Below are positions 1 through 44,985 of a stretch of DNA of 44,985 nt, one piece after another (position 1 is the first letter of the stretch; each line of letters begins with the position of its first letter). The DNA lies in assembly GCA_945872305.1 (NCBI GenBank), contig CAMCAC010000004.1, forward strand, positions 1 through 44,985, in the 5' to 3' direction. The position numbers and the translations under genes are program-made. The notes beneath the pieces were generated by a model. The model was given only the letters and a program-made list of their open reading frames with translations, did no database searches and was not told the DNA's origin. This DNA is from Candidatus Kuenenia stuttgartensis. Lineage in GTDB: Bacteria > Planctomycetota > UBA11346.

Positions 1-647
1 TGCACGCCCTCGCCGCTCACATCGCGGGTGATCGAGACATTGCCGGCGGAGCGGGCGATTTTGTCGATCTCATCGACATAGATGATGCCCTGTTCGGCCC
101 GGGCCACATCGAAATCGGCGTTCTGGAGCAGTCGCAGGATGAGATTCTCGACATCCTCGCCGACATAGCCGGCCTCGGTCAGGGTCGTGGCGTCACCGAT
201 GGCGAACGGCACATTGAGCAACTTGGCGAGCACCCGGGCGATGGCGGTCTTGCCCGAGCCGGTGGGTCCGAGCATGAGGATGTTCGACTTCTCGAGTTCG
301 ACACCCTTGGCGGCGCTAGCGCTGTTGTGGCGCAGGCGCTTGTAGTGGTTGTGGACCGCCACGGCGATGGTCCGCTTGGCCTTTTCCTGACCGATGATGT
401 GCTGGTCGAGGTGGGCCTTGATCTCGGAGGGGGTCGGGACCTTGCCGTTGGCCTTGGCCATCTCGACCGGCCGCTTGCCGGGTTTGCCCTGGTCGCGGAG
501 CAACGTCGAGCATACATCGACGCATTCATTGCAGATGCTGGTCCCCGGGGGACCGGCGATGAGACGCATCACCTGGGCCGAGGTCCGGCCACAGAAACTG
601 CAGGTGTCATCGCCGCCCGGCGGCTGGTCGCGTCGGCTCTTGGCCAT
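1..647 (-). CDS. clpX: ATP-dependent Clp protease ATP-binding subunit ClpX (C-terminal part beyond left edge)
   Basis: Minus-strand translation from ATG at 647: [46 protein letters not shown]... (zinc-binding domain), then [54 protein letters not shown]. No stop in window, so it is absent from the ORF track. Confidence 0.97.
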
Positions 648-657
648 GGGATGTCCT

Positions 658-1239
658 TCAGGCCGGCTTGGCCACGACCTTGTCGATGATGCCGTAGGCG
701 CACGCCTCGTCCGCGCTCATGTAGTGGTCGCGCTCGGTGTCGCGGGTGATCTTGTCCACCGGCTGGGAGGTCTTGTCGGCGAGGATCCGGTTGAGTTCCT
801 TCTTCAGGCGGAGGAGTTCCTTGGCCTGGATCTCGATGTCCGACGCCTGGCCCTGGGTGCCACCCATGGGCTGGTGGATCATGATCCGGCTGTGGGGCAG
901 GGCGAAGCGCTTGCCCTTGGTGCCGGCGGCCAGGAGGAACGCCGCCATGCTCGCAGCCTGTCCGATGCACACCGTTGCCACATCGCAGGTCAGGTACTGC
1001 ATGGTGTCATAGATGGCGAACCCGGCATTCACCAGTCCGCCCGGTGAATTGATGTAGACGGTGATGTCCGCATCGCGCTTCTGGCTTTGCAGGAACAGCA
1101 GCTGGGCGACCACCACATTGGCCACGAAATCGTCGATCGGCTCGCCCAGGAAGATGATCCGGTCTTTGAGCAGACGGCTGTAAATGTCGTAGGTCCGCTC
1201 GCCGCGGGAGTCCTTCTCGATCACGTAGGGGATGGGCAT
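658..1239 (-). CDS. clpP: ATP-dependent Clp protease proteolytic subunit ClpP
   Basis: [37 protein letters not shown]...; catalytic Ser in [10 protein letters not shown], His in MIHQPMGG, Asp in [11 protein letters not shown]. The ORF-track start at 1482 looks too long. Confidence 0.97.
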
Positions 1240-1401
1240 GCCTGCGACCCTAGGGGAGGGGGCCGGCGGTGCAAACCCTCCCCCTCGGAACCCCGTGATG
1301 CGCCCTCTGTCGCACACGGCGGAGCCTTGGAGGGGGATGTCCCCGTGCGACCTGCCCTGGTTGTCCGTTCTCCTTTGCACAGCCCTGTCCAGGATCCCTG
1401 C

Positions 1402-2931
1402 ATGTTCCGCTCCCTCATCGTGCTCGCCCTTGCCACCTCGGCCTTCGCCGCGTCGTTCGAGGAAGAGCTGGGCGAACGGCAATCAGGACTCGACCGGACC
1501 AGCGCCGACCAGGTGTTCGAGCTGGGCAACTGGTGCCGGGACCAAGGCAAGATGATCAAAGCCCGGGAATTCTGGAACCAGACGATCCGGCTGGACAAGG
1601 ATCACGAAGGGGCCCGCGCCGCCCTCGGCTTCGTCCGCCAGGGCGACCGTTGGGTGTCGGGCAAGTTCGCCGACAAGGGGGTGGCTCCCGCCGGTGGCGG
1701 CTCGCCGGCGGCCGGAGGGGGCCAGCCCCGGGCCGGCGGGCCGGGCCCCGCCGCCAAGGATGTTCCCTGGGATCTGGCGGTTCCCCGGGATCCCCGGCCG
1801 GAAGACACCTTCATCACCACCTACATCCAGCGGATGAATTCCCTCGCCAACGACTCGGGGGACATGGAAGTTTCCATCAACACATTGGCTGACAACTACC
1901 TGGACGTGGGGATACCGCGTCTCTGCCAGGCCATGCTGGACCCCTCATGGCGCGATCTCGCGGGGGCATCCGGGGTCATCCTGCGGGTCTCGAGTCCGCG
2001 CACCGGTCAAGGGACGATCGAGCCGGTCCGCCCACTCCTGCCCTTCCTGATGAAGGCCAGCGAGCGGGTCGCCGATGCAGACGATCTGGCGGCGTTCTGC
2101 TACGCGATCGGCGGGTTCCGGGACAAGCGTACCGTGCCACGGCTTGTGGAACTCATGGATTTCGCCAACAAGGATGTCCAGGATGCCGCCGCCGAGGCGA
2201 TCACCCAGGTCACTTTCATGCCGCGCAAGTCGGTGAATGCCGGCAGCGCCAAGGCATGGTGGGACCGCTACCATGCGACCCCTGACCGGGAGATCTTCCT
2301 CGCCATGGTCCGCGACAGCGATCCGGCGGTGGTCATCGGGGCGGCGGAAGGTCTCGCCCAGTTCCGCGACGCCGCCATCGGCCCCGCCCTGGTGAAGGTG
2401 CTGCGCAGCGATGATCGGCAGCCGGTCATCCGGGCCATCGAGCTGGTCAAGCGGATCACCGGTCAGGACTGGGGCCTGCGTCCCGGGCCGGCCGCCGATC
2501 GCAAGAAGCAGGTCGACAATTTCGACAAATGGTGGCGGGACGAGGGTTCGACCAGGGCGTGGCCCGAGGATGCGCGCCGGGAGGCCGCCGAAGCCGGTCG
2601 CCCCAAGCCGAAGACCGATCCGGCAACCCGCTGGGTCGCCGATCTCGGCTCGGTCACCGGCCAGAACGCCGCCACCGCCGAACAGAACCTGAGGGCAGCC
2701 GGGGTCGCCGCGGTGCCGGCCCTGCTGACCGGCCTGGAGAGCCCCAACCAGATCGTCCGGGTGAAGGCCTACGACCTGCTCAAGGTGATCAGCAAGCAGG
2801 CCCTGCCCTTCGACCCGCGCGCTGCCGACGAGGCACGCAAAGGGCAGGTGCAGGCGTGGAAGGGCTGGGCCGAGGAGCAGGGGCTCCTCGGCGACAACAA
2901 GGACGAGGGAGCCGAGGAACCGGCCCGGTGA
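1402..2931 (+). CDS. Exported HEAT-repeat-containing protein
   Basis: [16 protein letters not shown] signal peptide; HEAT-like helical repeats ([60 protein letters not shown]). Confidence 0.75.
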
Positions 2932-3620
2932 GCGGACCGGACCGGGCATCGGTGCTCCGGCAGGTCGCCGCGGTCAGGGCCGAAGTGGCTGCAGCAGCCC
3001 ATGCTGCCGGCCGGGATCCCGCGGGCATCCGGATCATCGCCGTGACCAAGTCCCAGGGCCCGGAAGTGCTGCCCTGGCTGGCCGAGGCGGGAATCACGGA
3101 TTTCGGGGAAAACCGCCTCGACCACTTGGCCTTGATGCGATCCGCCGTGGATTCGGCGGCCTTCCGATTCCATGCCATCGGCCGGGTCCAGGGACGCCAA
3201 TTCGCCGACCTGGTGCCCCTTGCTGATGAACTGCACAGCCTCGCCGACCCCGGGCATCTCGACCGTCTGGTCCGGGCCGTGACCACCGTCGGAAGGGGGC
3301 CGATGCCGGTCTACATCCAGGTCAACACCTCGGGCGAAGCCGCCAAGGCTGGTGGCTCCCCGGCGGATGCGCAGTGGCTGACCGAGGCCGTCCGGACACA
3401 GTCATGCTTGAGGCTCCAAGGGCTCATGACCATGGCGCCGCCCCGGGGAACGGTCCCCGACGCGGATATCCTGGCGGCATTCCATGACCTTGCGGTGCTG
3501 GGCCGGGATCTCGGGACCGAACGGCTCAGCATGGGCATGAGCGAGGATTTCACGCTGGCCATCCAGGCGGGCGCGACCGACCTGCGGATCGGGAGCCGGC
3601 TGTTCGCCCCATGGCCGTGA
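2928..3620 (+). CDS. YggS-family pyridoxal phosphate-binding homeostasis protein
   Basis: IIAVTKSQGPEVLPWLAEAGITDFGENRLDH...FHAIGRVQGRQ...IQVNTSGEAAKAG...LQGLMTMAP...LSMGMSEDFTLAIQAGATDLRIGSRLF is the family signature; GTGA overlap with the upstream stop. Confidence 0.93.
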   Translation: MSGPDRASVLRQVAAVRAEVAAAAHAAGRDPAGIRIIAVTKSQGPEVLPWLAEAGITDFGENRLDHLALMRSAVDSAAFRFHAIGRVQGRQFADLVPLADELHSLADPGHLDRLVRAVTTVGRGPMPVYIQVNTSGEAAKAGGSPADAQWLTEAVRTQSCLRLQGLMTMAPPRGTVPDADILAAFHDLAVLGRDLGTERLSMGMSEDFTLAIQAGATDLRIGSRLFAPWP

Positions 3621-4264
3621 GCGGACCTGTGGATCTGCAACGCCAACTGGCCGCCTGGGTCGATGTGATCCGGGTACGCGCGGCCCGTCGAAGCGTGATC
3701 CGTTACGGCCATAACCGATTGAAACAACGCGTTCTCGCGGTGGATCCCAGCATTCTGACCGACCCCGAAGCCGGTGCGGCGCTGTCTGCCTGGCTGGCCA
3801 GCCGCGGGCGCATCCGAGGTCCGCTCCGGGATCTGATCTCGCGCTGCGAAAGCCGGCAGATCATCGAGCCGCCCTTCCTGTTGCCGGCATCCGGTGTCGT
3901 GCCGGATCTCGACGCACGCCTCCGGATCATCCACCCGGCCGCAGCTCCGGGCACTCCCATGCCTGAGATCAGGTGGGGACGCGCAACCCGGGGTCGCCTG
4001 CGCTCCATCCGATTTGGCAGTTACCATCGCCTCGACGCCCTGATCCGCATCCATCCCCGGCTCGCACGACCCTGGGTTGCGGACCTGTTCGTCGATGCCG
4101 TCATCCATCACGAACTCTGTCATCATCGCCAGGCCTGTGCGCCGATCCGCGGTGAGCGCACCCACAGCGCCCGGTTCCGGGCCTGGGACCGCGCCTTCCC
4201 GGGTCACTCCGACGCCGAGCGCTGGATGCGAAGCCATCTCGCCCGACTCCTCTCCGACGAGTGA
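3611..4264 (+). CDS. SprT-like zinc metalloprotease family protein
   Basis: HHELCHHRQACAPIRGERTHSARFRAWDRAFPGH: HExxH-type metal motif followed by a conserved H in SprT-like arrangement. Confidence 0.7.
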   Translation: MAVSGPVDLQRQLAAWVDVIRVRAARRSVIRYGHNRLKQRVLAVDPSILTDPEAGAALSAWLASRGRIRGPLRDLISRCESRQIIEPPFLLPASGVVPDLDARLRIIHPAAAPGTPMPEIRWGRATRGRLRSIRFGSYHRLDALIRIHPRLARPWVADLFVDAVIHHELCHHRQACAPIRGERTHSARFRAWDRAFPGHSDAERWMRSHLARLLSDE

Positions 4265-4705
4265 CGACTTGTCCACAAATCGCATAATGCACAGGAGTGA
4301 CTGGGGATAACCCGACTAGAATACAACATAATAAATATTATCGGACATATAACATCAGGCCCACACAATTCTGACCAGTCGGTCTATTCGCGTGCCATGC
4401 ATCTCGCTCCAGATGCAGCAGGCATCCGCAGGAAAGAGCAAAGCCCAGGGATTTTCGATCGCCGATGTCCGGGTGTCCGCCGGAGCCTCCCGACCGGGTT
4501 CACGCCATGACGAAGGCAGGCGGCCAACGCATGGCATGTCCTTGATCCGATGGTTGCTGAAGCTGCGGGCCGCCTGAATCCGGACATCAGCAGGGCGGCA
4601 CCCGTGCGGAACCGCCATGCCAGATGCTGTTGGCCACATGGCCAGCCGTCCGACGGGGTTGAACCGTGGCAATCCGACCGCGTTCTCCATCCTGTGCTCG
4701 CCACC

Positions 4706-5302
4706 GTGACCACCTGCGACACCACCGATGACGATGCGGCCGTGATGTCCCGCATCCGAGAGAGCGACCACGGGGCTGTCGAGATCCTCGTCCGCCGCTA
4801 TCAGCGCGAACTGGTCGGTTTCTTCTATAACCAGTGCTGGGATCAAGGTGTCGCTGAGGAACTTGCCCAGGATACCTTCGTCAACCTGTACCGGGCCCGG
4901 GAGCGCTGGGTGCCCACTGCCAAGGTCAGGACGTACCTGTACCGTATCGCCCACAATTTATGGATCGATCATCTCCGCCGCCGTCGCCGCCTGGTCTCGC
5001 TCGACCAGGAAGACGACGACGGAGGCAGTCTCGTCGATGGACTCGCGGCACCCCGGCAGGATTCCGCCACATCCGACCCAGGGCGCAGCGATCGCATCCG
5101 TGAGCGGGTGCAGACCGCCCTTGGTCGTCTTGGTGCCGGACATCGCGAGGTGTTCCTGCTCGCCAACAATCAGGCCATGCGCTACCACGAGATCGCTGAG
5201 GTCCTTGGGATCCCGGAAGGCACGGTGAAAAGCCGGATGCACCACGCCGTCCGCGTCCTCCGGGAATCCTTGGCGGATCTCATAGAGGAGATGCAGCCGT
5301 GA
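4706..5302 (+). CDS. ECF-type RNA polymerase sigma factor
   Basis: ESDHGAVEILVRRYQRELVGFFYNQCWDQGVAEELAQDTFVNLYRA (region 2) and LGAGHREVFLLANNQAMRYHEIAEVLGIPEGTVKSRMHHAVRVLRE (region 4). Start codon uncertain (GTG 4706 or ATG 4745). Confidence 0.9.
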   Translation: MTTCDTTDDDAAVMSRIRESDHGAVEILVRRYQRELVGFFYNQCWDQGVAEELAQDTFVNLYRARERWVPTAKVRTYLYRIAHNLWIDHLRRRRRLVSLDQEDDDGGSLVDGLAAPRQDSATSDPGRSDRIRERVQTALGRLGAGHREVFLLANNQAMRYHEIAEVLGIPEGTVKSRMHHAVRVLRESLADLIEEMQP

Positions 5303-6744
5303 GCCCCCGCGACGACCAGGGATCGCCTTGGCCTGATGCCGACGCCCCTGATGAGGACCGGTTGCCGGGCCGCCTGGGTGATCTGGTACGCGGCGCGTTG
5401 AGCCCGGCGACCCCGACCGACGCCGCCCCCCTGGTCCGGCTCCGATTGGCCGAGCCGGATCCCGACCGGTCCGTGGACCGTCTGTATGAGCAGGGTCGAT
5501 GCGACGATCCCGAACTGGCCGCCCTTGCCCGCTTGGTGGCCGTTGCGGCGCTTCCGAACCCAGGCATCGACCTGAGCGCCCGGGTCCTGACGGCCATCCA
5601 GCAGCCAGCCCGCAGTTCCCGTCGGCTCGCCGAGACCGGTTCAGTCGCCCTTGATGGCGATGGACGGCGGCGGGTCTGGTGGTGGGTATGTGTCGGTCAT
5701 CTGGCTGCCGCCCTGGTGCTGGTGGTTCTTCGCCCCGCGTCCGAGGCTGGTTCCGTCGAGGAGAATGCTGGCCCAGCCCAAATCATGGCCACGGCGGCCC
5801 CCTCCCGCCCGGCCACCTGGAGCGATGGCGGCGCCTCGCTCCTGGCCACCCGTGCCCGTCTGGTCAGCCGGTCCGCCCTTGCCGATTCCCACGGTCTGGG
5901 TGCGGTCCAGCCGGTGGTGCGCGGCTCCGTGGCCTGGCTGGTCGCCCAGCAGCGGATTGGTGGTCCCGACGATGGGCGGCTCGCTCCGATGGATCTCGGC
6001 CCCGACCGGGCCCTGGCCGTCCAGGCGTTCGCCACCCTGGCGATGCTCGGCGAGGGGCTCGATGACCATGAGCGCGAGATCGCCATCCACCGGTCCCTGG
6101 CCTGGATCGGGCGCCAGCCCTCGCCGCAGGATCCCCAGGCCCTCGCCGCCATCGCCTGGTGTCGGGTCGAAGCCAGCCTGTTGACCGGTGATCCTGACTG
6201 GCGTCGCCAGGCGGAAATCGACCTCGCCCGGCTGCCGCCCATGGCCGCGGGCCCGGCTGCGGCGGCGGCCGTGTTGGCCTTGGAGACGGCCAACGCCGGT
6301 GGCCTGGAAGTGCCCCGCCGACTGCTCGAATCGGTCCGCCGCCAGATCGGCCGACCGCTGCCCAAGGACGAGGATCCGACCCTGCTCGGCCTGTCAGCCC
6401 TGACCAGGATGATCCTCGGCCTGCGCGGCCTGACCAGCACGACCGCTTCCCTGGATCGCCTGGATCGCCTCCCCGTGGCCCCGGTGGCGGACCCGCTTGC
6501 CTGGATCGCCCCCAGTCTGGCCCTGCGAGAGGCCGGCGGCGAACGCTGGGATCGCTGGGTCGCCACCCGGCTGCTGCCGCTTGCCCGCCGCTTCGAGCCG
6601 GTCGGGAGTGAACGCTGGGCCATGCCCGGTGAGGCCGTCCGCTGGGCGGGCGACGCCGGTGGCCCGGTGGCGGCCACGGCCTGGGCGGTGCTGTGCCTCC
6701 AGGCCCCCTACCGGACGGTCCCCCTGGCGGGTTCCGGCCGCTGA
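5299..6744 (+). CDS. Membrane-anchored protein downstream of ECF sigma (candidate anti-sigma) with alpha/alpha-toroid (prenyltransferase/squalene-cyclase-like) C-terminal region
   Basis: GTGA overlap with sigma factor; hydrophobic segment VWWWVCVGHLAAALVLVVL; AVQAFATLAMLGEGLDDHEREIAIHRSLAWIGRQ resembles helical-toroid repeats. Confidence 0.55.
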   Translation: MSPRDDQGSPWPDADAPDEDRLPGRLGDLVRGALSPATPTDAAPLVRLRLAEPDPDRSVDRLYEQGRCDDPELAALARLVAVAALPNPGIDLSARVLTAIQQPARSSRRLAETGSVALDGDGRRRVWWWVCVGHLAAALVLVVLRPASEAGSVEENAGPAQIMATAAPSRPATWSDGGASLLATRARLVSRSALADSHGLGAVQPVVRGSVAWLVAQQRIGGPDDGRLAPMDLGPDRALAVQAFATLAMLGEGLDDHEREIAIHRSLAWIGRQPSPQDPQALAAIAWCRVEASLLTGDPDWRRQAEIDLARLPPMAAGPAAAAAVLALETANAGGLEVPRRLLESVRRQIGRPLPKDEDPTLLGLSALTRMILGLRGLTSTTASLDRLDRLPVAPVADPLAWIAPSLALREAGGERWDRWVATRLLPLARRFEPVGSERWAMPGEAVRWAGDAGGPVAATAWAVLCLQAPYRTVPLAGSGR

Positions 6745-7410
6745 TCAGCGGTCGCCGGATTCCGGCTTGGCCGTGCGCCGCCAGGCGGCGATGCCCCGAT
6801 GGTCGCCGGCGATGAGCGCCTCGGGGACATCCAGACCCCTGAACGTCCGCGGCCGGGTGTAGCTGGGATGATCGAGGCTGCCGTCGGCGGCGAATGAATC
6901 CTGGACTGCCGACTCCGGATCATTCAGCGCGCCCGGCAGGAGCCGGGCGATCGCATCGATGATCACCAACGCCGCCGGCTCACCACCGCTCAGCACATAA
7001 TCGCCAACCGACACGCCTTCCGGGCGGTAGAGGTCCTGGATCCGGCGGTCGATGCCTTCGTAGTGGCCGCACAGGATGACCAGGCGGGGCTCGGCCGCCA
7101 GTTCCCGGACAAAGGCCTGATCCAGACGACGACCCTGAGGATCGGTGATCAGCAGACGCGGACGAGGATCCCGGGCCAGAATGCGATCCAGGCAGCCGGC
7201 GATCGGCGGGGCCATGAGGACCATGCCCGGTCCACCGCCGAATGGCCGATCGTCGACCACCCGGTGGCGACCGCCCGCATACGCCCGGGGATCATGGACG
7301 GCAAGATCCAGAATGCCGCGACGACGGGCTCGGCCGACGATGGAATGGTCGCAGCCGGCGGTGATCAGGTCAGGAAACAGGGTGATGACATCGACGTTCA
7401 CGGTCACCAT
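6745..7410 (-). CDS. trmD: tRNA (guanine-N1)-methyltransferase TrmD
   Basis: MVTVNVDVITLFPDL...DDRPFGGGPGMVLMAPPI...LVILCGHYEGIDRRI...VSVGDYVLSGGEPAALVIIDAIARLLPGAL is the TrmD knot signature. Confidence 0.96.
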   Translation of the reverse strand: MVTVNVDVITLFPDLITAGCDHSIVGRARRRGILDLAVHDPRAYAGGRHRVVDDRPFGGGPGMVLMAPPIAGCLDRILARDPRPRLLITDPQGRRLDQAFVRELAAEPRLVILCGHYEGIDRRIQDLYRPEGVSVGDYVLSGGEPAALVIIDAIARLLPGALNDPESAVQDSFAADGSLDHPSYTRPRTFRGLDVPEALIAGDHRGIAAWRRTAKPESGDR

Positions 7411-7453
7411 GGTGGCGCATCCGCCGGCCCCGCCAGGGGACCCGGCGCCCGGT

Positions 7454-8518
7454 TCAGGCGGCGGCCGTGGACCAGCGGATCAGGCCTTCCCGGGTTCGCA
7501 TCCGGACTTCATCGGTCCAGGGAACGCCCGGATCGATCCCGGCGAGCGGTCGCGGATCGCGGCCGAGCACCTTGGCGATCGCCAGGATGGCGGAGTCACC
7601 CACCGTGCGTGCCACAGGACGGCCGAACCCATCCTGGTCGCGCCACGTGGACAGTCGGGGATTGCCCACTGCATCGACCAGCTGGGCCACGGATTCCCCG
7701 GCAACCGGATCGACGCATGTGGCTGGCAGCAATCCTGCCTGCCGACACAGCCGCTGCAGGCGCCGGCGTTCCTCGGACCACGGCAACCAGGCGAGAAGAC
7801 GGAAGATTGCCGCTGCCTGTCGCGGATTCCGTTGATGGCACCCGGCATCCGCCGATGCGATCAGCCAGGCCAAGGCGCCCCGGGCAACCGCCAAGGCCGG
7901 AGCCAAGGCGGGAATCGCCATCTCCGACATCTCCTCGACCGGCATCTCGTCCACCACCAGGGCTCCCGCGCGCTGAGGTGGCGCCGTCAGATCCCGCTCG
8001 GCCATCGCCACCGCGGACAGCACCAGGGAACGGGCGGCTTCAGGGACCTGGGCCCGGATCAGGATCACCGGCAGGGCCATGACCGCCTCGTCCCTGAGGC
8101 TGCTGAGATAACTGACCGGCGCACCGGCCAAGGCATCCGTGATCCGCAGCCGATCCCTGGGCTGGTAGGGATCCAGGCCCTCGGTCGTGCCACGGGGGTG
8201 CGGCGACCAGCCGACCACTTCACGACTGATATGTCCGAGATGAGCGGGGTCGACGATGCCGGTGTCGTCCGCGTCCACGATGCAATCGGGACCGGATCGG
8301 ACATGGTGCCGGAGGCCGATCAGCCAGGAGCCATCCGCGAGATGCGCATGCAGTCCGTTGTGGGATAATCCGTAGGCGCCATCCGGACCGATCCGGGTTG
8401 CCGCGGCGTGTCCGATGCGGAATGAGCAGCCTCGGGCATCCGGCATCCCACCGTGCAAGGCGTCGCCAACGATGCTCGACACGGAACCGAGATCGGCGGC
8501 CAGGGCAAGGCTGCTCAT
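7454..8518 (-). CDS. Hypothetical protein
   Basis: 355-codon ORF from MSSLALAADLGSVSSIVGDALHG; no family recognised. Confidence 0.6.
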   Translation of the reverse strand: MSSLALAADLGSVSSIVGDALHGGMPDARGCSFRIGHAAATRIGPDGAYGLSHNGLHAHLADGSWLIGLRHHVRSGPDCIVDADDTGIVDPAHLGHISREVVGWSPHPRGTTEGLDPYQPRDRLRITDALAGAPVSYLSSLRDEAVMALPVILIRAQVPEAARSLVLSAVAMAERDLTAPPQRAGALVVDEMPVEEMSEMAIPALAPALAVARGALAWLIASADAGCHQRNPRQAAAIFRLLAWLPWSEERRRLQRLCRQAGLLPATCVDPVAGESVAQLVDAVGNPRLSTWRDQDGFGRPVARTVGDSAILAIAKVLGRDPRPLAGIDPGVPWTDEVRMRTREGLIRWSTAAA

Positions 8519-8606
8519 GGCGGCCAGCATAGTCGATGGTCCAGCTGCTCGCTATGCGGCCCCCTCTTTGTGCGACAAGGACTTGGGCCAGACCGTCGGT
8601 GGGTGT

Positions 8607-9104
8607 CTATTTTTCTGGACGGTCCCCGCCGAGGGCCCGTCGAAAGCGCGGGATCCAGGTTTGGGCCACCGGCGAGCAGTCTTCGGTGGTGCGATCACCC
8701 CGGGCGGCATCGAACCCTTGGCGCAGGGTGGTGACCTGGTGCCGGCTGCGGCCAAAACGCTCGGCGAGGTCGCCATCGGCCCCGCCGTCGAGGAAGGCGT
8801 GGGCCAGTTCGCGCAGATCCGCGTCGGACCACGGCCGGCCCGGGGTGCCGGGGCGGGGGATCAGGGGCTTGGGTCGGGGGACCGGGATGGCGTCGTCGCC
8901 GGTGACCGGTTCCTCCGCCGCCGGCGGGCTGAGCAGGTCGATGCGCGTGATCTGGGCCACCGCCAGATACGAGGTCCCCTCAGCCGTCTGCAGCTCGATC
9001 CAGCCGGCCCGGGTGGCGCTGATCAGGCCGGTGGCCTCGCCGCCGGGATGGAGGATGCGGACCTGGGCGCCGGGTCCGACGGCACGCGGCAAGGTGGGCT
9101 GCAT
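8607..9104 (-). CDS. Hypothetical protein with SANT/HTH-like C-terminal segment
   Basis: MQPTLPRAVGPGAQVRILHPGGEATGLISATRAGWIELQTAEGTSYLAVAQITRIDLL (small beta-domain-like) plus RPWSDADLRELAHAFLDGGADGDLAERFGRSRHQVTTL. Confidence 0.55.
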   Translation of the reverse strand: MQPTLPRAVGPGAQVRILHPGGEATGLISATRAGWIELQTAEGTSYLAVAQITRIDLLSPPAAEEPVTGDDAIPVPRPKPLIPRPGTPGRPWSDADLRELAHAFLDGGADGDLAERFGRSRHQVTTLRQGFDAARGDRTTEDCSPVAQTWIPRFRRALGGDRPEK

Positions 9105-9162
9105 GTCCGCATCGTGGCCGCGCTCCGGCCGGGCTCAACCCGGCCCCTTCCGGATCCACGGG

Positions 9163-11856
9163 ATGGCCAAGGATCCCGGCATGCCCGAAGCCGTGCTCAT
9201 CGATGGTCATTATTTCGCATTCCGCTTCTTCTACGGGATGCCGCCCCTGACCGGCCCGGGCGGGCGGCCCACCGGGATCACCTACGCCTACGCCAAGCTG
9301 TTCCGCCAACTCCTCGACGACCCTCGCTTCAGCCACTGGGCTCTGGTGCTCGACCACCGGGATCCGTCGTTCCGCCACATCGATTTTCCGGCCTACAAGG
9401 CGCACCGGGACCCGGCGCCGCCGGACCTGATCGCCCAGCTCCCGGATCTCGAACGGCTGGCGGCGGCGAACGGCATCCCGGTGGTGTCGATTCCGGGTTA
9501 CGAGGCCGATGATGTGCTCGCGACCCTGGCCCGGCGCTTCGATGCCGCCGGCATCCCGGTCCGCCTGTGCACCAAGGACAAGGACATCGACCAGGTCCTG
9601 AGCGACCGGGTGCGGACCTGGGACCCGGGCAAGGACGAGCTGCGCGGACCCGATGCCCTGCGTGCCGAGAAGGGCATCGCCCCGGACCGGGTCATCGACT
9701 GGCTGTGCCTGGTCGGCGACACCGCGGACAACGTGCCCGGCGTGAAGGGTGTCGGTCCGAAGAAGGCCACGGCCCTCCTCGCCGCCTATGGCAGCCTGGA
9801 GATGGTCATCGCCGCCGCCGACCAGCAGACCCCGGCCCTCAAGACGAATCTGATCGCTTTCGCCCCCCAGGCCGAGCTCACCCGCCGGCTCATCACCCTG
9901 GTCGATGTTCCCGAGGCCCCGGATCTCGGCTCCCTGGCGGTCGACCGCGACCGCCCCATCGACGGGGCGATCTACGAGGAATTGGGATTCAAGCTCGCCG
10001 TCTTTGCGCCCGTGAAGCGCCGCCAGGCCAGCGAGGACGCCGCCTACCGCATCCTCGGCGCCGCGGACCTGCCGGCCCTGGCGGCGGACCTGCGCGCCGC
10101 CGGGCGCTTCGCCATCGACACCGAGACCACCGGCCTGGACCCCCTCACCGCAGATCTCGTGGGCATCTCCTTGGCCTGGGGGCCCGCCGACACCCGGGCC
10201 GCTGTGTATCTGCCGGTGCGCGGTCTGGAGCACGATGGTCTGATCCCCCTCGCGGATCTGCATGCCCACCTGGCGCCGGTCCTGAAGGATCCGGTGGTCG
10301 GCAAGGTCGCCCAGCACGCCAAGTACGATCTGCGGGTGCTCGCCCGGCACGGACTGCCGGTGGTCGGTCTCGAAGGCGATCCGATGTTGGCGAGCTGGCT
10401 GCTCGACCCGTCCCGGGACAGCCACGGCATCGATGCCCTGACTGCGCACTTCCTGCAGGAAGACAAGATCGCCACCGGCGAGGTGGTGGATCTCGCCGGC
10501 GGCCAGACCATGGCCGAGGCCCCGGTGGCCACCGTCGCCCGTTACGCCTGCGAAGACGCCCAATGCTGCTGGCGGCTGGCGCTGCTCCTCGAAGCCAAGC
10601 TCGCGGAACTCGGCCTGCTCGCCGTCTACCGGGACCAGGAGATCCCGGTCGAGGTCGTGCTCGCCGGCATGGAATCCGCCGGCTTCCCGGTGTCGGCCGA
10701 GATCCTTGCCACCACCCAGACCCACCTCCAGGGCTACCTCGACCAGGTGATGGTCGACATCCGCCGCCACGCCGGCCCCCTCTTCAACCCCGCCAGCCCG
10801 AAGCAGATCGCCGCCCTGCTCTACGACAAACTGGGCCTGCCGGCACTGCACAAGACCAAGACCGGCCCGAGCACCGACGCCGCCGCCCTGGAGGCGATCC
10901 GCCATCTCCACGAACTGCCGGATCTGCTCCTCCAGCACCGGGCGTTGTCCAAGCTGATCGGGACCTATCTGGCCCGGCTGCCGGATTTCATCGTCGGCGC
11001 CGACGGCCGGCGGGAGATCGGCGCCGCCGGCCCCGGTCGCATCCACACCCATTTCCGCCAGACCGGCACCGAGACCGGCCGCCTGTCCAGCGACCAGCCC
11101 AACCTGCAGAACATCCCCAAGAAGTCGGACCTCGGCCGGGAACTGCGCGCCGCCTTCGCCCCCGGGCCGGGCCGGGTGCTCATTGCCGCGGACTACAGCC
11201 AGATCGAGCTGCGCGTCCTCGCCCACCTGAGCGGCGACGACACCCTGCGCGAGGCGTTCCACGCCAACCACGACATCCACCGCTTCGTCGCCGCCCAGGT
11301 CCACGGCATCCCCGAGGACCAGGTCACCCCGCGCCAGCGGAACGCCGCCAAGGCGGTGAACTTCGGCGTCATCTACGGGCAGAGTGCCTTCGGCCTGAGC
11401 CAGCAGCTTGGGATTTCCCGCGGCGAGGCCCAGGCGTTCATCGACGACTACTTCACCCGCTTCGCCGGCGTGGCGGGCTACATCAAACGGGTGGTTGACG
11501 AGGCCACCATGCGTGGATATGCATCCACCCTCGCCGGACGACGGCGGTACATCCCCCAGCTGGCCCTCAGCAACCGCAACGAGCGGCTGCACGGCGAGCG
11601 GGTGGCCCTCAACAGCACCATCCAGGGCAGCGCGGCCGACCTCATCAAGCAGGCCATGTTGCGCTTCGACCGACGGCATCCGCCCGAGGCCGTTCTGGTG
11701 TTGCAGGTGCACGACGAACTCATCGTCGAAGCTCCCGAGTCCCACGCCGCCGACGCCGCAGCCGCCCTGACCGATGCCATGGCCGGCGCCTGGGAATTCA
11801 CCGTCCCCCTGGTCGCGGAAGCCCGTATCGGCCGAACCTGGCTCGAGGTTTCCTGA
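9163..11856 (+). CDS. polA: DNA polymerase I
   Basis: 5'-nuclease domain (GYEADDVLATLARRF, DNVPGVKGVGPKKATALL), 3'-5' exonuclease (FAIDTETTGLDPLTADLVGISLAW), polymerase (ADYSQIELRVLAHLSGDD, QRNAAKAVNFGVIYG, VLQVHDELIVEAP). ATG 9163 or 9181. Confidence 0.97.
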   Translation: MAKDPGMPEAVLIDGHYFAFRFFYGMPPLTGPGGRPTGITYAYAKLFRQLLDDPRFSHWALVLDHRDPSFRHIDFPAYKAHRDPAPPDLIAQLPDLERLAAANGIPVVSIPGYEADDVLATLARRFDAAGIPVRLCTKDKDIDQVLSDRVRTWDPGKDELRGPDALRAEKGIAPDRVIDWLCLVGDTADNVPGVKGVGPKKATALLAAYGSLEMVIAAADQQTPALKTNLIAFAPQAELTRRLITLVDVPEAPDLGSLAVDRDRPIDGAIYEELGFKLAVFAPVKRRQASEDAAYRILGAADLPALAADLRAAGRFAIDTETTGLDPLTADLVGISLAWGPADTRAAVYLPVRGLEHDGLIPLADLHAHLAPVLKDPVVGKVAQHAKYDLRVLARHGLPVVGLEGDPMLASWLLDPSRDSHGIDALTAHFLQEDKIATGEVVDLAGGQTMAEAPVATVARYACEDAQCCWRLALLLEAKLAELGLLAVYRDQEIPVEVVLAGMESAGFPVSAEILATTQTHLQGYLDQVMVDIRRHAGPLFNPASPKQIAALLYDKLGLPALHKTKTGPSTDAAALEAIRHLHELPDLLLQHRALSKLIGTYLARLPDFIVGADGRREIGAAGPGRIHTHFRQTGTETGRLSSDQPNLQNIPKKSDLGRELRAAFAPGPGRVLIAADYSQIELRVLAHLSGDDTLREAFHANHDIHRFVAAQVHGIPEDQVTPRQRNAAKAVNFGVIYGQSAFGLSQQLGISRGEAQAFIDDYFTRFAGVAGYIKRVVDEATMRGYASTLAGRRRYIPQLALSNRNERLHGERVALNSTIQGSAADLIKQAMLRFDRRHPPEAVLVLQVHDELIVEAPESHAADAAAALTDAMAGAWEFTVPLVAEARIGRTWLEVS

Positions 11857-11884
11857 CCCGTCCGGTGCCACACCAGGCGCCTCC

Positions 11885-14278
11885 ATGACCGACTCCGTCG
11901 ACCCCGTCTCCCCCGCTGCCGCGCCGAAGCGCCGGGGCCGTCCGCCCAAGACCAAGGCGACCCCCGCCGCCGCCCCGGATGCTCCGCCCGCCGCCGAACC
12001 GGTCGCCACGGTGGCGCCGATGCCGGTTCCTGCCCCGGTCGCCGAAGCAGCCCCGGTCGCGCCCCCGGCTCCGGCGCCCGCTCCGGCGGAACCCGCCGCC
12101 GAGACCCAGGACTCCGACGACGAGGCTCCCGCCGGCGAGCCCCAGAGCCGCGGCGGCCGCGACCCCCTCCTGCGCGTGCCCCAGGGCAAGCGGGTGGTCA
12201 TCGGCCTGACCGGCGAGCCCGGCGCCGGCAAGAGCGCCCTCGCCCGCCACTTCGCCGCCCTGGGCGCCCGGGTCGTCGACGCGGACCGCATCGGCCACCA
12301 GCTCCTCGATGACATCCCCATCCAGAAGGCCCTGGTCGAGGCCTACGGCCCCGAGATCCGCACCGCCGACGGCGGCATCGACCGCCGGGCCCTGGCCGCC
12401 AAGGCCTTCGCCACCCCGGAATCGGTCACCGCCCTCAACCGGATCATGCATCCCCGCCTGCGCGACCGCATCCGCGGTTCCGCCTCCGGGCATTTCGTGG
12501 TCATCGACTGCGCCCTGCTCCATGAATTGAAGGTGGCGGACCTGTGCACCATCACGGTGTTCGTCCGCGCCACCCGCGAGGCCCGCCTCGCCCGGGTCGC
12601 CGAGCGCGGCTGGGACGATGCGGAACTGGCCCGCCGGGAAGCGGCCCTGGGCAATGTGGATGCCCGCCGCCGGGCCTGCCAGTTGGCGGTGGACACCACC
12701 GGCGGCGAACATCTGCTGCCGCTGTACGCCAAGCACATCTTCGCCCGCCAACTCGGCATCGACCCGGCCCAGCTCAAGCGTGAGCAGCTGCCCAAGGACG
12801 CCGCCGACGGCGAGGAGTCCGAAGTCCCGGCCCCCGAAGAGCAGCCCGGCATCCCCTTCAATCGCGACCAACGCCCACCTCGTGACCAGCGTCCGCCCCG
12901 GGATCAGCAGCCGCACTTCGACCAGCGCCAGGGCCAGCCGCCCCAGCAGCAGCAGCAGCGCCCGCCGCAGCCGCCACCCCCGCCGGAGAAGCCGCCGGTC
13001 ACCGTGGTGCTCGACGAGTACCTGAAGCGGACCCTGCCGGACCTTCAGGACGAGGCCGAGAAGCTCGACGTCCGCGATGTGAAGTGGCTCAAGAAGGCCG
13101 ACCTGATCTGCGAGATCCTGCGCCGGGTCGCCGGCGGCCGCGCCGACGAGATCACCGTCGAGGGCTGGGTCGAGATCAGCAAGGACTCCGGCTACATCCG
13201 CTCGGCGATCAACAACTACGCAGCGGTGTCCACCGACACCTTCCTCGCCCCGCAGCAGATCCGCCGCTGGGGTCTGAAGGCCGGCATGCATGTGACCGGC
13301 ACCGCCCGCGCCCCCCGGGGCCAGGAGAAGTGCCCACAGCTGCTCATGATCCAGACGATCATGGGCGAGCCGGAGAACAAGCGCACCGGCGCCCAGGACT
13401 TCGAGCACCTGATTCCGCTCCATGCCTTCGAGCGGCTGTTCATGGAGCTGCCCAACGACCCCAACGACTTCAGTCTGCGCATCATCGACCTGGTCGCCCC
13501 GATCGGGAAGGGCCAGCGCGGCCTGCTCGTCGCCCAGCCCAAGTGCGGCAAGACGGTCTATCTCCAGAAGATCGCCAAGGCCATCGCCACCAACAACCCC
13601 GAGGTGACCCTGATGGTCCTCCTCGTGGACGAGCGGCCGGAAGAGGTCACCGACATGCAGCGCTCGGTGAAGGGCGAGGTCATCGCCTCGACCTTCGACC
13701 AGCCGAGCAGCCGCCATGTGCAGGTCGCCGAGATGGTCATCAACAAGGCCAAACGCCTGGTCGAGCGCGGCAAGGATGTGGTCATCCTCCTCGACTCGAT
13801 CACCCGCCTGGCCCGGGCCTACAACAGCGAGGCGCCCAACAGCGGCCGCATCCTGTCCGGCGGCATCGATTCCGGCGCCCTGATCAAGCCCAAGCAGTTC
13901 TTCGGCGCAGCACGCAAGATCGAAGGCGGCGGGTCCCTGACCATCCTCGCCACCGCCCTGGTCGACACCGGCAGCCTGATGGACACGGTGATCTTCGAGG
14001 AGTTCAAGGGCACCGGCAACATGGAGCTGGTCCTGGACCGCCGCCTCGCCAACCGCCGGGTCTTCCCGGCCGTGGACTGCGGCGCCTCGGGCACCCGCAA
14101 GGACGAACTGCTCATCAAGAGCAAGGACGAGCTCCAGCGCACCTGGGCCCTCCGCAAGTTCCTCGCCGAGCGCGCTCCCCAGGACGCGGTGGACTTCCTC
14201 AAGGGCAAGCTCGCCAAGACCAAGACCAACATCGAGTTCCTGCTCACCATCGACCCGGACAAGATGACCGGGTGGTGA
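11885..14278 (+). CDS. Fusion: N-terminal AT-hook/disordered region + dephospho-CoA kinase-like (CoaE) domain + Q/P-rich linker + transcription termination factor Rho
   Basis: KRRGRPPKTK (AT-hook-like); VVIGLTGEPGAGKSALARHFAALGARVVDADRIGHQLL...MHPRLRDRI...VIDCALLHE (CoaE); PPQQQQQRPPQPPPPP linker; DEITVEGWVEISKDSGYIRS...LVAPIGKGQRGLLVAQPKCGKTVYLQKIA...LLVDERPEEVTDMQRSVKGEVIASTFDQPSSRHVQVAEMV...LLDSITRLARAYN (Rho). One frame, no internal stop. Confidence 0.93.
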   Translation: MTDSVDPVSPAAAPKRRGRPPKTKATPAAAPDAPPAAEPVATVAPMPVPAPVAEAAPVAPPAPAPAPAEPAAETQDSDDEAPAGEPQSRGGRDPLLRVPQGKRVVIGLTGEPGAGKSALARHFAALGARVVDADRIGHQLLDDIPIQKALVEAYGPEIRTADGGIDRRALAAKAFATPESVTALNRIMHPRLRDRIRGSASGHFVVIDCALLHELKVADLCTITVFVRATREARLARVAERGWDDAELARREAALGNVDARRRACQLAVDTTGGEHLLPLYAKHIFARQLGIDPAQLKREQLPKDAADGEESEVPAPEEQPGIPFNRDQRPPRDQRPPRDQQPHFDQRQGQPPQQQQQRPPQPPPPPEKPPVTVVLDEYLKRTLPDLQDEAEKLDVRDVKWLKKADLICEILRRVAGGRADEITVEGWVEISKDSGYIRSAINNYAAVSTDTFLAPQQIRRWGLKAGMHVTGTARAPRGQEKCPQLLMIQTIMGEPENKRTGAQDFEHLIPLHAFERLFMELPNDPNDFSLRIIDLVAPIGKGQRGLLVAQPKCGKTVYLQKIAKAIATNNPEVTLMVLLVDERPEEVTDMQRSVKGEVIASTFDQPSSRHVQVAEMVINKAKRLVERGKDVVILLDSITRLARAYNSEAPNSGRILSGGIDSGALIKPKQFFGAARKIEGGGSLTILATALVDTGSLMDTVIFEEFKGTGNMELVLDRRLANRRVFPAVDCGASGTRKDELLIKSKDELQRTWALRKFLAERAPQDAVDFLKGKLAKTKTNIEFLLTIDPDKMTGW

Positions 14279-14285
14279 ACACAAA

Positions 14286-14323
14286 CTGCTGTGTGTCAGT
14301 TGTTCTCAACTGGCACACAGCAG
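14286..14323 (+). terminator. Strong hairpin after coaE-rho (terminator or mRNA 3' stabiliser)
   Basis: CTGCTGTGTGTCAGTTG-TTCT-CAACTGGCACACAGCAG: 17-bp stem with one G-U, 4-nt loop; no U-tract follows. Confidence 0.7.
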
Positions 14324-14339
14324 GGGCAGCGGTCGTTTC

Positions 14340-15008
14340 CTATGGGATTTTGACAATCCTCCATGCGTCCGTGATCCATTTCATGCGAAACTGGAGCATC
14401 TCTCCTCGGGCTTCCCTGGCCGTGGCGTGATAGTCGCCGTCGACTCCCCTGAGCATGACGAGTGAATAGGGACCAACGCCACTGGCAAACCGTTGTGCCT
14501 CCGTGATCGCCTGTGCTCTGTGTGGATCATTTTCAGCTTTGAGCAATTCTCGTAGGAACACACTGGCGGCGTGTGCAACCAGATGACGCGGATCATCAAG
14601 GTCTCTCATCGCGATCTCCACGAGAGGCTTGGCACGGACATTCCAGTCTGGGGCATGATTGCCGAATACACTGAAATAGAGCGGATTCTTTCTCTCGCTG
14701 CCCCGAATGAGTTCTGCAATAGCCCAATCCAAGGCATCGACATTCCCGGTCATTTCAAACGAGCTGAGAATGAAGTATCGGAGCACCTCCGGCGTTTTCG
14801 GGTCTCGTAATGTGGTGATCTGGGGTTCGACGCCATCGCCGGTCAACATGCGCAACCATAACGCCATCCGCACATCCTCGCGATCGACGGTCTCAAGCAG
14901 GTCGACCAGCCCGGCCGTCGGAGTGGCATCCAACAGCTTGGCGGTGGCCTCGTCGGTGCCGGGGAGCAGGGCGCAAAGGGCCAAAGCCATAGGCAGGAAC
15001 GGTCGCAT
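14340..15008 (-). CDS. Exported HEAT-like hypothetical protein
   Basis: MRPFLPMALALCALLPGTDEA signal-peptide-like N-terminus; helical repeats. Confidence 0.6.
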   Translation of the reverse strand: MRPFLPMALALCALLPGTDEATAKLLDATPTAGLVDLLETVDREDVRMALWLRMLTGDGVEPQITTLRDPKTPEVLRYFILSSFEMTGNVDALDWAIAELIRGSERKNPLYFSVFGNHAPDWNVRAKPLVEIAMRDLDDPRHLVAHAASVFLRELLKAENDPHRAQAITEAQRFASGVGPYSLVMLRGVDGDYHATAREARGEMLQFRMKWITDAWRIVKIP

Positions 15009-15446
15009 GGTGCCCAGGGTCCAGAATCCGGCGACAGACCAACATCCATGACGATCGCTCGACCCTGGCTGTATGAACCGAGGATGGGGATGGACCCCTC
15101 ATCAATCCCAAGGCTTCACGGGTACGGCGGCCACAAGACGGGCGAAGAACGGCCGTTCCGGCCTTGAGGTGAGGTCCGGATCCCGTCGACCTCCTCGGCA
15201 GGCGACCGGGCGGGCGGGGATGTGGTCGGGACGTGCGGACATGTGCGGCCGGGATGGCCGGTGGCCCAAGAATTCCGTTGTCTGGCGATGCATGCGGAGG
15301 TGGCGCCTTGCCGAAGATCGCCCTGGTGCGGAGGTGCTGTGGCTGCGAGAGGGTTCGTCAGGGACTCCTGAATACATATGAAGATCTGATGTGCACGGCC
15401 CACTCCATGCATGGACCTTTGCAGAATGCGGGTTAAAGATCAAGGC

Positions 15447-16565
15447 ATGCAGCCTGCTCGCACCGTCTGCCGGGCTGATTTCGATCTGAAGCCCTTTCTG
15501 ATGAGTGATGACCGGATCGCCACCGGCCAGGTGCTCAGTGTCCTGCTGCCATATGCCGGGTTGTGGTATCTGGCGTACGTGGCCCATGCCGAGTCCCCAT
15601 GGTGGTTGGTGCCCATTGGCGCGGTGATGGTCCTCTTCCTGGCCCGCTCCTTCGCCTTGATGCACGATTGCGGGCATTATGCCCTGTTCCGCAAGGCCCG
15701 CGTCAACCGGGCGGTGGGTTTTCTGCTGTCCGTGATCAACGGTCTGCCCCAGTACCCCTGGTCCCGGGGTCATGCCTACCATCACCGCCACAACGGGAAC
15801 TGGGAGCGGTACCGCGGTCCCGCTGCGGTCTGCAGCGTGGACCGGTTCCTGTCGATGGGCCCATTCCGCCAATGGGCCTACCAAACCTTGCGGCATCCGC
15901 TCATGCTCCTGCCCGGGGGATTGTTCTACTTGGTGGTGAAACCCCGGGTCCAACTGCTGTGCGGACTGGTGGAGATGGCGTTCCGGGTCGTGGGTTCCCT
16001 GGCCCGCGGACGATGGCGGCAAGCCTGGTCCCTGGAATCACGGTTCTGGTACACACCGGGCGAATTCTGGGATCTGCTCGCCAACAACATCGCCGTGGTC
16101 GGTGCTTGGATCCTGATGGGAGAAGCCCTGGGCCATGGATTCTTCTGGGCATTCTATGCGCCGGTGATGATGGTGACCGCCGCGATCTTCATCTGCGTGT
16201 TCTACATCCAGCACAACTTTCCCGGCAGCTACGCCCATCGCACCGAGGGCTGGGACTATCTCCAGGGCGCCCTGGCCGGTACGAGCCACTTCAAGCTTCC
16301 CGCGATCCTGAACTGGTTCACGGCCGACATCGGCTACCACAACATCCATCATCTGTGCGAACGCATCCCCAACTACCGGCTCGCCGCCTGCCACCGGGCT
16401 CACGCGGCGCTCCTCGCTGAGGTGAAAGTCCTGCATCTTCGCGATATTCCCACCTGCTACGGCTACATCCTCTGGGATGCGGCCGGAGACCGGCTGACCA
16501 CGGTTGCGGAGGTCCGCCGCAGGATCCACCCCGTCGTCGTGGCAACTCCCCAGGTGATCGGATGA
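15447..16565 (+). CDS. Fatty acid desaturase family protein
   Basis: Three His boxes: HDCGH, HAYHHRHN, HNIHH; several hydrophobic segments. Start uncertain (ORF opens at 15411). Confidence 0.9.
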   Translation: MQPARTVCRADFDLKPFLMSDDRIATGQVLSVLLPYAGLWYLAYVAHAESPWWLVPIGAVMVLFLARSFALMHDCGHYALFRKARVNRAVGFLLSVINGLPQYPWSRGHAYHHRHNGNWERYRGPAAVCSVDRFLSMGPFRQWAYQTLRHPLMLLPGGLFYLVVKPRVQLLCGLVEMAFRVVGSLARGRWRQAWSLESRFWYTPGEFWDLLANNIAVVGAWILMGEALGHGFFWAFYAPVMMVTAAIFICVFYIQHNFPGSYAHRTEGWDYLQGALAGTSHFKLPAILNWFTADIGYHNIHHLCERIPNYRLAACHRAHAALLAEVKVLHLRDIPTCYGYILWDAAGDRLTTVAEVRRRIHPVVVATPQVIG

Positions 16566-16628
16566 GGGCCAGGGCGGCCGGATGCGCGACACGCCACCGA
16601 TGAGCCATCATCCCCCGGCCAGGACCGC

Positions 16629-18068
16629 TCAGCGCCGGGCAGGCGCCGCGATGCGGATGCCCAATGCCACCAGTCCCGACACCGCGATGGCCAGGGCGAA
16701 CGAGACCAGGAAGGTGTTCAGGTCGGCGGGCAGGCCGAGCCACGGCCGCAGGTCGACGAGTAGCGGGTTGGCGGGATAGACGGAATCCGGGAAGCAGACC
16801 CCGCCGGCGACCAGCCCGGCGGCGGTGGCGATGAACAGGCCCGGGGCGGACAGACGCCAGCCCGCGAGGCCGGCGAAGACCGGGATCACCGCCGCGGCGC
16901 ACAACAGGTCCGCCACCAGGAACACATAGGTCACGCTCGGCTGCTGGGCTGCGATGGGCACCGCGATGAGCGCCGCCAGGGCGGTGACCAGCCGACCGGT
17001 CCACAGCCGCTGGCCCGGGGTCGTGGCGGGGCGCAGGCTGGCGAGATCGTTGGCCACCACGCTGGCGATCCCGTTCGCCAGGCTGCCGAGGGTGCTCATG
17101 ACCAGGATCATGGCCAACGCGAGGACGCCGAGCACCGCCCACAGGGGCGTCTTGGATGCGATCAGGACGAGCAGGGCGCTGTTCGCGGTGGCCGGATCCA
17201 TCCCGTGGGCGGCATACCACAGGCCGAACCAGCCGGCCCCCAGCACCACCACCGCCATGCCCAGGGCCGCCAGGGAGAACGCCCAGCGCACGGTGCGGGT
17301 GTCGGCGCAGGCCACCACCCGCTGCCATTGGCTCTGGTCGAACAGGTTGGCGGCGGGAATCGCGATGAGCAGGCACAGGCCCATGCCGACGCCCATCGAC
17401 GCCAGGGGCTCCATGAGCGGATGGCCGAGGAGCGGCTGTTGCGCCGCCTCCCAGCCGCCCAGGGCGGACACCGCCGCCACCGCCGCCATGGCGAGCAGGG
17501 GCAGCACGAACCAGAACTGCACCGCGTCGGTGAAGATGGTGGCGCGCAGGCCGCCCCACACCGCGTAGGTCAGGGTGGTCGCCGCCACCAGCACCGCGAT
17601 CACCGCTGGATCGAGCCCCGCCAGGGCTTTCCCGGCGGTGCTCACGGCGGTCAGGTCGGCGCACATGTACACCGCCATGTAGGTGACGGCGATGACGCTC
17701 ACCAGCAGTTGCGCCGGAACGCCCCAGCGGGCCCGGGCCATCAGGCCGATGGACGGCGCCCCGGGATAGCGGCGGACCAGGGCCGGACCGAGCCAGGCGA
17801 GGATGAGCAACGGTGCCGCGGAGCCGAGTGCGTAGCCCACCAGGCCCGGCAGTCCGGCCCAGGTGGCGGTCTCACCGGGACTGGACAGCACCCAGGTGCC
17901 GGCGCACAGGGCGACCAGGGAGGTCGCCGAGCGGACGATGCCGGCGCTCGCCGCGGCGGTGGTGAAGCCGTCCGCGTCGGTGCGCTGGCGGCGGGCGTAC
18001 AGGATCCCCACCAAGGCGAACAGGCCGCACGTGACGGCGGCGGTGATGAGGGCGAGGGATTGGTCCAC
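16629..18068 (-). CDS. Sodium:solute symporter (SSF) family transporter, predicted thiamine/precursor uptake
   Basis: SSF-like multi-TM protein (VWGGLRATIFTDAVQFWFVLPLLA; SLANGIASVVANDLASL). GTG 18068 preceded by GGAG; placed directly downstream of a TPP riboswitch on the same strand. Confidence 0.88.
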   Translation of the reverse strand: MDQSLALITAAVTCGLFALVGILYARRQRTDADGFTTAAASAGIVRSATSLVALCAGTWVLSSPGETATWAGLPGLVGYALGSAAPLLILAWLGPALVRRYPGAPSIGLMARARWGVPAQLLVSVIAVTYMAVYMCADLTAVSTAGKALAGLDPAVIAVLVAATTLTYAVWGGLRATIFTDAVQFWFVLPLLAMAAVAAVSALGGWEAAQQPLLGHPLMEPLASMGVGMGLCLLIAIPAANLFDQSQWQRVVACADTRTVRWAFSLAALGMAVVVLGAGWFGLWYAAHGMDPATANSALLVLIASKTPLWAVLGVLALAMILVMSTLGSLANGIASVVANDLASLRPATTPGQRLWTGRLVTALAALIAVPIAAQQPSVTYVFLVADLLCAAAVIPVFAGLAGWRLSAPGLFIATAAGLVAGGVCFPDSVYPANPLLVDLRPWLGLPADLNTFLVSFALAIAVSGLVALGIRIAAPARR

Positions 18069-18110
18069 GGAGGCTCCGCACAACGGGGCGGAGGGCGCGG
18101 AGGACCGCGC

Positions 18111-18207
18111 GCGCACCATCCCTCCGCCGGCATGATCCGGATCAGGTTCACAGGGTTCCCGCCGGATGGCGGATCTCAGGCCCGGGCCGGGCCACCCCTT
18201 GGTGCGC
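18111..18207 (-). promoter_or_regulatory. TPP (thi-box) riboswitch controlling the SSF transporter
   Basis: Minus strand reads GCGCACC AAGGGGTGGCCCGG..CCTGAGATC..GGGAACCCTGTGAACCTGATCCGGATCATGCCGGCGGAGGGAT GGTGCGC; contains the CTGAGA and ACCC..GAACCTGATC..GG..AT..CCGGCG.AGGGA cores and a 7-bp P1 (GCGCACC/GGTGCGC). Confidence 0.95.
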
Positions 18208-18226
18208 GGGCGGGCTTGTAGCAGCG

Positions 18227-18883
18227 GTGGCGCTGGTTGCCAGGGCGCCGGTCCCCTGGAGCGTCTACGCCGCCATGCGGGATCCGTTCTTCGCCGTCAA
18301 CCAGGATCTCTTCCAGGCCTGCCTGGCCCATCCCTTCGTCCAGGGCATCGCCCGGGGCACCCTGCGGCCCGGGCAGTTCGCCGGCTATGTGGCCCAGGAT
18401 GCCTGGTTCCTCGGCGCCTTCGCCCGGGCGTATGCGGCGGCATTGGCCCGCACCACTGACGACCGGGACCTGTGGCTGTTCAAGCGGCTCCTCGACGGGG
18501 TCGTCACGGAGCTGGAGCTGCACCGGGGCTACGCTGCCCGCTGGGGCATCGACCTGAGCCGGGTGGAGCCGATGCCGGCGACCCTGGCCTACACGGATTT
18601 CCTGGCCGGGGTCGCGGGCCGGGAGCCGATCCCGCAGATCGTCGCCGCCATGGCGCCGTGCATGCGGCTGTACGCCTGGCTTGGCCAGTCCCTGGCCCCG
18701 GTGGCGGACCCCGCGAGCCCGACCATCGAGTGGGTGCGGACCTATGCGGATCCGGCCTTTGCCGCCCTGGCGGACGAGGTCGACGGCCTGCTCACCGGCT
18801 CCGGTGCCGATCCCCAACGTCAGGCTTGGCTGTACCGCCGGGCCATGCAGCTCGAATACGGATTCTTCGATGCCCATCGCTGA
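18227..18883 (+). CDS. tenA: TenA family aminopyrimidine aminohydrolase/thiaminase II
   Basis: TenA fold signature: FVQGIARGTLRPGQFAGYVAQDAWFLGAFARAYA; AAMAPCMRLYAWLG (putative catalytic Cys) and [10 protein letters not shown]. Start GTG 18227 or ATG 18275. Confidence 0.9.
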   Translation: MALVARAPVPWSVYAAMRDPFFAVNQDLFQACLAHPFVQGIARGTLRPGQFAGYVAQDAWFLGAFARAYAAALARTTDDRDLWLFKRLLDGVVTELELHRGYAARWGIDLSRVEPMPATLAYTDFLAGVAGREPIPQIVAAMAPCMRLYAWLGQSLAPVADPASPTIEWVRTYADPAFAALADEVDGLLTGSGADPQRQAWLYRRAMQLEYGFFDAHR

Positions 18884-19667
18884 TCACCTCCCCCCCGTCG
18901 CCCTGACCATCGCCGGCTCCGATCCGAGCGGCGGCGCCGGGATCCAGGCGGACCTCAAGACCTTCCACCGCTTCGGCTGCTACGGCACCAGCGCGGTGAC
19001 CTTGATCACCGCCCAGAACACCCGGGGCGTTGAGCGGGTGGATCTGCTCGCGGAATCCCTGGTCCTGGCCCAGATCGAGGCGGTATGGAACGATCTCCCG
19101 CCGGCGGCGGTGAAGACCGGTGCCATCGGCAGCGCCGACCTGATCCGCGCCGTGGCCAGCGCGCTGCGCCGCCGGCCGGACACGCCCCTGGTGGTCGATC
19201 CGGTGATGGTCAGCAAGCACGGCCACCGGCTCCTGGCGGACGATGCGGCCACGGTGCTGCGGGTGGATCTCCTGCCCCTGGCCACGGTGGTCACCCCGAA
19301 CTGGCATGAGGCCGCCGCCCTGACCGGCATGCCGGTGACCGATGCGGCGAGCGCCCGGGCCGCCGGGATGGCCCTGCGCCAGCGCGGCGTGCGTGCCGTC
19401 CTTGTGAAGGCCGGCGCCGCGGTCGGCGGACTGGCCGCGGACCTCCTGCTGGATGCGGAGGGCGCCTTCGAACTGCCGGCGGTGCGCATGGACACCTCCT
19501 CCACCCACGGCACCGGCTGCACCTTCTCAGCAGCCCTCACCGCCCACCTCGCCCTGGGCTGGCCCCTGCGCCGGGCGGCGGTGGCGGCCAAGGCCTACAT
19601 CCACCACGCCATCGCCACCGCGCCGGGGCTGGGCAGCGGTCTGGGACCGGTGAACCACTGGGCATGA
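18870..19667 (+). CDS. thiD: Hydroxymethylpyrimidine/phosphomethylpyrimidine kinase ThiD
   Basis: [43 protein letters not shown]...VKTGAIGS...[13 protein letters not shown]...[12 protein letters not shown]...[19 protein letters not shown]. Overlaps tenA by 14 bp. Confidence 0.97.
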
Positions 19668-20008
19668 TGGAGCAGATCCCCCTCGTCCGCGTCACCGTCT
19701 ACGTGCCGCCCGAGGCCGCCGATGCGGTGCTCGCCGGCATCCATGCCGAACTCGCCTGCCCACCATGGAAGATCTACGACCAAGTATCGTGGTTCTCCGG
19801 CGCCTGGATCGAGCAGTTCCGGCCGCTGCCGGGAAGCACACCGACCCTGGGCACGGTCGGCGAAACCATGCGCGCGCCGTCGGTGCGCATCGAGGTGCTG
19901 GTGCCGACGGCCGAGGTCGAGGCCGTGGTCACCCGGGGCATCCGCCCACATCACCCCTGGGAACGGCCGGTGATCATCCTCGACGAGGTGCATCTGGCCG
20001 GTGGGTGA
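19664..20008 (+). CDS. Small NIF3/YqfO PII-like domain protein
   Basis: VRVTVYVPPEAADAVLAGIHAELACPPWKIYDQVSWFSG...VRIEVLVPTAEVEAVVTRGIRPHHPWERPVIILDEV; ATGA overlap with thiD. Confidence 0.6.
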   Translation: MMEQIPLVRVTVYVPPEAADAVLAGIHAELACPPWKIYDQVSWFSGAWIEQFRPLPGSTPTLGTVGETMRAPSVRIEVLVPTAEVEAVVTRGIRPHHPWERPVIILDEVHLAGG

Positions 20009-20149
20009 CCTGCGAGGACTGACATGCGGGTGGGCGGCGGACCATTCGGATTGGATGCGCCAATCGGATCACCGAGCGGAATGACCACCAAAAAGAAAAA
20101 GTTTATTCTTGGTATTTTTCAGTCATTGCCGCATGGTTGCTGCGGCACT

Positions 20150-20400
20150 CGTTCGCAAGGGCCAACGGCCCGCCCCATCCCCAGCCCAGGGCAACGCCCT
20201 GGGTGCATGGTCAATGGGTGTACGGAGCCCTGAAGGGGCGACCAAAGATTCAGCCGCCCTTTCAGGGCTTATTCACATCCATGTCGCACACCGAGGGCGT
20301 TGCCCTGGGCTGTCCTGGCTCGGTCCGTTGGCCCTCTCGCATGCATCCATCTATGTCGCAATCCCAGGGCGTCGGCCTGGGCAGTCTTGGTTCGGGCCTA
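20150..20400. repeat. Intergenic cluster of hairpins and an imperfect 49-bp direct repeat
   Basis: GGGCC-AAC-GGCCC (20159-20171); CCCAGGGC-AAC-GCCCTGGG (20185-20203); AGCCCTGAAGGGGCG/CGCCCTTTCAGGGCT (20226-20269); 49-mers 20276-20324 and 20348-20396 about 80% identical by eye. Confidence 0.75.
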
Positions 20401-20453
20401 TGACCGCGTACCGGTGACCTTGCCGGCGGGCCCGCGGTGCGATGCTCCCGGCC

Positions 20454-20840
20454 ATGCCGTTCACCCGCTGCGCCACCCCCGCCGATGCCGCCGCCGCCTG
20501 GCAGCAGGTCCACGACCAGGCCGCCGAAGCCGCCTTCCTGGTCTTCGGCGCCGAAGCCCCCGGTACCGGCGCGTCCTGGTGCAAGGACTGCGTGGTGGCG
20601 GACCCGGTGCTGCGCGCCGCCATCGCGCGCCTGCGCCCGGGTTTGCGGGTCTACGAGTGCCCGGTCCCGACCCGCGAGGAGTGGAAGGGCAACGCCGCCC
20701 ATCCGTACCGCACCCATCCCGGCCTGCGCATCGAGCGCATCCCGACCTTGATCCTGATGGGCGGCGGCCGGGAACAGGGCCGACTGGTCGAGGCGGACTG
20801 CCGCGACCCCGCCCGGGTGGCGGCGTTCCTGGGGGCGTGA
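20454..20840 (+). CDS. Thioredoxin-like protein (TXNDC17/TRP14-like, WCxDC motif)
   Basis: FLVFGAEAPGTGASWCKDCVVADPVL and IPTLILMGGG. Confidence 0.75.
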   Translation: MPFTRCATPADAAAAWQQVHDQAAEAAFLVFGAEAPGTGASWCKDCVVADPVLRAAIARLRPGLRVYECPVPTREEWKGNAAHPYRTHPGLRIERIPTLILMGGGREQGRLVEADCRDPARVAAFLGA

Positions 20841-21361
20841 TGGCGAAGAAGCCGATCAGCACCGGGGCCGGCGGCAAGCCGGCCAAGACCGCGGCCAAGG
20901 CCCCGCCCGCCGAGCGCCTCATTCTCGCCAACCGCAAGGTCCGCTTCGAATTCGAGGTCCTCGACCGGATCGAGGCCGGCATCGTCCTCATGGGCAGTGA
21001 GGTGAAATCCCTGCGCGCCGGTGAGGTCCAATGGGGCGACGCCCACGCCGGCATGCACCACGGCGAACTGTTCCTGTACGGCCTGCACATCGGCGCCTAC
21101 CGCCAGGCGGTGGCCGCCTTCGCCCACCAGCCGCGCCAGCCGCGGAAACTCCTCCTCCACCGCCGGGAGATCGAGCGCTGGATGGGCAAGCTGGAGGCCA
21201 AGGGCCTGACCTGCGTGCCGGAACGCCTCTATTTCAAGGGCCCGCACGTGAAGGTCGACCTCTGCCTGGTGCGCGGCAAGGAGAAGGCCGACAAGCGCAA
21301 GGACCTCCAGAAGCGCGACCAGCAGCGCGAAATCCAGCGCATCATGCGTCGGGGACGGTAA
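20840..21361 (+). CDS. smpB: SsrA-binding protein SmpB
   Basis: NRKVRFEFEVLDRIEAGIVLMGSEVKSLRAGEVQWGDAHAGMHHGELFLYGLHIGAYRQA...RKLLLHRREIERWMGKLEAKGLTCVPERLYFKGPHVKVDLCLVRGKEKADKR. Confidence 0.97.
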   Translation: MAKKPISTGAGGKPAKTAAKAPPAERLILANRKVRFEFEVLDRIEAGIVLMGSEVKSLRAGEVQWGDAHAGMHHGELFLYGLHIGAYRQAVAAFAHQPRQPRKLLLHRREIERWMGKLEAKGLTCVPERLYFKGPHVKVDLCLVRGKEKADKRKDLQKRDQQREIQRIMRRGR

Positions 21362-21830
21362 CCGCTCCCGTCGATCGTTGTGCTGAGGACGGGCACCGGC
21401 CGATCCAGGATGTTTGCGGAGCGGTTCATCTGGATCGCCCTCGCCCGTAGGATGGCGGAGGTCGGATTTCCTTGCCGTTCACGCGTGTCCAGGGGCTGCA
21501 CCCGGCATCGCCGCATGCAGACACCTCAAGTCCCGTAGGACGCGTGGCATGTCATTCGTCTGGGCCGTCGCGCATGGTGCATGGCCGGAACGGATTCAGT
21601 GTGCTGCCCCTGATCCCGATCGCGTGGGGTGCCTTGCCCGCTGCGGAGCCAGCAGGGGTGATGTGATGCCATATTGCAAATGCAAATAGTTCGCATATGC
21701 ATATAGTCATGGCCAAGGCGATCCCCATCAGCCCCTTCGGAACCGTCCTGAATCGCCGGGGTCGGAGCGTCCGCCGAGCGTCATCAGGCATGCTGACAAC
21801 TGTTTCCGCGCGCATCACCAGGGAGCTCCC

Positions 21831-21998
21831 ATGACCATCACCTTCACTTCGACACCTGAGAGCCATCCGTGGGCCACCCTTTTGCAACTCGATGCTGATG
21901 GCTGTTTCGAAAGCCGGCAGCGGCGCGCCCGCAGGGCCGCAGAGCGAGCTGCCCGGCGTCGCCCCTCCGACATCGTAGGATGTTCACATGAAGTCTGA
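21831..21998 (+). CDS. Candidate 55-aa small ORF (uncertain)
   Basis: ATG with upstream GGGAG; MTITFTSTPESHPWATLLQLDADGCFESRQRRARRAAERAARRRPSDIVGCSHEV. Below the ORF-track length threshold; no homology known to me. Confidence 0.25.
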   Translation: MTITFTSTPESHPWATLLQLDADGCFESRQRRARRAAERAARRRPSDIVGCSHEV

Positions 21999-22123
21999 CA
22001 AACTGTTGAGGCGAGAGGTCATAACCGTTCACCACCCATCCGTGTGCATCTTCCGATGCATCGGGTGTGGCGCATGACTCCCCGTCGCCCGCCTGGTTGC
22101 CTTAGGGATGCCCGCTCGTGCTG

Positions 22124-22156
22124 TTGACACTTGTTAGCACTAAATTAAGAGTTCGT
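22124..22156 (+). promoter_or_regulatory. Candidate promoter/metalloregulator operator upstream of feoAB
   Basis: TTGACA at 22124-22129 followed by GTTAGCACTAAATTAA; contains inverted repeat TTAG-CA-CTAA (22134-22143). Confidence 0.4.
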
Positions 22157-22179
22157 CATCCTGATCTACGGAGATCCTC

Positions 22180-24654
22180 ATGCCCGCCCTGCTGAACGCA
22201 GACTCTCCCCATGTGGCAGACGACCGCACCCTGGCGGATCTGCGCCCGGGCCAGGGCGGACGGGTGGCCGGGCTGGCAGGGCCCCTGGCGGTGCGTCGGC
22301 GATTGGCGGAGATGGGTCTGGTGCCCGGGGTGGACCTGGTGGTGGCGCGGGTGGCGCCCCTGGGGGATCCGATCGAGATCACCGTACGCGGCTACCGGCT
22401 GTCGCTGCGGGCTGATCAGGCCCGCTGCGTGGCCCTGGGGGCGCCGACGGCGTTGCCGGTGGCCGCGGACCCGGTGCGGGCGGGGGATCCGGTGGAGTTG
22501 GGTCAGGAACCGGTGATCGCGGTCGCCGGCAACCCCAACGCCGGCAAGACGACCCTGTTCAATGCCATCACCGGTCTTCGCCAGCATGTGGCCAACTACC
22601 CGGGGGTGACGGTGGAGCGCAAGGAAGGCCGCGCCCCCCTGCCCGGGGGCCGGCGGGCCTGTTTCATCGATCTGCCGGGCATCTACAGCCTGGTGCCGTC
22701 ATCGCCGGATGAGCGGGTCGCGGTCGAGGTCCTGGCCGGCCTGCGTGCCGACACGCCGCGCCCGGATGCGGTGCTCGCGGTGGTCGATGCCACCAACCTT
22801 GCCCGCAACCTGCTCCTGGTGACCCAACTCCTCGATACCGGCCTGCCGGTGGTGGTCGCCCTGACCATGGTGGACGAGGCCCGCCGGCTCGGACTGGGTG
22901 TGGATGCGCCGGCCCTGGAGCGGGCCCTCGGCGTGGCGGTGGTGCCGGTGGTGGCCGCCACCGGCGAAGGACTGCTGACCCTGGCCAAGGCCCTGACGGC
23001 GCCCCGATGTGCCATCTCGCACCCGTGGGCCGGACCAGCCCTGGCGGAGCACGACCGCCTCACCGACGCGGTGCTGGCCCAGGCCCAGGCCCAGGCCCAG
23101 GCCCAGGGGCGCTCCCTGGCCCGGCCCCAGGCCCATGCCATCGCCTGGGGCCTGCTCGGGGACGGGGATTTCACCGGGGTCCTGGGGCTCGGGGCGGTGG
23201 AGCCGCTGATCGTCGCCGTGGCCAGGGCCCGGGACGGCTGGCAGGGCGATCCGGTGACCGCGGACATCGCCCGCCGCTATGGGTGGATCGACGCCATCGC
23301 CGTCCGCCGGGAACGCTCCGCTGCCCGCACCCTGCGCGAGCGGATGGATGCGGTGCTGCTCCACCGGGTCGCCGGGCCGGTGGCGTTTGCCCTGGTGATG
23401 TGGGGCCTCTTCGTGGTCATCTTCACCCTCGCCGCGCCGCTCATGGACGCCGCCGAAGGGCTGGTGCTCGTTGCCGGCGGCTGGGTCGCCGGGCTGATGG
23501 CGCCCGGGCTGGTGCGCGATCTGTGGAGCGACGGGATCGTGAAGGGCGTGGGCGGGGTGGTGATCTTCGCGCCGCAGATCGCCTGTATGTTCATCCTCCT
23601 GGCGGTGCTCGACGCGAGCGGCTACCTGGCCCGGGGCGCGTTCATCCTCGACCGGCTGCTGCGCGGGGTCGGTTTGCACGGGCGAAGCTTTGTGCCGTTG
23701 CTGTCATCCCACGCCTGCGCCATCCCCGGCGTGATGGCGGCGCGCACCATCCCCGACGCCCGCGAGCGGTTGACCACCATGCTCGTGGCTCCGTTCATGG
23801 CCTGTTCGGCGCGACTGCCGGTGTACGCCCTGCTCATAGGCATGTTCTTCGGTCATCTCGCCGGCTGGCAGCAGGGCACGATCCTCGCTGGCCTGTTCCT
23901 GGGCGGGATCGTCGTCGCGGCCGGGGTGGCGTTCGTGCTCCGGCGCACGGTCCTGGCAGGGGCAGGGACCTCGTTCCTGATCGAACTGCCCCCCTACCGC
24001 TGGCCCGCCCTGGGCGAGGTCGCCCGGGTCACCGGCCGGGCGGTGAAGGCCTTCCTGGTCCGTGCCGGCACCCTCATCCTCGCGTTGAGCATCCTGCTCT
24101 GGGCGGCGATGACCTTCCCGCGACTGCCCGAGGACCGTCAGGCCACCATCGCCGCCGATCATGGCACCACGCTGGCGGCCATGGAGACGGCGCCCGATAG
24201 CAAGGCGACCACCGATGCCCAGGCGGCGATCCAGCAGGCGGCCCTGCGCAGCTCCCTGGCCGGCCGCCTCGGCAGCGCCATCGAGCCGGTGATCGCCCCC
24301 GCCGGCATGGACTGGCAGATCGGCGTCGGCCTGGTCGGCGCCTTTGCGGCGCGGGAGGTCTTCGTCTCGACCATGGGCATCGTCCACGGCGTCGGCACGG
24401 TCGAGGACGAGACGGCGCCATTGGAAGAACAGATGCGCGCCGCCACCCGCACCGACGGCACGCCCCTGTGGTCGCCCCTGCTCGCGGTGGCGGTGATGGC
24501 CTGGTTCGTCCTCGCCATGCAGTGCCTGAGCACCGTCGGCGTGATGGTCCGGGAGACCGGCGGCTGGCGCTGGCCGCTAGCCCAGCTCGTCGGGATGAAC
24601 GCCCTCGCCTGGCTCACCGCGGTCGCCATCTGGCAGATCGGGAGCCGGCTGTGA
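22180..24654 (+). CDS. feoB: FeoA-FeoB fusion ferrous iron transport protein
   Basis: N-terminal FeoA SH3-like domain (TLADLRPGQGGRVAGLAGPLAVRRRLAEMGLVPGVDLVV...GDPIEITVRGYRLSLR), then FeoB G domain (VIAVAGNPNAGKTTLFNAITGLRQHVANYPGVTVERKEG...FIDLPGIYSL) and multi-TM gate domain. Confidence 0.96.
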   Translation: MPALLNADSPHVADDRTLADLRPGQGGRVAGLAGPLAVRRRLAEMGLVPGVDLVVARVAPLGDPIEITVRGYRLSLRADQARCVALGAPTALPVAADPVRAGDPVELGQEPVIAVAGNPNAGKTTLFNAITGLRQHVANYPGVTVERKEGRAPLPGGRRACFIDLPGIYSLVPSSPDERVAVEVLAGLRADTPRPDAVLAVVDATNLARNLLLVTQLLDTGLPVVVALTMVDEARRLGLGVDAPALERALGVAVVPVVAATGEGLLTLAKALTAPRCAISHPWAGPALAEHDRLTDAVLAQAQAQAQAQGRSLARPQAHAIAWGLLGDGDFTGVLGLGAVEPLIVAVARARDGWQGDPVTADIARRYGWIDAIAVRRERSAARTLRERMDAVLLHRVAGPVAFALVMWGLFVVIFTLAAPLMDAAEGLVLVAGGWVAGLMAPGLVRDLWSDGIVKGVGGVVIFAPQIACMFILLAVLDASGYLARGAFILDRLLRGVGLHGRSFVPLLSSHACAIPGVMAARTIPDARERLTTMLVAPFMACSARLPVYALLIGMFFGHLAGWQQGTILAGLFLGGIVVAAGVAFVLRRTVLAGAGTSFLIELPPYRWPALGEVARVTGRAVKAFLVRAGTLILALSILLWAAMTFPRLPEDRQATIAADHGTTLAAMETAPDSKATTDAQAAIQQAALRSSLAGRLGSAIEPVIAPAGMDWQIGVGLVGAFAAREVFVSTMGIVHGVGTVEDETAPLEEQMRAATRTDGTPLWSPLLAVAVMAWFVLAMQCLSTVGVMVRETGGWRWPLAQLVGMNALAWLTAVAIWQIGSRL
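23076..23105 (+). repeat. In-frame hexanucleotide tandem repeat (GGCCCA)x5 inside feoB
   Basis: Five consecutive GGCCCA units encoding an (AQ)n run, ...LAQAQAQAQAQGRS. Confidence 0.9.
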
Positions 24655-24803
24655 CCGCCGACGGCATCGCGGTCGGCGCGGCCATCACCGCCGCCGCCCT
24701 GTTCCTGGTCTGGCGCTGGCTCCGCGCCCGGCGGAATCGCGGGGGCTGTGACCGGGGCTGCGGTTGCGGGGAGCAAGGACCACGGGGTGGCCAGCGGCCA
24801 TAG
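24651..24803 (+). CDS. FeoB-associated Cys-rich membrane protein
   Basis: VTADGIAVGAAITAAALFLVWRWLRARRNRGGCDRGCGCGEQGPRGGQRP: one TM helix plus a C-terminal Cys cluster; GTGA overlap with feoB stop. Confidence 0.75.
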   Translation: MTADGIAVGAAITAAALFLVWRWLRARRNRGGCDRGCGCGEQGPRGGQRP

Positions 24804-24836
24804 GTCGCACCTATCGCAGCGATAGGAAGGGGCCCG
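24800..24836 (+). promoter_or_regulatory. OxyR-type operator upstream of ahpCF
   Basis: ATAG-N7-CTAT-N7-ATAG-N7-CCCG: three of four OxyR tetranucleotides at exact consensus spacing (fourth half-element degenerate). Confidence 0.7.
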
Positions 24837-24908
24837 ATCGACGGATCGCGGCGGTGCTAGGATGGGGCCATCACCGGCGGACATCCGCCCCCTCCCAGGA
24901 GACCGGCC

Positions 24909-25472
24909 ATGCCGATCATCAACAGCACCCTCCCCGCCTTCAAGACCACCATGTTCCACCAGGGCGCCTTCAAGCCCGTCAGCGACGCCGATGTGCGTGG
25001 GAAGTGGGCGGTGTTCTTCTTCTACCCGGCGGACTTCACCTTCGTCTGCCCCACCGAGCTGGGCGACCTGCAGGAGCAGTACGCCGAGCTGCAGAAGATG
25101 GGCGTCGAGGTGTACGGCGTCTCGACCGACACCCACTTCACCCACAAGGCGTGGCACGACACCAGCGAGACGATCAAGAAGGTCCAGTACCCCCTGGTCG
25201 GCGATCCCACCGGCACCCTCACCCGGGGCTTCGGCGTCCACATTGAAGAAGAGGGCCTGGCCTACCGCGGCACCTTCGTGATCGCCCCGGACGGCAAGAT
25301 CAAGATCGCCGAGATCCACGACAACGGCATCGGCCGCAACGCGGTGGAACTGGTCCGCAAGATCCAGGCCGCCCAGTTCGTCGCCCGCCACCCGGGCGAG
25401 GTCTGCCCCGCCAAGTGGAAGCCGGGCTCCAGCACCCTGAAGCCGGGTCTCGACCTGGTCGGCAAGATCTGA
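24909..25472 (+). CDS. ahpC: Alkyl hydroperoxide reductase subunit C (2-Cys peroxiredoxin)
   Basis: FFFYPADFTFVCPTELGDLQEQYAELQKMGVEVYGVSTDTHFTHKAWHD...GEVCPAKW. Confidence 0.98.
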   Translation: MPIINSTLPAFKTTMFHQGAFKPVSDADVRGKWAVFFFYPADFTFVCPTELGDLQEQYAELQKMGVEVYGVSTDTHFTHKAWHDTSETIKKVQYPLVGDPTGTLTRGFGVHIEEEGLAYRGTFVIAPDGKIKIAEIHDNGIGRNAVELVRKIQAAQFVARHPGEVCPAKWKPGSSTLKPGLDLVGKI

Positions 25473-25480
25473 CCGCCGTC

Positions 25481-25512
25481 CCGGGGAGCCGCCGCAATCG
25501 GCGGCTCCCCGG
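25481..25512 (+). terminator. Perfect hairpin in ahpC-ahpF intergenic region
   Basis: CCGGGGAGCCGCCG-CAAT-CGGCGGCTCCCCGG, 14-bp perfect stem, no U-tract. Confidence 0.75.
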
Positions 25513-25552
25513 CGACCGGTCCACCACCGACGACACCCCCAGCCTCGGAACC

Positions 25553-27109
25553 ATGACCATGCTCGACGCCGACCTCCACGCCCAGCTCACCTCCGTTTTT
25601 TCCACCCTCGCCGGCGACCTCGTCCTGGTCATGGCTCCAAGCGGCCATGGGGACCAGGAGGCTCTGCACGACCTGCTGGCCGGGGTCGCCGCCACCTCGT
25701 CGCGAATCACGGTGGTCGAGGCGGGCCAGCCGTCGCCGGTGCCCCGCTTCACCCTGGTCCGGGCCGGCGCGCCCACCGGCGTGTCGTTCCGTGGCGTGCC
25801 GAACGGCCATGAATTCACCTCGCTGGTGCTCGCCATCCTCAACGCCGACGGCAAGGGCCGCCTGCCCGATGAGGGGATCCGCGCCCGCGTCCGCGCCCTG
25901 CGCGGGCCGGTGCGCCTGCGCACCTTCGTCTCCCTGGAATGCACCAACTGCCCGGATGTGGTCCAGGCCCTCAACCTGATGGCGCTCCTGCATGACGACT
26001 TCCACCACGAGATGTGGGACGGCGCCTTGGCCCAGGACGAGGTGGGCCGCCTCGGCATCCAGGGCGTTCCGGCGGTGTTCGCCGGCGACCAGTTGCTGCA
26101 CGTGGGGAAGGCGGACCTCGCGGGACTGCTCGATCTGCTGGAGGAACGGCTGGGCCGGGTGGCGGGCAGCGAGCCCACCACCGCCACGGTCCATGAGGTC
26201 GATGTGGCGGTCGTCGGCGGCGGACCCGCCGGCGCCGCCGCGGCGATCTACTCCGCCCGCAAGGGCCTGAAGGTCGCCCTGGTCGCCGGCCGCATCGGCG
26301 GCCAGGTCCAGGACACGATGGGCATCGAGAACCTCATCTCGGTTCCGTACACCGAAGGGCCGAAATTGGCTGCGGACATGCGTCAGCATCTGGTCGCCGC
26401 CGGGGTCCAGGTGCTCGACAACCGCTTGGTCGAACGGGTCGACAACGGCGAGCGCACGGTCCTCCATCTCAAGGGTGGCGAGACCGTGGTCGCGCCCCAG
26501 GTCATCGTCGCCACCGGCGCCAAGTGGCGGGAACTCGGCGTGCCCGGGGAGAAGGAACACATCGGCCGCGGGGTCGCCTTCTGCCCGCACTGTGACGGCC
26601 CGTTCTACAAGGGTCGCCGGGTGGCGGTGGTCGGCGGTGGCAACTCCGGCGTCGAGGCGGCCATCGATCTCGCCGGCATCTGCAGCCAGGTGACCCTGTT
26701 TGAATTCGGTGACCAGCTCAAGGCCGATGCGGTCCTCCAGCGCAAGCTGCGCTCCCTCGCCAACGTCACGGTCATCACCAACGCGCGCACCACCGAGGTG
26801 GTCGGTGACGGGGCCAAGGTCACCACCCTGCGTTACGAGGACCGCCCGACGAAGACGATCCACGGCATCCCCCTCGACGGGGTCTTCGTGCAGATCGGCC
26901 TCGCCCCCAACAGCGGCTTCGTCCGCGATCTGGTCGAGGTGACCAAGTCCGGGGAGATCGTGGTGGATGGCCGCGGCCGGACCTCGCGCCCGGGCATCTA
27001 CGCCGCCGGGGATGTGACCACGATCCCGTTCAAGCAGATCATCATCAGCATGGGCGACGGTGCCAAGGTCGCCCTGGCGGCCTTCGAGGACCGCATTCGC
27101 GCGGCGTGA
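25553..27109 (+). CDS. ahpF: Alkyl hydroperoxide reductase subunit F
   Basis: N-terminal tandem thioredoxin-like domain (TFVSLECTNCPDVVQALNLMA), FAD motif VDVAVVGGGPAGAAAAIYSARKGL, redox motif AFCPHCDGPFYKGRRVAVVGGGNSGVEAAIDLA. Confidence 0.96.
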   Translation: MTMLDADLHAQLTSVFSTLAGDLVLVMAPSGHGDQEALHDLLAGVAATSSRITVVEAGQPSPVPRFTLVRAGAPTGVSFRGVPNGHEFTSLVLAILNADGKGRLPDEGIRARVRALRGPVRLRTFVSLECTNCPDVVQALNLMALLHDDFHHEMWDGALAQDEVGRLGIQGVPAVFAGDQLLHVGKADLAGLLDLLEERLGRVAGSEPTTATVHEVDVAVVGGGPAGAAAAIYSARKGLKVALVAGRIGGQVQDTMGIENLISVPYTEGPKLAADMRQHLVAAGVQVLDNRLVERVDNGERTVLHLKGGETVVAPQVIVATGAKWRELGVPGEKEHIGRGVAFCPHCDGPFYKGRRVAVVGGGNSGVEAAIDLAGICSQVTLFEFGDQLKADAVLQRKLRSLANVTVITNARTTEVVGDGAKVTTLRYEDRPTKTIHGIPLDGVFVQIGLAPNSGFVRDLVEVTKSGEIVVDGRGRTSRPGIYAAGDVTTIPFKQIIISMGDGAKVALAAFEDRIRAA

Positions 27110-27113
27110 AACG

Positions 27114-27147
27114 GCCGCGGCCCATCCGGGTCGGGATGGGCCGCGGC
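27114..27147 (+). terminator. Hairpin downstream of ahpF, between convergent genes
   Basis: GCCGCGGCCCATCC-GGGTCG-GGATGGGCCGCGGC, 14-bp perfect stem. Confidence 0.7.
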
Positions 27148-27167
27148 GGCGACGGACCTGATCCGGA

Positions 27168-28547
27168 TCAGCCCGCGGGCGGCGGGGTCGGCGGAGTGAT
27201 CTTGCCCAGGTAGCTGGGCAGTTCGATCCCGGCGTTGCGGGTGATCTCGTGCAGGGGCGGCAGGCTGCCGGCCAGGCCGCTCAGGAAGTCGGCGGTGCGG
27301 GTCTTGCCGTCGGGGCCGGTGGAGCCGTTGTCCCACACGGTGATCTTGTCGATCTTCACGCCGCTGATCGCCTTGACCTGCTCGGCGACCAGGAGCGGAA
27401 GCTGCTCGGTGACCATGAGCTGGGCCGCGGCCTTGGGGTCGCCGCCGGCGCTCATCACCAGGGCCTGGAGACCTTCGGCCTTCTTGACCAGGATGGCCTT
27501 CTGGCCTTCGGCCTGGGCTTCGAGGACGAGGCGGATGCCGTCCGCCTCGCCGCGCTTGAGCCGGCGGACCTTCTCGGCCTCGGCCTCGGCGAGGATCTCG
27601 ACCTTGCGCTTCTCGATCTCGGCGGCGACGACGATGGTGGCTACCTGTTCGGCCTCTTCGCGCTTGGCGCGCTGGCGCTCCGCCTGCTCCTCGGCGGCGT
27701 AGGCTTCGCGCAGGGCGTCGGCAGACTTCACCTTCTCGGCGGCGGTGCCCAGGCGGGTGGCCTCGGCCTCGCGCTCCTTGCGGCTCGCGTTCGAGTTGGC
27801 CATCTGCACCGCGGCCTCGTTCTCGCCCTGGACGGCGTTGGCGTGGGCGGCGGCGACCCGGATGCGCTTCTCGCGGTCGGCTTCGGCCTTGCCGATCTCG
27901 CCGTCGCGCTCTTTTTCCGCGACCTTGATCTTGGCGTCGTTGATGGCGCGGGCGGCGGCATCCTTGCCCAGGGCCTCGATGTAGCCGGACTCGTCGGTGA
28001 TGTCCTGGATGTTGACGTTGATCAGGCGCAGGCCGACCTTCTTCAGCTCGACCTCGACCCCCGACGAGATGTTGGCGACCAGCTTGTCGCGGTCGGCATT
28101 GATCTCTTCGATGGGCATGGTGGCGATGACCACGCGCATCTGGCCGAAGATGATGTCCTTGGCCAGTTCGGTGACCGACCGCTGGTCCATGGCGAGGAGG
28201 CGCTCGGCGGCGTTTTCCATGACCCCGGGATCGGTCGAGATGCCGACCGTGAAGGCGGACGGCACGTTGACCCGGATGTTCTGCTGCGACAGGGCGCCTT
28301 GCAGGTTGATCTCGATCGACATCGGTGCCAGGTCGAGGTAGGCGTAGTCCTGGAAGACCGGCAGCACGAAGGCGAGGCCGCCGTGGATGCAGCGGGCCGC
28401 CTTGCCCGTGGAGCCGAACTGCTTGCCGTAGACCACCAGGATCTTGTCCGACGGGCAGCGGCGGAAGCGCGATGCGATCCAGAAGAGGAAGGAGAGGATG
28501 ATCGCGATGCCGACAAGGATCGCGATCACCAGGGAGGAATCGAACAT
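27168..28547 (-). CDS. Flotillin-like SPFH-domain protein
   Basis: MFDSSLVIAILVGIAIILSFLFWIASRF TM segment, then SPFH domain (SDKILVVYGKQ...INVNIQDITDESGYIEALGKDAAARAINDAKIKVAEKERDGEIGKAEADREKRI). Confidence 0.95.
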   Translation of the reverse strand: MFDSSLVIAILVGIAIILSFLFWIASRFRRCPSDKILVVYGKQFGSTGKAARCIHGGLAFVLPVFQDYAYLDLAPMSIEINLQGALSQQNIRVNVPSAFTVGISTDPGVMENAAERLLAMDQRSVTELAKDIIFGQMRVVIATMPIEEINADRDKLVANISSGVEVELKKVGLRLINVNIQDITDESGYIEALGKDAAARAINDAKIKVAEKERDGEIGKAEADREKRIRVAAAHANAVQGENEAAVQMANSNASRKEREAEATRLGTAAEKVKSADALREAYAAEEQAERQRAKREEAEQVATIVVAAEIEKRKVEILAEAEAEKVRRLKRGEADGIRLVLEAQAEGQKAILVKKAEGLQALVMSAGGDPKAAAQLMVTEQLPLLVAEQVKAISGVKIDKITVWDNGSTGPDGKTRTADFLSGLAGSLPPLHEITRNAGIELPSYLGKITPPTPPPAG

Positions 28548-28558
28548 GGGGGGAGGTC

Positions 28559-29134
28559 TCAGGTCAGGGGTTCGACAAGGAGGATGGAGCGCTCGACCTG
28601 GCCGGCGACCCGGATCGGGAGCCCGGGAGCGAGCGGGGTGGTCGACCGGGTGAGGGCCTGGACGGTGCACAGGCGGCCCTGCACCTGGACCTCGACCTGG
28701 CCCATGCCGGTCTGGTTGGCAGGGATCGTCACGTAGACGGTGCCCACCACCCCGACCGCGTTGGCGTAGTCCAGGTTGCCGTTGGAATCCAGGCGCATCA
28801 TCGCCCGCATCATCCACACCAGGATGGCCATCAGGCCGATGCCCACCGCCAGGGCGATGGTGATGGCCAGCCAGAGCGGTGCCCCGTTGCTCAGGGCCGC
28901 GTAGCCGCTCCAGCCGAAGCCCGCCGCGAAGGCGGTCAGGGTGCGCACACTCAGATAGCCCATGCCGGAGGCATGGTCCCCGGCGAGGCCGCTGCCCAGG
29001 TCGCCGAGATGCATGTCCGCCCCGGCGAAGCCGATGAGCTGGAGCACCATCTGGGCGGCGACCACCATCGTCCCGATGATCGCGATGAGGAGGAAGACCT
29101 GGCGGGCCAGGTCGAGGGAGGTCCACCATTCCAT
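28559..29134 (-). CDS. NfeD-like membrane protein
   Basis: MEWWTSLDLARQVFLLIAIIGTMVVAAQMVLQLIG; several TM helices and a C-terminal OB-like domain (VGVVGTVYVTIPANQTGMGQVEVQVQGRL); paired with flotillin. Confidence 0.75.
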   Translation of the reverse strand: MEWWTSLDLARQVFLLIAIIGTMVVAAQMVLQLIGFAGADMHLGDLGSGLAGDHASGMGYLSVRTLTAFAAGFGWSGYAALSNGAPLWLAITIALAVGIGLMAILVWMMRAMMRLDSNGNLDYANAVGVVGTVYVTIPANQTGMGQVEVQVQGRLCTVQALTRSTTPLAPGLPIRVAGQVERSILLVEPLT

Positions 29135-29189
29135 GGTGAGGGACCCTAGGCGGGGGGCCGACCCACGCAACGGCGCCGGGGGCCGTCGC

Positions 29190-30857
29190 TCACCGTGCTT
29201 CGGCGATGCGCAGATGGTGGATGCGCACCGGCACCGGGCGTGATCCCGCGGTCTTGCTGACCGCCCAGACATGCAGCCGCAGGGGCGCCGCCGGGAGGAC
29301 GACGACCCGGGGCCGGCCATCGATGGCGATGGCCAATTGGCCGCCCCAGGCGGCGACGGCGACCTCCGCAAGGGGTCGCGGCAGGGTGATCGCATCTCCC
29401 TCGACCGCAGCCAGACCCGGGCCCGGCCTGTCCGCCCGGCCGATGATGGCCTGGACCACGCCGAGATCACGCAGGCTGATGGTGATGAATCCCTTGGCGG
29501 TCTCGATGGCAAGACCGCCACCATCTGGACGCAGGTCCCCGTCCGGGGTCAGGTCCACGGTGGCGGTCAGACGCCAGGGGCGGTCGGGCAGCGGCACCGA
29601 CGCGGACCCGCCGACCCCGCTGATCCCCTCGTCCTCGTCCGGGTCGGCGAGCCAGCGGGCGTCGTCGGCCATGGTCCACGATCCGAGCCGGGCCGTGAGA
29701 TCCCGGGGCAGGAGGATCTGTTCCGGCGCCCAGGCGGGTTCGCGATCCAGGGCTGCCATGACGGGATGGGGCGGCGGCGCGGCCGGGACCTCGGGGGGCG
29801 GCGTGACGGCGGCGGCCGGTGCCGGGGTGGATTGGTCCGACTGCCCCCGGACCGCGACAGCGATGGCCACGATGAGCACCGCCGCGACCACGGCGATGCC
29901 GGACCCGATCAGCGCGGCCCGCCGCCAGGGCACCCGGGGATCCTCGGGCAGCGGTTCCGAGCCCATGCGCGCCGCCTCGATGAGGGCGAGGCAGGCGGCC
30001 CAGGTGGGTGGCCGACGATCCCGTTCCCGATGCAGCAGGGCGGTGAGCAGGCCGGCGGTGGCCGGGGACAGGTCCGGACGCAGGCCGACGACCGACGGCG
30101 CCTCGCCGGACATCTTCTGCGCCACGATCTGGCCGAGGGTGGTCCCGGTGAAGGCCACCATGCCGGTGAGCGCGTAGTAGAGGGTGCAGCCAAGCCCGTA
30201 CATGTCGGCCCGGGCGTCGACCGAATCCGGATCGGAAAATTGCTCCGGGGCCATGGTTGCCGGGGTGCCGACCACCGCCCCCGCCATGGTCAGGGAGGTG
30301 TCGCGGCCCGCCTCCTGGGGCCGGGCCAGGCCGAGGTCCACCAGCTTGGCGATCCATCCGCCACCGCCCTCCGCCAGGAGCACGTTCTCCGGCTTCACAT
30401 CACGATGGATCACGCCACGGCCGTGGGCGTGGGCGAGACCCTCGGCGACCTCCCGGGCCAGACGAAGGCCGTCCGCCTCGGTGAGCGGTCCGTCCCGTTC
30501 GATTTTGGCCTTGAGGCTGGGACCCTCGATGAACTCCATGACCAGGTAGGGGCTGCCATCCGGCAGGGTGCCCGCATCATGGCATGCGACGACGTGGGGA
30601 TGCTGGAGACTGGCCAGGATGCGCGCCTCGCGCTCGAAGCGGCGGACGAAATCCCGACCCGCCTCGCCGGCGGGGACGAGGAGCGTCTTCACCGCCACCG
30701 AGCGGTCGAGGAAGGTGTGGCGGCCTCGCCACACCGCCCCCATGCCGCCACGGCCGATGATCCCCTCCATCCGCACCTGAGGCACCACCGGGGCCACGGT
30801 CCCGCCGACCACCGGCTGCCGGTCGCTGATCCGGGTCTGGTCCATGGATCCGCTCAC
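29190..30857 (-). CDS. Membrane-anchored eukaryotic-like Ser/Thr protein kinase
   Basis: IIGRGGMGAVWRGRHTFLDRSVAVKTLL...HRDVKPENVLLAEGG...VDLGLARP...GTPATMAPEQF; TM AALIGSGIAVVAAVLIVAIAVAV; extracytoplasmic C-terminal domain. Confidence 0.95.
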   Translation of the reverse strand: MSGSMDQTRISDRQPVVGGTVAPVVPQVRMEGIIGRGGMGAVWRGRHTFLDRSVAVKTLLVPAGEAGRDFVRRFEREARILASLQHPHVVACHDAGTLPDGSPYLVMEFIEGPSLKAKIERDGPLTEADGLRLAREVAEGLAHAHGRGVIHRDVKPENVLLAEGGGGWIAKLVDLGLARPQEAGRDTSLTMAGAVVGTPATMAPEQFSDPDSVDARADMYGLGCTLYYALTGMVAFTGTTLGQIVAQKMSGEAPSVVGLRPDLSPATAGLLTALLHRERDRRPPTWAACLALIEAARMGSEPLPEDPRVPWRRAALIGSGIAVVAAVLIVAIAVAVRGQSDQSTPAPAAAVTPPPEVPAAPPPHPVMAALDREPAWAPEQILLPRDLTARLGSWTMADDARWLADPDEDEGISGVGGSASVPLPDRPWRLTATVDLTPDGDLRPDGGGLAIETAKGFITISLRDLGVVQAIIGRADRPGPGLAAVEGDAITLPRPLAEVAVAAWGGQLAIAIDGRPRVVVLPAAPLRLHVWAVSKTAGSRPVPVRIHHLRIAEAR

Positions 30858-32122
30858 GGCGCGCCCACCGGAGGCAGTACCTCAAGCAGATCTTCGACGC
30901 TTGGCCGGTCGGTCTTGTCCTGACCGACATGCGCATAGGTGATCCGGCCGTCCGGCGCGACCACCAGGGCGGTGGGTTTGGCCACCGAGTCCTCGACCCG
31001 GAGGCCACGGACGAGGCCCAGATCCACGTCCAGGCACACCGGCATCGGAGGCGGATCCCGGCGCAGGGTCTGCACCGCCCTGATGAAGGCGGGGATGGTC
31101 TCGCTGGGTCCGGGGAACACGACCACCACCTCGGCGCCCCGGGCGCGGAAGCGGGGCAGCGCATCCGCCAGGGCGGCGGTCTGCGCCGCGCAGTAGATGC
31201 AGATCTGGCCGGAGAAGCCCCGTTGCAGCACCAGCACCACCGACCTCCCATCGCGGTTGAGGGCGGCGACATCCACCACCCCGCCATCGGCGGCGAGGAA
31301 CCGGGTTCGCGGGAGGGCCGTTCCGACCAGGGGGGATGGCTTCCGCACCGGTGGCGGAAGCGCATCATAGCCGGAAGGATCGTAGGCCTGTCCTGCGGCC
31401 CGGGCCAGGATGACCTTGGCGACCCGTTCCTCGGCCACGGTCCAGAAGCCTGGGATGACCGGGGCGCTGGTGGGCAAGGGCTCGCTGGGGGGCCGTTGCT
31501 GGGCGAGGGATGGCTCCGGTGCGGGCGGAACCGGAACCACGGAGGGAGGGTCCGCCGGGGTGGTCACCACCGCGGCGGTGGCCGGTGAAGCCCCGAGGTC
31601 CTCGATCCGATCGATGCCGTCCCGCCACGGTCCCACCCGCAGACCGCGGTCGTAACGGCCGTCGGCGACCAGCCGGCCTTCGGCATCCCACTGCCGCCAG
31701 GACCCATGCCGGACACCGTCCTGGAAGGAACCGTCACCCGCCAGCCGGCCATCGGGATGGTACCACGACCAGGCCCCGCTCTGGCGGTCGTCCACATAGA
31801 CGCCGCGTTCCGCCACCACGCCGCCGGGGTGGAACCGTGTCCACTCGCCCTGACGCAGGCCACCCACGAACGCGCCGGTCCGCGAGGGACTCCCATCGGG
31901 ATGGTACCAACTCCACATGCCATTGGGTTTGCCCATCATGTAGACTCCGCTGGATTCCATCCGTCCTTCGCGGTCGTGATAGGTCCATGCACCGTTGGGT
32001 TGGCCTCCCTCCACCAGACCTGAGCGCCGAGGCTGACCATCGGGCCATGTCTCCGCCACCATCCGCGGACCTCCGCAGCCAGCGAGTGCGACGAGGAGCA
32101 GACAGGGTGCCAGGCGGAGCAT
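30854..32122 (-). CDS. Lipoprotein with MORN-type repeats fused to a C-terminal peroxiredoxin/redoxin-like domain
   Basis: Lipobox MLRLAPCLLLVALAGCG; repeats GAWTYHDREGRMESSGVYMMGKPNGMWSWYHPDGSPSRTGAFVGGLRQGEWTRFHPGGVV; C-terminal VVLVLQRGFSGQICIYCAAQTAALADALPRFRARGAEVVVVFPGPSE with CxxC. Confidence 0.85.
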   Translation of the reverse strand: MLRLAPCLLLVALAGCGGPRMVAETWPDGQPRRSGLVEGGQPNGAWTYHDREGRMESSGVYMMGKPNGMWSWYHPDGSPSRTGAFVGGLRQGEWTRFHPGGVVAERGVYVDDRQSGAWSWYHPDGRLAGDGSFQDGVRHGSWRQWDAEGRLVADGRYDRGLRVGPWRDGIDRIEDLGASPATAAVVTTPADPPSVVPVPPAPEPSLAQQRPPSEPLPTSAPVIPGFWTVAEERVAKVILARAAGQAYDPSGYDALPPPVRKPSPLVGTALPRTRFLAADGGVVDVAALNRDGRSVVLVLQRGFSGQICIYCAAQTAALADALPRFRARGAEVVVVFPGPSETIPAFIRAVQTLRRDPPPMPVCLDVDLGLVRGLRVEDSVAKPTALVVAPDGRITYAHVGQDKTDRPSVEDLLEVLPPVGAP

Positions 32123-32209
32123 GCATCGGGCGTATCCGGGTGGCGGGCATCGGCAACCGGGGGAGCCACTGCGTTGCACCGGCCCTGCTCGGATGCACGG
32201 TCTCCGCCC

Positions 32210-33883
32210 ATGGCCAGGATCCTCCCCCTCCACCCCACCCGTGAAACGCTCGACCTGGGCGGCCTGTGGACGTTCCAGCCGGTCCCCGGCGAGGTCACGG
32301 CAACCACTCCGCCGCGCGGAGCCCTGGGTCTTCGCATGCCGGTCCCCGGTGTCTGGGAGACCGATCTCGACCTGTTCAATCATCGTGGCAGCGGCTGGTT
32401 CCGCCGTGAGTTCGATCTCGCGCGGGACTGGGCCCAGGGCGCCCGGCTGGTCTTCGAGGCGGTCAGCCACACCGCCCGGGTCTGGCTCGACGGCGTCGAG
32501 CTGGGCTCTCATTACGGCGCCCACACCGCGTTCTCCTTCACCCTGCCCCACCTCGCCGCCGGGCGCCACCGCCTGGATGTACTGGTCGACAACCGCTACG
32601 GCGAGATGAACCCCCTCTCCGCCGCCTACCAGGACATCTACACCTGGGGCGGCATTCCGCGCGAGGTCCGTCTGGAGCGCCTGGGCGGGGCGGTCATCAG
32701 CGAGGCAAGCCTGACCCCGGTGCGGGTGAAGGGCGGCTGGGCGGTGCAGGTCGAGGCCACGGTGACCGGCGCGGATACGGTGGTGTTCCGCCTGGACGGC
32801 CGCCAGGAGACCGCGATCCCGGTGCGCCGCGGCAAGGCCAGCGCCACCGTGCCGGTGCGCGGGGTGCGCGAGTGGAACCCCGGCGCCGCCGAATTGCATG
32901 TGGGCAGCCTGGATGCCGGCGACGACCGTTTCCAGGTCCGTCTCGGCTTCCGTACCATCGCCATCGACGGCCGCAAGATCCTGGTCAACGGCCGAGCGGT
33001 CGCCCTCAACGGCGTCAACCGCCATGAGTTCCATCCCGACTTCGGGCCCGCGGTGCCCGCCCAGGTGCATCTGAAGGACATCGCCATCCTCAAGCGCCTC
33101 GGCGCCAACTTCGTGCGCGGCGCCCACTATCCCAACGATCCCCAGTTCCTCGATCTGTGCGATGAGCATGGCCTGCTGTTCTGGGACGAGCTGTCACACT
33201 GGCAGCCCAAGGAGAACCACCTCAAGGACAAGGCGTTCCGCGCCGCCAGCGTGGTCCAGGCGCGGGAGATGGTGCAGCAGCACCGCCACCATCCGTCGAT
33301 CCTGTGCTGGGGCTTCCTCAACGAGATGGACAGCGACAAGCCGGCCTCGCGGCCGGTGGTCAAGGAACTCATCAAGGAGATCCGTCGCCACGACCCGACC
33401 CGGCCGATCACCTACGCCAGCCACCGGCCCTACAACGACCTGTGCCTGGATCTGGTCGACATCGTCTCGTTCAATGTCTATCCGGGCTGGTACTGGTGCG
33501 GCATGCACGATCTCCAGCAGCATCTGGACGAGAAGTTGCTGCCCGCGGTGCGCGACAACTCCTTCGGCAAGCCGGTGATCATGTCTGAATTCGGCGCCGG
33601 CGCGATGGACGGGGTGCGCTCGTTCGAGATGCGCAAGTGGACCGAGCAGTACCAGGCCGAACTGCTCGACATCCTGATCGGGACCTGGCAGCGCAGCGGC
33701 TACATCACCGGCTGCGCGATCTGGCAGTACTGCGACGTGCGCACCAGCGTCGACCTCGGCATGGGGCGCATCCGCGAGTACAACAACAAGGGCATCGTCA
33801 CCGAATACCGCGAACCGAAGCTCGCCTTCGAACGCGTCCGCCAATGCTTCGAACGCCCGTGGAAGGCGGTCGGACGGCGCTGA
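32210..33883 (+). CDS. Glycoside hydrolase family 2 protein (beta-glucuronidase/beta-galactosidase-like)
   Basis: Sugar-binding domain LGLRMPVPGVWETDLD; GVNRHEFHPDFG; acid/base ILCWGFLNEMDSD; nucleophile VIMSEFGAGAMDG. No signal peptide seen. Confidence 0.92.
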   Translation: MARILPLHPTRETLDLGGLWTFQPVPGEVTATTPPRGALGLRMPVPGVWETDLDLFNHRGSGWFRREFDLARDWAQGARLVFEAVSHTARVWLDGVELGSHYGAHTAFSFTLPHLAAGRHRLDVLVDNRYGEMNPLSAAYQDIYTWGGIPREVRLERLGGAVISEASLTPVRVKGGWAVQVEATVTGADTVVFRLDGRQETAIPVRRGKASATVPVRGVREWNPGAAELHVGSLDAGDDRFQVRLGFRTIAIDGRKILVNGRAVALNGVNRHEFHPDFGPAVPAQVHLKDIAILKRLGANFVRGAHYPNDPQFLDLCDEHGLLFWDELSHWQPKENHLKDKAFRAASVVQAREMVQQHRHHPSILCWGFLNEMDSDKPASRPVVKELIKEIRRHDPTRPITYASHRPYNDLCLDLVDIVSFNVYPGWYWCGMHDLQQHLDEKLLPAVRDNSFGKPVIMSEFGAGAMDGVRSFEMRKWTEQYQAELLDILIGTWQRSGYITGCAIWQYCDVRTSVDLGMGRIREYNNKGIVTEYREPKLAFERVRQCFERPWKAVGRR

Positions 33884-33984
33884 GGGTTCCGGGTTGCGGG
33901 TTCCGGGAGCGAGGGCCGGTGTTTCCGGCACGGGATGGGCTGCTTCCCGGAACCCGGAACCCCGGCTCGCCCTTGGCGAGCCGG
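33884..33984. repeat. GGGTTCC/GGAACCC heptamer inverted-repeat element plus two hairpins
   Basis: GGGTTCCGGGTTGCGGGTTCCGGGAGC (33884-33910) opposite GCTTCCCGGAACCCGGAACCC (33942-33962), inner GCCGG-TGTTT-CCGGC (33915-33929), then CCGGCTCGCC-CTT-GGCGAGCCGG (33962-33984). Confidence 0.75.
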
Positions 33985-34009
33985 ATGCCCCCGCTAGCGT
34001 CCCGCCACC

Positions 34010-34291
34010 ATGGCCACCGTCTCCCTCCGCATCCCCTCCGTCCTGCGCAACCTGACCAACGGCCAGGAGACGATCTCCGTCAGCGCCGGGACCGTCGAAC
34101 AGGCCATTGCCGCCCTTGAAGCCGGCAATCCTGGGATCAAGGCGAGGATCTGCGACGACGCCGGCAAGGTGAAGAAGTTCGTCAATGTGTTCGTCGGCGA
34201 AGAGGACATCCGTTTTCTCGACGGGCTCGCCACGGTGCTCAAGGATGGCGATCTGCTGGACATCGTCCCCGCCATCGCGGGCGGCCGCTGA
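34010..34291 (+). CDS. ThiS/MoaD (CysO-like) ubiquitin-fold sulfur carrier family protein
   Basis: MATVSLRIPSVLRNLTNGQETISVSAGTVEQAIAALEAGNPGIKARICDDAGKVKKFVNVFVGEEDIRFLDGLATVLKDGDLLDIVPAIAGGR; terminal GG followed by one Arg. Confidence 0.88.
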   Translation: MATVSLRIPSVLRNLTNGQETISVSAGTVEQAIAALEAGNPGIKARICDDAGKVKKFVNVFVGEEDIRFLDGLATVLKDGDLLDIVPAIAGGR

Positions 34292-34307
34292 TCATCAGCC
34301 GCCCGCG
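34276..34307. terminator. Bidirectional hairpin spanning two convergent gene ends
   Basis: CGCGGGCGGC-CGCTGATCATCA-GCCGCCCGCG, 10-bp perfect stem covering both stop codons. Confidence 0.65.
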
Positions 34308-34687
34308 GCCCGGGACCGGGCCCGCCGGACGGCGATGAATGAGCGGATCCCCAGGATGACATAGGCCAGGCAGACGACCGCCATGGCGGTCTGGACCTGG
34401 ACGGCGAACGGCCGCTCGGGGGCGGTGCCCGCCAGCCAGGCGACCGCCTTGACCACCCCCGGCGCCGAACCGAGCAGCCCGATCAGGGCCAGGGCCAGGG
34501 CACCGTGGATGGCGTGGCGGCGGGCGCGTTCCGCCAGGGCCACGGCCCCGCACAGCAGGATCGGCGCCCCGACGAAGGCGGGAATGAGGGCGGTCATGGT
34601 CCGCCCATCGCTGAGGACATAGGCGGCGCTGCCGATGGCGACCAGGAGCGCGCCGGTGATGAGGGTGGTCAGGGTCATGGGCGTCAT
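34295..34687 (-). CDS. Small multi-TM membrane protein
   Basis: MTPMTLTTLITGALLVAIGSAAYVLSDGRTMTALIPAFVGAPILLCGAVALAERARRHAIHGALALALIGLLGSAPG...; about four hydrophobic segments. Confidence 0.65.
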   Translation of the reverse strand: MTPMTLTTLITGALLVAIGSAAYVLSDGRTMTALIPAFVGAPILLCGAVALAERARRHAIHGALALALIGLLGSAPGVVKAVAWLAGTAPERPFAVQVQTAMAVVCLAYVILGIRSFIAVRRARSRAAGG

Positions 34688-34804
34688 GCCCGGATCGTCA
34701 GGCCCGCACCGACATGCCAGTCCGGACCGGCCCGGTCCCGTACGACCCCGGAACCACCGACCCTCCCCCTTGGCGGCGGCGAGGGCGGCGCGAGCATCGT
34801 CAGC

Positions 34805-35461
34805 ATGATCGACTGGCTCACCGGACTGCTCGATGCCGAGCACCTGCAACGGCTCATCGAGGCCCACGGTCTGCTGGTGATGGCCCCGGTGATCTTCGCC
34901 GAGACCGGACTGCTGGTGGGTTTCTTCCTGCCAGGGGACTCGCTCCTGTTCCTCGCCGGGGCGGCGGCGGCCCTGTCGGAGGGGCGGATGGATCCGTTCC
35001 AGGTGGCGACGGTCCTGACCATTGCGGCGATCCTGGGCAACACGGTGAACTACGGACTGGGCCGCTGGTTCGGCGGCTGGGCCATGGCCCGACCGGATGG
35101 CCGGGTGCTCAAACGGCGGTACTTCGAGGAGGCGCATGCGTTCTACGAGCGCTGGGGAGCCCTGTCCCTGGTCCTGACCCGGTACATCCCCATCCTGCGC
35201 ACCTTCGTTCCGTTCAGCGCCGGCGCGGCGCGCATGGGATTTCTGCGCTACTCCCTGTGGAATGTGGTGGGGGCCCTGGCCTGGGTCCCGGTGCTGGTGG
35301 GTCTGGGCTGGGCCCTGGGCGAGGTGCCCTTCGTGAAACGCCACATCGAGACCATCCTGCTCGCGGTCATCGCCCTGTCCGTGGCCCCGGTTGCCATCGC
35401 TGCCGGCCTGCGCTGGTGGTACGATCGGAAAGCCGCGGCCGCGTCCCGCGTCGAAGGCTGA
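34805..35461 (+). CDS. DedA family membrane protein
   Basis: VIFAETGLLVGFFLPGDSLLFLAGAAAAL...AILGNTVNYGLGRWFG...LVLTRYIPILRTFVPFSAGAARM. Confidence 0.92.
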   Translation: MIDWLTGLLDAEHLQRLIEAHGLLVMAPVIFAETGLLVGFFLPGDSLLFLAGAAAALSEGRMDPFQVATVLTIAAILGNTVNYGLGRWFGGWAMARPDGRVLKRRYFEEAHAFYERWGALSLVLTRYIPILRTFVPFSAGAARMGFLRYSLWNVVGALAWVPVLVGLGWALGEVPFVKRHIETILLAVIALSVAPVAIAAGLRWWYDRKAAAASRVEG

Positions 35462-36387
35462 TGATGGCCGATCTGCTGTCCTTTTCCGCTGTGCGCTATG
35501 CCTATCGGGGCGACTGGCTGAACCGCATCCAGGCCTTGCATGGGGTCGATCTCACCGTGCCCGCCGGCAGCGCCTTCGGCTTCCTCGGTGCCAACGGCGC
35601 CGGCAAGAGCACCTCGATCAAGCTGGCGGTGGGTCTGCTCCACGGGCATACCGGCGAGATCCGCCTGTTCGGGGAGCGGATCGGCGACCATCGCCTGCGG
35701 GCGCGCATCGGCTACCTGCCCGAACACCCGTACTTCTACGAGAACCTCCAGGTCGATGAGTACCTGCGCTACCTGGGCCGGCTCTCGGGACTGTCCGGTG
35801 CCGACCTGACCGCCGCCTGCGACCGGGTGTACCAGCTCCTCGATCTGGGGGATCTGCGCCGACGCGGGCTCCGCTCGTTCTCCAAGGGCATGCGCCAGCG
35901 CTTCGGTCTCGCCCAGGCGATCCTGCATCGTCCCGACCTGGTCATCCTCGACGAACCGTTCTCCGGCCTGGACCCCCTCTGGCGGGCCCGCTTCAAGGAG
36001 GTCATGCAGGTCGAGCGGGCGCGCGGGGCGACCCTGTTCTTCAGCTCGCACATCCTCGGTGATGTCGAGGAGATCTGCGACCATTACGCGGTGATCGACC
36101 GCGGTACGGTGCTGGAGCAGGGCCGCCTGCGCGACCTGGTCGGGGCCGCGCCGCTGGTCCTGACCGGCGAGGGACCGGCCCCCCAGGGCGCCGGACCCGC
36201 CGGCGACGGGCACTGGCGCCTGGAGTTCGGCGAAGACCGCCGGGCCGACGTCCTCGCCTCGCTGCCCACCGGGGCCCGGGTGGTCCGCCTGGAGCGCCAG
36301 CGGCTCGCCCTCGAAGACTGGTTCGTGGCCCGGGTCCGGGCCCACCACGGAGCCGGCCGCCGGCTGGCGGAGATGAGCCAGGGATGA
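35461..36387 (+). CDS. ABC transporter ATP-binding protein
   Basis: GFLGANGAGKSTSIKLAVGLL (Walker A), RSFSKGMRQRFGLAQAILHRPDLVILDEPFSGLDP (signature and Walker B). Confidence 0.96.
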   Translation: MMADLLSFSAVRYAYRGDWLNRIQALHGVDLTVPAGSAFGFLGANGAGKSTSIKLAVGLLHGHTGEIRLFGERIGDHRLRARIGYLPEHPYFYENLQVDEYLRYLGRLSGLSGADLTAACDRVYQLLDLGDLRRRGLRSFSKGMRQRFGLAQAILHRPDLVILDEPFSGLDPLWRARFKEVMQVERARGATLFFSSHILGDVEEICDHYAVIDRGTVLEQGRLRDLVGAAPLVLTGEGPAPQGAGPAGDGHWRLEFGEDRRADVLASLPTGARVVRLERQRLALEDWFVARVRAHHGAGRRLAEMSQG

Positions 36388-37139
36388 TCCTCGTCGTCGC
36401 CAACGCCACCGCCCGCGAGGCCCTGCGCGGCCGCACCGGCCTCGCCCTGCTCGGCTTCTATGCGGTGGCGGTCCTGCTGTCGCGCATCGTCGGCTGGATC
36501 ACGCCCACCGACGGGCATCTGGTCACCACCGATCTGGTCATGTCCCTGCAGTCGGTGGTCGGGGTGCTGGTCGCCATCGCCACCGGCACCGCCCTGGTGC
36601 AGAGCGAGATCCAGAGCCGGACCCTGTACACCGTCCTGAGCCGGCCGATCCCGCGCTGGCGCTTTGTGGTCGGCAAGTTCGCTGGATTGGCCGCGGCCCT
36701 GATCATCGGCCAGGCGGCCATGGTCGCCCTGGGGCTCGGCTATCTCGCCGTGACCGGCGCCCCGGTCACCGGCTGGCTGGCTTTGGCCGGCGCCATGACC
36801 GCTGCCGAGGTTCTGATCATGGCGGCGGTCGCCCTGGCCCTGACCGCCGTGTCCAGCCCCCTGTTGGGGGCGGTCCTCTCGATCGCCGTCTACGCCCTCG
36901 GCCATGCGGTGGCCGGACTGCCCGGGTTGATCCACCACCTGCAAGCCTGGCAGCAGACCATCGCCATCGTCCTCGCCAGCCTGGTCCCGAACCTCGGGCC
37001 CTACGCCTACCGGGCCGAGGCCGTCCACGCGGTCCCCCTCCCGTGGCCGGAACTCGCCCAGGCGGCGGCCTATGGCGGTCTGTGGATCGCCCTGCTGGTG
37101 GCGATCACCGTCATCACCCTGGATCGCCGGCAGCTCTGA
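36384..37139 (+). CDS. ABC transporter permease
   Basis: Multi-TM protein overlapping the ABC ATPase; LVQSEIQSRTLYTVLSRPIPRWRFVVGKFAGL typical of ABC-2-type permeases. Confidence 0.85.
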   Translation: MILVVANATAREALRGRTGLALLGFYAVAVLLSRIVGWITPTDGHLVTTDLVMSLQSVVGVLVAIATGTALVQSEIQSRTLYTVLSRPIPRWRFVVGKFAGLAAALIIGQAAMVALGLGYLAVTGAPVTGWLALAGAMTAAEVLIMAAVALALTAVSSPLLGAVLSIAVYALGHAVAGLPGLIHHLQAWQQTIAIVLASLVPNLGPYAYRAEAVHAVPLPWPELAQAAAYGGLWIALLVAITVITLDRRQL

Positions 37140-37140
37140 G

Positions 37141-38250
37141 ATGCGCGTGCCCCTCGCCATCACGGTGGTGGTGCTCGCGGGGGCGCTCGCGATCGGGGCG
37201 AATGCCACCCGCTTCATTGGGGCGCCGCCCGTCATCCGCACCAAGCAGTTCGAATTCCTGCCCGATCCCGAGGTCGCCCGCCTGCTCGCCCCCGGCCACG
37301 CGGGGGTTGTGGCCAAGCTGCGCTGGATCGATTCCTTTGCCTGGTTCCAATGGCAGCTCGACCACCCCGGGGAGGCCCGGGTGATGGACGGCCGGTCCGC
37401 CATGGCCCGGCTCTACGACACCCTGGTCGCCCTCGATCCCCGTTTCGAGCCGTTCTATCTCCACGCCAACCTGAATCTGAGTGGTGTGATGGGTCGGCGG
37501 CATGAGGCCGTCTCGATCCTGGCCCGCGGTACCCACGAACTGCCGCAATCGATGGCCCTGTGGCGCAATCTGATCTCGGAACTGGTCGTCTTCTACGACC
37601 TTGAGAAGCGCCATCCGCTCCAGATGGGGGCCATGCTTGATGCCTGGGCCGCCGCCGTCCCCATCGAAGACCGGGCCCAGATCTGGCTGTGGCGACAAGC
37701 GCTGGTCCGGCGCAAGACCCTTGGGCTCGACCAGGTCGACTACTGGGTCGCCCGTCTGGCCGAGACCCCCAAGGGATCGCCCTATGAACCCTTCCTGGTC
37801 GAGGCAGCCCGGGATGCGGCGGCGAGGTTGGCCCAGTCCCGCCTCGACGCGGTGCTTGCCCTGGCCCCGACCGGGGCGACCGAGGCGGCTCTGGCGGATC
37901 CGACGACGATTTCCCGGGCATACCCGGAGGGAATTCCCCCTGGCTACCCGCTGAGAGATGGTCTGCTGATGCCGGATCCGTGGGGGTATCCGTGGCAGGT
38001 GTCCGGAACCGCCGCCCGCAGCGTCGGAATGACCCTGTTGGCTCTGGAACGACAGGTAGCCGGCTGGAACCAGGTCATTGCCGAGAAGGCGAGAGAGCAG
38101 GGACGGCAACCGCTTGATCAAGCCGAGGCCATGATGTGGGCTGGTGAACCCGTGCTCACGGACGGCGCAGTCCTGACCTGGGATGGCCGGGCCCTGGGCC
38201 TTCGTCGTCCCGACGCGCTGGGGCCACCCTGGGACCCACGCTCCCGGTGA
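37141..38250 (+). CDS. Hypothetical membrane-anchored TPR-like protein, linked to ABC transporter
   Basis: N-terminal hydrophobic MRVPLAITVVVLAGALAIGANA; repeat-like helices; directly downstream of permease. Confidence 0.65.
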   Translation: MRVPLAITVVVLAGALAIGANATRFIGAPPVIRTKQFEFLPDPEVARLLAPGHAGVVAKLRWIDSFAWFQWQLDHPGEARVMDGRSAMARLYDTLVALDPRFEPFYLHANLNLSGVMGRRHEAVSILARGTHELPQSMALWRNLISELVVFYDLEKRHPLQMGAMLDAWAAAVPIEDRAQIWLWRQALVRRKTLGLDQVDYWVARLAETPKGSPYEPFLVEAARDAAARLAQSRLDAVLALAPTGATEAALADPTTISRAYPEGIPPGYPLRDGLLMPDPWGYPWQVSGTAARSVGMTLLALERQVAGWNQVIAEKAREQGRQPLDQAEAMMWAGEPVLTDGAVLTWDGRALGLRRPDALGPPWDPRSR

Positions 38251-38256
38251 GTGCGA

Positions 38257-38820
38257 TCAGCGGCCTGACCGTTCCAGGATCTCGTCCATGCGGGTGGCGA
38301 GCGCCCGCCCGGCTGAGGTCGCGGTCACGATAGGCAGGGCATCCCGCCACCAGGCTGCGACATCGGTCAACAGATCGTGGCAGACAGTCCCGTCGGCAGC
38401 CGGGGTGGCCACCCCACGCTGCTGAAGCTCCTCCTCCATGCGGACGATCCGGGCCCAGATCCCCAGCCGGAGCCGCATCTCTTCGTGATGCATCGGCTTA
38501 CGAACATAGTCATTGGCCCCGCTGTGCAGCCCTTCAACGACTTCCGACGGTTCGGTGCGCGATGAAAGCAGGATCACGTAGGTCGGTAACGCCCGCGGTT
38601 GTTGACGAATCCGGCGGCAGACCTCGATACCCGTCATGCCCGGCATCTCCCAGTCGAGGATGGCAAGACGGGGGGCGTCTGGTCGCATGAGGGCTTCCAG
38701 CGCCTGTTCTCCATCCGCCACGGGAAGAGGTTCGTATCCGCATTTGTGGACGAATGTCTCCAAGAGCCGCAAAAACACGGGATTGTCGTCGGCAACCAGG
38801 ATGCGGATGGGGGAGCTCAT
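38257..38820 (-). CDS. Stand-alone response regulator receiver protein
   Basis: IRILVADDNPVFLRLLETFVHKCGYEPLPVADGEQALEALMRPDAPRLAILDWEMPGMTGIEVCRRIR...VILLSSRTE...GANDYVRKPM; no DNA-binding domain seen. Confidence 0.92.
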   Translation of the reverse strand: MSSPIRILVADDNPVFLRLLETFVHKCGYEPLPVADGEQALEALMRPDAPRLAILDWEMPGMTGIEVCRRIRQQPRALPTYVILLSSRTEPSEVVEGLHSGANDYVRKPMHHEEMRLRLGIWARIVRMEEELQQRGVATPAADGTVCHDLLTDVAAWWRDALPIVTATSAGRALATRMDEILERSGR

Positions 38821-38884
38821 GCCTGCATCATACCCGGGCATTGTCGCGCCCGCCAGTCCCCGCGGAGAGACGGGGCAGCCGAGC

Positions 38885-39226
38885 CTATCCGTGCCAACAG
38901 CCACCCCCGGGCGGGACCATTGCCCGGGGAGCGTCGAGAAGGGAGTCGGCAGATGTCACCACCACGGCAGCGGGCTCCAGGGGTTCCGGGACACCGATCA
39001 GGACCACCCCCACCAGCCCAGCGGTCCCAGCAGCGGGGATCCAGCCGGGATCCCGGGTCGCCAGCCACGCAGGACGGCCGGCTGCCGCGCGAAGCAAGGC
39101 CCGGTGGCCGGGCAGGCCGGTGACCAGGACCGCCTCGGTGCCGCGCAGGCGGAGGCGGGCGTCCAGCTCCGCCCGGGACGGATCCTGCCACAGCGCCTCA
39201 TCGATGAGGAGCACCGTCGCCATCAT
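38885..39226 (-). CDS. Hypothetical protein (glycan cluster)
   Basis: MMATVLLIDEALWQDPSRAELDARLRLRGTEAVLVTGLPGHRALLRAAAGRPAWL...; overlaps the GT9 stop. Confidence 0.55.
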   Translation of the reverse strand: MMATVLLIDEALWQDPSRAELDARLRLRGTEAVLVTGLPGHRALLRAAAGRPAWLATRDPGWIPAAGTAGLVGVVLIGVPEPLEPAAVVVTSADSLLDAPRAMVPPGGGCWHG

Positions 39227-40188
39227 GCCCACCAGCGCAGGGACGGGGCCCGGACCGGCTCCGTGGCAACCGCGAGGGCCTCCGCGGTGACCGCGTCCAC
39301 CGGGATGTCGGTGATGGGCCGTGCCTGATCGGTGGTGATCGCCACGGCTCCGGGGCGTTCCCACCACCACAGCCGGAGCAGGGGTTCGCGCCAGGACCGG
39401 CCACCGCGGGGATTGGGGAAGAGGGTGACCATCGGGGCGCCGGACATCTGGGCCAGGTGGCCAGGGCCGCAATCGTTGGCCACCACCACCCGAGCGGCAC
39501 GGGCAAGGGCGATGGTCCGGCGGGGACTTGGCGCCACTTCGAGCCGGATCCCGGAACGCCCGACCAGGGCGGCCTCGGCCTCCGCCGCCTCCCGCGGGCC
39601 GACCACGACCACCGCCGGCACCCCGAGGACCGGCACCAGCCGCTCCGCCAGGGCGAGGTAGTTGGCGAAACCCCACTGTTTTCCCGCGCCTTTGCCCGCA
39701 GGCAGGAGGAGCACGCACGGCTCCGCGACGCCGTCCGCAAGGTCCGCCATCGCCCCGGGCGGGTCGATGATCCCGCCGAAGGGAGCGAGCATCCGACCGA
39801 ATACGAACGGATAGTACGTGTCCTTCATCCGCGGTGCCGATCCATCGAACATCCACCGGGTCCACCAGGTGGCGAATCCTGCCCGTCGGGCGCCACGGCA
39901 GCGGTGCACCCGCCACGCGGCCCGGAATGAGCTCGCGCGCAGGGTCACCGCCCAGGCAGGAACCTCCTCGACGACGAGCCGGGTCTGACCAGCCGCATCG
40001 TCGTCCGCCAGGATCTCGACCCGGTCCGCGGCGCCCAGATCGGCAAGGATCCGCACGAAGGGATGCGGCGCGGCCACCACGATGCGGTCCGCGCCGAGCC
40101 GGCGCAGGGCATGCAGGACCGGCACCTGGACCATGAGGTCCCCGAAGGAATCGCCGCGCTGCATGGGCAGGACGAGGGCGCTGGTCAT
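39223..40188 (-). CDS. Glycosyltransferase family 9 (ADP-heptose:LPS heptosyltransferase-like)
   Basis: GDSFGDLMVQVPVLHALRRLGADRIVVAAPHPF...VLLLPAGKGAGKQWGFANYLALAERL...ARAARVVVANDCGPGHLAQMSGAPMVTLFPNP. Confidence 0.88.
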   Translation of the reverse strand: MTSALVLPMQRGDSFGDLMVQVPVLHALRRLGADRIVVAAPHPFVRILADLGAADRVEILADDDAAGQTRLVVEEVPAWAVTLRASSFRAAWRVHRCRGARRAGFATWWTRWMFDGSAPRMKDTYYPFVFGRMLAPFGGIIDPPGAMADLADGVAEPCVLLLPAGKGAGKQWGFANYLALAERLVPVLGVPAVVVVGPREAAEAEAALVGRSGIRLEVAPSPRRTIALARAARVVVANDCGPGHLAQMSGAPMVTLFPNPRGGRSWREPLLRLWWWERPGAVAITTDQARPITDIPVDAVTAEALAVATEPVRAPSLRWWA

Positions 40189-41222
40189 GGGGCTCCCAAG
40201 GCGGTACGCAGAGCATGGAACGCGGGTCGGCGCCGGCCATCCCGGTGGTCCACCAGTCCGTAGCCGGCGGCCAGGAGCTGCCAGTGGTAGACCCGTTCCA
40301 CCCGCTGCGATGCGGCGGCGATGCGCAGGAAGGCTGCGGTGTGGGCCGCTGCCGTCGCTTCATCCACGCATTCGGCGTGGCTGGTCGGGGCGAAGGGGCC
40401 TTGTCCAGCCAGGGGCCAGTTGAATTCCGTGATCCACAGCCGGCGCCCGGTATGGGGACTGGCGGCGAGCAAGGCATCGATGCAGCGGATCTTGCCTGCC
40501 AGATCCAGGCCGAATTGACGGCCATCCGGACCGCCGCGCCGGTCCACGTACAGGGCGACCGCGGCGCCGTCGCAGCGAATGGCCTGCCCGTGGATCAGGG
40601 AGCGGGCCACCGCCAGCGGCTCGAAATCAATGGTCGATGAACCGAGGATGGGCAGGTCTGACGCATGCCGTCGATGCCAGCGGACCGCTTCCGCCACGAG
40701 CGGCAGGCTTTCGCCGACCGTGGCGCAGCCCCATTTCAGCCGGTTCACCGCCTGGCAGGCCTGGACCGCCTCGATCCACCGGTCCCGCAAGGCGTAGAAG
40801 CGCGCGAGCCCCGCCCGCCACCGTCGCGGATCCACCACCGCGCCGCGGTCCTGGACCAGCACGGCCAACGCCGGCCGGCCGATCAGCGCCAGGGCAGCCA
40901 CCAGTTCCCGCCAGCGGTGGATGCGCCGCCATTCGAATCGGACGAGCACATGCCGGCAGCCGAGCTCATCAAGCAGATCGCGGATCCGCAGGGGATCCTG
41001 GTCCAGCGGCGAAATGCCCACGCCCAGGGTGCAGACCGGGGCGGGCGGCGGGGCGACGGCCGCAGCCGCGGCGGCGGGCGCCGCCACCGCAGACCCGGCC
41101 AGCGCCGCCAGCCAATCGCCCCAGGCTCCGGCGCGCAGGGAACGGCGCAGATCCCGGTCACGGACGCGCAGCGGCTGATCGCTCAGGGGATCCCAGGGCA
41201 GCGGTGCCGGATTCCGGGTCAT
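40185..41222 (-). CDS. Putative TIM-barrel glycoside hydrolase-like protein in LPS cluster
   Basis: ELGCRHVLVRFEWRRIHRW...ILGSSTIDFEPLA...GRRLWITEFNWPLAGQGPFAPTSHAECVDEATAA...VYHWQLLAAGYGLVDHRDGRRRPAFHAL; resembles clan-A glycosidase barrels. Confidence 0.6.
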   Translation of the reverse strand: MTRNPAPLPWDPLSDQPLRVRDRDLRRSLRAGAWGDWLAALAGSAVAAPAAAAAAVAPPPAPVCTLGVGISPLDQDPLRIRDLLDELGCRHVLVRFEWRRIHRWRELVAALALIGRPALAVLVQDRGAVVDPRRWRAGLARFYALRDRWIEAVQACQAVNRLKWGCATVGESLPLVAEAVRWHRRHASDLPILGSSTIDFEPLAVARSLIHGQAIRCDGAAVALYVDRRGGPDGRQFGLDLAGKIRCIDALLAASPHTGRRLWITEFNWPLAGQGPFAPTSHAECVDEATAAAHTAAFLRIAAASQRVERVYHWQLLAAGYGLVDHRDGRRRPAFHALRTALGAP

Positions 41223-41995
41223 GCCCGCCACCGGGCTGCCATCGCCCGCCGCCAGCCGCGCGTGCGCCGTTGCACCCGAGAAGCATGCAGCCAGGCCCCG
41301 CGCCCGGCAGCCCAGCCGGCCACCGTTTCGGCAAGGCCGAGGCCGGTGGCGTCGGCGAAGCCCCGGAGCAGGGCCAGGGTCCGTTCCGGAGTGCTGCCGG
41401 CGAGACGGGCGAGGGCGCCGGGACCGAGCCGGCCATCGCCCGGGGCGAGGAACGCGATGCGATTGAGATCGACCAGGTGCCAGGCGGGTTCCACCCCGGC
41501 CTCGGCACCCCACAGCAGATTTCCCGGACTGAGGTCCCGGTGCAACACACCCGCCGCCTGGAACCGGGCGATGGCTCCGCCGGCCGCGGCCAGGGCGGCT
41601 TCCCAACCGGGAGCATCCCCTCGCAGCCAGTCCCGGAGGCGCGGCAGCTCCGGGACGGACCGGCAGGCGTAGGCACAGGCCCGGATGCCCGGACCGCAGC
41701 GATCCTCGGCCCACCCCAGGGGCTCAGGAGTGGGGACGCCGCGCCGGCGCAATGCACTGGCGATGGCGAAGGACCGTCGGGCCTTGCTCCCGCGCCAACG
41801 GTCCAGCACCCAGCCGCCCAGGGTGGCGCCGAAGCGTTTGACCACTGCGGGTCCCGCCGGGCTGTCGGTGATCCACAACACATTGCGGGCGCGATGCAGC
41901 ACCGCGGCGGATGGCGGCCGGTGATCAAGTTGGCCGAGCAGCCAGGGGCCCAGGTCCCCGGGCAGGCCCGGTCCGCATCCCACCGCACGGCTCAT
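41219..41995 (-). CDS. Lipopolysaccharide kinase (Kdo/WaaP-like) family protein
   Basis: GPAVVKRFG...RSFAIASALRRRGVPTPEPLGWAEDR...AIARFQAAGVLHRDLSPGNLLWGAE...WHLVDLNRIAF. Confidence 0.85.
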   Translation of the reverse strand: MSRAVGCGPGLPGDLGPWLLGQLDHRPPSAAVLHRARNVLWITDSPAGPAVVKRFGATLGGWVLDRWRGSKARRSFAIASALRRRGVPTPEPLGWAEDRCGPGIRACAYACRSVPELPRLRDWLRGDAPGWEAALAAAGGAIARFQAAGVLHRDLSPGNLLWGAEAGVEPAWHLVDLNRIAFLAPGDGRLGPGALARLAGSTPERTLALLRGFADATGLGLAETVAGWAAGRGAWLHASRVQRRTRGWRRAMAARWRA

Positions 41996-42005
41996 GGGCG
42001 AATCG

Positions 42006-43181
42006 TCAGACACGCCGGGCCGCGGCAAGGCGGTCGGCCCGCCAGGCGGCGGCTTCGGCGAGGACCGCCCGGGAGCGGGCCATCCCGACCTCGATCCGGT
42101 TGGCGACGGCCGCCGCCCGGGATGGGTCCCGGGCGGCCATGGCGGCGCCGGGGGCGCACCAACGGACCAGTGCCCCGGCGATCGCTTCCCCGTCGCAGGT
42201 CCACGGCAGCACCGTTCCGCAGGCCTCGTCCAGGACTTCGCACCCGCCGTTGCCGTCGGTGGTGATCACCGGCAGGCCGCAGGCCAGGGCCTCGACCGTG
42301 GTGTTGGCGAAGGGATCGTAGAGGGTCGGCAGCAGATAGACGTCGGCGGCGGCGTAGCAGGCCTCCACATCGCGGCGGCCCCCGGCGAACACCACCCGGT
42401 CCCCCAACCCCAGGGCGGCGGCACGGCGCCGCCAGCCGGGGATGTCCCCGTCGAAGCCCGCCACAGCCAGCTTCGCAGCGGGGAAACGGGATGCGACCCG
42501 GGCCAGACCATCAAGGACCCGGTCGAGGCCTTTGCGGGCGTAATTGGACCCGAGGAACAGAAGCACGGTGTCGTCGGCCGAGAATCCCCACTCCCGGCGC
42601 AGGGCCGCCCCGGAGCCGGTACGCAGGGCCGGATCGAAGCGGACCGTGTCCACGGCATTGTGGACGACCCGGACGCGCTCCCTGGGGCAGCCATACCGCC
42701 GGACCACCTCGTCGGCGATCATCCGGCTGTTGGCGATGACGAATGGCGTTCCGTCCGGGCCCAGGGCCCGCCGTTCGATGGCCAGGCAGATCCGGTCTGC
42801 GATCGCATCGCGCCCAAGCCAGCGCTGCCAGGCCGGGCGATCCGCGGGCATGGCCCGCTCCAGATACAGGGCCCAGGTCCCGCCGCCCAGACGGACCACA
42901 TCCTGGCTCCAGGTCCGGCCGAGACCGAGGACCACGTCATAGGCATGGTCCGCGCAGTGGGTCTCCACCGCCCGGGCGAACCGCCACAGCCGATGACCGC
43001 GGCCCAGGGCCCAGCCCCCCAGGCGGACGAAACGCACCGCCGGATGGGGCGCCTCCGCATGGCTGCGGCAGAGCACGGTGACCTCATGGCCCTCCCGGGC
43101 GAGGTCCGCCGCCAGATAATCGAGGTAGCGTTCAGTACCGCCGCTGCGGGCATGGCGCAAATGATGGATGCAGACGCGCAT
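42006..43181 (-). CDS. Glycosyltransferase family 4
   Basis: ARSGGTERYLDYLAADLAREGHEVTVLCR...VLLFLGSNYARKGLDRVLDGLARV...YAAADVYLLPTLYDPFANTTVEALACGLPVITTDGNGGCEVL. Confidence 0.95.
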   Translation of the reverse strand: MRVCIHHLRHARSGGTERYLDYLAADLAREGHEVTVLCRSHAEAPHPAVRFVRLGGWALGRGHRLWRFARAVETHCADHAYDVVLGLGRTWSQDVVRLGGGTWALYLERAMPADRPAWQRWLGRDAIADRICLAIERRALGPDGTPFVIANSRMIADEVVRRYGCPRERVRVVHNAVDTVRFDPALRTGSGAALRREWGFSADDTVLLFLGSNYARKGLDRVLDGLARVASRFPAAKLAVAGFDGDIPGWRRRAAALGLGDRVVFAGGRRDVEACYAAADVYLLPTLYDPFANTTVEALACGLPVITTDGNGGCEVLDEACGTVLPWTCDGEAIAGALVRWCAPGAAMAARDPSRAAAVANRIEVGMARSRAVLAEAAAWRADRLAAARRV

Positions 43182-44161
43182 CAGGTGCCCCGCAGACAGT
43201 CGAGCCAAGCCTGTGCACAGACACGGATATCATGGTCGCGCTCGATGGCCGCACGGCCGGCGGCGCCGATGCGGCGACGGAGGTCGTGGTCGGCGGCGAG
43301 CCTGCCGATCGCGCCGGTCCAGTCGCCGCCATGGACCAACTCGCCCCTCCCATCCACGAGCAGCTCGCGACTCGCACCGACACCGTCGCCGATGGTGGCG
43401 ACACCGCACGCCTGGTACTGCAATGCCTTGATCGGGGACTTGCCCCGGGCGAATTCGTCGTCGGGAAGCGGGAGCACGCCGATGTCGAGCGCCTGGACGA
43501 ATGGAATCTCGGCGTCGGGGGTCCAGGGAGTCCAGGCGAAGCCAGGGATTCCATCCATTCCGGGATCGCGGCCACACAAGGCCCGCAAGTGGATCCGTGG
43601 GTTGGCGGCGGCGGTGGACGCCAGGACCCCGGCGATCCTGGCCAGGAATGGCAGGTTGCCCGGGGCGCCGGCCCAGCCGATGACGATGTTCCCGTCGTCA
43701 GGCCTGGGTGATGGACGCCAGTGGTCCACATCCAGCGCCATGCCGATGACCCGCACCCGGCCTCCCCAAGCGGCCAGGCGGTCGGCGATCACGCGGTTGG
43801 ACGCCACGCACAGATCCGCATGCCGGCAGATCGAGCGGAAGCGCGAGGAGAGGCGCAATCGCGTGGGCCAGGAGAACGGCCGGCCAGGTCGGCTCCAGGT
43901 CGCATCGTCGAGATCGAAGATCATGCGGCCTCCCGCACGACGGACCAAACCCACATCACGGCTTGGAAGAAGCGTCTTTTGCACGATCACCGTATCGAAG
44001 GGACCCGCTGCGACGAGACGGTCCACCGAGCCCGGGCCCCAGAAGATCTCTGCGGAAACCCCGGCCTCGCCCCAGATCCCGAGATACTGGGACACCCTGA
44101 AACGGGTGCTCGCATAGGTCGCTGGGTCACCGATGGACAGGACGGCGAGCCGCATGGTCAT
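43181..44161 (-). CDS. Glycosyltransferase (GT-B, family 4-like)
   Basis: STRFRVSQYLGIWGEAGVSAEIF...VIVQKTLLPSRDVGLVRRAGGRMIFDLDDATW...CVASNRVIADRL...NIVIGWAGAPGNLPFL...FARGKSPIKALQYQACGVATIGDGVGASRELLVDG. Confidence 0.88.
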   Translation of the reverse strand: MTMRLAVLSIGDPATYASTRFRVSQYLGIWGEAGVSAEIFWGPGSVDRLVAAGPFDTVIVQKTLLPSRDVGLVRRAGGRMIFDLDDATWSRPGRPFSWPTRLRLSSRFRSICRHADLCVASNRVIADRLAAWGGRVRVIGMALDVDHWRPSPRPDDGNIVIGWAGAPGNLPFLARIAGVLASTAAANPRIHLRALCGRDPGMDGIPGFAWTPWTPDAEIPFVQALDIGVLPLPDDEFARGKSPIKALQYQACGVATIGDGVGASRELLVDGRGELVHGGDWTGAIGRLAADHDLRRRIGAAGRAAIERDHDIRVCAQAWLDCLRGT

Positions 44162-44985
44162 CGTGGCAGTCCCACCGAGGTGGGTTCCGGCCGAACGGCG
44201 ATGACGGCGGTCGCGGCAAGCAGCAACATAGCCGTCTCGTTGATCCGCAGATGGAAGCAGGTCGCATCGAATGTCGATCCGATGAGGTACATCGCGAGCA
44301 GGCCGACACCTATCGGTGCGAACCGGCTGCTCCACACCGTGCGGATGAGGCAGGTCATCCACGCCACAGCGGCGACCAGCGCCGGGAGTCCATAGAACAC
44401 GGCAACGCCGAGAAATGCATTATGCGGATGGATGAAACGTTCGGGCGTAGGTACACCGTAAAGGGTCTGCCACCGCTCACCGATGGTGGCCGGCCAACGC
44501 CCGGACCCGCCAAGACCCAGGAGCGGATGATCAATAATCAGGCTGACACTCGCCTTCCAAAGCGGAATGCGCGGGTCGTTGGCCTGGAACAAGGATGCAA
44601 CACGGTCCGGCGTCTGTGAGTACATCACAGCAATGCCTCCCACCAAGGCCAGGATCGACACGGCTGCGGGGATCAGGAACCCCCGGGCCGGCGCCTTGCC
44701 CCGGACGAGGAAGATCGCCCACAGGGCGAAGCCGACCGCCGCCGCGATCACCGCCGTGCGCGACTGCGACAGCACCGAAGCAACGACCAGCAGAAGCAGG
44801 ATCAGGACCACCGACATGGTCCAGATCCTGGCGCGCACCTCGAACAGGGTGCGAACCGACGGCAGAAGGGCCATGAGTGCGAGGGCGGCCATGGAAAGCG
44901 CCACGCCGTTGGAGGTCCAGTGCGGGAAGGACCCGGTGGCCGGAGCGAAGCGGCGACCGGCCGACGATACCGCCAAGGGCATGGA
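44158..44985 (-). CDS. O-antigen ligase/polymerase-like membrane protein (N-terminus beyond right edge)
   Basis: Multi-TM with SQSRTAVIAAAVGFALWAIFLV and IIDHPLLGLGGSGRWP...ERFIHPHNAFLGVAVFYGLPAL typical of Wzy_C/WaaL proteins. Confidence 0.88.
   Translation of the reverse strand, partial: SMPLAVSSAGRRFAPATGSFPHWTSNGVALSMAALALMALLPSVRTLFEVRARIWTMSVVLILLLLVVASVLSQSRTAVIAAAVGFALWAIFLVRGKAPARGFLIPAAVSILALVGGIAVMYSQTPDRVASLFQANDPRIPLWKASVSLIIDHPLLGLGGSGRWPATIGERWQTLYGVPTPERFIHPHNAFLGVAVFYGLPALVAAVAWMTCLIRTVWSSRFAPIGVGLLAMYLIGSTFDATCFHLRINETAMLLLAATAVIAVRPEPTSVGLPR

Follow-up and report, generated by a model that had tools for sequence, protein, structure and literature searches.

What does an exported redoxin do in the envelope of a planctomycete, and with which partner does it act? 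The question is raised by one gene in the window, i.e. the whole stretch of 44,985 nucleotides analysed here, which belongs to a planctomycete assembly that is 78.65% complete. A sequence-only reading of this gene described a lipobox, MORN-type repeats, a proline-rich linker and a redoxin domain with a CxxC motif, and proposed that the repeats may position a thiol peroxidase or reductase at an envelope surface. The reading left out the translationally coupled Ser/Thr kinase, although no feature of the locus is more informative.

The gene (30854..32122, minus strand, as are all features below) is a stop-free open reading frame of 422 amino acids, and its product exceeds the Pfam cut-offs for MORN_2 (35.5 bits; gathering cut-off 29.6), AhpC-TSA (40.5 bits; cut-off 26) and Redoxin (33.8 bits; cut-off 26.6). 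Its sequence begins with a lipoprotein signal peptide (32075..32122), whose lipobox, LAGC, predicts lipidation at Cys16. Residues 20-168 (31619..32065) compose the MORN_2-type β-hairpin repeats, as indicated by Pfam, the AlphaFold2 model and a structural match to MORN1. These are followed by a proline-rich linker (residues 169-226) and a conserved WTxxE helix (about residues 227-243 in the alignment, 229-242 in the model), together covering 31394..31618, and by a thioredoxin-fold redoxin domain (residues 264-416; 30875..31333), which was recognised by Pfam, AlphaFold2, Foldseek and a profile search of PDB sequences. The active-site motif CIYC spans residues 308-311 (31190..31201), and a DRP signature lies close to the C-terminus (30902..30910); Cys308 and Cys311, as well as the Arg and Pro of the signature, are retained in 57/57 aligned relatives.

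The AlphaFold2 model has a mean pLDDT of 81.8, with low confidence from about residue 182 to 224. It contains a run of β-hairpins over residues 20-168, followed further on by a thioredoxin fold in which the CxxC motif sits at the N-terminus of helix 309-320. Foldseek matched the model to MORN1 structures (6t69 and 6t6q) and to ResA and peroxiredoxins (1su9 and 7kuu), with E values of about 1e-7 to 1e-6. When the redoxin domain was used in the profile search of PDB sequences, ResA ranked at the top (E 5.6e-9), and the pneumococcal Etrx structures 2yp6, 4hqz and 4hqs were also picked up. The closest NCBIfam models, a SelL-related redox protein and, over the repeats, the LIC20035 adhesin, both scored far under their cut-offs. 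The architecture read from the letters is thus borne out by sequence, Pfam, AlphaFold2 and Foldseek, including two of the checks suggested with it: the HMM search returned both MORN_2 and AhpC-TSA, and the predicted structure has the redoxin fold. The protein is predicted to be a lipid-anchored, exported thioredoxin-like protein on a repeat stalk.

Several known redoxins resemble it in part. ResA/TlpA proteins share the thioredoxin fold, the CxxC at the start of a helix, the cis-Pro and the membrane anchoring outside the cytoplasm, whereas the window family is distinguished by its RGFxGxxCxxC context, its DRP end, a stalk of MORN or other elements, and a location next to a kinase gene rather than cytochrome c biogenesis genes. 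Etrx1 and Etrx2 of pneumococci are likewise thioredoxin-fold surface lipoproteins, but their partners are CcdA and MsrAB2 (PMC3914529). The model for SelL-related redox proteins (NF040769) is matched by all 23 aligned redoxin members, although the window domain, at 40.7 and 44.9 bits, does not reach its cut-off of 120 bits. In contrast to the SelL-related and Prx-like selenoproteins with UxxU or UxxC (PMC9312934), the window protein has Cys instead of Sec, a lipoprotein stalk and a kinase partner. Separately, a single in-frame TGA was observed in a number of weaker redoxin matches (G064:C180, G319:C278, G177:C57, G271:C1, G076:C1, G184:C2 and others); these are possibly Sec-containing proteins of the SelL type, as candidates only. 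The five of them that were fetched (L148-L152) have no kinase alongside.

The kinase gene (29190..30857; 555 amino acids; Pkinase 144 bits) starts with a GTG at 30857 that overlaps the TGA stop of the redoxin gene in the sequence GTGA, and similar stop/start overlaps occur at several other loci, in several lineages. Its catalytic domain (30006..30767), identified by profile match and sequence, contains HRDVKPEN, DLG and APEQ; with the Lys, HRD and DFG/DLG residues and one membrane helix, the protein is a Hanks-type receptor Ser/Thr kinase. A modelled helix of hydrophobic sequence at residues 311-335 (29853..29927) is the single transmembrane segment, and the C-terminal β-domain (29193..29732 in the model) is predicted to be extracytoplasmic.

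This β-domain is perhaps similar to ConA or 3-keto-disaccharide hydrolase domains, since 4/19 members weakly resemble PF06439, the 3-keto-disaccharide hydrolase domain. The ectodomain profiles of the window's family and of a distant group could be aligned over 156 columns with an hhalign probability of 93.7. When the ectodomain was searched by profile against PDB sequences, no hit fell below E 0.1, and Foldseek with the whole kinase was dominated by matches to the catalytic domain and did not identify the ectodomain fold. The ectodomain has no cysteine in the window, and the last 190 residues of the paired kinases lack cysteine in 22/51; judging from these sequences, no cysteine is conserved there.

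In an initial set of loci, a Ser/Thr kinase gene came next on the strand of the redoxin gene wherever the redoxin had a good score, apart from L051. To what extent the two genes belong together was then evaluated by applying a domain profile to 392 Planctomycetota genomes and fetching the neighbourhoods. The redoxin scores are bimodal, with 56 domains at 148-225 bits and the next one at 110; the profile came from 23 known members, all of them paired, so that for these the bimodality is in part built in, while the members newly added by the survey are independent of it. The 56 family redoxins span 16 family codes, counted from handles. Where downstream sequence is present (L125, at a contig edge, was left out), the kinase gene follows directly on the same strand in 54/55. 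This includes L049, in which the catalytic domain begins 1.2 kb in, yet the open frame of the kinase overlaps the redoxin stop. The exception is L051, where the kinase lies about 3 kb downstream with other frames between; one of these, at L051:5784-6416 and immediately ahead of the kinase, is sigma-factor-like. For the more distant, lower-scoring redoxins, no kinase was found downstream within the stretch fetched (0/19). As far as these sequences indicate, close redoxin relatives across Planctomycetota almost always directly precede a membrane Ser/Thr kinase gene.

Chance adjacency is ruled out, because the 54 kinase-domain matches in the 2.9 Mb genome of the window would produce it in a few percent of cases at most. 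So is a longer conserved operon, as no third gene is kept beside the pair. The window's kinase gene is followed on its strand by genes for a Band_7/SPFH protein (27171-28547) and a small membrane protein (28562-29134); these are not shared by the loci of relatives. The distances among redoxins and among kinases correlate (r 0.77), although common descent alone would also yield a correlation.

The pairing is selective for one type of kinase. In 16 of the 23 genomes of the window's family, a single kinase, encoded at the redoxin locus, reaches 380-730 bits with the full-length profile, and every other kinase in the 23 genomes stays at or below 314 bits. The profile match extends to the end of the ectodomain in 13/16; the other three (G005, G011 and G016) have ectodomains that have diverged too far for it. 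One further genome, G004, has the redoxin and a kinase cut by a contig end, and the six without a redoxin match (G001, G006, G007, G008, G018 and G022) also lack the paired-type kinase; in G022, the N-terminal half of the lipoprotein lies at a contig end, so its apparent absence carries no weight. Since most of the genomes are incomplete assemblies, absences are soft in general. In 98 genomes, the ectodomain profile matches almost only paired kinases, an exclusivity that holds for the nearer families only because many distant paired kinases fall under its threshold. The remaining matches are one degenerate kinase copy and two short open frames that lack an intact kinase, G004:C123 close to the start of a contig and G020:C570 close to the end of one. 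In the degenerate copy, L153:3086-4624 in G002:C50, the ectodomain is that of the paired kinase and the catalytic residues are altered; no redoxin was found near it within the 7.2 kb fetched.

Conservation of the redoxin lipoprotein extends over the window's family and further out. In an alignment of 18 sequences, Cys16, Cys308 and Cys311 do not vary. Across a larger alignment of 57 domains, 56 from the family and one from a distant relative, the CxxC is universal and the cis-Pro position is kept in 56. A lipobox is present in 50/52 full-length members, i.e. those with an open 5' side; it was called by a simple rule of hydrophobicity and motif, and signal peptides and lipidation are therefore predicted. 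When genome contigs were scanned with the single window protein, no relatives appeared; the closer alignment picked out 19 loci, almost all of them in records with planctomycete titles. That alignment matched no relatives on viral contigs, and a plasmid scan matched the repeat region only. The searches beyond Planctomycetota used patterns derived solely from the window's family.

Between the lipid and the redoxin lie MORN repeats, coiled coil, a short linker or a truncated haemoglobin, depending on the member, although the lipobox, the CxxC and the kinase neighbour remain constant. MORN repeats were matched by Pfam in the window's family, L051, L053 (under the cut-off) and L121, and seen by eye in L128 and L131; coiled-coil-like segments in other members were also judged by eye. 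In L046:9056-10294 (G064), a bacterial-like (truncated) globin (45.6 bits; cut-off 21) replaces the MORN repeats and is fused to the redoxin, with the kinase still next to it. The stalk in the redoxin frame of L118 (G124) consists of about eight near-identical copies of NDDKAAMMDKVANA.

Because relatives exchange the repeats for coiled coil, short linkers or globin, the earlier idea that the repeats place the domain at the envelope survives at most as positioning; anchoring falls to the lipid, the predicted anchor. In one study, MORN1 of trypanosomes and apicomplexans was found to form a dimeric rod and showed no membrane binding (PMC7725318), so that a stalk fits better than a membrane anchor, with the reservation that MORN1 proteins are eukaryotic.

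We tentatively favour the interpretation that redoxin and kinase compose one envelope signalling module in which the lipoprotein is a lipid-anchored, extracytoplasmic redox co-receptor. The lipoprotein would be exported and lipid-anchored, carrying its CxxC thioredoxin-like domain on a stalk, which is made of MORN repeats in the window. The co-translated kinase would cross the inner membrane, having the catalytic domain on the cytoplasmic side and the β-domain on the other. The thiol state of the redoxin, or its engagement of an oxidised envelope substrate, may alter contact with the kinase ectodomain and thereby change Ser/Thr phosphorylation in the cytoplasm. We infer the contact, the redox activity and the direction of the signal; the conserved pairing can also reflect co-regulation without contact. 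Simple or general disulfide exchange with the ectodomain is disfavoured, and the lack of conserved cysteines there argues for non-covalent signalling. Phosphorylation of the exported redoxin by the kinase is not expected, because the redoxin is predicted to be outside the inner membrane and the catalytic domain inside. In a broader form, which we regard as possible but hold with some reserve, a widespread two-gene receptor of Planctomycetota would sense thiol redox through its CxxC redoxin lipoprotein and directly control the kinase, with exchangeable stalks, one of them a truncated haemoglobin, tuning reach or input.

The chief rival to a signalling module is a merely co-expressed reductase, in which the redoxin is itself the effector, an Etrx- or ResA-like thiol-disulfide reductase that repairs oxidised envelope proteins with electrons from a DsbD/CcdA-type protein, and the kinase, sharing only the operon, senses a separate cue such as a glycan. 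The best solved relatives by profile, ResA and peroxiredoxins together with pneumococcal Etrx, speak for it, as do the cooperation of the Etrx surface lipoproteins with CcdA and MsrAB2 (PMC3914529) and the weak likeness of 4/19 kinase ectodomains to a 3-keto-disaccharide hydrolase domain. In its favour, too, a DsbD_TM gene is present elsewhere in the window's genome, although many genomes have a DsbD-type electron donor. However, a CcdA, DsbD or MsrAB gene is never a conserved neighbour, and the pairing is limited to one kinase type; we consider this explanation rather unlikely. An envelope thiol peroxidase, as the sequence-only reading allowed, seems improbable. The AhpC-TSA and Redoxin matches, and 1-Cys peroxiredoxins among the close structural matches, agree with the peroxiredoxin-type thioredoxin fold of the protein, but the catalytic PxxxTxxC of AhpC/TSA proteins is absent from the family alignment, which reads RGFxGxxC with Arg and Gly at the Pro and Thr positions, while the CxxC is invariant. 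The absence of PxxxTxxC favours a CxxC oxidoreductase over a peroxidase.

The lipoprotein might also serve as a docking partner or spacer for the kinase, with redox chemistry irrelevant. The precedent is NlpE of E. coli, a CXXC lipoprotein that activates the inner-membrane kinase CpxA although its CXXC is dispensable, so that the signal does not necessarily lie in a CxxC (PMC6538781). The region from lipid to redoxin is indeed exchangeable, but both active-site cysteines are invariant over 57 divergent sequences, and we would be surprised if their chemistry were irrelevant. NlpE is moreover lipocalin-like, a fold not seen in the window model of MORN repeats and a thioredoxin fold, and CpxA is a histidine kinase. 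Compared with PknB of Mycobacterium tuberculosis, the nearest catalytic fold, the window kinase likewise has one membrane helix and an external domain, but the latter is a β-domain in place of PASTA repeats, and a redoxin is its operon partner. PknE has a DsbG-like external domain.

Papers on the redoxin-kinase pair were not found in the literature searched, mostly outside subscription journals, and a planctomycete kinase phylogeny (PMC11032199) does not mention thioredoxin, AhpC, MORN, neighbor, operon or LamG. The pairing of redoxin and kinase suggests an undescribed system in which redox chemistry on the outer side of the cell membrane is coupled to signalling within the cell. Planctomycetota genomes can hold dozens of Ser/Thr kinases, and to our knowledge the inputs that these sense are largely unknown. 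A conserved extracytoplasmic partner is a candidate input for one kinase family, and its two cysteines are directly testable. If the interpretation is true, redox state would be linked to Ser/Thr phosphorylation across the membrane through a lipoprotein instead of a fused sensor.
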